Shown here: one piece after another, positions 1 through 64,000 of the stretch
Layout of the letters: every line of letters starts with the position of its first letter
Numbering within the stretch: position 1 is the first letter of the stretch
From: Cucumis sativus
Taxonomy: Eukaryota; Streptophyta; Magnoliopsida; Cucurbitales; Cucurbitaceae
DNA: 64,000 nucleotides
NCBI RefSeq assembly: GCF_000004075.3
Contig: NC_026656.2
Location: forward strand, 22,578,607-22,642,606
Direction: 5' to 3'
Notes under the pieces: generated by a model
What the model saw: only the letters and a program-made list of their open reading frames with translations
Told to the model about the DNA's origin: nothing
Database searches by the model: none
Made by a program: the position numbers and the translations under genes

Positions 1-1784
1 CGTGTCCCATTCTTTTTGTAATTTGTCAACTTCGGCCATATCCACGTCATAATTTTTTATATTACATGTAATTAATAATACCGCCACCTCATAACACCTT
101 CCTCTGGCTTACGCTAATATATGATTTGATTTCAACCCTATCCACCTCCCGATCCTACTTGGCCTTCTTATACACAATCCAATCATATTGACGCTACACA
201 ATCTAACAAAACAACATACATCGAGAATTTTTTTAATTTATTTTTAAGAATTCCAAGACTAAAAATATCATTTTAAAAATTTATAGACTAAAAGTAGGTT
301 GATTGTTATAAAAGGATCAAATACATATATTCATCCAAAATTAAAACTAGAAGAGGTAATTTGTTGTGGATTTTATTTCAATTTCATTTATACATGATTT
401 TTTATTTCCAACTCCGATTAGGAAAGCAAGTAGTTCTCTTATAATATAATATTAATTGTTTGTTATTATGAAGATGGATATGATACAAATTAATTAAGTC
501 ATATGTTTCTTTCATTTTCTTAAAATAACTTGTGGCATTGCTTTCTTCATCCAATATTTTATCAAATACTCTGCAAAGTCTTCACAATGAAAATAATATA
601 ATTTGTGTGTTAACCTCAATCTCTCTCTTTCTTACGATGTTTGATAAATTTAAAAGCTTCTAAAATTTTATCCAAAAATCATAATTGTTATATATTGTTA
701 TGACTAATGTTATTGTTTACATGATAATTTTTTTTTTTATTTTGACATTTTTATTGGTATCATTATAGATACTAATATTGCTTGACCCTTAAAGATAGAG
801 TATTAACGACGATAACAATAATAGTAAATTTTACATATTTACAATTAAAGTTCATTATCATTGATCCATCAATAAAATTTTGTTATGATTATATTAAGTT
901 TTATTATGGTTTGACAAACGTGGCCTAGGTGAAAGATCACCCAAGTCATGAAAAGAAAAGAGAGAAAAAGAAAGTAAACCTCTCACACTCATCCATTTGC
1001 ACTCCCACATGTATATATAAAATTTTCCCCAAATGGACACTTTCAAACCGCAATAGAACAACTTTATTCAAAACTACATTATTTGTTACATATTATTATT
1101 CCAGCTGCCATGCTTATTTTAGTGAAATTAAAGTCTTCATTGCAAATACTTTTCAATCACTTTCATTTAACATTAAACTACAAATCAAATTCATGTATCA
1201 AATTTTGAAGGTTTTCTATTAGTTATATTTTCAACATTATTTGAAGGGCATAAGAAATGTGTCTTTAAAGTTTTAAAGTTAACATGACTCTTTTTTGTCC
1301 ACATATCATCTCACATTTAGAAGGTTAGACGTTACTTGTGAAAATTTAGTTAATACGACTCTTGTTATAAGTACTTTTATTATTAGCTAGGGAATTATGT
1401 GATGCATGTGATCAATCAAAACGTATTGTGCACAAAATTATTATAGGTTAATGTCGGTGATATATTATTTAATTAGAGAAGCTTAATTTCACAAGATGCT
1501 TTACTGTTTATCTTGTTGAAAAAAATGGATTTGATTTTAAAAGTCAATATCATAGCAATATAATGTTGGAAGCTTCAAATTTGGAGTCATTAGAGTATGT
1601 TTGGTTAACAATTTAGATTTTGGTTTAGGGTTTAGGGTTATTTTTTGAAAAATCACTCATGTAATTCAATAAGCCTTCCTTGACAATACTTGAGGTTTGG
1701 TTGTAGAGAAATTACAACCTCCAAGTAAGTAATACACACATAATAGTTGAGAAATAGAAAAGATATGAACCTATGAAGCATATA
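1..1784. other. intergenic, AT-rich, downstream of the peroxidase gene
   Basis: No gene is supported here. The only sizeable open frame (929-1222) has low-complexity composition, resembles no family I know, and lacks splice-consistent extensions. Two plant telomere-type heptamers lie side by side at 1624-1637. The last part (about 1650-1784) is probably the peroxidase 3' UTR, since the peroxidase stop codon on the minus strand is at 1785-1787. Confidence 0.6.
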
Positions 1785-4235
1785 TTAATTAAAGGCAGTA
1801 CAATCTTTTCTAATCTCACCCGCAGCCCCCGTCTTAACCCCCACTCTCCCAAGCTGAACCATAGCCTCTCCAAACGCATTATTGAACCCACTGCGATCAT
1901 TCGCAAACCCACTCACGGTGGCTTGCGACAATGGATCCGTATACAGCACTTGGTCCGACGTGAAAAGCCCCTTATGGTTCACAAGATTTTGGTAATACAC
2001 GTTGTCCATTTTCCTTGGGGTTACTGGGTCCATGTTCACAGCGATTCTAGGGTCCACGTCTTGTGGGCATGCGCCCATGAGCTGCTTGGCGTACTTCGGA
2101 TCCAGAGAAGGGTCTACTTTGGAAGTGGCTGAGAAGTTGTAGAGACGGTTCGCGAAACGGCTGCAGTGTGAGAACCCAACCGTGTGGGCTCCTGATAATG
2201 CGATCATGTTGGTTTGGGTTAGGTTATTTTTGGCAAACATTGTGTTTAGTTGGCTTAGGTTGAAGTTTGGTCCCGGTAAGTTTCCAGCTACCAATGAGGC
2301 TTTTGAGATTAGCCCATCTCGTCGTCCTAATTCCACAGCAAAATTTTGTCCTCCCGCCTATATAATATCAGTTGAATTACACAAGAAATTAGTAGATTTT
2401 TAAAAGTCATTTGGAAATGGTTAAAATACACATTTCTTAATCACTCTCAATTACACATGAGTATAACGTTTCAATCTAAACTGAAGTTGCCAAAAATCAT
2501 CCAGAGCCCAACTAAATTCGTGGCTATCCGTTGTTATTTATGTCTTTATAGCAACTTATATGCTTATTTATCAATTTAATGTTTATAAATTTTTCTAAAA
2601 TACGTAAAAAAGAGGAATTAAACTTTCACAATATTAATTTTTTTAGAGTGATATCTTTTAAGCATTTTTAAGGTGTTTAACACAAAGATTTGGGATGGTA
2701 TGACGCATAGGTTCGTAGGTGGAGGGATTTCAAGTAAGGATTTCTTGGTCATCGGGTGCATGCAAGTGCTAGTAGGCAAAAAAAAAACATCACTTTCATA
2801 CCTTATTAATTCTTTATTTTTGTTGGTCCCTTAGACAAAAAATAAATTTGAGAGTTCACACCTAAGCTTCTTTGTCCTAAACAATCTCCTTTGAAATCAC
2901 TCATATATAACACATGCCATTGGAATCAAACTATCATTCTTATGGTAGACTCTGAATAATTTAGTGTGTAAATAGTTGAGTTTAGAAAAGCTAACCAAAA
3001 CCACGACATCCCTTGCAGCAATGGCCAAAATATCTGCACACGATACTTTTCCAGGACATTGAGCTTCCACAGCCTGCTTCGCCTTAATCACAGTATCAAA
3101 CCCATCTCCTGCCAACGACAAGTTGTCCTCTGAGTCTTTTTCAGCATCACCACTTGCGGACGCTATCATAACCGAAGCATCACATCCCTACAACTTCACA
3201 ACAACCCACAATTACCCACCCAATATGAGATTTTTAATCTACTACACATTTACTTTATTACTACCATTCTAGGGTTTAGGAACCTATTAACAAATGCAAC
3301 TAAATTTTAGAATAATTTTTAATTTACTACTAATTCCTCCCGAATATCTATTTTTATTCTATTTTTTCTATTAATTTTTACTATATATTTTTTCTCGGTG
3401 ATTCTTTTTATTTTTAAATACTTTGAATATTTTTTCAATATGTATTCATATACATTTAAATATAGGGATTTGCAAATGTTTCTCTCTCAGCCAAATTTAT
3501 TTGATCTTAACATGTGTGAAAGAAATTATGAGAACGCCAATGAATAATATGATTGTTCGGTTCGTGAAATGAAGGTAAATATGAAGAAAATAATCGAACT
3601 GCACATCGTTTTGTCTAGTTGAAGATTATATTGTCTCGGAAAAATTATTGATCTTATTTATATTTTGTTCTTGGAAATCAATTATTTTTTCTATGATTAT
3701 GTATTTACATTTCAAGATATTTGTATTTTCTAAAATTTGAATGTCCACAAAAAAAAATTAATACAAAAAAATGAAATCATGAGGTAGCTAAAAAATTAAT
3801 AATTTCAAAATAATTCTAAAAAAATATAGTACATGTATTTATTTGTGAAATTAGTTCATAACATATAATATTTAATAGTGTAATTTGAGTTAAGTATAAA
3901 CAAACCAAACTCGCATATAAATGTATATAAGCGGATGAAAGGAAACACGCAAAACCTGTTTAAGTTTATAAATTAACCTCATAATTGTTTGAATAAAGAA
4001 AGCAAATCCTATAAGTTACCTGAACAAAGCAGTCATGGAAGAAAAGCCTAAGAGTTGCTGGAATGGTAACGAATGTTTGGTTAATCTTTAAGCTTACGGC
4101 TTGGCGAACGATTTGTTCGACATTTGGGCAGGAGGAATTGTAGAAGTTGAAGGAGAGCTGCGCATGGACAACGCCAATGAGCATGCAAAGCAGAGCCAAA
4201 GACAACACCGCCACTCGCATTGCCATGCCTGCCAT
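1785..4235 (-). CDS. class III secretory peroxidase (PER51/PER16-like), 3 exons
   Basis: A haem peroxidase of the plant secretory pathway. The family uses H2O2 to oxidise phenolics, lignin precursors and auxin in the cell wall or vacuole. Exons on the minus strand are 4235-4020, 3187-2996 and 2357-1785, all GT-AG, in frame, giving 326 aa. A hydrophobic signal peptide covers about residues 1-25 and mature protein would begin near QLSFNFY. Distal haem-pocket Arg63 and His67 lie in [16 protein letters not shown] follows at the second exon start, and proximal His194 lies in [13 protein letters not shown]. The protein ends DCTAFN, as many relatives do. Length is normal. An ATG at 4286 would add 17 residues, but a TATA-like box falls inside that extension, so I place the start at 4235; 4226 or 4220 are also possible. 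Only three exons are present where the commonest gene layout in the family has four. The exact paralogue is uncertain; closest by eye are Arabidopsis PER50/51, 16, 45 and 73. Confidence 0.93.
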
Positions 4236-4270
4236 TAATATAAAATGTGAAGCTTCCCAAGTTTTTGTAG

Positions 4271-4280
4271 GTTTAAATAG
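4271..4280 (-). promoter_or_regulatory. TATA-like box of the peroxidase gene
   Basis: The minus strand reads CTATTTAAAC, about 40 bases before the chosen ATG at 4235. The short resulting 5' leader would make ATG 4226 or 4220 equally usable. The call rests on sequence and position only. Confidence 0.4.
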
Positions 4281-4286
4281 AGACAA

Positions 4287-6536
4287 TGGAAGAGGAGAGA
4301 GCTATAGAGACAGATAATTTAAGAAACTTAGTGGGTTAGTTCCTCCCATGTTAAATGATTGTCTCCATTACTTTTTTAATTTAGTTGACTTCATTAAGCC
4401 AGTGATTTCAATTTTTTTTTTAATAAACCATAATTGTGTGAATTTAATTGGGACGAAAAAATTCTTAAAAAAAAAGGTTTTGCTATGGGTAGTGGACCAT
4501 TGATGCTATATATATATATACACAAAGAAAATGGCCCTTGATATAGTTAATTAATATATATGTATGTATATGGTCTTTCTTATACTGGATTAACACATGT
4601 GATATAAAGAGATATACCTTTTAGTTTCAAATGTCGTGGTGGTGGACCTTAAAAAGACTGATAGAACTTGGTTTGGGTTCTAAAGTCATGTAATAAAGTC
4701 CATATATAAGAATTCAAGAGGATCGATTTTCCGCTCAAGAGTCAATACATCTAAGTTAAGGTGTGACTAATACTAACTTCATGATATTGTATATATATAT
4801 ATTGTTATTTCACTTTAAATATAATTCTCTTGTGATTTTGCTAAATTTTTAGCTTCATCCAAATAGGGTCTCGATATATCCACTTATTGTTCTCTAATTA
4901 ATGTGAGACTTTCGATTATATTTTCAATAATGACACACACATGGAAGCATATAATAAATAAACAACCATGCATATTATTATTATTCTTAACATACATATA
5001 TATATATATATATATAACCTAATTATGTACATACCAAATTCAAACTAATATAATGTAACTTCAATATAATTATATTTTTTTTACATTTTTAAAATAAAAA
5101 TGAGAATTTTTCTTGCATCATTGCTGTTCCATTTCATTTTCTTAATAAAGTCAATTTAAATACTTAATTATATCATCATCAATTCAATTGTCGATATAGA
5201 ACTCGATATATCATTTTAATTATGTCGATAAATTCAAAAAAAAAAAAAAGAAAAATTGTCAAAGTAAAGATTAAAACGTTTTTCCCACAAAATAGAGATA
5301 GAATTATATTATCGAATGATCTAAAATTTTACTACATTTATATTTTTATTTATTATGTTATCTTCAGATATTTCTTTATTATAAAAGTGATGCGATCCTT
5401 CTTCTATCTTATTCAAAAGTTGTTTTTGCAAGGCACAATTTAAAGTTTTTTTTTAAAAAAAAGCTATTATACAGTCATTTCATTAGTGATGAGTGATGAC
5501 TCAATTGATAAAGTTAATTCGATCCATTTGAGATATTGATCGCGTTCTTACTTAAATTTTAAAAAATGACTTAAATTAGGCACGTTATTTCTTTTCTTAC
5601 CATTCTCGATTAATTACTGTATATTTTAGAAAAAGATAACATGTTAGATCATGTTTATCAATTCATAATATAATTTGGTACATACAATTATAATGAGATC
5701 TCATCCATCGTAGTGAATCTTAATCACAAATGTAATTTTATTATATTCAGATGGATATTTTGCAAATGCAATTGGATTATGGCTTAGTTTAGCATCATTA
5801 TATCTTCTTCTTACTACCTAGGTCAATTAGTAGTAATAATAATAATAATTATGATAGATTTATTATTATATTACTAATAACGATATCAAACCATGGATTT
5901 CATGTAATTTAAAAATGCAATTGGATTGATCGTCTTTCTCTTTGCAATTAAGTTGCATTTGTTAAGTACATATTTTATCGTAGATAGACTGATATTTCAT
6001 CACCATTGTATAACACAAATAAATAAATGAAACATGATAAAATGAAATCCACCTTTAATTTTAATTTTAGATTTATACGACTATGTTGTGTTTTTGTCAT
6101 TTACAAAATACTTTTTCTAAATAAGAGTAATTATAATTAGTATTAATTTTAAAGATAATAATTATCAAATGTATAATAACGTTCTTAGAAAATTGTAAAT
6201 ATAAGAAAGTGATAAATATATTTATAAAAAATATAATCTAATAGCTTTTATCATTATTACACTTTTGACAGATTTTTGAGTATTTATAACTTTCAAAATG
6301 TAATTTTATATATATTAATATTTGAAATTAATGATTAAATTTTGAAGGGTTATGAATTTATAAAATATAAATCCAAAAATCGGGTCGGAGCTTGAGGTTG
6401 GTGGATTTTAACCGGAAACGACGGGATCGAGCTCCGATTAGGGGATTTCGTCGATTGCGGGCCTTCAAAGTTCAAATTAAATTGAAAAAGTAAGTAAGAA
6501 CAGATTCTTCCATCTGCAACGGTCCATTGCACTTCC
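4287..6536. other. intergenic between divergent peroxidase and zinc-finger genes
   Basis: This 2.2-kb AT-rich stretch holds both promoters. Dinucleotide (TA)n runs occur near 4507-4520, 4791-4801 and 4995-5016, and a TAA/ATA-rich trinucleotide run near 5831-5850. The frame at 5222-5443 is lysine- and phenylalanine-rich filler. The last 150 bases before 6537 are less AT-rich and probably hold the zinc-finger gene's core promoter and leader. No gene is supported. Confidence 0.55.
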
Positions 6537-8190
6537 ATGGAAGTTGAATCACAATCAGAGTTCCCGTGCTGGAAGCCTCTCCAACGGAGGTTCGATCCTG
6601 ATTCTCCCTTTTTTGCCTCTGGAAATGTCGAGCGCGAAATCTTAGCCAAACAGGTTTTGCTCTCTCTTATGTTTACCCATATTACTCTTGCCCTTCTTCT
6701 AAATCCGTCTGTTTATTGCTAAATGGATCCAGTATTCGTGAAATCAGTTGTTGTCAAAACAAGATTATCAGTATGTTTGTTTGATTCTGAAGCTTTCTAG
6801 GTTTTCGGTTTTCTGTTTGTTCATTTCTGGAATTTTCATTCTAATCCCTAATGTTGACGCTCATGATTTTCCATTTTTATTTATTTTGTCCAATTTTGAA
6901 GGTTGCCTTGGATTTAACCGAAGATGAAAAGCTACAGCTGCATAATATGGCAGTTGATGCTCGCAGGTAAAGATTCATACGAAGTTTGAACAAGTTAGTT
7001 GTGATATTTATTGACTGTTTCTTTCTTTAGTTTCAATAATGTTTCGCTATCGAAATTGTTATCTGTATAGTGAAATCTTTTGCCCAATTGTTGGTTGCGG
7101 TGCACACTTGAAATCTCTGGATGACTTTGAAGATCATTACAATTCAAGGCATACTGCCTCTTGTTCAGTTTGCCCTAGAGTTTACCCGACATCACGCCTA
7201 CTTAGTTTACATGTCTCTGAGGCGCATGACTCGTTCTTTCAAGCAAAAGTCGCGCGTGGCTATGACATGGTATGTATCTTGAACTTGTTGTCCATATATT
7301 TCTGTGCTGCAGCCGTAATAGTTCTTACTCTGCTGATCTATATGTACAGAGAATTAGTTATGCTTGGCATTGTACTTTTTTCCAAGTCGGGGCTTTGAGG
7401 CCTACTTTGAAAATTTCAATAGTTCGTATGTTTTTTTTTTTTTTTGGATAAGATTCAATAGTTCATATGTTATTATTGCTCTGTATGATTGTGATAGCAG
7501 CCATGAGCATGAAGCTTTTAAGTATGGTTGGGGGGAGGGATCAAAGCTTTAGATTTTTTAGACTAAGCTATTAGTATTCTTGTAACAGGATTTATTTTCC
7601 AAATTCTTGGTCGAGAGTAGCACTGAACTAGAATAAAAAGCATCATTGTTTTGATTGGATGACTGCATAAGGAATATGATACATCTCTTTTGTAGGTAAT
7701 ATTATCACATCAATTGAAATAGGCTACTGGTTAACACTAGACTGTTCTTGTTAATGGATACCAGTTACCACTTTGGTTCATTGTCTTTTTGTCTGATATT
7801 AATGTGTACCGTGTGGCTCAGTATGAATGCCTGGTGGAAGGTTGTGGTTTGAAGTTCAAAAGCTATAAAAGCAGACACCAGCATCTAGTGGACAAGCATA
7901 AATTTTCTGCTTCATTTGAATTCTTTAAGAAAGCTCATCCATCTAAAAAACAAAGACAGAAAACGTATCGTAAACAAGCCAGTCAAGGAAGGGAAGAAAC
8001 CTCCAAAATGGAAGTCGAGAATGAAATTATGGATGGCCTCATTTCAGGAGTATCTAAACTAAGTACTTCGGACTCAACTCCTTCGTCAATCAGCTTTGGC
8101 CGGAGGCACACTCGAGGGTTAACATTTGTTCCTCGAGCAGTTCAGCGAGAAAAAGTGTCAGACTCATCAACAGCTGGAACAAAGAGATGA
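6537..8190 (+). CDS. C2H2 zinc-finger protein, ZNF511 homologue, 4 exons
   Basis: Exons 6537-6653, 6902-6966, 7071-7269 and 7822-8190 join in frame to give 249 aa. Three C2H2 fingers are visible: Cys65/Cys70-His83/His88, Cys92/Cys95-His108/His113, and Cys130/Cys135-His148/His153. The third is split by the last intron at GYDM|YECLVEGCGLKF, a junction that restores the motif typical of the ZNF511 family. The N-terminal half (WKPLQRRFDPDSPFF, then LTEDEKLQLHN) also follows this family. The C-terminal tail is basic and serine-rich, ending FVPRAVQREKVS and then a short degenerate stretch. ZNF511-type proteins are eukaryote-wide, presumed nuclear and poorly characterised; I infer nucleic-acid binding from the fingers only. 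Several smaller open frames in introns 2-3 and antisense are shadows. Transcription probably continues to about 8600. Confidence 0.9.
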
Positions 8191-9942
8191 AAGTAGTGTA
8201 TCTAGACCAAGTATGTCTGTCATTTCCAGCATATTTGCCTCCAGTTTTTGCTGCATAGTTTTTACGGTTGGTTCTTCTCATTTTCATCTAATATTTGATC
8301 ATTGACCTCATCAATGATTGATTGATATTCATTTTGTAGTTGGGATGTAATTTCAGATGATATAGGAAATGGTAGGGGAGATATCGAGTTTCAAGATGGC
8401 AGAACTGATTCCTATTTGTCTCAGTGGAGGAATCAATGTCGGTTGAAATGGATGGATGCCACAATGTTGATAGTCAAAGTTAGCAATGTCTTTAGATGGA
8501 TTAGTTAGTTTGTTACGTACTTCAAATAGACTGAATATTGATGAAAACATTGTTTGAAATGTTTGAGTCATAGAGTCTTGGGTAGTAAATCACCTCTTGG
8601 GATTAGTTGGACTCTTAATCTTAACCGTGCTTGTGGAGAATTGATGAGGATTGGGAAGGTATTTATTTAGCTTTTCTATTCAATTTAAGACATAGAATAC
8701 CAAGAAACAGAACTTCACTAAGTTGGAAAAGTTTCCATTGAGGGAACCTTGATTTGAAGTTTCAATATTACCTTTTAGGTCTGTTAACATTTCATCACCA
8801 TTTTTAAACAACTATTTGATTAGAAAGGTTTTTAGAATTTCTTTTGAGATTTGAGACATGCAATGACTCAAAACAAAAATTGTCACTCACAGTCACTTAA
8901 TTTTTTATTTATTCTTTTACGCACTTAATTTTTTTTCATAAAAAAGAATGGGTAATAATACTTAGGTCAGGGTAAATTTGTAATAAATTTTTATTGATAG
9001 ATCGATTGATACCATAGTTACAAATGTAATTAAATTATTTTTAATCACTTTTATTTGTAAATATGACTTTGACTCAATAGACCAAAAAATTGAACTAACC
9101 AACTAAATCGAAGTTGATCCGTCTAAAATCAAGAAGGTTTTAAAGAATATTTTGAAGTGTTAAACCGATCCAATAAAATTGACCCAACAAAATTGATCGA
9201 TCGATCATTACTCATTGATGTCGAGGTCGATTGGACACTTTACTTAATGGATTATATTCGGTTCGGGATCGATTTTTTTCTTCAAAAAGCACACTCCGAC
9301 CGACCAATGGTCATTCATTTTTTGTTACTATTACCATTTAGGTCAACGATAACATTGAATAAATTTTTGAATAACTTTTTTTAAAAAAATTACCATATGA
9401 CATGATAAAAGCAATTATTTATGTCATTGGAGATGATTTCAAATCATGTTTTTACCTACAAACTTTTCTACTAAAGTTTTTGGATTATGCAGGATTTCAT
9501 AAAATCTAAAAGTAAATTATACAATTGATGTTGTAATTTTGTAATTTTGAATGAACCCATCTATGAATATATTTAAAATACATTTTAAACTTTCTTTTTC
9601 TTTTTAATTACAAACATTAAAATTTAAATACATCCATTAATTTGAAATTATTTTTCAAATTTAAAATCAAGAGATTTAAAACCATTTGAATCCAAAGGGA
9701 GAATGAGGCCATCCAAGTAAGTTTTTGTGTTGGTAGTTACATATTTGATAGTGGGTTTCATATTAGCCTCGAGTTTGGCTGAGTGACTTGGTGCGGTCGA
9801 GTGAGTGCAGGCTTGTAGCGACTGGCGAGCGTGGTTCTAAAGATAAGGTTTGCATTCGCTCCTTCTCCCTCTCTTTCACTTCTTCATATCCATTTCCTTT
9901 CTCAATTTTCTCGTCTTCCCTTCAGAATTCCCCATTGCAGCC
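8191..9942. other. intergenic: zinc-finger 3' UTR and bL27 promoter
   Basis: The first few hundred bases look like the zinc-finger 3' UTR. From about 9056 to 9310 the sequence is rich in short 'accga/tcggtt' words, resembling the non-autonomous repeat at 48603-48750, but no clear ends were found. A T- and C-rich leader before the bL27 start (9846-9942) is typical of a plastid-protein 5' UTR. No gene is supported. Confidence 0.5.
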
Positions 9943-11320
9943 ATGACTTTAAACCTACTTTCTTCATTCAAAGGTCTCTCTCTCGCCTCCTCTTCCTCCT
10001 TCTTCAAAGGCGATTTCGGCTCCATTCATACCTCTCCTAAGCTCTCCGTTTCCTTCCCTAACATATTTCCTTTAACCATTGAAAACGCCCACAAGAAAGG
10101 AGCTGGTAGCACCAAGAACGGTCGTGATTCCAAGGGCCAGAGGCTCGGCGTTAAAATCTTCGGTGATCAAGTTGCCAAACCTGGTTCCATTATTGTTCGT
10201 CAGCGTGGGACTAAGGTAATTTCTCACCTCAATTCCCTATATTACATCCACTTCTATTTTCTACCCTTTCCCCCCCATTCTTTAGGGCATTCTTCAGCAT
10301 ACCTCCAACTTTTTTTTTTTCTTTTGTAATTAACCCTCTCATGCCTCCATTATGAATCATTGCCATTAATAAAACTATTCTCTTTTGCCCGTGACGTAGT
10401 TAGCACATTGTTGTTGAACTACATAAGTATGTGTTGATTCAGTATTGTTTTGTATGTTGTTACTGAGTCACCTAGATCATATAGAATCAAATTTCTTTCT
10501 GGTTCCCCCATTGTTTAGGGCACTCTTGAGCATACATCTTGTTCTGAATCATTCTCGTTCTCTCTGCCCTTGACTTAGCTAACACATAGTTGGTGAATTA
10601 CTTAAATCTAGGTTGATTCTGTATTGTTTTATACACTGTTAGTCGATCAACTAAATTACGTCGAGTTGAAGTTCGTACATGTTCCTCCCATTGTTTAGTG
10701 CATTCTTGAGCATACGTCGAAGCTTCTTTGAAATTGAGTCATGATTCTGTTATCTGGGTGCGTGCTATTTACGTTATTAATCTAGAGAAGTGCACCTCCC
10801 TTCTGTGTTCAGAATTATTCAAAAAGTTCTTCCTCTACCTGGTAGAGGTAGCTAACATTGTTAGTAAACTATGTAAATCTGTGTATTTTGTATTGTTTTA
10901 CATTTTTTTTTTAAATTTCTCGATTCTATAACAGTTTCTGTTTCTGTACCAATCATTTCAGTTCCATGCCGGAAAAAATGTAGGGCTTGGCAAGGACCAT
11001 ACAATTTTCTCATTGATTGATGGACTTGTAAAGTTCGAGAAGTATGGACCTGACAAGAAGAAGGTTTTCGCTTCGAATCTGAACCTTTCAGTATGAATCA
11101 CTCTTACAAAACGAAGATATTTATTTACTTCATTGCATTGTAGGTGAGTGTTTACCCAAGAGAAGTGCAGCCTGAGAATCCAAACAGCTATAGAGCAAGG
11201 AAGAGGGAATACTTCAGGTTGCAAAGAGAGCGCAAGAAAGCAAGAAAGGAAGGCATTATTGCTCAACCCCAATTACTCTTAGCTTCCACTGATGATGTTG
11301 AAACCAATCCAGTTTGCTGA
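9943..11320 (+). CDS. RPL27: chloroplast 50S ribosomal protein bL27 precursor, 3 exons
   Basis: A nuclear gene for the large-subunit protein L27 of plastid ribosomes, which in bacteria reaches the peptidyl-transferase centre. Exons 9943-10215, 10962-11063 and 11144-11320 join to 183 aa. Residues 1 to about 48 are Ser/Phe-rich and acid-poor, as expected of a chloroplast transit peptide. The mature part starts with the family signature [15 protein letters not shown] (49-63) followed by [12 protein letters not shown], then [19 protein letters not shown] across exon 1/2. The basic C-terminal tail ([21 protein letters not shown]) is the plant extension. I chose ATG 9943 because the upstream in-frame ATG at 9850 would give a hydrophobic, non-transit-like N-terminus. 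Intron 1 (746 bp) consists largely of diverged tandem repeats. Exon 3 begins with GTGAGT, itself a good donor sequence. A mitochondrial paralogue is less likely given the transit peptide and tail. Confidence 0.93.
10265..10910 (+). repeat. diverged tandem repeats filling bL27 intron 1
   Basis: The word 'cccattSTTTAGKGCAYTCTTSAGCATAC' recurs near 10274, 10506 and 10687, and 'ttgattcWgtattgttttRta' recurs near 10434 and 10612 with a weaker third copy near 10879. Spacing of about 180-230 bases indicates three to four diverged copies of one unit. Confidence 0.6.
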
Positions 11321-11658
11321 GTTCACTTCAATCACTGCTTGTTTTAAAGCCCTGATGATCTTGAAGATTGAAGGTCTGCTTCTTTAGCTTCTCCTTTTCT
11401 TTTTTTTTTTGTTTATGCACATATAATTTGTCAGATTCTTCACAGGAATGTGTTTCATTATTATTCTCAATTAGCAATGTTCTACTTTTTGCCCCTACGT
11501 TTTCTTTTCTCTATCATTCATTTCACTGCTGATTATTTTTTGTTGATTTTGGTGTCAAAATGGGTATTCACCAGAACAGATAATATGGGGATGAGTTTTA
11601 ATTTATTGTGGTAAATGACTAGCCAAGAAATTAGATGAGTTATGGTGGCTCTGTCCTG

Positions 11659-11768
11659 AAATTTGATATGAATCATTTAGCATTGCCATGAGTTTATTGT
11701 TGAAATGACACTAAAATTTGATATGAATCGTGTAGCATTGCCATGAGTTTATTGTTGAAATGACACCA
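11659..11768. repeat. 55-bp tandem duplication
   Basis: Two adjacent copies, 11659-11713 and 11714-11768, differ at only a few positions. Each starts AAATTTGATATGAATC and contains GCATTGCCATGAG. It lies downstream of the bL27 gene and has no coding sense. Confidence 0.9.
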
Positions 11769-12272
11769 AGAATTGGGGTTGTAATGCCCTGTTACCGGAT
11801 AGGAAAGCATATAACATAAGAAAGTTTTAAGTTAAAATTTAATTGAACTTCTTTTTATTACATATGATTTTTAAATTTGAAGAGGTAGGTGGTATTAGAG
11901 GAAAAAGAACTTTTCTTGCTAGAGTGACATAACAAGTTATATCATTTGAGCGATATATATGTGTGTGTACCATAAGCATAAGGATGTGTTCTACATGACA
12001 ATTTCCTACAAATCCTCATTCATAACTCATGAATCCTTCTAAGGTCATGGTTACCTATGTTTGACGTAATTCATCTATGAAAATGTAAAAAAAATGAAAC
12101 CCAATTGATTAAGTTTGTCTTTTACTTGTGTTTCGTAGAAGTCCAACTTCTATTTTGTAATCAAATTGTTCAATTTAATTGAGGAACAATGGGTGTTTGA
12201 AAATTACAGGGTACTTGCTAGATTTACCAATATTATTTTTGTTACGAATCACTACGATTGATTCGTCCATGA

Positions 12273-12372
12273 GATTTTGTTGTAGTTACACCAATATTCA
12301 TTTTGGTTTGGTAACATGGTGTGATTTTGTTATTGTTACACCAATATTCTTTTTGGTTTGGTAACATGGTGT
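12273..12372. repeat. 50-bp tandem duplication
   Basis: Copies at 12273-12322 and 12323-12372 share TTACACCAATATTC and TTTTGGTTTGGTAACATGG with few differences. The near-identity suggests a recent slippage or unequal-exchange event. Confidence 0.9.
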
Positions 12373-13612
12373 AAGTTTGACGTCGTTGGTGCCTTTTAGT
12401 ACTGCCTTTTAGTACCTTTTCCACCTAGGACTAATTTTGAATTTAATTTCAAGTTTCATCGACTAAAAAAAAATTAAGGATATTTAAATAACTCGAACAA
12501 CTCAAACTATCCAATCTAAATTATATAATTGATTGGGTTGGGTTCATTTTAATTTGGATAATTATCGTTGGTAGCAATTTTAAGAATGACAATTAGGTAT
12601 TGTTATATATGTTAATATTTTGAATTCAATTATTATCTATCTAATTATCCCTTTTTAACGATAGTAAATAAGTTTTGAACGAAATATATTGGAGATTTAA
12701 GGGGCACCGTCACTATACAAAAAATATTGTAAAATTAAAGCATTATTTAACTTATATTATAATTTAAGTTTTCAAAATTAATATTAAAATATAAAAATAA
12801 AGAATGTGAGAAAAGATAGGTGTCCTCCCTCCTAATCTCTTAATGGATCTGTCTATGAACTTAACATTCCATCTAAGCCAAATTGAAGTTTTAAGGCTGA
12901 CAAAACAACTTGGGTGCAACCTCAATATTGAAGGGTTGGATTTGATTGGAGAAACTTAGTCATTTAAAAACATTGATTTCTTTAATTTAATCGTATGAAT
13001 TTTTTAAACGTAAAAAAAAAAAAGATGGGAAATCTAATATAAGAAAATGAATTAAAATCTAATAAGCAAAGAAGTTGTATGTATTTATAGATAAAATATA
13101 AAAGAGAGAGCAACCCCATCTTTTTCCTTTACTTCATTGGTTGCGAGCAATGGGTAGTGAGTAAGCACCTCCTCCGAACCCCTTCCGACCTTTCTATCAC
13201 ACTCACCCAACCCACCCTAAACCCCATACCAACACACAACACCTCCTCGCCGGCCCATTCTGCTCACTCCTGCATCTGACGTTTCCCAGTCTTTTCCGCT
13301 AAGGCTCTCCATTCCACATTCTTTCTTTCTCTCTCTCTCTCAATCTCATCCTGTTCGCAGCACCTCTTAGCAGCCCTCGTCCATCTTCGCCACACTACTG
13401 CCGGACCTCCGTCTGATTTCAAATTTTTACTTGATATTGCTTAGGTATCAAAACAAATCACAATTTATTTTTACGTAATTTTTCTCCACTGCATTCAAAC
13501 ACGCTGATGATTTGGAATCCTAAAGAAATCAGGGGTTAGCCAAAAGCTTTGTTTGATATTGCTGAACCGCTGACAAATTCAATTTCTTTTTTCAGAGGCG
13601 TCTCTAAGGAAC

Positions 13613-15635
13613 ATGGAAAAAGCTACAATTGATTCCGCCTCTGATGTCGAGGAAGAATATGTATTGCTTGACCTTGGTGATGTATCGCTGCTTGACATTC
13701 CACCCAATGCTCCCTACGTTCTATCTGTATGTTTCTGACCTACTCTAATTATCAAGTAATTAAATTTTATCTTCCAGCTAATTCTTGATCTTTAATTACT
13801 TGCTTTCAAGTTACCGTTGTTAAATTAAAATGAGTTGTTTATTAATTTCCCCTTTAAGCAGTTAAGAATAACATATTTGAGTATTTAAGAATCAGACTTT
13901 AACAAGCATCAGGGGTTGTTTAAATTTTATTAATTGAAGTGACAAATGCATCTACTATAACTTTGAAAATAAACTTTGCACTATTACGTGCTTATATGTA
14001 ATCTTTGGATCAAACTTACCTATTATATAAATGATGTCAAATATATGTTGAGTGTAAATTTTGACGTAACACTTATGATTGTAAACCATCACGTACTCCT
14101 TATGATCTTAGTGTAAAGTTGATCCACACTGGTGATACTGTTAACCAATCTCCGTATGCAAGCATTATTGGCAGTCTCAGACATGCTCCTAACTGCATAG
14201 TGTGGGATTACTATGTAGGTTTACAAGCAGACCTAGTGTAGAGCATTGGAATGTCATAGAAAGTATCATGAGATACTTGAAGAAAACCTAGGACATAGGA
14301 TTGTATTAGCATGACATTCTGAACTGTATGGAAAAGATTGATGTCAGTTCTTAATGAGGTGTTTAACTTGTTATTTTGATGCCCAAACGTTCACACATAA
14401 ATTCATGAATTCTATGGTGTTTAACTTGTTGTTTCGATGTTTTTAAATGGAGCATTTCACAATATGTTCACATACACGATATAGATTTAATTTTTTAATA
14501 AAAAAATAATGTCTCCCCAATATGTCAGTGTGTCGTGCCCTACTTTTTCGATAATTGGCGTGTTTGCCGTGTCGGTGTCCATGCTTCCTAGCATATGGGC
14601 ATTCATAACTTGGTTTGATTTGAGAGAAGAGCAAATTACATTACTCGTGATGACATCTATTCAAAATAAGGTTATACTTTTAACCCCATATGCCTATATA
14701 AAGAGAAGTAGTTAACTAGTAAGTTACCTTGGTGCAAACTTTTTCCAACCAGGAGTACCCCCTCTACCAGGTTTTCGCGCTAGACCGATACACAACTTGC
14801 GTATTCCTAGAGTATCGTGTGAGAGTTTGGTTGGTTTGTGACTATTACGTGCAATAAGCTTTAAGGAAAATGAATATATTGTGTAATTTGGCAAGCATTC
14901 TGTTAATTTGTACGCTTTATGTGAATTTTGATTCATTTGTTTTCCAGGGTTTGGACACCATGAATCCAGTGTTGACTATCTGTGATAAATTTAAGATGGT
15001 AAGTTGTTAATGAGATACAAGCTTTCACCTAGTGTACTACTGCAGAACCATAAAGTGTAGTCTCTTGGCATTATTGTGTTTGCTATTGCTGTTAAGAGTA
15101 CCTAATTTTTTTACCATTTAAGGATAAGCTTCAGATGTATAGAAATTTATGCTAACACACAATTTAAATGATATTGATCGTATTCTCTTATCTTTTGGTT
15201 TGATTCAAGGTTGTTGTAGTCTATATTTTGTGATTAACGGGCATTTCTATCAAACTTTCGTATAAAAATACTTGTTTTAAATCTCTTTTGTAGATTGGAG
15301 AATATGAAGAAACCATAGGCACATGCCTTACCTTTGCGGAAGGTGAGCAAATTTAAAGAAAACGTAGCCATTTGATTTTAAAGCAAGTTTTCAAATTGTT
15401 CTTTAATATTTTGCATAGATATATATAGGAAAACCAATGTCTTACTCTGTTGTCTAATGTAGAGGAAGTCCCTGTGGTTGAAGAAGAAGCTCAGCCATCT
15501 GAAACACTTCGTTGCTCGAGAGAAGAAGTTGAACCAAAACAAGCTACCAAAAAGGAGTTGAAGCTCGTTGCCTGTGTACATAAGATCCTTAAATTCAAGT
15601 TACTTGATTCTGATGTTCCAAGCTCAATATCTTAG
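13613..15635 (+). CDS. general transcription factor 3C polypeptide 6-like (TFIIIC subunit), 4 exons
   Basis: Exons 13613-13726, 14948-14998, 15294-15342 and 15463-15635 join in frame to 128 aa. The fold-bearing part, EEEYVLLDLGDVS at 13-25 followed by YVLSGLDTMNPVLTICDKFKMIGEYEETIGTCLTF, is the TFIIIC subunit 6 (tau55-related) domain. TFIIIC binds tRNA and 5S promoters and recruits TFIIIB for RNA polymerase III; subunit 6 is one of its small peripheral proteins. The rest is acidic (EEEVPVVEEEAQ), then lysine-rich, with a closing LKFKLLDSD motif. Length fits plant relatives. The long first intron (1.2 kb) carries a Copia fragment. The introns are AT-rich and the small exons would be easy to miss in automatic annotation. 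Family assignment is from recognised motifs and not from a search. Confidence 0.85.
14110..14320 (+). mobile_element. fragment of a Ty1/Copia retrotransposon (pol C-terminal part)
   Basis: A short fossil inside intron 1 of the TFIIIC-subunit gene resembles the stretch between reverse transcriptase and RNase H of Copia polyproteins, on the same strand as the host gene. No LTRs or flanking duplication were found. It is broken in several places and clearly old. Confidence 0.6.
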
Positions 15636-15944
15636 TGCACTAAAGAGACAGATTAATGTTAGTTCATATTTGTATATATTGAGGTGTCAGTTTTATGTAT
15701 AGTTAGATGCAATGTGACAGATAACCTAAGTAAAGAACAAGTAGAGGGAAAGGTGTATCCTCGTTGGTCAACTCATCACTATCCTCTATAGAATAGAACG
15801 GAGTGTTATCGTGGAAGCTAAGAGTATTTTCTTACCAAATATTTAAAATATTCTCCTTCTCCTTTTACTATCCCCTTATATAATTGTACAAGTTTATTAC
15901 TCTGCATTTGTTTTGTCCTACAATTCCTTTATAACAAATCAAGT

Positions 15945-16130
15945 TTTAAAAATTATAAAGTATTTTAAAAGGGTTTTTAAATATAGAAAAGTAGGTTCAC
16001 ATTATTTATAAGTTATAGCAAACTCTTTTTACATTTTTTATAGTTTACATAGACGTTGATAGATGTTTGTCAGTGATATGACTCTATCATTGATAGAGGT
16101 TTAGTTTGTTTCATGGGTTTTCACTTGATA
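15945..16130. repeat. palindromic MITE-like repeat (cucurbit type)
   Basis: Contains 'gatagatgtttgtcagtgatatgac' style words followed by 'tctatcattgatagagg', flanked by 'tatagcaaa' and 'tttatag'. The same short inverted words return at about 27590-27760 and 50590-50790. No exact ends or target duplications were resolved. Confidence 0.5.
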
Positions 16131-16617
16131 TTAAAAATCTCTAACTCAAAATGTGCCATCAAGAATTTAGCTTAACGGACGTGTATGAAAAATCAAGAGT
16201 TTCTAGGTAATTTGTACTGAAAAACCCTAAAATATTGTTATTTTGAAAACCCTTAGAATATTATTATTTTGTAAACTTTAAAGCACATGAACTTTTTAAT
16301 ATCTTATACAAAGTTTGATAGAAAAAAAGCTCAAAATATAGTTAATTAATATTAATATCAATTATTTATTACTAATAATCTATGGCAATTTTAGGATTAA
16401 TTATTTTAGGAATAAAAATTAAGCCTACAACAATATTTTCAAAAAATCTTAAATATAGGAATGAAAAGTTAGATTTCACAAATAGGGTTCTAAAGAGTAT
16501 GAAAATGATGATTAAATTCAAGTAGTTAAATTAGTTGAAACAAAGTTTTTGTTATCAAACAATTTGAAGTTTGTTTGATTCAGCATGAAGAAAAATAAGA
16601 AAATGAAAGAATGTGCA

Positions 16618-16644
16618 TTGGCAGTTGGCAGTTGGCAGTTGGCG
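16618..16644. repeat. TTGGCAG heptamer repeat in the sulfite oxidase promoter
   Basis: Three perfect TTGGCAG units plus a partial fourth ending in TTGGCGCC lie about 190 bases before the sulfite oxidase start codon. They could be promoter elements or plain slippage; the sequence does not decide. Confidence 0.5.
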
Positions 16645-16832
16645 CCATCGTTAATATCTCCCAAAGCCCACAGATTTTTGACAAAGCGACAACTCAGAAG
16701 GAAAGCAGCCACGTCAGTTTTCCACGTAGCCTTTCACCATTTTGTCATCTCTCACTCTTGGCTGCGAGCTGTGACCATTTTAAGAATCAAACACATTGTT
16801 CCCTCTCCCTCAGCTGTGGCAACAAACCAAAT

Positions 16833-19800
16833 ATGCCTGGGTTAACTGCACCCTCAGATTACTCACAAGAACCGCTTCGTCACCCATCCCTCATTATCAA
16901 TGCCAAGGCAACCTTCTTTTCCCTTTCCTTTATTCCAGTTTTTTACTTGTTTAGAATGGCATGCTTGTGTGAGCACTCCACCATCATGTGAATGATGTAC
17001 ATGATTGCAAAGATGTTTCGCTCATCATGAAACAGTCAATAGTCTTTTAATGCAACTTTTGTTTATAATCACTGGTTGGTCTACTGTTATTTAAACACTA
17101 TGTTCGAGATCATGGTAGTTAAAGTTTTCTTTAGGATTAAGTCATTCTTCATTAACGTTTCAAAAAATGGATTTTCCATACAAAAACTTACTAACTCTTT
17201 TGATGATGTTAAAGTGGCATTTTAAAGTATAGAATTGAACCTGAAAGGAATTTTGAATGATTAAAGATCTGTTCAAAAGTGATTTTAATAATTTCAAAGT
17301 AAGTTTGTCTCAAACATGGCTCTATGGATATTTATGTTGGTGTTCTTCCCATGACATCTCTCCCTCAGGAGCCCTTCAATGCAGAGCCACCACGTTCAGC
17401 CCTGATCTCCTCTTATATAACTCCTGTACATTTCTTTTACAAGAGAAATCATGGCCCTATTCCTTTGGTGGATGATATTGAAAGGTTTTCTTCTTCCTCC
17501 TTTTTCTTCTTCTTTATCTTTTCGTTTCCAGTTTCGATTCCAATTACTATAAAGTACAAACCTTTTCTTTTACATTGTAGATATTGTGTTTCTATAAATG
17601 GCCTTATAGAAAACCCAAAAGAGCTGTTCATGAACGATATCAGGTGAGCTGTGTGGTGTGTTTTGGATTTAAAAGAGCATACTCAAACTTTTTATAGTTA
17701 ACTTTTAACAGACTTCAGAAAGCACCTGAGATTGTTTTGATGTAACAGGATGCTTCCAAAGTACAATGTCACTGCCACTTTACAGGTATTCTCATTAATA
17801 TGCATTAGTCTTTGGAGCACTTGACCCGAAATCTACGTAGTTTAGGAGTAGCTACTATTAGATAATATAGAATTTAATCTCAAAACCATTTGGTAGTGAG
17901 AAGAGTAGCACATCTATCTTATAAAAAGTATGAGGTCCATTGACTTTTGTAATAAGGGATCCCCGAAAATACCATTTGCCGGATCCCCCAAAATGACATT
18001 TGAGATGGTGCTTCTTCTGGGTTTATTATTCCTAGAATGAATACCTGCTTGGACTTTGTAGGCTCTGTTATCATATTAGATAACAAGTAGGCAATGAGAA
18101 GAGTGGCAAACAATGTGTTTTCAATATAGGATTCTCAACATTTGGATGATTGCTTATGTCATTTGATACCATTTGGCTTGCATGGACTTAGTGTGCAGGT
18201 AACCGAAGGACAGCGATGAGCAAAGTCAGAAAAGTGAAGGGAGTTGGCTGGGATATTTCTACTCTAGGAAATGGTATGTGGCGTGAACAGCTAATGTTTT
18301 AGATCTCTCAACTTATAAAGTTAGATCTTTTTTAACCTTACAGCTGTCTGGGGTGGTGCCAAACTGGCTGATGTTCTTGAACTTGTTGGAGTATCTAAGT
18401 TCAGCTATTGCACACAAAAAGGTGGAAAACATGTTGAGTTTGTGAGCGTCGATAAGTGTGAGGTACAACATTGGCCAATTAGATATGAGAAAAAGAGGAC
18501 ATGAGACATGTCACTAATGATAATATGAATTATGTTAATGAAAGTTAAGTTCCCTTTTGTTCTAAGGAATTATGTGTAAATAGAAAGGAATGATATTAGT
18601 TGCTGTGATTATAAAGTACAGGAAGAAAAGGGAGGCCCATACAAGGCATCAATTCCACTTATCCAAGCTTCAAATCCTGAAGCAGATGTTCTACTTGCTT
18701 ATGAAATGAATGGAGAAGTAAGTCATGGTTTTTTATAACACAGTTCAAAGTACATATCTACATATTGAAGTACTTATAACACTAAACTCCTAGTCTCTAC
18801 TACTTAACAGACTATATACTGATTGTTTGATTACACAACAATGAACGAACTCGATTTTATTGAATGGACCTGCCTTCTTTAATTTTCTTCTTCACTTGTA
18901 GATGAAAACGAACGACCTTATTCAAACTTGATTTGTAGTTTGCTCAACTGTGTCCTTGAGTTTATTGATAGATGAAAAGGCAGAAAATTGTTCAGGGTTA
19001 GAAACTCCCAAAAAGAGAGAAAATGTCCTTGTTTGTAATTGTATCTTTTGTTAACGCTTTCAAGTTTCTTTCATGCATATATTCCTTCTGATGTTGAGTG
19101 AGGATTGGCCCCTAACTTCAAATGGATGGAGTGAACTTAGCTCACTCCATGTTTGTGGCTCTAATCATAATATTTAGTGTTTCCAACTATTATAACCTAC
19201 AATTAACTATACTATTACTATTTCAAATCCCTTCTTGCTATCGTGTTTATTATTTTCCATCCGTAATAAATAGTTTTCACCCCAAACGAACAATTATAAC
19301 CGACAAACCATTATAATTCACTAACTATAATAACCAACTTGACGTCTCAAACACCCCTTCGTTGTTATAATAATGCTAGTAGAAGCGATAGGAGAACTTC
19401 CCAATATTATGCCATTACGTTGATTATCGTGGTACTATACTATAATTTATATTCTTTACTTTCTCTGGGAAAAAAAAGCCTCTTAACAGGGATCACGGGT
19501 ACCCGCTGCGTGTAATTGTCCCCGGTGTTATTGGTGCTCGATCTGTTAAATGGCTTGATTCTATTAGCATAAATGCAGAGGAAAGCCAGGTAGGAATTGA
19601 AGTATAAAATTCAAATTATTCTTTTCTCTCGAGAATTAGCCATTCTTTACAATGGAGTTCCATGGTATTGGCTTGTAGGGCTTCTTTATGCAGAAAGACT
19701 ACAAAATGTTTCCTCCTTCTGTAGATTGGAGCAATATTGATTGGTCAGCAAGGAGGCCTCAAATGGATTTCCCTGTTCAGGTTTTTACTAAAGGCTACTG

Positions 19801-21160
19801 CCTTTTGCTTTATTATGTTTATTACTTCCATTGAAGAAAATTAGAAGACAGTTCTTCTTCATCTACTTTGAATGTACACTTTTCACTTGACGAATGATGT
19901 TGAACTTGCTGAATTTCAGTGTGCCATATGTTCCTTGGAGGATGTAGATCGTATAAAGCCTGGAAAGGTTAGTTCTTTTATGTAAGTTCAATGTTTGAAG
20001 AAATATACAAAATGATCCATGCAAAGGATTTGCTTATCATACAGTTGTAAGAGTCTCCAATCTTCTGGCTTTGTTCATCCAGATTAATTGTAAGTTTGGG
20101 ACATGTAATTTAGCAAAACCTAGAGAATGTTGTTCTTGTTATAGGAATAATATCACATAAAATTAAAATTAAAGAACCTTGTATATATGAGAGAATTTGA
20201 GCTTAACAAATTCACCTTTGTTTTCTTAAGAAAATTTTGCTCACTCTAGTGCCGAGCTTCAACAATAATTGTCTCTCGTAGAATAAATTATTATCTTTCT
20301 TATGGAAGCAACACCTTATGCACAAAATCTAAACAAACAGAACTTCAACGATTTTTTGAAAGGGAAAAAGTCTCCTAGGAGAAAAGTGCTTAAGAAAAAT
20401 GTGAAAACCCAATTTGAAGAAGAGACATATTTATAGATCTATTGGTGGCTATTCGAATAGTCATATCCTTTCATCAAGTTGCTTAATTTTGAAGACACGT
20501 ACATTCATGAAACAATACTACTCATGGAATTGAGAGGATACAACCCTACTCATATTGTCACAACCATTTGTTCCAACAGTTCTACGTGCATATTTAGAAT
20601 CTAGATTTCATCTCTGACCTAATTTCTTTCCTAGACTATAATGGTGATAGTGTCAATAGTTTTTCCGAATTCTAGCCTCTAGTCTCTTGGCAGAGAGCAT
20701 GTATCTTAATGATCTTCAAATGTATGTCAGGTTACCGTTAGTGGTTATGCCGTGGCAGGAGGTGGGCGGGGAATAGAGAGAGTAGACATATCAATTGATG
20801 GTGGCAAAAACTGGATTGAAGCCACCAGATATCAGAAGATTGGCGTTGCATATGTTGCTGATAGTCTGAGCAGTTACAAGTGGGCATGGGTGTTTTTCGA
20901 GATCACAGTTGACATCCAACGAAACACGGAAATTGTAGCTAAAGCTGTAAGTATCATTTGAATGAAAAAATGGTGAATGTGTAGGGTGTATATAAGTTAG
21001 TTTATGAGTATGAAAAGCTTTAAATTGAATTTGAAAAATGTAGGTTGATTCAGCAGCGAATGTGCAACCAGAAAAAGTGGAAGAGATATGGAATGTAAGG
21101 GGTATACTCAACAACTCATGGCATAGAGTTCAAGTTGGAGTTGGTCGTTCCAAAATATAG
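16833..21160 (+). CDS. SOX: sulfite oxidase, peroxisomal molybdenum enzyme, 12 exons
   Basis: Oxidises sulfite to sulfate using a molybdenum cofactor; plant enzymes lack the animal cytochrome b5 domain and act in peroxisomes. Exons: 16833-16907, 17369-17484, 17581-17643, 17749-17785, 18192-18273, 18344-18462, 18622-18717, 19479-19589, 19679-19780, 19920-19967, 20731-20946, 21044-21160. These give 393 aa, the length I recall for the Arabidopsis enzyme. N-terminus [14 protein letters not shown], then RNHGPIP, then the Mo-cofactor ligand Cys98 in [23 protein letters not shown], and the dimerisation domain [17 protein letters not shown]...DGGKNW. The C-terminus -SKI is a peroxisomal targeting (PTS1) type tripeptide. 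Intron 1 uses a GC donor (AAG|GCAACC). Exon 5 begins at the acceptor CTTAG; a second acceptor-like CAG lies seven bases further in. Intron 7 holds a Tourist-like MITE and intron 10 a solo LTR. Convergent with FIGL1, 0.9 kb apart. Confidence 0.96.
19107..19357 (-). mobile_element. Tourist-like (PIF/Harbinger) MITE in sulfite oxidase intron 7
   Basis: About 251 bp, non-coding. The minus strand begins GGGGTGTTTGAGACGTC and ends near AAGTTAGGGGCC, resembling Tourist-type termini (GGGGTGTTTGG). It shares blocks such as GAAATAGTAATAGTATAGTTAA and ATAATAGT with the repeat at 61345-61560. A clear TTA/TAA target duplication was not confirmed. Confidence 0.5.
20137..20578 (-). mobile_element. solo LTR with 5-bp target-site duplication in sulfite oxidase intron 10
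   Basis: A 442-bp fossil. The ends read TGTTATAGG and TTGTTCCAACA, so the element is bounded by TG and CA, and identical GTTCT pentamers flank it (20132-20136 and 20579-20583). A TATA-like word (CTATAAATATG on the minus strand) lies in the middle, suggesting minus-strand orientation. No internal region remains, as expected after LTR-LTR recombination. Superfamily not determined; the TGTTGGAAC start is common among Copia LTRs. Confidence 0.75.
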
Positions 21161-22045
21161 AACAAAGAAGAAAGAGGTATCTCATGTGTAGCATGAACTC
21201 TTCTTTGTACTTAATTTCACTGTGCTAAGGTTTAGATTTTCCATTGGAAATGAGAATAAGAATATGAAACCTGCTTACACTGTTGAATAATAATGTAGCT
21301 CTTTAAAGAGTGCTTTTAAATCTTTTAAGAATTTTTAATCACATTTTTCTTTTACTTTCATCTCAAAAAGCCTTTGAATTTTTCAATATGGAATTTTCTT
21401 GACTCTGCCGTTCTTAGATTGGATCTTGCCTGTTTTATTTCCTATTTAGACGACATGAGATCGATCTTGGGGCCATGGATAAAAGTAGAGCTTTCATGAA
21501 TAAAATATAAGAAATTGGTTCAATTTTTAAAAAAAATTATAAGAAAAAAAGAACTAAACCGATGGAACCCAGATATATTGAGATAGAAAAGATAACAATA
21601 ATACAAGAAAAAGAAAAACCAAGTGTTCGAGGTACTTTGACCCTTACAATCTTGAAACTCTAAATTCTCTAGCTAATTATTAATATACCCCTAACGTTAC
21701 TCTAATACCAATACTATCATAAACATTCTCCATAACCATCAACTGCAAGGTTGATAGGAAGAGTGGATACAAAGGAGATTACACAAACTACAACAAGATA
21801 TGCAGAAACTTAAAACAAGGCTTAAAGTACTTTTGGAAGAAATACTCCTAAACCATTTGAACTCGGGATTGATTATTTGCCTAAGGTTCTGTACATACCT
21901 GAAAATTCCAAATAAAGAAGATAAATGATGTAAGGTGGTCTGTTTCAGATCTCAAAATGGAAGACAGTGAGTAATTCTTAAATATCATTTATAATTTAGT
22001 CCAACCTTGGCCTGCCAGCATACCTTCTATGTCAAGTAAAAAGAT
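21161..22045. other. intergenic between convergent sulfite oxidase and FIGL1 genes
   Basis: Contains the two facing 3' UTRs. AT-rich, with no recognisable repeat or gene. Confidence 0.6.
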
Positions 22046-25000
22046 TCAAAGTGATAAGCTCCCAAATTGCTTGTTCCATTCGTCATATGTGCCAAGTTCG
22101 CTCAAAGAAACAGAGGGCCTCACCTCTTGCATTGCGCTCTCAAAGTCCTACAAAAATAAGCCAGAAAGAAATAAAGGATAATAACCCTGAGAAAAGGAAC
22201 ATATCTATATTCAACTATTAAAATCCTACTTTAAGGGTTACAGGCCGCATATCCTCCTTTTTAAGCAACGTGATATCTGTGCCTTGTTTCAGAGCCTCCC
22301 TTAATGGGCCCATTGAAGCGTCCTTCACAAGGTTTTTCATGTCTGAACCCGAATAACCTAAAATTGCACATTTTCCAGAAAGAATTCATAGAGAAAGTCA
22401 AAGACCGGTAATGTGCATTCAGTCCTAGACTTCTAGATAACTAGTAAAGGTGAGAATTTAGTCCTAAACTATGTAATGTAGCTAGTACCTTCAGTCAAAG
22501 TGCATATCGTATCAATTTCGTCTTTAGAAAGATTGAATAGTCCATCCTTCTCCAAGAGATTACGCACAATCCATGCTCTTGCTTCTATATTGTCAATAAA
22601 ACAAGTTAGCAAAGAGATAAGAGCGTCAGCTGCATTTAGTTACTACAGATAAAACCATGACTTGTACCTGAAGAAGGGAGAGGAATGTAAAGTCGCTTGG
22701 TAAGCCGTCTCCTTGCAGCTTCATCAAGTTCTTGTGGTCGATTAGTTGCTCCTGTATAGGTTGAATATCTTTAGGATGTTCGCATTTGCTTTTAAAATTG
22801 TGTGATAAAAACCTTGAAGAGTTTGAAGATGAACGTTATTAATACTAGAAGTTTAATCTTAAGAGAGAGCGTGCCCACTTTCAGCTTTGTGCATAAGAAA
22901 AATATGACTGTCAGAAAGAAATTGATTCAAAACATCTTTTTTGAGATAGTATCGAAAATTGAACAAGTCGTGACCTTTATTTTCAAATTAAAAAATTTTG
23001 AATGTCAGGTCACATTACATTCAATCATTTGCATGAACTTACTATTGTACAGCGTTTCCAGAATTTCCAAGAAAAAACACAATAAAACTAGAAGGTGTAG
23101 AGCAATTTTCGTGTTGCAATTTGCAAACCATTGCTGATTCAGTCAGGAGGGAGAAAAACAGAGAGAGAGAGACAAATTCACCAGTCAAATGGATACATGG
23201 GAACCTCGAGCAATATTTTAAAAATGGGAAAACATTACCTATGAGAAGAATCTGCTCGCTGCCATTGTCAAAGCCCTCCATTTCAATAAGGAACTGTGTT
23301 TTGAGTCGTCTACTTGATTCATGTTCACCTTCTGACTTTCGCTGCAAATGGAAGAAAATTTCGAAGTGATACAAAAAGATAAATATATGAAATAATCTTA
23401 AACCAACATGAGTGGTCTTTGTTTAACAAACTTGCTTAATGAACAGAACTGTTAAACGAACTGAAAACTAATTCAAGCATGAGGAGACAAGAAGTCTACC
23501 TGAGACAAAAGCGAATCAATTTCATCAACAAAGATGACAGCTGGCTGACGACAACTGGCAACCCCAAAGAGGGCCCTCACTAGCTTTTCGCCCTCACCAA
23601 TCTAAATTTACCACTTGAAAAGTTACTACTTGACACATGTTAAACATATTTTCAAACGAACTAAGAGGCTGGTTGGAAGTTGTTTTGAAAAGCTCACTTA
23701 CTTTTCAAACAAAAACAAAGTAAAAAGTTTCTTGTTTTTCTTAAAGTTTGTTTTACTTGTAATTTGGTCTCAATAATAGTCCCTAAATAGTTGATTTTCT
23801 TCGTTTTGGTGAATTATTTTCAAAAAGTTCTATTTTCTTGTAGTTTGGTCTCAACAATAGTTCATAAATAGTAGTTTAAAATGCACAGTAACCTCAATCT
23901 TTGCGACAATGTAAAATAGTTTTTGGAAAAAAACATAAAAATAGTGTTCAGACCAATTCACAAACAACCTATAAAATATTGGAAAAGTATCATAAGATTT
24001 TTTTTTAGAACTATGATAAGTGATAAAACAATCAAGCAGTGAAGTAAAAATATTCTATATTCCAAAAACAAGTAGTTTAAAATGGCAAAGAGAAGGTTTC
24101 GATTAAAATTTAATGATTGTGTCAACAAGGTAACTAAAAACCATCTTTGAAACATCAAGATCAATCGATATTTTCCCGAAAGCCCAAGCCAAGGATATTC
24201 ATGACTATTACGTAAATAGTTCCAATCACATCAGCACTTACCCACTTGCTAGTTAATGAGCTGGCAGATATATAAAAGAAAGTTGCTTTTGCCTCTCCAG
24301 CGATTGCTTTTCCGATCATTGTTTTACCTGTTCCCTGTAAGAAAATTATAGCTTATACCACAAAACTTCCTGTTTAAAATATTCATGGAGCTTTAAACTC
24401 ACCGGCGGACCAAAAAGAAGGAGACCTCTTCCAGGAGAACGACAACCTTTGAAAATGTCAGGACGTAATAAAGGCCATATAACCATTTCAGTTACACACT
24501 TTTTTGCATGTTCAAGGCCAGCTACAAATATCCATGCAAGGAATTTAAATCAGCACAATTTTGTAACCAACGAAACCATATTGAACAATGAAACGAAATG
24601 TCTTGTTATACCGATATCATCCCACCGAACATTAGGATCCCTGTCCATAATCTCGTTGCTAACATGTTCAATAAGTCTAGGCTCCAAGTTCCTTAATTTT
24701 TCAGGAAGCTCACCATCAGGTCCGCACAACATGTCCAAACTAGAATACAACATGAAATGTATCAGAATCTAAATAGTCGCAAGAAGCAGATTATATTGTT
24801 GACACATCTAAAGGATTTCAAGCAAGACTTCTGTAAACCGTTGGAAAGTTTAGTAACAGAAACTATAGTAACTATCTTATATCATGTAGAAGAGTTAACA
24901 ATTCCAGAACGTCAGGCCAACTACTAAAATCTTTATATAGAAAACAAAAAATTAGTCGAAGCATCACACACGACAAATGACAAGCCTTTGAGCATTGTAG

Positions 25001-27421
25001 ATGTACACAGAAGAGTTGCAGAGCCAGTAGCTACAGGGAAATAGAGCATTCAAACAGGAAGAGGAACCTACTACCCTCTAGTTTGTCTAGATACTGAGAA
25101 AATACTCGATCACTTGGAGATGGTTTGGGGAATAACAAGATGTAAAGTGAAGTCTGGAACTTTCATCAGCAAACTTTAGATCTTGCAGTTAAAATATTTA
25201 CCATCTCTTTGTTGAGTCATCCAAAGCATCTTCACCTTTTCCACCACTTCGTGAATTTACCATGTTTCCAGCAGTGCCCCCGGTAGACCTAACAGGAGGG
25301 ACAAAATTACCACGCACTCCACGGCGTGAAGAACCATACGATCGCATCCCATATCCTTTATATGAAACATTATCATTGCATTGAGGGGAGACTGAAGTAT
25401 TTGGTGATCCCGCAAGTCCTCGTTTTTGCTTTGCATCCATTTCCTAATAGTGAAGAACCAAACAAGTTCTTCAAAAGTTGTTGATAAAAATAAACAAATG
25501 AAACAGGCTATGGGAAGACCAGAATCCCTTGGCTTAGGCTAGGAGAACAATGCAAGAATCACTTAGCTAATATACAATTATCTTTCCATAGAGAAAATAT
25601 TAGCATTAAGTTGATTTACAGTCAGGATATTGGCGGGCCCTAAATCTTCTCAAAATGAGTTCACTTCATCTGACTTTGAAATAGCTTTTATAAAACTATG
25701 CACCAGCATTAACTGTGGAAGAAAATACCAGTTTTGTTCTTGCTGTGACAAAGGCATTGCCAGAGAAGTCAGCATTAGCATCTTCAGTACCCGAAGGTGA
25801 GTTGGTATTGTCTTCCTTAGGACTAGTTATTTCCATCCGAGCACGCCTTGTCGGTGATGAAAACATGTTTCTGTGAGCTCGCCCTTCCTCCTCAGGTTTT
25901 GTGAAAGATACACCTTGAGTTTTTTTATGATCATATAATGAAGGATCCTTTTCAACAATAATACAATCGTCAAAGCGATTACTTGAGTTCAAAGAACTCC
26001 TGTACAGATTAGGACTTGTCCTGCCATGATCTTTTTTATACAGGGGGGATGTAACCTTTGCTTCTGCAGTGATTTCTGGTGCGTCGGTACTCAACTTGTT
26101 CACTCTCGCCAGCTGATCCTGAGAAGATATCATATGATGAGCACACATGACAAGACATTCTGTACTGAAATTTTCAAAGATCCTAGGAAATTAAATGAAT
26201 AAACTTCTTCAATGTATGTGAGTTACCAATTCATTTATAATCCTTCCGTTAGAGTGTTGAAGTGCCTGAAAGTACTTTGACTGCGTAATCTTGCTAAAAT
26301 CCACATCCTTGCTCATGCTAAATACACATCCTGGGGCAGTCCTTGCTTGTTCGAACACTTGTCTGAGAGCGTACAGATGGTGCAACAACCAAATTGGAAT
26401 TAATAAAGGATAGTACTTTACAGTTAGATGCTTTCAGTCTCAAAGATCAAAATATAATAATATTTAAGGAGATATAACTAAAATGAAACTAATAAAGGAT
26501 AGTGTAACGTTTAAAGTCTCCAAAGATCACTTATCAGTACATTTAATGAGACGCCTTACAGTAATTGCAAATGCTAATATCTAGCGCTAGCTACCCAATG
26601 AAATCAATGTGTAAACTACACAAGTACATTTTGCACTTGAATTGCTTATGTTTATTGTACACCATATGAAAATTCAAAACCACCATCCGTCATCCAATTA
26701 ATCATGACATCAACCGTCTGCTAGTGTTTACGGTAGTTTCAACAGCTCTTTTCCAACCTTGAATCCTGCTATTTCACTCCCCATTATCTACACGACCTGA
26801 GCTAAGGACCAGAAAATTCATCTATTTTTTCCTTCACCGTGACTGAATTTTGCTTCTGATTGTCTCACCTAGCTCTACTCCAACTAAAACCACAATTTTC
26901 ACAGTTAAACTGGCTACTCAGCTAAGTACCAAATCAATTACACTTCTAAGTACTAAATAATAACTATCCAATGCTAAAGCGACAGTTCGCACTCATTTCC
27001 TAGCGCTCAATAGCATTTCTGCAAGTAGAAGGTAAAAGAAGAAATAACGTATGTGCTCTTAAAATTCAAACCGATCGGATTCCGGCATGAGAGATCGACG
27101 AGCGACATGAATTTTCTCAAGAGCTTCGCGCCTAATAGGCTGAATAAAAGCTTGATCAAGGTCGGTATGAGTGTGAGAGTCGAGAAATCCAAGAAGACGG
27201 AGACCGAGAAGTTGAGCAGCAGAGTAATCGGCTTTCTCGAGGGCGAAATCGGCGCCGAAGAGAAGCGATTGAAGCCTCTTCAGATTCTGGTCCACTTGCT
27301 TTCTCCAGCATATCTCCTCCTCCGGTTGGGAACCACCGATTTGTTGTTTGGATTGAGAAGAGGAACGGAAAGACGAGTGCATTGAGGTCTGATTGGACAA
27401 GAACTCCTCTTTTCCCGCCAT
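22046..27421 (-). CDS. FIGL1: FIGL1, fidgetin-like 1 AAA ATPase, 13 exons
   Basis: A meiotic AAA ATPase of the katanin/spastin/VPS4 group; in Arabidopsis it limits crossovers and antagonises RAD51/DMC1 strand invasion. Minus-strand exons: 27421-27072, 26362-26227, 26118-25729, 25443-25202, 24739-24612, 24521-24403, 24334-24242, 23601-23500, 23341-23239, 22751-22668, 22584-22489, 22357-22230, 22147-22046, giving 690 aa with frame kept at every junction. Visible parts: alanine/leucine-rich helical N-terminus; an FxxA motif FVTA at 285-288, matching the RAD51-binding FRBD seen in animal FIGNL1; [35 protein letters not shown]; Walker A GPPGTGKT (453-460); Walker B IFVDEID with catalytic Glu513; [16 protein letters not shown]; and the C-terminal Vps4-type helix ending in EWNKQFG. 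Length is close to the Arabidopsis protein. The start ATG opens a long GC-richer first exon. Confidence 0.96.
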
Positions 27422-27589
27422 TTTCAGGCGTTAGCGCTATGGCTACACACTTCATTTGAGTCTCTAACCGTTGATGTTGTGGATGAAGCGCAATTAGATA
27501 TGGGCTTTTCTTTTATCAAAGCCCAAACAAACTTTCGTGCACCTTTCTTTTTTTAATAATAATAAATATAGCGATTAGATTTTAAATAT

Positions 27590-27760
27590 TCGCACGTCTA
27601 ACCATATTTTAAATAGTTTATAAATATTTATCAATATAGTAAAATATGTTAAAGTCTATCAAATATATCCTGCTAAAAATATTAATCTATTATTAACAAA
27701 CGATCAAAAAAGTCTAGAGCGATAGACTTTTTTTTTTTTTGTTATACTTCCAATTCTTTT
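27590..27760. repeat. palindromic MITE-like repeat (cucurbit type)
   Basis: Words such as AGTCTATCAA, CTATTATTAACAAACGAT and GCGATAGACTTT recall the repeats at 15945 and 50590. It lies just upstream of the FIGL1 promoter. Ends not resolved. Confidence 0.4.
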
Positions 27761-28624
27761 AAATTTTAGTTATATAATTAATTATTATCTATAAAATTGC
27801 TATATAATTTAAATAAATTTTTTTTTAACTATTATCCGCAAAAATGAGCGATGATAAAGAGAATTATCAAAAGTAAAAAGATTGATAAAATGTTTCCCTT
27901 TATAGGGTTATAGAATAACACTCCAATTGTATTTAACATATTTAATTATTTATGACTTATTTACGATCATGACACATGGTTTAAAAGATCTTATTGTATA
28001 AATTCTTTAAACTTAGGAACAACGCTATTCTATTTTATGTAACATTCTTTCTGATAAAATTGATGTTCTTCTGCCATGTGAGTGTAGCTCACACACTGTT
28101 TATAAGAAATGGATGAAAGGTTTAGCAATAATTATTAAGAATTTGATCAAAGTTCTACGTTGGTTAAATATGGTGATAGTTATAAGTTTATAAAAAATAA
28201 CAATTATCTCTGATTATAGAAGGTCTTTTCAAAATAATACCGAAAGAAAAATCATATTTGAAGATATTAAGTCTTAATTTGCCAACTTTACAAAACAAGT
28301 TTTCATTGTTAGTGTTTTGTTTTTTCTTTTTGGAGTTTTTTCTCACTTTTTTTCTTTTGTGATAAAATTTAGGTGAAATATGTAGAATAGGTGATAAATA
28401 ATTGTACCATTTTCTCTCCAATTTACTTTATTGTGAAGGGTAAGATATAATTATAATATAGTAAATTATTGGTCGTTATAGAAGTCATTACTTAGAAGAG
28501 TAATTAAATGATGGTAATTATTAAACCAAGTAGATTGTTTATAACATATACACAACAATAATTATGGACACTTATTATTTGTTACTGTTAATTTGTTTTG
28601 AGAAACAAAGAAAAATCATTTTTT

Positions 28625-28735
28625 TTTAAATGTATTTTAATAAATGCTAGGGTAGAGATTTGAACTCGGGATCTCTTGTCCACAGGAACATACAGGTATC
28701 AGTTGAGTTAAGCTCATGTTGCCAAAAAAAAAAAA
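28625..28735 (-). mobile_element. tRNA-derived SINE
   Basis: Read on the minus strand, GGCAACATGAGCTTAACTC resembles a pol III A box, and GAGATCCCGAGTTCAAATC about 35 bases later resembles a B box. An A-rich tail follows. Similar B-box segments occur at 59350-59450 and 32555-32640, so this is probably one family. Confidence 0.6.
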
Positions 28736-31275
28736 AGACAACATATTTTTTCACTCACATATCAATAATAATAATTAATTAGTTTAGAAATTACCATAGT
28801 TTTCAATTTCAAAGAGTTGTTTAATTTTAATTTTCGTATTTTACGTTAATACGGTCTTCATCATCATTATCATGAATATCATGTACATGAAAGTAGAATT
28901 ATTATACTCAATTTTACAAGAACTTTTGAAATGGTTTATATACTCTTTGAAGCTCTCCTAAATTTATAAGTTTGTCCAAAAACCAAAATGGATAGAATTC
29001 TACATAACTTTTAAATGTAGAATGAGTTGTGAACGATATTTATTGTTTCAATTTACCATCGAGAAGAATGATAGTCTCTCTCATAGCTTATAGTCTCGCT
29101 ATTTCTTTGGTTACCTTTGATAGTTATGCACTAAGAAATGTTAGAAGCTCTTGATGCTTTTGTTTTAGTTTCTACTCATTTTCTTCCATGTAAAAGATTG
29201 TTGTAGATTTCATTACACGGAAAGAAAAACGAAACATTAATCTTAAATTCTGATGAAGTTTCATTTTCAAATTTAACTTTCAAATGTTAAATTGATAGTT
29301 ATTTTTCATCCATTACAATAAAACTTTATCTTCATACATTATGAAATATCATTAAACATCATATATATTTTTTTTATGAGAAGAAAATAATAATAAATAA
29401 ATTTAAAATTAGAAAGAAAGAAAAGAAAACGGAGGAGTGGCGTCTGGAGAAGGCACCGTTTTGCTTTTACACTCTTTTTCTCCCTCAACGTGAACTCCGT
29501 GTTTGTTTGTTCAAAAAGAGAAACAATAAATAAATAAACAAATTCAATTAGTTAGGAAATAACTAAAAGCTGCCCAATAATTTTAGTTAAATTAATTTAT
29601 TTTTCCCTTAATTATATATATTTCTTCCCTCACTAATTTTATATAATTAAATAAATTGTGGGTAAATGAATTTAGATACTCCATTGACTGTGGAAATCCG
29701 TTCAAAGATTTTAATTTCATTTTTATTGAGAGATCATAAGATGGGAGGGGCCATCTTTTGTTTATGTTTAATACTCTTTTTTTATTATTATTATTAAAAG
29801 CAAATGTGCATTCATTTAATTAATTACTATAACGTACATTAAATATAAACTATTTAATTTCCTCAAAATACAAGACAAATTATTTAATATACAAATTAAT
29901 TACTACATTTGACTTTATCAAATATAATATAATCATAATAGGCATATTTGAAACACATACATAAATGCAAATGGAATGTCATTCCACAATTCATTTGTAA
30001 AGGAAAATTTGTTCTTCTTTACTAAAAATAAAGTTAGAATATAGTTTAATCAATTTTAGTAAAAAAGATTTTTGATCAATTAAATTTAAAATTTATTGAA
30101 CGACTAAAAGTATATAGGTTAAACTTGACCAAATTTTTAAGTATAGATAAAAGTAGATTAAAAAAAAAGTTCAAAATATTATTTGAGTTTTGTATTTGGA
30201 ACTAGTTTTTATATTTTCAATAATTTAATTATAGTCTAACAAATTAGTTAATTTGCCTGAAGATTAATTAGGTAGGACAAGAAATTACACTAAGTAAATA
30301 GATTTTTTTTCGTTTTTTTTCGAATAACTAATTAGTAATATAAACTAATTAAATTAAAAATCTATTAAAATTGACGATTTAAAAATGAACTAAAATTTAA
30401 TCAAAATACAAAATGAATGAAAAATGTATTAATTGATAATGTAATCTAAAATAATTAAAATGTTTTTAAGTATAGAATAAAGAAATTATCCTAAATAGTA
30501 AAAAAATGAAAATATTTATCAAAAACAATAGATTTAACAAAATTGTTATAACATAGTAAATATTTTAATTTATTTTGTTATTTTAAAAAGGTGTAAAATT
30601 AAATATGGAAAGAAATAATAGATTTTGATGGATATATATGATGAAGGAGAATTTAATTATGTTAAATTTAATTTAGTAAATATGTTAATGTTAATTTTAA
30701 AAACAAATGTAGATAAATTAATTAATATTATATGCATTGAAGAGATAAAGATGTGGAAACCAAACGCCGAAAGCATTGAATTCCAAGTTTTGGTTTCTCT
30801 TCTTTCTCTTTGTTTCTTGAAATTCCAATTCCAATCCCTATAATTTGATAATAATTGAGATTTATCCATACATATTTCTGACCTTTCATGGGGACTCATA
30901 CCCTCACTCACCACTCACCACATCTTCTTTAATGACATCCCCTCCTACGTGGATCTACCCTATAACTACTCGCCACCTGTCACTACATTATACACTCACC
31001 TTTTCTCTTTCTCTTTCTTCTCTCTCAATTAATTTTGGACCTTTTGTCGTACAATTATTTTCATTTTTTTTTTCATACCCTTATAAATTATAATCTTTTT
31101 AAAATACATTTTTGTACATGAAAATACACTGTTTTTTTTTTTTTTTCATTTTCTTATTATGGTGTTTCCTTTTGTTTGTTTTCTGTTTTGTGTACTTTAT
31201 GATATCTTAGTTTTTGGGTTTAAATAAATAATAATTAAATTTCTCAAAACCCTTTTTTTTTTTTTCTCTTTTTCC

Positions 31276-31283
31276 TATAAAAG
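31276..31283 (+). promoter_or_regulatory. candidate TATA box upstream of CLC
   Basis: CCTATAAAAGGGGAG is an excellent TATA-box match, followed by no obvious coding exon. It lies 1.65 kb before the CLC start codon, so it would require a non-coding first exon and a long leader intron, or an unknown non-coding transcript. Confidence 0.35.
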
Positions 31284-32554
31284 GGGAGAAGTAGTTTTCA
31301 GTCCAAACAAGTAATTTGATATCAAATATTATAATTATTATTTTCATAATTAAAATGAAAAAAAAAAGTAATTATTCCTCATTACATTTCTATATTAGAA
31401 AACAATACTAATAATAATTACCCATAAGCTGGAGGAATGACAAATAAAACAATTTTTTTTTATTAAAAGAAAGCTATAAAGTTGTTGGCCGATGTTATTG
31501 AAATCACATTACAAATTTTATTACCAAACTTAGATCGGCTTACCTCTTCCATCACCGAAGAGCCATTTTATAATCCACCGTCCATTCTTCTTCATCCATC
31601 GGTCTACAACACACCAGGTGTTCCAAATCAATTGCATTTGTCCATTTTTGCTCAATCCCTATCTCACCGGATCCAATTAGCCCTCAGGAATCACCGATAA
31701 TATTTTCAAAATGATACGAATTTTGTTAATTTAATTTCCACTCCATCCTATTAATTAACATTTTTTATAAAAAAATTCATGAAATTGACGTTTAATCATA
31801 ATGTCTAAAGGATAAACTCTTACGTTATTTTCATCTTTTAAATTCAAACAGTATCACATCAAGTAGAGATAAAGATGCAATATGTATAATGTATTTTTAA
31901 TATTATGAAATTATTTATGGGTACTGTTAGAATAGCACATGGCACATGTGGGTATGCATGTTAAAGACTAGTGGATTTTTTTTTTTTTTTTGTTTGCGTG
32001 GATAGAGTGCAATTCTCACCTCATTAAACTTATTAAACCATAATTGATGTTTTTGTATTATAAAATTATGAATGATCTTATATTTCACTTTCTAGTTTAT
32101 AATGTTTACCTTTTTTTTTTTTTTCTTGAAATGTGATGGGGAACCAATCAATCGTTTTAGCAATATTCAATCTTGTTCCTATCTTCATATTTATAATATT
32201 GCATTATTTTCATAAAAGCCAAGAATCAAAATGAATTTTCTACATAAAATGTATAGGTTATCATCAAATATAAAAAATGGGATGAAACTTCCCTTTTTTC
32301 AAGTGGGTGGATTATCACAAATATCTGTATCATCTATTGAAATGAAACACACCAAGCAACTTGACTCAAGGGACAAACTTTCTTTTTAATTAGAAAAAAA
32401 AAAACAATAAAGTTGTGAATAAAGACAGAGAATATATGTAATTTTTGTTATGTATATAAAAATGTCATATTTGGTGAAAGAAAGGTGTCACAATTGTAAA
32501 TTAATGATCCAAATGGGCTCAAACCAAATGAGTGTTAAAGTTGTTTTCTAATAC

Positions 32555-32640
32555 ATCACGACGAAGGAGTAAGGGTAGAGATTGAACGTCTGACCTTTAA
32601 AAAGAGAATACATGTTGATACCAAGATAAGTTGGAGTCTT
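32555..32640 (-). mobile_element. SINE fragment
   Basis: On the minus strand AAGGTCAGACGTTCAATCTC resembles a pol III B box, followed by a CTACCC stretch and ATGTATTAGAAAA, much like the 3' part of the SINE at 59350-59450. No A box is visible, so it looks truncated at its 5' side. Confidence 0.45.
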
Positions 32641-32930
32641 GATGAAAACAAATAAACATGATTTTTTTTTTCCACCCAAAAAGAACTACTGACAAACCAA
32701 AAATGAAAAGTGGAAAAAGGGTAAAGAATATGGGAAAAAATGAACTGGCCATTAAAATGACCACAAGGGAGAAAATGACAAGACAAGTGCATGATTGAGA
32801 CGACATTGTTGCATTAAAATCCTAGAACAGAGGAGAAGCTTTGCACTTTCTCCCAATCCACAAACTAAACCCAACCCCAATACTTGACCATCTTCTCTTC
32901 TCGTCTCTCTGTGTCCATTTCACTGCACCA

Positions 32931-35900
32931 ATGGATGAGAATCCAAGCTTTGTTACAGAATCAACTCTCACAAACTCCATGGAAGCAGAACCTCAAGATG
33001 AAGAAAGAGACCCAGAAAGCAATCCTTTAAACCAACCCCTTCTCAAGAGAAACAGAACTCTCTCTTCTAGTCCTCTTGCCATTGTTGGGGCAAAAGTTTC
33101 TCTCATTGAAAGCTTGGATTACGAGTAAGAATAGTACTACATGAAAGCAAAAGCATACCTTTTTTTTTTTCCTTTTTCGTTGAATTCTCCAATTTGTTGA
33201 ATTGGATTTGGTTTGAATTCAGGATCAATGAGAACGATCTGTTTAAGCATGATTGGAGAAGCAGATCCAAAGTTCAAGTGCTGCAGTACATATTCTCTAA
33301 ATGGACTTTGGCTTGTCTTGTTGGACTTCTTACAGGGATCATTGCCACTCTCATCAATCTTGCCATTGAAAATATTGCTGGCTACAAGCTTTTGAAAGTG
33401 GTTGATTACATAAAGGAAGAAAGGTAAGTACATACGAACCAATTAGACTTGGTTTTGTTCGCCTGCAAAAACAGAAACTTAATGAATTAAAAAATTTATG
33501 GTTTCCAAATGATTTGGATTAAGGTACTTAATGGGGTTCGCATACTTTACCACTGCCAACTTCCTTCTGACTTTTGTTGCTGCTGCTCTCTGTGTATGCT
33601 TTGCTCCCACCGCAGCTGGGCCTGGCATACCAGAAATTAAAGCCTATCTCAATGGCATAGACACTCCTAATATGTTCGGCGCCACGACGTTGATCGTTAA
33701 GGTCTGTATGCCACATACTTTCTTGTTGAATCTCAGCACAACGAACACGGTCGATCGAGTCATCTTTGGATTGTCATCATCACTGTATATTGCATATCAG
33801 CATTTGCTTTTGATTGATTGATTGAATAGGTTTAAGATTTAGAAAGGTTACGTAATGCCATGAATGCCAATGCCATTCATTGATCAATCTACAAAATGAA
33901 TCAGACTGATCTGCAGCTCATACAGAATGTAGATAATGAAATTACTCCTTTGATCTTTGATATCTATAAGGTTTGATCCTTGTAGATTGTTGGAAGCATT
34001 GGAGCAGTGGCAGCTGGGCTAGATCTTGGGAAAGAAGGGCCTCTAGTACACATTGGCAGCTGCATTGCTTCTTTACTTGGACAGGGTGGACCAGATAACT
34101 ATCGAGTCAAATGGACATGGCTACGCTATTTCAACAATGATCGTGATCGTCGGGATCTTATCACATGCGGGGCATCATCAGGGGTTTGTGCAGCTTTTCG
34201 GGCTCCAGTTGGGGGTGTCCTATTTGCTCTAGAAGAGGTGGCTACTTGGTGGAGGAGTGCCCTGCTATGGAGGACCTTCTTCAGCACAGCCATTGTTGTG
34301 GTAGTGCTAAGAACTTTCATTGAAATATGCAAAGCAGGTGATTGTGGGCTGTTTGGAGAAGGAGGGCTCATCATGTTTGATGTCAGTGGTGTTTCTGTAA
34401 GTTACCATATCATGGACATTATTCCAGTTGCTATCATTGGCCTTCTTGGTGGATTCCTTGGAAGCCTTTACAATCATCTTCTCCACAAAATCCTCAGAGT
34501 TTACAACCTCATCAATCAGTAAGCAAATTCACTCAAAAGGAAACTAGATTCAAATATTTGTCATAATTAGACTAACTTGCAGAATGATTTGATGAGAATT
34601 GCAATGGTGAAAATGGTATTTGCAGGAAAGGGAGAATGCACAAACTATTACTAGCCTTAGCAGTATCACTTTTCACTTCAATTTGCCAATACAGTTTGCC
34701 ATACCTTGTTCAATGCACTCCCTGCAACTCTTCTCTTTCAGATTCAGCTTGCCCAACCAATGGCCGGTCCGGCAACTTCAAGCAATTCAACTGTCCTAAA
34801 GGCTATTACAATGATCTCGCTACCCTTCTTCTCACCACCAACGACGACGCTGTTCGAAACATCTTCTCCATCAACACTCCAGCCGAGTATCAGCCTCTTT
34901 CCCTTGTCATCTTCTTCCTTCTCTACTGCATATTAGGGTTATTCACCTTCGGTATCGCCGTCCCTTCCGGTCTCTTCCTTCCGATCATCTTGATGGGCTC
35001 TGGCTATGGCCGCCTCATCGGCCTCCTCATGCGACCCTACACCAATCTCGATCAAGGACTCTTAGCTGTTCTCGGTGCTGCTTCCTTAATGGCCGGCTCC
35101 ATGCGAATGACCGTTTCTCTTTGTGTCATATTCCTCGAACTCACCAACAATCTCCTTCTCCTTCCGATCACCATGATTGTTCTTCTAATTGCAAAAACAG
35201 TCGGAGACAGTTTTAATCCTAGCATTTACGACATCATTCTCCACCTCAAAGGACTTCCATTCCTCGACGCGAATCCGGAGCCATGGATGAGAAACATAAC
35301 CGTCGGTGAGCTCGCCGACGCGAAACCAGCGGTGGTGACACTTCGGGGATTAGAGAAAGTATCACGCATTGTGGAGGTTCTTAGGAACACAACACACAAT
35401 GGATTCCCTGTTGTGGATGCCGATGCGGTTGTGCCGCCGGTGGGCATGGCAGTGGGAGCGACGGAGCTGCACGGACTAGTACTGAGAGCGCATCTACTAC
35501 AAGTGCTGAAGAAGAAATGGTTCTTGAGAGAGAGGAGGAGGACGGAGGACTGGGAAGTGAGGGAGAAATTTACATGGGTGGAATTGGCGGAGAGGGAAGG
35601 AAAGATCGAAGAGCTTGTAGTGACGAAAGAGGAAATGGAAATGTACGTTGATCTTCATCCATTGACGAACACTACACCGTATACAGTACTGGAAAGCATG
35701 TCGGTGGCAAAAGCTTTGGTTCTTTTCCGGCAAGTAGGACTCCGCCATTTGTTGATCGTCCCCAAATATGAAGCAGCCGGAGTAAGCTCATCATCATCAT
35801 CTTCTTCTTCTTCTTCTTTTACTCAGTCCATCGGAATTGCTTTAATTCATGGTTGTGTTGTGCAGGTTCCGCCGGTGATTGGGATCTTGACGAGGCAAGA

Positions 35901-35973
35901 TTTAAGGCCATACAATATATTGAGTGCATTTCCTGATTTGGCAAGGATCAAAGGCAATGAAAAACGGAATTGA
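32931..35973 (+). CDS. CLC-a/CLC-b type vacuolar nitrate/proton antiporter, 6 exons
   Basis: A CLC-family anion transporter; in Arabidopsis CLC-a and -b load nitrate into the vacuole in exchange for protons. Exons 32931-33124, 33223-33423, 33524-33701, 33986-34518, 34626-35781 and 35866-35973 give 789 aa. Selectivity motif GPGIPEIKAYLNG carries proline (Pro165), as in nitrate-preferring CLC-a/b, where chloride-type CLCs have serine. The gating glutamate Glu208 is in GKEGPLVH, and the proton glutamate Glu275 is in LFALEEVATWW. The leader LNQPLLKRNRTLSSSPLA is typical of CLC-a/b. Multiple hydrophobic helices fill the first 550 residues. Two CBS domains follow (TVGELADAKP..., then YTVLESMSVAKALVLFRQVGLRHLL...GILTRQDL). 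The last intron (84 nt) has no stop and stays in frame if retained. ATG 32931 is preferred to 32841 because the family N-terminus begins MDE. Symbol withheld because CLC-a and CLC-b cannot be told apart. Confidence 0.95.
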
Positions 35974-36947
35974 ACTATGAAGATTTCTCAAACTCATTCA
36001 TGACTATATTCAACACAAAGTATACACAACGATCTCCCACATATTCCATTGTTTTCTGCTGCAATTTGTTTCTTCTTCAAGTTCATATCATTGTTTCTTT
36101 CTATTATTTCTTTTCTTCTTCACCAATTTTGGGGCCTTCTATTAAATTCAATTTTACAAATAAACAAAATGGATTCTCCATTCAATTTTGATTCTGTTTG
36201 TTTTATATATATATATAGTTATGCTTAAATAAAATTTACCATCATTTTACCTCTACTTTCTTTACTTTCTTTACTTTCTCTACTCTTTTTGGGCTTTTAC
36301 CAACTTGTTGTGTTCCAAAGTCTTGTACAAACAATTTTCGTTTTTGTTTCCGAATGTATTATCGTCCATCTTTAAGATGACATATAATTGATATTGTACG
36401 CACTGTTATGCAACAAATGCCTTTGGAATCGAGAGTGCATGATGATGACGACGACGATGATCTTATCATAAAATTGTGAATGACCAAATTTGTATTGTCA
36501 AAGACCTAAAATAAATAATGTGATATTTGTTTCACTAATGGTCACAATTGTACTTAAACAACCTAACCTACATAGCTTATAAACAGATTAAGACACTTTC
36601 CCACTTCCTTACCCAATACATCATATTTCAAACTCAACTTCATAGTTAACTACATTTTCTATTCTATAATCCATATAGATAAAAACATAATTGTTCCTCT
36701 AAACAAGACCGATACGTCTTATTTATAAATTAATTGATAATACTCAATAACATTATCTTATTCTCACTCATATTAATAATACATCAACGTGAATATAACT
36801 CAATTGTAGTTCACATATACCATAACCATATTTTAAAAAGGAAAAAAACAAATAACAAAAACATGATTTAAACCAAAAAAAAAAAACTCATAATTAAAAC
36901 CAACTAACACAAAAAAGACTACAACTCAAAAGTATTTAATTAACATT
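35974..36947. other. intergenic between convergent CLC and phytocyanin genes
   Basis: Two facing 3' UTRs. A CTTTA-type run lies at 36252-36292 and a GATGAC-type run near 36440. The frame at 35970-36191 is 3' UTR of the CLC gene. Confidence 0.55.
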
Positions 36948-38352
36948 TCACATGGATCTCAAGGCATAGAAAGGTAGCAGCGTAAGGATGAAACCCATAA
37001 GAGAATAAGGTGAATTAGAAGAAGAAGAAGAAGAAGAAGAAGGTGAAGATGGAGTAGAGGAAGCACTGCCAGTGGCTATCTTGATCTTGACCTTCATTCC
37101 TTGGCTGCAATGACCGATTGTTCCACAGGCGAAGTATCGAGTACCGGATTTGGTCAATTTAATCGCGTCATTTCCGCTACTCTTTGATTCGATTGAATTT
37201 CCAATGTCGCAGTTCTTGTATGAACTTTCATCCGAAAGCTCTACCACACTGTGCAAGCTTGAATCGTACTTGAAAACTGTTCATATTTTGCAAAATATTA
37301 GAAGTGGAGTTGTTTCAACGTATAAAAGAAGTCTAAGTTTTGATTTCAAATTATGTTATTAAAAATATTTCAAAGCTTAAGTGTGATAATTTAGTTAACT
37401 TCTTTTTTATATACTCTAGTTTGAGTGTGGGAAATAGTGTAAGTAGTCTCGAAAGAGTGTTTTATTTGTAACTTTGGTCAACGATTGCAATAGTGTAGTT
37501 TAAAGTTTTTTACGTTAATTTTTATGTATATGAGTTTATTCTTTTCTTGTATTGTGTTTTTCGGTTTTTTCTTACCGAAGTAATGAAAGATTTTTTTAAA
37601 AGAATTTGTACAAATGACTATCCTTAGGAGCCCAACTAAAATTTGGCAAAAAAACGAATGAGAAATGACTTCTATTGATGACGTTAACCACGTGTGAAAG
37701 TATCCAAAACGCAGCCTCTAGCACTCTATGAGGTCCCGTTCCTTCCCTCACTCCACATCTCTTTCCCACTTTTTCTTCTTATTCCCCATCAGACAAGACA
37801 CAGTTGCAATTTCTTTCTTTGTTCGGATTCTTCCTCTCGTGCTCTAGTCTCTTTCTCGACTTCTTCCTCTCACTATTTGGTATTTCTCTCTCGCTTTTTC
37901 CTCAAACTCACTAATTCTAGGAGGGAAAAGGAAAAGAATTCAAAGGAAAGAAGGAAGGGAAAAAAAATGGTTATTTCAAAACTCAAAAGAGCAACCAAAA
38001 GAAAATATTGGATTTTCAACGATCTCATATAGGCCCCTAAAAATAGACTATTGGTACCATTTCTCCAACAAAAACTGTACTTCAAAATCAAATCGAAAGT
38101 CACATAAAGTTTCTTATTAATACAATTTTTTTGTATTTATATAGAAATTTACTCACCAATTTGATCACCAACTTTGAAGGTCTGGGAAGAAGCCCAAGAA
38201 TCAAAATCAACAGATTCTTGCCATCCTTGACTTCCCCCAACCATATGTCTTTGATCTGCCAAACTCATTTCCGCCATTAAAGCTGCACCCACAATCATCA
38301 TAACCAACACACCTCTCTTCATCATCATCATCATCATCATCGACCCCTCCAT
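36948..38352 (-). CDS. phytocyanin (uclacyanin/mavicyanin-like blue copper protein), GPI-type, 2 exons
   Basis: A plant cupredoxin, presumed an electron carrier or wall-associated protein at the outer face of the plasma membrane. Minus-strand exons 38352-38157 and 37276-36948 give 174 aa. A signal peptide (about 1-32) is preceded by a run of seven methionines encoded by an ATG/CAT microsatellite. The cupredoxin domain starts HMVGGSQGW; the intron splits DQI|VFKY at the usual phytocyanin site. Type-1 copper ligands can be assigned as His74 (SLHSVVEL), Cys116 (YFACG), His121 and Met126 (GHCSQGM), with Cys88-Cys122 as the disulfide. Met as the axial ligand separates it from stellacyanins (Gln) and from early-nodulin-like proteins that lack ligands. 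A Ser/Pro-rich linker and a hydrophobic C-terminus (LMGFILTLLPFYAL) fit a GPI signal. Arabidopsis At3g27200 is the likely positional counterpart. Confidence 0.92.
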
Positions 38353-39564
38353 TTCTATAAATTCTTAGGCTTTGATATCATATCTCTAGCAGCTTATTCT
38401 AATCCTCTATTTATACACTTCCCCTTTTCTCTTCTCACTTCAAAAACAAAACTAAGAATACTTTTTCTTTTTAATGTAATTGATGTTGAAATGTGTGGAT
38501 TTGCCGCAAAGTTAAATGCGGTTGGTTTAAACAGCTAAACGAAAGCTTGGAGTTGAAACAAAGCTATGTATATATGCACAGCATGATTCATCAGTTGTTG
38601 AATTGGATTGAGAACTCAAAACACTCTAAAAACGACAAGTTGAAAGCTACAACACATCCAAATATTATTGTTGTTTTTAAATAGCCTTCTTTCTCTACTA
38701 ACGACAGTGTTTTTCTTGGTGCAAAACATGCTAACTTTGTATTACCAAACCATTGTTAACAGCCATTTGTATCTTTCTGTTTAAGCAACCAAATTACGTG
38801 TACTTAATATCAACATGAACACTGCTCTTACACATATGTTATATTAAGAAAAGTATTTTTACACAATGTATTATAGATTTGTTTGGATGACGAATATTGA
38901 GGGTAAAATCGATAGATTTACAGAAATTTAAAAAAAAAATTGATGAAAACATATAAAATCAAATTGTTGAAGTGGTATTGTGCTATAACTAGAATCATAG
39001 ATATTAAGGATTTTTGTTACCCATCGTATTTGCTAAATGAAATTGACACAGATGTCGAGCAATAGCAATAACAAAATAAATGTGTGCTAGACTCGAGTTA
39101 AGCAAAAGTGATTGAAAAAAACTCAATCCATAATTCAGTTGGATGACTAATGTTGAGATCTAACTTCATCAAAATTTTATATCAATTTTTTCATACATCT
39201 AATGCAGATATTGACATTGACATACACGTTCTTGACAGTACTACATTGTCACATATTTCAACTAGAAAAACTATCCATGGTGCAAATATTCTAGGCATTG
39301 CCCAACATTAAAGAAAATGAAAAAATAAAAATGGGCCGCTTGTAGTCTTCTCTCCTAATTTTCTCAATCAGATGACAAACACTGACCATTGAAAGCTTCC
39401 CCTCCTCCAATGTCCCTCAAAATCGCCATCCACCTCCAATGCTCACCTTAACTTTTGTTGGAACCAGCCCATGAAGAGCAAAAACCATGGGAAATGGCAT
39501 CATTTTACCTATTTCTTTCGTCGAGTTCTTGCAAATGCTATGTACCATCTCTGCCTACTCCTTT
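38353..39564. other. intergenic: phytocyanin promoter and Noc2 3' UTR
   Basis: Holds the phytocyanin TATA box and leader near 38353-38420, then about 900 bases of AT-rich sequence with no gene. The last 200 bases probably belong to the 3' UTR of the Noc2-family gene, whose stop is at 39565-39567. Confidence 0.5.
38408..38415 (-). promoter_or_regulatory. TATA box of the phytocyanin gene
   Basis: The minus strand reads GTATAAATAGAG, about 55 bases before the ATG at 38352, an ideal spacing for a short leader. Confidence 0.7.
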
Positions 39565-42500
39565 TTATCGTGAAGTTTTTCTCTTCTTGGCCTTATTTGC
39601 AGGCGAACAGTTCTTCTTCTTTGATCCTCGTGATCGTGCTTTCGGCTTCTTTGTCTGCTTTCTAATAGGTTCCACATCCTCATTGCCATCACTTTCAGCT
39701 GAAGTGTCACTTAAAGGTTCATCATCCTCATCCGAACTGAGCACCAAGTCCTCCACAACATCTTCATCTCTAGGAGCTGCCTTATCCTGTTGCTCCATCT
39801 TTCTTTTCTTTTTCTTGCTTTTCTTTTCTTCTGGATGCTTCTCCCTAACAATTATAAAGCTTAACCATGGTTCATTTTGTGTGCTAAAAAACAAGTGTAA
39901 AAATGTGTCAAGTTGACTACTTGTTTAACTTACTTGGAATTGCTTCCTGGTAACCAGGTGGAACTAAAGGCTGAGGTCCCTTTTCTTCCCTCAGTATCCT
40001 CGTCCTCGCTGTCTGACCCACTTTTCCCAAATACCGATGAATGTTCACCATAAAGAACACTGCAACATACAAGCAAGTTAAATAGGAAACATAGGAAATC
40101 ATACACAACAATTACCAATGCAGGTTTTTTTACATTATCTGCGAAACCTTTGCTTCAATTATCAAAATTATGACATTCATACTTATTTATTTATTTTCTT
40201 CATAGGTATCCATATCCAGGTCAGCTTATGTATACCTTGACCACTCCCATGAGATAACTCACTTGACCCAACAACATTTAGGAGCCAAAAAACTCAGTAA
40301 GATATTATACGTAAAAGGAAATCCTGCCCTTTTGTCCTTTAGGTTATGGGTCTGGCCCCTTTGAATGCCAATCTCTGTTTCTAATAAATAAAAAATACAT
40401 ATCCCAATTTTCGTCCTGGGGAGATCTCACAACCATCTCTGCTTGCACCATAAGAAATTGTCGGGGCATGTTTTCATACTTAATTTAGTTTCTGCCTTCT
40501 GCTAACTTATAAACATCCTTGCACATCAGTGAGCTATTCATCTCCTAGATGGTGGAGTTTATGTAAAAAAAACGTCATGGGAAGCCCTTCTCTTGTAGTC
40601 TCCGGATTTGTATGATCAGCCACTTTGGTTATGAAGGACAGCAGTATGGAAAAGTGTTACAAGATTATCAGAACTACTCGACATGTTTTAATTGTAGCCG
40701 TGCCAAATATATTAGAGAACTTGCCTAGATTTCCTCTTAGCTAGATTATCAGAGATGTTTGATAGTAATTCTTCTCAACTAGACAGGAGAAAAAATCTTC
40801 AGAATCCTAGAAGTCCATATTTTTCCAATTGGAAGTCTCTATTGTAATCACCTTTAGGTGCTTTGGGGTTGCTCCTTATTTCATTTATTCAATGAAATGT
40901 TTCTCATTAGAAAAAATAATAAAAATAAAAATCTCGTCATATTGTGTTAAATCTATTGCAACTTTTTCTTGGCTATTGCAGATGTTAAAACTCAAGTCCC
41001 ACGAAGATCTCTTGCATAATCTCCTCTGGTTTCTTACTGAGAGAGATTGTCTTCTCTTCCTCACTCTCTTTCTCTTCCTTCCCCTATCCATATATGTTTT
41101 ATTTTCTCATTCTTTTTTTTTTTGCAATGAACACAACATCTTTAAGAAGAAAAAAAAAGGACGAAGAAATATCCCCATCCATACAGAGAAATATATACCT
41201 AGATTCAGATAGAGAATCTGTTCGTTGTCGAGCTCTTTGACGTAATGTTGAGACATACTGTGACAGTGGGCTGGCCCCCAACTTCTTTTCATCCTAAGAC
41301 ACAAGAAATGATACTTCTTTTTTGTAAGAAACGGAAGGAATAGTACTAAAACTATACTAAAAATATAATCAATTTTAATAAAATAAGATAATTAAAAAGA
41401 AAAGCCTAGCTCATAGTCCTAATGCAAGGCCAATTAACTACAGAACAAAACAAAACCAAAAAAGGGCATGTGCAACTTCCAAAAAAAAAAAAAGCAATGG
41501 AATAGAGGTGCAGAAAACTAAACCAAAGACCACAAAATTGCTAGGAAGAAAACTCTAACCCATACCATGCACTATCAACTCTATCCTCGAGGGTATATTA
41601 ACTTTATCCTAATCTTTTGCTCGTCGTCCATGTTCCACAAAGAAACCATAAAACCTAAAAAGTTACAAGGATAATTTTCCTCTCATGCTCCGGAAAGATT
41701 CCATGAACATATAACTCTATGGAATGTTTACATTGACATTCCCCCATTCAGAAAACTTACCTCACAAGAAAGAAGCAAAGGAACACAACATGCAAATTAA
41801 CAAGGAGTTAGGCCTGGGTTGGTGGGTGAAGCATCCCTGGAAATTAGGGTGCGTTGAGCTATGAGCCTAGGGTGAAAAGTGACCCTCTGACAAGTAGTTA
41901 TATATATGCACACATTCAACATTGTGTAGCTCTGCATATACTAAAGTCAACAATCATTACTGCGTACATACTAAACAAGAAGACAAACAATCAAATTCAA
42001 AGAAGAATAAATAAATATTAAAAAAAAACAAATCAACAGAACACAATAATGCGAGAATTTATGCAATCATTGCCAACATGCTTCGTTTGAGGTAGCACTG
42101 ACATCAACAACGACAGACCTAGATCACAAATAAACATCCAAAAGCATAAGAAAAGCACAACTGGCAGCAGAAGAAGAGAGAATACAAAGAGGGGACTATC
42201 TAGGGGGATTGGCACAAGCATTTAGAATTAGTGAATTCATACAATCACTGACTAAACACAAATTCAGGTAACAAGTAACATTGACATCAACAATGGTTGA
42301 TCTAGAGCACAAATAAATATCAACCTGGAACTGGAAGCATAAAGAAACGCAAAGGGAAAAAGCAAAAATCCAAACCTCAAGAAAGGATGATACAACAGGA
42401 TCATTTGGCAAAAAGGAAACTGAATTACGCCTTTCATTTGTAAACTCTGCGTTGGCCTCAACCTAAATAAGGAAGATACAAAAATTTCATGCACAATAAC

Positions 42501-45500
42501 TTGGCAGTATACAAAATACTTGAACAAAACAAACCTTTTAGTTAAAATAAACCCTAATATAATCTATTCTTAGAGTTTCTCTAATTTGGTATAAATGCCA
42601 CACTCCCTAACAATTATACTCTTAATGTTCTTTTGGCCAATTGGAAGACCTTTCTTTGTGATATTCCTGGCCAAGAAGAATCAGTTTTTTCCCTTCCAAG
42701 TATTATGTCACATAATCAATGAAATATTAGTTTCCCGTCCCAAAAAACATGTACAAGAAAGAGGCACTTTCTAAGGATATACGATGCATTGTCTCAACCT
42801 TGGTAGGCCGTTGAAAAAGAAAGGATATATCATGTGACCCAAACAGGTACAGAAATAAAGCACTTTGTTGAAATACATTATTTCTAAAAGCATGTCAGAA
42901 CATTCTCCTTCGTTGTTGAGAATATTTTACATGAAATGGTGATTGCTTATCATGCATCAGCAAATGTAAACAATTTGTTTTCTCTTCTTTCTCAAGTTTG
43001 ATTTAATTCTACGATCCTACAAGGAATTTTCCTTATTCTCTTGCTGTGTTTTCTTTATCCTCTTGCTTCTCCTAATTCTTCCCCATTATCTTATCCTGTA
43101 AGTAGTTTTAGATCCCAGAAAGTAAACATATGCAGTAGAAATTGGATAAAACGTAAAGGACCTACCTGACGAATAAGCTGCTTTATTTCTTTTTGAAACC
43201 TCTGAACTTTGGTTGATTTAGAAAAACTACGTAGGCGTACAACCGGGATAAAAGACAACTCAAAGAAAGAGACAGAATAACTCCACTGAGATAAATGGAC
43301 AGCAAGCTCTTCAATAACTGAAAAAACACATGCCTCCTGAAAAGCTCGTGTTTTTAGGGTGGGCTTGCTTACCTGAAGAAAGGAATAACTAAATAAGATT
43401 TAAAAATAAAAGCTGCCGTACACAACAAAGTAATCCTTAATGGTTAATTACCTTCAATATAGTCAGCAAATCAACTGCTTTGCCAATACCTCCTGTTGGC
43501 GGTCTGTTTAATTCTTTCATTTCTAGCATGTCTAAAAGAAGCATGGAGACAGGTATAAAAGTTCCAATTGAAGCAGCTATTCGATTTAGCATCTTAATAC
43601 ACCTTAACCTCAAAGGGAAATATCTAGCAGTTGGTACAAGACGAGCTACTCCAGAAATGATCTGAGCCAAGGGATATGCAAGGGGCTTTAAATCAACTTC
43701 TGAGCCATAAGCACAAACAGCACCAGTCCAAAGCTCCAGGCAGTTTATGTACTTCCATTCATAAACCTTTCTAAATGCTTCCTGTAAAAAACATTGTTTA
43801 AAAATAAACTCAAACATATACTATCAATGTGAAATAAAGTGATTGAATATATCCCATGTTGGACATGGGGAAAAAGGAACAAAAGGAAAACATTATAGCA
43901 TTTGAAGCAAAGACTGAGCTGATTATAACATAACCATTGGGAAATACTCTTAGAACCCAACCCCCACCCCAACCAAGTTCATTTTATCATCTCTTTAGTG
44001 TTTTTAAATGCCCAAGGCGCACTAATGCGAAATGGCCCTTTGGAGCCTAGGCGCAAGGCACACAAAAAGGCAAGGGCTTTTATTTATGAGGTGCACTACA
44101 TATAATAATATTACATTAAAAAGAGAAAGCATAGTTGAAAAGGAAATATGGAAAAATAAAGACACGGACACAAGAAATTTTGCATATAGGCTTAGTAAAT
44201 TTGACTTTTTTTAGTTAATAAAGAAGAAAAATCCTTAATTGTTACTATTTTTTTAAAATAATGAAAAGGCTCAAGGCGGGGCTTCACAAAAGCCATGCGC
44301 CTAAGAAGCACCCTATTTTGTGAGTCTCGCCTTTCCAAAGCGAAGCACCGGACCTGCGCCTAAGCATGCGCCCAAGAGGGCATTGCCAATGAGACTAATA
44401 CCCTAAGAAAGTAGAGACCACAGGAAAAATTTCTTGAGCCATCCACTGGAGAAATAATTTAAATATGTCAATGGAACACAATAAATAAGAATGGTTTGAA
44501 GATACTTACCTTAGTTCTTGTGTTTAATGCCTCCCTGAGGATCATCGCTAATTGACGGATGAAAAGAAATGCGTGTTGATATGCTACCGAAAGATCAACA
44601 CGAAAAAGTTCAATGACACAATTTCCAAGAAATTGAATGTGTTGTAACTTGGTTGCATTTACAAATTGGCAGTTCAAAACGTAAGCTTTATACATCCCTT
44701 TGTAGCATTCATCGAGACAATCTGATCCAAGTCGAACACACAAATCTCTCAAAAAAAGAAACGAGGTTACAGGGAGGGCACCACCGCCAGTACCCCAAAA
44801 GTGAAGGGCAACCTGAAATTTTCAAATAATAAAATCATGACCTTCATAAAATTGATAATGATGAAACAATAAGTGTGAATGGAATAGATAACAATAAATG
44901 ACATTCCACCTATCCTCTGCCATTCCATTGGGTTATGTAGCACCATTGGACTATCATTAGGATCTTGAAAATTAAACATTAAGGAATTTGAAAGTTAGGA
45001 ATACCTTTATGTACTTCCGTTTGAGGCTAGGAAATGCAACCAAAAAAATAGAAGAATATTTGAGGCGTCGTAGTGTGAATGATATCATCTCGGTGTCTGT
45101 CATTTGGTTGAGAATGTGAAGGGCATTCCCAAGATATGATTTCACAACATGGTTGAATGATTTCCACTTTTTGGTGGTCATCAGCTCTTGTATCATCTCT
45201 TTCTTTCCACCAGTGCTAGGAAGCTTTAGAAACTTTCTAAGTATTCCATCCATTTTGCTTAATACAAATAACATAATTTTATTGAAAACAGTACTAGACA
45301 TGGTACTAAATTTTGTTGAAATGTCATCTCCATTGTCATCACCATAATGACAGGCAGTCCTGAAAGCTTTCAGAAGAGAACGAAGAGCAACCAATTTTCC
45401 ATTTTCTTCTATTGAATGACACCAAGAATCAACCATTTCCGTAGTTATAGATTTCTTAGATGGTGTTTCTTCCTTCTCAGAAACAACAGGCTTGTTGCTT

Positions 45501-48421
45501 TTATAATTTTCATGTAAATCAGCATCCTCCACATCACCATCAGCATCTTCAACGTCATCATCAGCATCCTCCTGCACCAAATAGTTACAGAGTTGAGAAA
45601 CATTGTGTAGCACACAGATGAAACATTGGCAGCTTGCAGCTCAAACAAATGAGTGTACTTACATCAATATCCTCATCGTTAAATTCGAGAAGCTCCTTGT
45701 CATGCTCTTTCAAGAACTCAAAAAACTCTGGATCCTATAAACATGATAAACAATGTCAACCAAAACGAGGAGAAAGTACATAAGCAGGGAAAAAAAGCCC
45801 ACAAAACATATTTAAACTGTTCATTAGCGCCATTTTCAATTATACAAACAACAAAATTCCAAAAAAGAGTTGTGAGGAAATTTTTCATCAACCAGATGAT
45901 GGGTGGAAGAATGGGAGGATAAGACATTCTCCCAATAACTCATTGAAATAAAAGAAAACTTACCAAGTGGCGTGAGTATTAAAAGGAATTGCATATCTAT
46001 TTCTTTTATGTCAACTTGACCATAGTGTAGCAGAAAAACTGAACTCCACAAGTCTTTAGATTTTTTATTATTATTATTTAAATAAATTTTAAAAATAAAT
46101 AAAGTGTAACCAAAAGTCCTCATGGTGAGAACTTTTTTCTTTACTTTATTTTAGAGGAGAAATATTTCATTGAATAAATGAAATAAGGGAGATCCCAAGC
46201 ACCTATGGGTGTTTACAAAATAAATTTCTAATAAGAGATTAAATAGGAAAGAGCAAAAAGCTTAAAGAGGTCCTCAAGGTTAGCTCTTAACAGACCTAGA
46301 AAGAAAGTACCATTAATATTACCACCATGATATCTTCAACAAGGATGTATAGCATTATTTGTTTCTTATTAGAATCTAACTAATAACTAAAGCTGCTTAA
46401 GTTCATTATGTTTCCTCAAAGAAATTGTCAGACATAGAGATCTGATAGTCTTTTCTTCCACTCTAGGCAGTTTTATACAAAATAACAAGCAAGCTCAAAG
46501 AATAAATTAGCAAATGTTTTAGTATATGTGTGGCGTAGTAAGACGAAAACGACAATCAAATGTTACTACTGAAAACATTGTTAACACTGATGTAAGGGGA
46601 ACCCACACAACCACCTATGGTGGCAGGCAAGATGAGCCCCGTGCTTGTGGTTGCCTAGTGCAACCATCTTCAGTCATGCAACAATCCTCATCACCTTTCA
46701 ATTGTCCTTCTATCACCTTCTAAACTTGGGTGAAGAAAGGCAAGTTTCAGTACTAAAAACTTCATAGCTAAAAAATCATATTTCGTTCACCCTCTCTTGA
46801 GAATAAAAGGAATCAAAGTGAAGTAACTTTGTTCGATCCAACTATACTCCAAGAATATATTAATTTTCAATGTTATTTTGTATTCCTACTTCCTGTTAAC
46901 AATATATGATTATAGTATTGGTTATTATACAATTTTTTGTTTCATTGTGCACCTCAATTCACCAATACAATAAAATTTATGCACTTTTGCCCTCCAATAA
47001 GCAAGAAGTCTGTCATCTTAGCACACTTCAAGCCCCTAGGTGAGAAGTTTTTTCTTTTTTTTCTTTTTTCTTTTTTTGATAGAATCAACAACTTTCATTG
47101 CAGACAGGCATGAAGTTTGTTGTCTTCTTTCCATTAAACTTGATTGCTAATTACCATCACAAAGGTCGATAATTCAATCACTGACCAAGAGCTAATTATC
47201 GTCAACAGAGCTAAAATTGTTATCATTCTATTTCATAACTCTTTTAGACTTCTTACTCTCATTCTCGAACAAATATCTTTTTGGGAAAAAAGAATATTAA
47301 GCCTTGGAGTACATTGGTTTAAATCTTTCCGGTACTATCACTCTTACAGAAAATTTCATAAATGATTTAAACAACCCAATCAGTCAATATGTTAGATAAT
47401 CAGATCACATTTGATCAGTATTTTAAGAAGCACTCTCGAGCGTGCGCCTAGGCTCAAGGCACAGGTCTATCGCCTCAGGAGTGCGCCTTTTGTGAAGCCC
47501 CAAGGCTCAAAGCCCTGCTTATTAATTTTTTAAAGAAATGATGATAATTAAGGATTCTCCTTAATTGTTAACTACAAGAGTCAAATTTACTATGCCTAAA
47601 TGCAAAAATTCTGATGTTTTAGGTATTTTTTCTGTATTTCTCTTCAACTATGTTTTCTCTTTTTAATGTAATATTTTTATATGCAGTGCACCTCACAAAA
47701 AAAAAAAAGCCTCCTCTTTGTGCGCCTTGCGCCTTGCGCCTAGGCTCCAAAGAGCCATTGCGTATTAGTGTGCCTTGGGCATTTAAAAACACTTCATTGG
47801 ATTAATTTGTTGACCTAGGTTTATTTATTTAAGTTGGACAAATGTCTAAACCAAACAATTTGATAGGATTCAAAAAGTAACTCACCAACATGACTTCATC
47901 TTAAGAAGTCACAACTGAGTATACTACACCAATAACCCTAACCTGCAACTACAAATTATAACAATGAAATACAAAATGATGGGTCCAACAAGTTGCTCAA
48001 CCCAACCCGTAAACCCTCTTACTCTACAAAAATGACATCAAATCGATCAAGAACTCAAATTAAACCATAACCCAAATCTTTGCCTTTAGCCTTGAAAGTA
48101 TTTTAGTTACAAGAACAACTAGCTAGTATAACAACTTTTTCATTGAAATAGTTTTCCCTGGAAATTTGTGTACAAGATGAAAAATACCTTAGTTTGAAGT
48201 CTCTGCAATTGCTCAATATGCTCTTTGGCTTTACCCCCTGTGTTTGGAAGTGCATTCTTCCCAGTTTCTTCTTCTTCCACCTCGTGGTTTAGTTTGAGGT
48301 CCCGTTTTTTAGCTGATATGAAAGCAGTAAAGTTTGATTACTCAAAAACAGAGACAAATGCCATGAGCAGAAGAAATTATAAAAAGGAAATAATATATGC
48401 AGTAGTACCTTTGACACCCAT
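39565..48421 (-). CDS. Noc2-family nucleolar complex protein (NOC2/REBELOTE-like), 11 exons
   Basis: Noc2 proteins pair with Noc1 or Noc3 to mature and export pre-60S ribosomes. Minus-strand exons: 48421-48409, 48312-48188, 45734-45663, 45571-45005, 44812-44510, 43781-43452, 43372-43166, 42462-42376, 41293-41199, 40059-39934, 39844-39565, giving 734 aa in one frame. N-terminus [20 protein letters not shown] is basic then acidic; exon 3 reads [18 protein letters not shown], a Noc2 hallmark. The helical Noc2 core follows ([82 protein letters not shown]). The C-terminus is acidic and then lysine-rich (nucleolar type). Exon 1 is only 13 nt. Intron 2 (2.45 kb) and intron 5 each hold a copy of one repeat in opposite orientation. 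Arabidopsis has two relatives, At2g18220 and REBELOTE (At3g55510); I cannot tell which is orthologous. Confidence 0.92.
40590..40912 (+). mobile_element. LINE 3'-end fragment in Noc2 intron 9
   Basis: Ends with CCAATTGGAAGTCTCTATTG and then TTCATTTATTCAATGAAATG, the pattern seen at the 3' tails of plant L1-like elements (last residues of ORF2, short UTR, then an 'aatgaaa' tail). Truncated at its 5' side, antisense to the host gene. Confidence 0.45.
42590..42742 (+). mobile_element. LINE 3'-end fragment in Noc2 intron 7
   Basis: Contains GGCCAATTGGAAGACC and ATAATCAATGAAATATTAG, the same tail pattern as the fragment at 40590-40912. Short, 5'-truncated, antisense to the host gene. Confidence 0.4.
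43997..44388 (+). repeat. AGGCGC-rich fold-back repeat, copy 1, Noc2 intron 5
   Basis: Begins AGTGTTTTTAAATGCCCAAG, has GC-rich ends full of 'ggcgca/gcgcc' words, and an AT-rich middle (AAAGAGAAAGCATAGTTG, TCCTTAATTGTTA). The GC content contrasts sharply with its surroundings. Copy 2 at 47417-47793 is the same element reversed. Non-coding; class uncertain (MITE-like). Confidence 0.75.
46150..46215 (-). mobile_element. LINE 3'-tail fragment in Noc2 intron 2
   Basis: GAGAAATATTTCATTGAATA followed by AATGAAATAAGGGAGATCCC is the reverse complement of the LINE tail pattern at 40876-40912. Very short and dead. Confidence 0.35.
47417..47793 (-). repeat. AGGCGC-rich fold-back repeat, copy 2, Noc2 intron 2
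   Basis: Reverse-orientation copy of 43997-44388: ends GGGCATTTAAAAACACTTC, has CAACTATGTTTTCTCTTT in the middle, and GCGCCTAGGCTC/CCTTGCGCC words at both sides. Its short terminal inverted repeat reads AGTATTTTAA against GTGTTTTTAAA. Confidence 0.75.
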
Positions 48422-48602
48422 GTTTGATAAGTACAAGAGCAGTCCTACTTCAGAGAAGCCTTGGAATGATATCTGATAAAGAAGATTTAGAGCTAATCGC
48501 AAGGTTTTTCGATTCTTGCTGGGACTTCACCAAAATGCAAAGAAAAAGAAAACAGAGAAGGAAGACGGCGGGGTGAGGAGAGTAAGGAAATGGGTTAGAT
48601 GG

Positions 48603-48750
48603 CAGGGGTGTCCACACTCCGGTCCGGTCCGTTTGTTAAACCGGTATCCAAACCGAACAGATCGGTATTTGGAATCTTTGAACCGACCTACACCGGATTT
48701 GGTTCACAACATTAAAAGAAATCAGACCGAGGCTAGTTGGTTCGGTTCAC
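48603..48750 (+). repeat. CGGT/ACCG-rich repeat, possibly an hAT-type remnant
   Basis: Starts CAGGGGTGTCCACACTCCGG, resembling hAT termini (CAGGGGTG), and continues with repeated 'ccggt', 'aaccga' and 'ttcggtt' words. No matching CACCCCTG end was found, so it is probably truncated. The sequence at 9056-9310 is similar in word use. Confidence 0.4.
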
Positions 48751-50294
48751 TTATTTGGACTATGCTCATGTAAGTCATATTTTTATACTTAAATTGAAGT
48801 GATACATGCTTTTATTTTATACTTTGATAATTATTTGATTTATATATATATTCTATCAAATTTGCTTTTCCATAAGTTTTTAGGATGATCGTAAAGTACG
48901 TTTGGGGAGTCAACAATAATTAACATTGTCTATTTTCTAAAAGTCAAAGGTTTGATCTCTTATCTCTTCATCTATACTAACAAAACTTCTTAGGATGACT
49001 TTTATTTTTCGCGATGAATCCATTAATTTTATTTTAAACTAAAAACAAAACACATGTCTTTTTTAACTTTTTAACTATTTGTTTAGATGGTAAATTATAG
49101 TTTTTTCAACTTTTTATATATATATATAGTGCAAGTAGTTAGAATTAGAAATAAATAATAAAGGTAGATTAAATATGCAGCGAGAGGGATGTTATAGTTA
49201 TATAATAACTTGTTTTAGCTCAACATAACAAATGTAGGTTGAAGTACTGAAATCTCTAACCACATTAAATGACCGTGAGCTATGATTTACCTAAAATAAT
49301 TCAATGGTTGATTTTAGATTAAATTTTATACATATTTGTAACGAACTCCTTTAATTCATAACTAGTTTTTACCATTCATACAATAGAAAAAGTGATATTA
49401 GTACTTCAATTCACTATTAGATATGTAATCATTTCAATCTCTCCATTCAATATTTGATATGAAAACAAAGGTGACAAGTGGGTTAAAATCAACTTTATTA
49501 GTGGAATTTTTTTTCTTTATTTTTTTTGGTATAGAATATGGAGTGATCTTATCATTTTTTTTTCTCTGTCTCTTTTATATCATAAAAGTCCATGGTCTAA
49601 TCAAGTAGAGAATATATTACACTCTAGAAACATAAAATGAAAGGCTAAAGATATCCATAATTTATTTAATTAACGATAATTAACTTTAGATTAACTCTCG
49701 CGTCTCTATATTTATAGTACAATTTTATGTCGACTGAACTATGCTTATATTAGCATTAACAATAATAACAATCAAACAATTCATTTTTTAAATAATAATT
49801 ATCGTTTCATTTAATAATTTTTCTTTTTTTGAATTCACTAATGATAAATAAAAGTATTAAATGCTTGTTTTGGCCACAAATTGGGTTAATAGATAAAAAA
49901 GTTCACTCATCGTTTGGTTCACAAATAATTAAAGAGTTTTATTATTTGTTATTCGCATTAACTCACATTTCTCACTTCGTTATTCGCGTCAACTCAACTT
50001 TACACGTTAAATAGACTCGTACGTGTACTGTTTTTTAGTAGGTAGAAGTTGCATTTAATCACAAACTAAACTAGCATTAATCAAAAGAAAGCATCATTTT
50101 CAATCAATATGTATCATGTTGATCTTTAAAACCAACTTACTATTGAAAAAGCAAAACTTACATACATCTAGACTCTACCTATTTTCCACTATCAAACTCA
50201 ACAACACATAGGAAAGGAACACACCCAAACCACCTCTAATCAATGAGAATTAATTAATATGTAACTCAACAAATAAAACACCCATTTCAACTCA

Positions 50295-50363
50295 TAATTT
50301 AAGCAAGTACTTTTAAATATAGTAACATATTAATTTAAGCAAGTACTTTTAAATATAGTAACA
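50295..50363. repeat. 36-bp tandem duplication
   Basis: TAATTTAAGCAAGTACTTTT and the following AAATATAGTAACA occur twice, starting at 50295 and 50331, with no mismatch over the shared core. It looks recent. Confidence 0.9.
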
Positions 50364-50589
50364 CGAGCTAATTTATTTATAAATATAACAAAAAAAAAAA
50401 AATTCACAAGACAACTCGTCTTATCTTACAATATTTAGGTGTCAATAAAACAAAAAATTAATTTATAAATAAGTTTGGTGGCCACCAAAAATTAAACTCA
50501 TGATTTTTTACTTAAACATTAACAGTGTGTCTCTCTTATTATCACGAGACCAACCCATAAATAGTTTTTTAAAAAAAAAACGTAAACTA

Positions 50590-50790
50590 ATAGAGCTATT
50601 TTCAAACATACCAAAATAAATCAAAATATTTAGAAAATATCATAGTCTATATAGGATGGACGATAATAGACTCTTATGTGTTTTTATTTATATCATTATA
50701 GACACATATAACCGTCTACCTACACATATAAGGGTCTATCACATATAAACTATGATATCTTGTTAATTTGTAATTTTTTAAAAATTTTGT
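50590..50790. repeat. palindromic MITE-like repeat (cucurbit type)
   Basis: Alternating 'tagactcttatg', 'tatagacacatata' and 'gggtctatcacatata' words form a local fold-back similar to those at 15945-16130 and 27590-27760. Ends not resolved. Confidence 0.45.
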
Positions 50791-51281
50791 TATTGAAAAT
50801 AATTTTCTATTATAAAAGTATAAATCTCTTCATTTGTTATTACGTGTTATGTTAGCATGCCATAATTAACAACATTATTATCTTTTTCGAATATTACTAT
50901 TTTTTGGAAACAACATTATTGATAACATTATTTCCATGTTATAGCCTATCTTGGAATTTTGTTTCTAAGAAAATAGCAATAATTCAAACATGTAATTATT
51001 GAATTGATTTATATTCGTCATTCCTTTTAATCTATGTTGTGTCATGTTATCTTATTTTAAAATTTTATATAAAATTTAAAATGTATATATTTAACTATAT
51101 TGATAGTCTAACATGAACACATTTCAACTATATGTATTTCTATCGATTTTAAATCTAAAAAAATAATGATTTTCTTATTTGAGTTAGACCATCCAATCAT
51201 CCAAAATATTACAAATTGGCTTCTATTATAATAATAAATATTCACATTATCAATTGCGGAGGGTACCCATCGATTTAGGGC

Positions 51282-53253
51282 TCAAGATACGCCATTAATA
51301 AGCTTCAAATCCTCCTTCCTCTCACGCGAACTGCTACGCGATGCCAGCGGCGGAAGGCAACACATCTTCGAATCCAATTCAATCGGATTTTCGTCAACCA
51401 ACTGATTGATTCCGTCCCCTGCTGTCCTTTCGCTGTTGCAGACCGAATCCGTTCCTGAGACACGAGGTTCATCTGCTTTCCGATTTTCTTCCTGATTCAG
51501 GAAAGCAAAACTCGCCTCATTCCCGAGGCTCTCTCGGAACAGATCGGCCAGTTTCTTTCTCCTCTTCGTCGGTAATGGCGGCAAGTTGAAATTCGATGCT
51601 TCGTTGTCGGCGCTGGCGACACTGACTCTGCTAGTACGGGGAGTTTCCGCCGGAAATCGGTGGTGAAGCGGAGTGTTGCCGCAGGAAGGGGTGAAATCTG
51701 TAGAGAAAGAGAAATTTCACAGCATGACAGATAAAAAACTTGACCCAATTGAACCAAACAGAAGTTGATTGGAAAGTTGATCGGATCATGAATGATAGTA
51801 AAATTCGGGTAATTAAAACGTCCCTTTAATATATATTATGATAGGATTCACGTAATTAAAACATCCACTTAATATTTATTACACTTACTATAGTCGATAA
51901 TACTCAATTCGATGCTTACATTAGTACATTCATTTTTATCATAAGAAAAATGAAATAAATACATATATTTATCTATTAAAATGTAATTTAATTAGTAAAA
52001 TCCAAAATAAAAAAGATTTAATTTAATAAAAATAATGCTGCATCATTTTGTGCTTAAAACCAATTGCATTATGTATACTATAATAATAGAATATTAACAT
52101 ATTAATCCAATAATTTAGTTACAATAATACACTTCCTCTCTTTAAATTAAATTAGAGAGAATATTTTGTAAAAGACAAGATAATATGAAAGCATTAAAAT
52201 AAAAATTAATTTGATTTATTATGTATTAAAAAATCATTTTTATTTTTAAAAAGAGACTAATTGAAACTCCAAGTCATTATCCATTAAAATGTAAACTTTA
52301 ATTTTAAATTAAAATAAAAAAGAATTACAATCATTGTAGGGATTACCATACATATACATTTGAAGATTGGTGTATTACAAATTACTAAATCAAAATAGAT
52401 ATTTTAGAAAAATAGAGACAAATAAACATTATGAAAGTTTATATTTTTCTACAAAATATATTAAAAAAAATTATCAATTGAAACAAGATTTAAAATCTAG
52501 GAATAAGTAGAGCAATTACATTTTATATTGTTTTAGCTTACCTAATAAGTGAAATTGAATACCACTAATCCTCAAAATATTTTTTCAAAACGTTTTGCAC
52601 TAATATATAATGAAAGTTCAAAACCTAAATGAAATAAATTTAATAAACATAAAAAAACAAATTTTAAATATCAAATAAATATATAAGAAAATATTTTATC
52701 ATTAACAATCTTCTCTAAATCAATTAACTAATTAATTTTTTAAAGCCAGAAGAGTAATGTGATAATGGTCAAGCAAGAAGGCTAAGATACCTAAATATAT
52801 AAAAAAAAACAGGGGATTGGAATAATATTTGTGCTCACCTCCTTTGACACTGAAGAAATCTTCACAATCAGAATCCAACCACGCTCGAGAATCAAAGAAA
52901 GCTTCTTCTTTACTTCCTGAGAAAAAATTTCAGATATTTTCAGATATTCATCATTCAGATAACAGAATGGACAAAACAGAGGAGTCAAGGAATGCCATGG
53001 CGAGAAGAACGAAACAGAGAACAAAACAAAACCCATAAAAGAATAAAGAAAGAAGAATCAAACCAGAAGGAGTCTTGTGATGATTGGGTATTACAGAGAT
53101 GTCTTTAATGGCGGAATCGGTATTGTTTTGGAGCTTAAAGTGTTTAATAGGTGAAGGTGGAATCTCAAACTGATCTGTGGTAGTTTGGGGTGGCGCCGGC
53201 GGCTTAACGGCGGAGCATTCCGATCTGTTGTAAAGGGAAGCACATGTACCCAT
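51282..53253 (-). CDS. uncharacterised plant protein, At3g27210-like, predicted acylated, 3 exons
   Basis: Minus-strand exons 53253-53064, 52916-52839 and 51697-51282 give 227 aa. The N-terminus MGTCAS has Gly2 and Ser6, the N-myristoylation pattern, plus Cys4 for palmitoylation, so plasma-membrane anchoring is likely (inference). The family core is SKEEAFFDSRAWLDSDCEDFF, in which the glycine before SKEE is made across the exon 1/2 junction, then VKGDFTPSCGNTPLHHRF across exon 2/3. A basic KRRKKLADLFRES motif follows, and the tail is Ser/Arg-rich (LPPLASRSSSRERK). The rest is low complexity and probably disordered. Function is unknown; Arabidopsis At3g27210 is the relative I recognise. The open frame drawn through exon 2 in the wrong phase (52791-53036) is not the product. 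A GA-rich run sits in the 5' leader region at 53295-53313. Confidence 0.88.
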
Positions 53254-55924
53254 TTCTCTTAGCTTTAAAGCAATGGAAGAAGAAAGAAATAAGACAGAGA
53301 TTGAGAGAGAGAGAGAGAATGAAGGAAAGAAACAAGAAATGAAAGAGAGACATGAAAATGGGAGATGGGTTGTTGGGAAATTGGAACAATTTTTAAAAAA
53401 ATATATAAAATTGATTAGTGTGATTGGAATGGAGTTATTATGGGGAAGTGGGTACCAAGTAAACAGAGATAGAAAGTGATTTTTAGACTGATATTTGTGA
53501 AAGTGATTTCACACAAAAGCTGTGGAGGTGTTGTTGCCCATCTTGGGACATGAGACTCAATTATTTTACATGTGCTCAAGTTTTGACATTACAAATAAAG
53601 CTTCTAAATTCCCATATTTTTTCTTCTTCTCAACAACCAAATGGATTGAAATTTGAGTGGAAGGAGAGTTTTATTAAATGAAATTAATATGCAAAACACA
53701 AAGTGACTATTTAAAAAGTTTTCGATAGATAATTAGAAACAAGTTTGAAGGATTAAAAAGAGAAGAAATTGGAAAAATATATGAATGAAAGTGCAATATA
53801 TTTTGGGAAATAGAGAATAGGAAAATAGAAGGGACGTCCCAAAAGAAGGCCTGAAGGGAAGGAAAGTACAAATAAATAATGGTGAGTTACGTTTCCGTTA
53901 ATTGACTGGTCAAACTTACACCCTTTTACTTCACACACCGTCCACGTGGAGGTTCCGGAAGTGAAACGTTTGAGGGTTTTTTTAAAAAAAATATATATGT
54001 TTATATTATTTAAGAAAAATTATAAAAAATATTATAGTAGACCAACTATTTATGACAAAATGGAGTGGAATGAATTTTTATTATTCTTACAAAAAAAACC
54101 TTAAATTTAATATATTTAAAAGTGGAAATATTTGAATTTTATTTCAATTTATTCAATATTCAAATAATATTAATTTAAATATCAAATTTATAAGTGCCAT
54201 TATTAGTATGAAAAACGTTAATAAAAAGTAGTTTTTTCTTCAACTCAATTAATTAAAACAGGTTAAATATTTAAATTTTCAACCTTATAATGTTAAAAAC
54301 CTAATATTCGTTTCATTTTATTTTTATCTATATTCAATTACCTTCAAAACATTTGTTAGATTAGCATTGCTTTTGTTATACATAAAATAAAGTATTACTC
54401 AATCTTTCCATTTTTTGTTAGGATAAATATTTGTGAACTTTTCATCAATCCCATGATGAAAAGTGCACTATACCATGAATAAATGTTAAAAAATTACAAA
54501 CTATATTAAAATTCCCTAAATACTAGTCATGGTCAAATAAATAAATAGAGATCTTATGAGTTGTTTTTAAGTATACAGTACAGATGAAGGAATAAAAGTA
54601 GGAAGTACAATATAAAAATAAAAATATAAGTGACATAATACTGTTGCTGGAAGATTTATAGTGTTGATATCAAAATTTCAAATGTTGTTTAATAATCAAA
54701 TAGGTTGAGAAGATTAAGGGTGTCATAGTTAATATTAAAATTAAGGAGTACAATTTCGTTAAAAAGATAGTAACTTAGATAAAAAAAAAAAAAAAGAATA
54801 GATGATAATTAAATAATTATTGAAGGAAAGTTGGAAATAATTCCAAATTGAATTATAAACTTTGTCAATTATGTAAATAGAGAAAAAAGAAAAGAGAGAC
54901 ACATTCTCCCATGTTCTGAGTGAGGCATAATTAATTATGTTAAGAAATAAAAACAAAAAGGAAAAGGAAAAGGCACCTCATGAGGGTGGTGGTATTGCCT
55001 CTTTCTATGTTAGGTTCACGTGGTAGGCTGGATACGGCGCCCTAATTACTCCAATCACCCATTCTCTTTCGTCCCTCAATCCTTTTTTCTTCACATTTTC
55101 TGCTCCTCCCATTAAATAAAAATTACCCTAGATAAATTTTAGAAATAATAATTAAATATACAACAATATTTAAAAAAAAAATTATAAATATAAAAACTCT
55201 ACTGGTGATAGAAATGTTATTATTTATATTAAACCAACTTTTGCCCTATTTCTTCAAAACTTGCTCCTATAACTTGGTTTCTTTGAAATCCACTAAATTC
55301 AACACATTAATTCACACTAATTAGGGATAATCACTCTAAATCATACCTAATTAAATCGTTTTTGACCATCACAATAGTTTATAATCAGCGTTGTTGTCAT
55401 ATTCTTAAAGTACGTATAAAGAAAAAGGAGAAATATGTAATTTGGATTAAAAGGAAACAATCCTCACTAAGGAGTTTTCGTCCAAAGTTTTATATTATAG
55501 AAAGGAAAATTATGATTATGATTTTTGGAGGAGTAATAGTGAAAAATTAAAAGAATAAATGTGATGTGTTAAGCACTTTTTGGAATTGGGAGGTATATTT
55601 GGATTTGGTGTCGGCCATGTCAAAACTCCACCTTTCAATCAGAACCTTGGTATTTGGTAGCTCAAACTTCATTGTCATTTTTTAAATCTTGAAATGCCAC
55701 ATTCTTTTCAATATAAACAAAACTTATTATTACATCAAACAATCATAATATCAATTATTAATGAAAAACAATGTAACAATCAATAGTTCCCAACGAAATT
55801 GAACAAATATTTAGTTGAACCTCAACACAGAAAGACAAACCACCTAGCCTATATTAGCATTGGTATGGTTGCTCCTCTCTTCTTTTGAGACTAGTCCTTT
55901 TATTGTCCAAGTCTCGAGTATAGT

Positions 55925-56710
55925 TTGTTCATGAGAGGATCAGAAGACATAGACTCCTTTTTATAGTCTATGACTTTCCTAAACCATTGTAATGCAAAAA
56001 AAACTCATGTATTTCGTAAACACTTTCAATGTAGGAGAAACCTATGACTTTTCTAAATCTTTTTTATGTTGGATAGTTGCAGTTTTAATATTTTGCCAAA
56101 AAACTCAATAATTTCCCCATTGAGAAAATATTTGAAGAATCCTAGCTTTTGCAACATCCACTAGTGTCTTCACCAGTAATCATAGTTCTCATATCATAGA
56201 ATTATAATCTTACTTCACCATAAAATAGACCAATTGGAATATCACTTCCCAAAATATTTTCTTTATCGTCAATCGTTGATAAATCTTGCTATATTTATGG
56301 TGCAACTTCCAGTGACACGATTGAAAACCAAAGACATAGACTCTCCTTTTATAGCTCTCAACTTTCCTAAGCCGTTTCAATCTAGGAAAAAAAATCATTA
56401 CTTTCCTAAACTTTTTCAGTGTGAACAAACTTATGACTTTCCTAAACTTTTTTTTATGTTGAGCCAATGCACTTTTAATATTTTACAACAAAAAAACCTC
56501 CAACAATTTCCACTTTGGCAAAGATATTTGTACAATCCATAGCTTCTGTAATATCCATTGTAGTTAACTAATAATCATAATTCTCATCTCATAGAATTAT
56601 AAGCTACTTAACCACAAAAATAGACCACTTGGAATATTACCTCCCAAGATTTTCCCTTTTAATCACATGACAATAAGCCTTACTATATTTATGGTGCAAC
56701 TTCCACCTAC
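55925..56710. repeat. diverged two-copy tandem repeat, about 390 bp per unit
   Basis: Units at about 55925-56310 and 56315-56710 share blocks such as 'gacatagactc', 'tatgactttYctaaa', 'ctcatMtcatagaattataa', 'tagaccaMttggaatat' and TATATTTATGGTGCAACTTC. The copies have many small differences, so the duplication is not recent. The second unit abuts the Copia fossil and may include part of it. Confidence 0.75.
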
Positions 56711-56749
56711 TTGGCTCACCTGAAAGTCCTTCCGTCATCAACATAACTT

Positions 56750-58200
56750 CCACCACACACCTTACATAACAGTAAAGTCAATGTCTGTGTCCAAACTTGT
56801 GGAATCGCTAACATCACATACTCTATCATGACAAGTAGACATACCACAACGATGAAAATATTGTCTTGTTTTAATGGAAGTCATCTTTCGTGATGACAAA
56901 GACAATGTTCGCATCTGACTCAAAGGTTTTTTACAAACTTGCTCTATTAGAACAATCTTTTTTACGTGTTCAGACTGTCCATATTCCCAACAAACCCTTT
57001 TCTACGTGAACTCTTTCTTCTACTTCCACTTGCTAGCTACCAGTATTGAATCTTCCTGTGAAGTATGCCCCTCACTTCTAGGTCTTCTTTCCTTTGGCAA
57101 AAGTTTACTATCAATCTTAGCAAAATCTAAAGTTTCCCTAAGTACTTCAAGGTTGGTTTCATGTGTCTATAGAGAAGGATGAAGTGGCCAAATAAGTTGG
57201 AGTGCCTTATCTTCACTCCTATCACCCTCAGCTCATAAAATAATATCATTGAGAATAACCAGATGGTCTGATATTTTTATATATTTCACCATTTGCAGCA
57301 GGGAAAACCACTTCTTCAGGTACAACCAATTTAACATGCTCTTGCTTGATACATTGCTTCAAGTTTTTCCCAAAGCTGTTTAGCTGTTGAAATTCTATCC
57401 ACATTTGCTATAATATTTTTAGCCAAATTTAATCTAATCACACTTATAGCTCTCAAATCCATTTCCTCCCATTCTTCATCGCTCATGCTGAATGCCTTAG
57501 AACCTTTACTCGAATCACCATTGGGCTCTCTAAACTCTTTAGAAATACTTAGTGTCTTGTCTTCCTTTGACGCCCTTGTGTAACCCCACTTGTATCAACA
57601 CATCCTTGACAGCTTGCAGTTGCCACAAGCCAAAGTTAATCCTTCCATCAAATTTCCACATTAAACCTTATTGAACTCATAAAGCTAGCTTGATAGATGT
57701 AATTCTTTTCCTAGTAAAAGAACAGATAGTGAACAACTCATGCTATTCACAAATATGTTTTGAGAATGCTTTTATGATGTGGAAGCTCAAACAATGTTGC
57801 AATCACATGACATATTTCGAAATTAAAAAAACTATGAAACATATGTTTTGATACCACTTGTATGGAAAAACCTCCCGCTTCTATCCCGTAGTAAATAAGG
57901 AGAAAAGTAATAGAGAAATTAAGAGAAAATAATAAAAATGAAAAAGACAATAATTTACATCGAAAACTTCCAACTTGGAGGAAATACCATGGACAAGAAA
58001 GAAATCCATTATAAGAAAAATTGCTACCATCACAATAAATAATTCTCTATCCCCGACCCCAATTACAAAAAGACTCTCTCAAAGTTTTTGACTACTCACT
58101 CTTCAAGTAGAGAATACAAAAGAAATTTAATTAAAATTAGCACACTAAAAAAATGTTTCTAATAGAGACAATTAAAAACTAATGAGATAAACTTGTTCTA
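56750..58200 (-). mobile_element. broken Ty1/Copia retrotransposon, 5' part only
   Basis: On the minus strand an LTR-like segment runs from roughly 58200 to 57859, ending CCATACA. Two bases later comes a primer-binding site TGGTATCA (57856-57849) matching the 3' end of initiator tRNA-Met. Degenerate gag sequence of the UBN2 type follows to about 56750. No pol region or second LTR was found. The element is truncated and broken many times, so it is old. The outer LTR boundary is approximate. Confidence 0.75.
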
Positions 58201-58253
58201 TAGTCGATGATAAATCCATCACATTTTAAAACCTTTTTTTAAGTTGAGGATTA

Positions 58254-58298
58254 AGAGGGAGAGGGAGAGGGAGAGGGAGAGGGAGAGGGAGAGGGAGA
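58254..58298. repeat. GAGGGA hexanucleotide microsatellite
   Basis: About seven perfect GAGGGA units, 0.55 kb before the epimerase start codon. The antisense frame reads as an alternating Leu-Pro run and is an artefact. Confidence 0.95.
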
Positions 58299-58845
58299 AT
58301 AGTGATTTGTGAGTAAAAAATAAAATAAAGAAAGCAAGATAGGCAAGAGCGAAACTCTAATTTATTAGCTTTGGAGACGAACATTTTGATAATTTGGGTC
58401 GAATTTGATATCAACAAATTTTTTAAAAAATGAGGCCATTTAATTACATTATGTTCACCCAATATTTGGATGATCCATATGGATTATCCTTTTGAAATCC
58501 CATTCTTATTGTAGGAAAATAATAATAATAAAAAAAATCGAGTCAAAGGTCAGGAAAGTCGAGTCGGGTAAGGATGAGAAGAAATGAAGAACCTTGTGGA
58601 GATGGTGGAAAAGGAGGGATGATGCTCTTAAAACACCTCACGAAAGTTGATCTTATTCCTCATCAATCCAGCCGCCAGGGGTTGGTAAGATTATCTTTCA
58701 AAACACGCATTTGTTGAAAACCATCTGATTTCGGAGTTGGATTCCATTTTCTACAATTCTCGAGATACATATCTGTATCTGCAAATTCCTCGCAGTTCAG
58801 TCGCTTCAGTTTTTGATCGGCTAAGCGAGTAAGAGTTAGACGAAA

Positions 58846-61800
58846 ATGGGAGTCGCTGCCAAAATCGCACCCTCAATGCTATCCTCAGATTTTGCTAATT
58901 TAGCTTCGGAGGCCGAACGAATGCTTAAATTTGGTGCGGATTGGCTTCACATGGACATTATGGTACCCACACGCTCTCTATTTCTGTTTTTCTGAATTGG
59001 GAATTGGACGAATTATCTTTTGATTCTTGCACCCATTTGATCATAGTATTTCTTCTTAGTCTTGATTGCCCACCATTTACCTTTCATCTAATTGAATTGC
59101 TTCATAATCTACTTCACTTTAATTGTTTGAATCATCTTCTTTGTCTATACTTTTTGGGTATCAATAGAATTTTATCTATGTTATTTTAATACTTTTATAG
59201 TACTAGTGGGATTGTTTCAAGTAAATTCACCCATTTATGATGGGTAGAGTTTCGCCTTAGCTAATGATTTCTCTGTGCTGCTCGTGTCCTCTCTAGTTTT
59301 ATTCCTTCCCAATTTAACTTCCTTTGAACTGAATAATAAAATAATTACAATCTTGCCAAAGTGAGCCTTGCTCAATGGTAATTGACATGGCCTTCTTTTT
59401 TAGAGGATGAATGTTTGATCCCCATCCCCACAAATGTTGTACTAAAAAAATAGTAATAGTCCTCTTTAAAGAATGCATTTCACTTTCTTATATTGGTTGG
59501 TGAGAGTATAGAGAAAGGCGTGTAGTGATGCATAATCCAATTAGATATTATAATGACATGCTTGCAAATTTTGTGATGTGCGAGAGTGGATGTGGTTTTA
59601 TAAACTACATTTACTTTGCACATTAGTGATGAATTTGTCTGGCATCACATCTGATATCTCTTGTTGCTTTATTTGCAGGATGGGTAGGTTCATTCTATGC
59701 TGATATCACGCTCCTGTTGAACTGCAATGTGTTTCATGTTGATGGGTTTGATATTGTGGTTAATTTTATACCTGTTCACCTGTTAAATTTAGGATTGAAT
59801 GCTTCTCAAAATAACTTGACGTTGACCGATATGGTGTTGATCGCTTGTAGCATCTACTTTCTAGCCAAATGCCTGCTTATTTTTAAAGATTTGCTGAAGA
59901 AACTTGCGAAATATCTAGTTTCATTTATTATTTATAAATTTAAAGAAAGCCCCAAATAGTGTGTGCTTAGACGTGCTGCATGCTTACCCATGGGTGAGGT
60001 GCCTAGTCTTTTTGAGCATGAGCTTCCCCTGTGATGATTTGTTTACAGAAACAAGCTTGGGTTAGTTTAAGTAAAAGAAAAGATGGAAAAAAAGAGAGAA
60101 GAAAATCTAACAAAAAGTTACCATCATCCCTCACTTGGCCTTTTCAGTTGAAGCTCTCTTTTCTTCCCTCAAAAAAATGTGGAGGAACTTGAAAATTAGA
60201 CCAAGAGGAAGATTTTGTAGCGATAGAAGTCTAGTGAGGGGATGGGGAAAATGACGATGAAAACTTATTTAGTAGAATGGCTCTAAATTTTTAGGTACCT
60301 GCATTAGCTTATTTTTCATGATTTTGTGGCTTGTTGAAAGACTCATATCACTTGGATCTTGGTTTGTCTTACATATAAATCAATTAGCTTTTTTTAAATT
60401 TAATTTTCCCCTATATGTATGCATCTTTTAATTTTCATTCGCTTTATCTTATTGAATCTTTTACTTTTCTTGTGTCTTATGCTTAATCCCACAAAGGTTA
60501 TTGCATGTTAGTATTCCGGTAAAATAAAACATTGGTCTTGTTTATCTTCTACTGGACCAAGTTTGTATCTTACTTTTTCAACAATTCAGTTATAAGATCT
60601 TTCTTTCTTTTTTCTCAAGGAAAGAAAACATTTCAATGAAATAGGGGCCAAAGCCCCCTCACCCAAACATTTCATTGATTATAAGGTCTTTCTTACTTAT
60701 TGCTCCTAAATCTCGATTGAAGAAGCTTGGCATTTTAATTTTATGTTTGTAGTTTGCACCATTTCTCATCCCAACGTTTGACCTCCATCAATTTATCCTT
60801 CGATTCTTGTCTGTCCATCTCATCCTTTCTAATTGTTTAGACCCCTGATAATGGTTCAATTTTAGGATTTGAATTATGATTTCATTATTTGCCTTTATCC
60901 TTCGCTTGGTTGACACTCACTACACTCTTTCTGCTACCACCCCTTTTTATTGGAAAGAAATTGGCGTTGCAAACTAAAAAAGTGTTTGGCCTCTTCTCAG
61001 AATCACCTATTTATGATTTAATTGGTAAATGGTTTGATATAGTTCTTTCCTTGATACCTATGCGTTTTGAAACTTTCACAGGTATTATAAGTCTCCAAAA
61101 ACTCATCCCATAGAAACTAGGTAGATGTTAGGACTTAAGCACCTTGGAGAACCACACCCCAAAAGCCAACTATTGGGGCAGGAGAGTCAAGCCACTTAAG
61201 TACCACATTGGTAATTCTATTCTAACCAATGTGGGACAAAGGCATCTCATACTACCTTGGTTCCTAACAATAGAGTTGTTCTTTACTTTGACCATACATT
61301 TTGACCAATAGGTAGTTGGATCTCTCTGTAAACTGGAAGGATTTTGGAGTGTTGAGGTGATTATTATAATTTGTGGGTTATAATAGTTTGTGTTTGGGGT
61401 GTATACTATTTTAGTGTGAGTTAATGAGAAGGAGAGAGGATGAGTAGGAAAAAGTAAACGTGGTAACAAAAAGGGATTTAGAATAGTAATATTGTAGTTA
61501 AGTGTAGGTTGGAAAAGTTGAATCCATTAACTATTATAATTGGAAGCCCAAATGGCCCCTAAGATCCTCCAGTTTTTTTCCCATCTGATCAGAATTCCCC
61601 TGAATCACCGAAAGATTCAAGGAAACCCAGCCAGTGTTCATTGAGCTCCAAAAGCACTCCACCTAGTTTCCTATCCATATTCCCCAACTTTACATCTTGG
61701 AAGAAAATGTATTTTACATTTTCATTTTTACGAGTGATTACCTTAAAGTTTCCGTGTTACTATATGTTGGCTTTGGCAATCTATTACAATCTGTAATGTA

Positions 61801-63431
61801 TTTGCCTAATTGGGATCCTGGGATTTTATTATAGTGATTAAGAACTGCTAAGCTAATAACGATCATAACATGGGTCTGCATTTGTTTTTCCTGATATACT
61901 GTTTTAGTTTTTACCTAGTAATTTCTTGACCTTTCTACTTTCTTCATTTTAAGATTAACGATCATCTGAAAAATTCTAATTATCAAGAAAATCATGAAGT
62001 TTTCTTTTAAAAAAATCGACATGTTGGCTCTATGAAAATCTATCTGTTGTCATTTGGTTGAATTCAACCTGTAACAGGACTACGCATAATTTCTCCGTGG
62101 TGTGATTTGTGCATCATCTGGATTACACAATTTAGCATGCTTTTTTCACTCTTCAAGTTTTCTATTGGTTTATTTCTTGTGCCTAGCTGGGAAAGTGATA
62201 TATCTATATTTTTTGTTTATGTATCTACCACAGGCACTTTGTCCCAAATCTGACAATTGGTGCTCCTGTCATCGAGAGTTTAAGAAAACATACGAAGTAA
62301 TGTAACCACTTTGCTTCTTCGATTTCAAGAATTCAGCACTCTTTTTATTTGTTTATTTTTCTTTCTTTTTGGGGAATGGCCGATTGTTAGAGCTTGATGG
62401 CATTGCATTAACTTGTCTTAATTTATTGTTTTGCAGGGCATATCTTGATTGCCACCTTATGGTTACAAATCCTCTTGATTATGTTGAACCCTTGGCAAAA
62501 GCTGGTGCTTCAGGCTTTACATTTCATGTTGAAGTATCCAAAGGTACATTGTGTTTGGACTTCTGATTTGTTCTACTTCTATTGCATCATAGTTATTTAA
62601 GTTTTCTTTCCCTCTTCTCTGGTAGACAATTGGCAGCAGCTAATCCAAGAAATTAAGTCAAAGGGCATGAAGTCAGGGGTAGCGCTAAAACCTGGAACAC
62701 CCATTGAAGAAGTTTATCCTTTGGTATGCAATTGATCTTCTCATCTCCTCCCCCAATTTCATATCCTTCATTTACAAGATTGATATGTTGTAGTGATAAG
62801 GCCCCCGGTTAAAGGTCTATACACAAGGCATAAGAGGGATTGAAAAGAGTGATTATAAGAGTTGAGTGGACCCTTAGGAATTCTGTTAGTTATGGGACTG
62901 TGAGATGTGAGTTTGTTACTTGTTTATTTCCTTTAAATACTCACTAGTTTGGGTAAGGAGGGGCGTCTTTTGTCTTCTGTCTAATATCTTGTGATTGCAA
63001 TTCTCTTTGAAAATTAAGAGAGGTTGGGAAGCTCTCAAACGCTTCCCCCATTGTTTATAAATAAACTGAGGCCAAGACATATCATAATATATGTCTTGTG
63101 CAAATGCTATTCGTCCAATATCCAGCAAAGTACTTATGGTTTTGTGCAAATGCTGCTGCATCAAAATTTTATAATTGTTATTTGATGCTTGTTATTTCTT
63201 CAATTTCAGGTAGAAAGTGAAAATCCTGTGGACTTGGTCCTTGTTATGACAGTCGAACCTGGTTTCGGTGGTCAAAAGTTCATGCCAGAAACGATGGATA
63301 AGGTTCCATTTCTTCGACATTTTCAACATTCTTTGTACATTGTTTGATTGGCATTCTTGTTGAATCTCGTTACTGATTTTAACTTTTTCAGGTACGAAAT
63401 TTAAGACAGAAGTACCCATCTCTTGACATTG

Positions 63432-63463
<32 letters not shown>

Positions 63464-64000
63464 TTTAATATCTTTCAGTTTTCTGCGACCTTAATGAATT
63501 TTTCTTGAGATTTTTGGGTACCTCAGAATGTGTCCTAAAGCTATTAAAACTCAGTGCTTACTGAAGTGGAGATTAAAAAAATCACTCTCAATTAGTAGTA
63601 GAATTTATTCACGTTAATTTTAACTCTGGCTTTATTCTTTCTCTGGTCAAGTATTTGATATAAGAACTCACTCTTTTTGCAAACATGGTTCCAATCACCA
63701 GTCTTTTAAGCCCTCGTAAAATTTCCCATGATAAATTAATGTGTTGGAAAGATAAAACCAATCTAGCCAATAGTTTTTGGTTGCAATCTTTGTATGCTAC
63801 CAGGATTGCACAAACTCTATGTAGCGTACTCGTTGCAGTTGAAATTCAGTGTACAGATGGCCGTATGAAGGATGGTTTCTGACTGGTTAGTTTTGCTTTG
63901 GTGGGCAGGTGGATGGTGGGTTGGGACCTTCAACCATAGATGCAGCAGCTTCAGCTGGGGCAAACTGCATCGTTGCAGGAAGTTCGGTGTTTGGAGCTCC
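58846..64000 (+). CDS. RPE: ribulose-phosphate 3-epimerase, cytosolic type, partial (3' end outside window)
   Basis: Interconverts ribulose 5-phosphate and xylulose 5-phosphate in the pentose phosphate pathway. Exons in the window: 58846-58962, 59679-59683, 62234-62296, 62437-62543, 62626-62723, 63210-63302, 63392-63433 and 63909-64000 (continuing). The first 205 residues are covered. The protein starts [19 protein letters not shown] with no transit peptide, marking the cytosolic isoform. TIM-barrel motifs: [18 protein letters not shown] with metal-site His and Asp residues; [33 protein letters not shown]; and [19 protein letters not shown]. The Asp-Gly of MDG is supplied by a 5-nt exon (GATGG). 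Without it both the frame and the motif are lost. Introns 1 and 2 hold a SINE, a LINE tail, a MITE and an LTR-like element. Intron 7 starts with a CT microsatellite directly after the donor. Confidence 0.95.
59350..59450 (+). mobile_element. tRNA-derived SINE in RPE intron 1
   Basis: AGTGAGCCTTGCTCAATGG resembles a pol III A box, and AATGTTTGATCCCC about 45 bases on a B box. ACAAATGTTGTACTAAAAAAA closes the element. Same family as 28625-28735 by eye. Confidence 0.65.
60612..60690 (-). mobile_element. LINE 3'-tail fragment in RPE intron 2
   Basis: GAAAGAAAACATTTCAATG followed by AAATAGGGGCCAAAGCCCCC and a second TTTCATTGATT word; the reverse complement matches the LINE tail pattern in the Noc2 introns. 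Very short, no coding remains. Confidence 0.4.
61126..61269. mobile_element. 144-bp TG...CA element, solo-LTR or TRIM-like
   Basis: Bounded by TGTTAGGAC and TTCCTAACA, with flanking pentamers GTAGA and ATAGA that agree at four of five positions. The inside has ACATTGG/CCAATGTGGGAC inverted words. The ends suit a very small LTR or a MITE; family unknown, no internal region. Confidence 0.5.
61345..61560 (+). mobile_element. Tourist-like MITE in RPE intron 2
   Basis: Shares AGGGATTTAGAATAGTAATA, TAGTTAAGTGTAGGTTG and the closing AAGCCCAAATGGCCCC with the sulfite oxidase intron 7 element (there in the opposite orientation). The 5' end is degenerate. TAA follows the 3' end, as Tourist insertions prefer. 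Confidence 0.5.
63435..63461. repeat. CT dinucleotide microsatellite
   Basis: About 13 CT units start inside the 5' splice site of RPE intron 7 (GAG|GTCTCTCT). Length changes here would sit right beside the donor. Confidence 0.95.

Follow-up and report, generated by a model that had tools for sequence, protein, structure and literature searches.

A probable five-nucleotide coding microexon supplies Asp-Gly in a plant ribulose-phosphate 3-epimerase gene

We find that five nucleotides, GATGG, at positions 59679-59683 on the plus strand of the window (the whole 64-kb stretch of DNA that was analyzed), very probably constitute a real microexon, judging from their sequence, the frame that they restore, their uniqueness among single candidate exons and the match of the predicted product to its enzyme family. 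We hold with high confidence that GATGG is a constitutive, phase 0 coding microexon of a gene for a ribulose-phosphate 3-epimerase (RPE) of the cytosolic type. Together with the first base of the exon that follows, the five bases would spell Asp40-Gly41 and restore the reading frame between two exons that are otherwise separated by more than three kilobases of DNA.

Results

The spliced-frame reconstruction yields eight exons on the plus strand. Exon 1 (58846-58962, a coding part of 117 nt) runs from the start codon to HMDIM, ends in phase 0 and is followed by the donor gtaccc. The microexon, exon 2, encodes Asp40 and opens the Gly41 codon with its last two bases; it lies 716 nt from exon 1 and 2550 nt from the next coding exon, and is flanked upstream by ...ttgctttatttgcag and downstream by gtaggttc. 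Exon 3 (62234-62296, 63 nt) follows a weak acceptor, ctaccacag, and begins with a G and then CAC TTT, the first codons of HFVPNL, so that GATGG plus this G gives the Asp and Gly codons. The remaining exons are exon 4 (62437-62543, 107 nt), exon 5 (62626-62723, 98 nt), exon 6 (63210-63302, 93 nt), exon 7 (63392-63433, 42 nt) and exon 8, which occupies 63909-64000 within the window and extends 64 nt beyond it, for 156 coding nucleotides in all and a stop codon at the window-equivalent positions 64062-64064. With GATGG included, the eight exons join into one 681-nt coding sequence with no internal stop and a product of 226 amino acids.

An earlier, sequence-only reading of this DNA had proposed much of this arrangement, and recomputation returned the same coordinates for GATGG and the same lengths for both introns. 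In the spliced frame, exon 1 ends in HMDIM and the next long exon starts with HFVPNL, as had been claimed, and the first five exons do total 390 nt with every later exon in frame. The same reading had warned that omission of GATGG would leave a frameshifted or truncated RPE, and the spliced frame bears this out: without the microexon, translation leaves the RPE frame beyond residue 39 and ends after 63 residues.

Two simple repeats lie close to the exons of this gene. The start codon is preceded, at a distance of about 550 nt, by a perfect AGAGGG tandem repeat of 7.5 copies (58254-58298). A pure TC microsatellite of 13.5 copies (63435-63461) occupies intron 7 from its second base onward (GAG|GTCTCTCT...), so that the donor site of exon 7 merges with it. 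A search of Rfam with positions 57500-64000 gave no match at the gathering score, and a scan of 58200-58846 for bacterial promoters and terminators is uninformative for a plant gene.

We then consider what the gene encodes. The 226-residue product matches PF00834 with 243.6 bits over positions 1-198 of 198 (cut-off 21.1) and TIGR01163 (rpe) with 241 bits over positions 1-211 of 211 (cut-off 212.6), bearing out the initial assignment of the gene to RPE; the predicted enzyme is of the cytosolic type. Among solved structures the best match is 1h1y, which we take to be the rice cytosolic RPE, with 224 residues aligned without gaps at 432.7 bits, straight across HMDIM-DG-HFVPN. A hypothetical in-frame product lacking DG scores 230.6 bits against the Pfam profile, 13 lower than the product with it.

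H35, D37, H68 and D177, in the numbering of the product, presumably make up the metal ligands and the catalytic Asp of RPE. All four align to identical residues in 1h1y and 3ovp, and all four are encoded outside the microexon. The catalytic Asp itself we take to be D37, encoded in exon 1; D40 of the microexon sits within the conserved signature beside the active site and would not be the catalytic Asp. Sixteen PDB sequences matched the product, and in the five alignments printed the microexon position reads Asp-Gly in four, of which 3qc3 and 3ovp are near-identical, and Asp-Met in 1tqx. The Asp is firmer than the Gly, given this Met at the Gly position. Among prokaryotes, DG occupies the position in 80/80 of the loci kept, the best 80 of 587 confirmed stretches, a count that is partly circular because one of the search patterns was MDGHFVPN. 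One RPE relative with MDGHFVPN was also found in viral contigs, where it is of no use for intron structure. The proposal that GATGG supplies the Asp-Gly of the active-site motif is thus right in that Asp40-Gly41 falls in the signature, but its Asp is probably not the catalytic one and its Gly is not invariant.

The 3' splice signal of intron 1 (59651-59678) would comprise a branchpoint-like CTGAT at 59651-59655, whose A (59654) lies 25 nt upstream of the microexon, a U-rich tract and TTTGCAG. Between CTGAT and the microexon the tract is 61% U and 78% pyrimidine, and the other six acceptors of the gene span 50-67% U and 56-89% pyrimidine, four of the six also matching a loose branchpoint pattern. 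Since these acceptors are comparable in U content, pyrimidine content and branchpoint, the 3' site of the microexon is adequate and not special. Immediately downstream, intron 2 opens with the 5' splice site gtaggt (59684-59689). We propose that the spliceosome would remove the 716-nt upstream and 2550-nt downstream introns, in whichever order, and that inclusion of GATGG would be constitutive. Recognition probably relies on intron-side signals, namely the CTGAT 25 nt upstream, the U-rich tract and TTTGCAG, because a 5-nt exon is too short to hold enhancers.

An alternative that we consider unlikely, though the best placed of those weighed here, is that the microexon is real but regulated, with some transcripts skipping it or keeping a flanking intron so that early stops tune the level of RPE. 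Every such departure would truncate the protein: skipping leaves the 63 residues described above, retention of intron 1 brings a stop after 10 intron codons, and retention of intron 2 brings one immediately, the unspliced frame reading GAT GGG TAG. Most retained introns cause early stops, however, so this outcome is weakly informative and the sequence says little on regulation. Introns flanking plant microexons are described as more often detained, chiefly the upstream one, which would favor regulation, but most coding microexons are given a PSI above 0.5, which speaks for routine inclusion (PMC8831610).

Returning to the constitutive microexon, we assessed how far its position is singled out by splice-site quality. 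AG and GT sites in the 3271-nt interval between exons 1 and 3 were scored with small matrices built from 13 introns of the two RPE genes found in the genome; the splice sites of introns 1 and 2 of the microexon gene, four in all, were left out of the training. Of the 158 AG sites, the acceptor of the microexon scores best, whereas its donor stands 23rd among 179 GT sites. Both had been called perfect; the description suits the acceptor, but the donor gtaggt is ordinary. It scores 4.5, close to the lower end of the training scores (4.3-9.2), and the acceptor of exon 3 scores 1.7 against a training range of 4.4-15.8, bearing in mind that training scores are flattered because the matrices were made from those very sites.

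When a margin of at least 60 nt is left at each end of the interval, 83 stop-free internal exons of up to 60 nt restore the frame, and GATGG has the top score among them (14.2). It is the sole candidate of the 83 single exons that ends in Asp-Gly. The 82 others all lack DG, and the next best, at 61340-61356, scores 12.4 against 14.2. Direct joins of exon 1 to exon 3 with shifted ends were also enumerated, with donors at or beyond 58906, acceptors no later than 62234 and introns of at least 60 nt, and zero of them give DGHFVPNL. The enumeration covers single internal exons and direct joins at GT-AG sites, with acceptors no further than the start of exon 3.

We regard it as very improbable that Asp-Gly comes from some other splice arrangement, such as another small exon or shifted ends of exons 1 and 3, and that GATGG is a product of chance. 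Chance does have some room: when the 3271-nt interval is shuffled with its dinucleotides preserved, AG|GAYGG|GT turns up in 55 of 5000 trials, or about 1%, and the stricter YAG|GAYGG|GTR in 14 of 5000. Against this, DG is provided neither by any of the other single exons, up to 60 nt in length, nor by any direct join tested, which also upholds the earlier contention that DG must be supplied between exons 1 and 3: no junction tested without the microexon yields Asp-Gly. The 9-mer AGGATGGGT is found once in the 64-kb window on both strands, with 0.33 expected, and at least once in 29 of 100 whole-window shuffles. As a 9-mer it is unremarkable in 64 kb, and the weight is therefore carried by its place and frame.

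A genome-wide search with PF00834, which sees exons singly and may miss short ones, returned six exon-wise matches that fall in two places, the microexon gene and a gene on C1. This paralog encodes HVDVMDGRFVPN (VMDGRFVPN) inside one ordinary exon and has an N-terminal extension, which we infer to be a plastid transit peptide.

The 2550-nt intron contains a dispersed repeat of about 147 nt (61126-61272) with at least 59 other genomic matches at 79-92% identity, 40 of 293 candidates having been scored; some copies are paired, about 230-270 nt apart. The repeat ends in TGTTAGG...CCTAACA (to 61269), is flanked by GTAGA and ATAGA, alike at 4/5 positions, and resembles a solo LTR or a small LTR element. 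Compared with its own genome, the intron was matched elsewhere only through this one dispersed repeat, which lies away from the microexon (again with 40 of 293 candidates scored). The least probable explanation is a pseudogene or an assembly error around the microexon, because, although the two large introns, one with a repeat insertion, and the weak acceptor of exon 3 might hint at it, the eight exons stay in frame, the product matches 1h1y without gaps and the gene is the only place of the cytosolic type found in the genome search.

Discussion

If GATGG is used as predicted, an annotation missing these five bases would give either a 63-residue fragment or a wrong model of a core enzyme of the pentose-phosphate pathway. 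So tiny an exon is easy for gene-finding software to overlook, and the gene would serve well for testing annotation methods that take microexons into account. It holds little wider surprise, as the mechanism belongs to a known plant class. A bolder reading would make GATGG an obligatory checkpoint of one cytosolic-type RPE gene, at which regulated skipping or intron detention sets cytosolic pentose-phosphate flux, and perhaps a conserved microexon of plant RPE genes that annotations overlook on a wide scale, with frameshifted RPE models as the result; we think this unlikely, slightly more so than regulation of the microexon alone.

In our literature search, no text tied a plant microexon to ribulose-phosphate 3-epimerase. 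The main texts of PMC8831610, PMC12409088 and PMC10808074, with cluster tables outside the search, contain neither 'epimerase' nor 'RPE'. Co-mentions of microexons and 'ribulose' were incidental, standing in one paper in the reference list and in another in an option for read mapping and in a table row on Rubisco, and the single paper that paired plant microexons with 'epimerase' concerned a nematode. Because no text makes the link, we file GATGG as a new RPE case within the known class of plant microexons, possibly one already catalogued.

Plant coding microexons of 1-15 nt, including 5-nt ones, are an established class, with 2398 small microexons, 57-90% of them coding, described across 10 species, along with 45 conserved clusters (PMC8831610, PMC12409088). 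GATGG has the form of this class: it is internal and 5 nt long, the predicted introns on either side, of 716 and 2550 nt, follow the GT-AG rule, and it is coding and frame-preserving, with a 681-nt frame when included and a frameshift when left out. Like the MEPmodeler/MEPDB clusters (Yu et al. 2022, Islamov et al. 2025), it is internal, coding and bounded by two introns, lies in a conserved motif, is essential to the frame and is easily missed by annotation. The examples named there include Cluster 5 (size 4, phase 2) and Cluster 7, which is of size 5 and phase 1 and belongs to Peptidase M1, as well as a rice transcript, checked by RT-PCR, in which a 5-nt microexon adjoins one of 12 nt (PMC8831610, PMC12409088). 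Cluster 7 shares the size of GATGG but belongs to another gene and to phase 1, whereas GATGG is a phase 0 exon of RPE. Cluster 6 may, at a guess, be of size 5 and phase 0 like GATGG, should the numbering follow size and phase.

A close parallel is the 9-nt, phase 1 microexon of plant invertases, which encodes Asp-Pro-Asn (PMC8831610). In both cases a tiny exon gives conserved motif residues of a metabolic enzyme. Skipping of the invertase microexon keeps the frame, because nine is a multiple of three, whereas skipping of the 5-nt GATGG destroys it. As a control, the 9-nt invertase pattern was recovered in 5/7 GH32 loci of the same genome, a set in which the matches L105 and L106 fall in genes already represented by L103 and L104, and in which L100 and L102 showed no copy of the pattern in the flanks retrieved; in the 64-kb window it has 0 matches on both strands. 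The 1-nt microexons of plant APC11 and VPS55 resemble GATGG in that their omission changes the frame, and differ from it in being a single base and in residing in different genes (PMC8831610).
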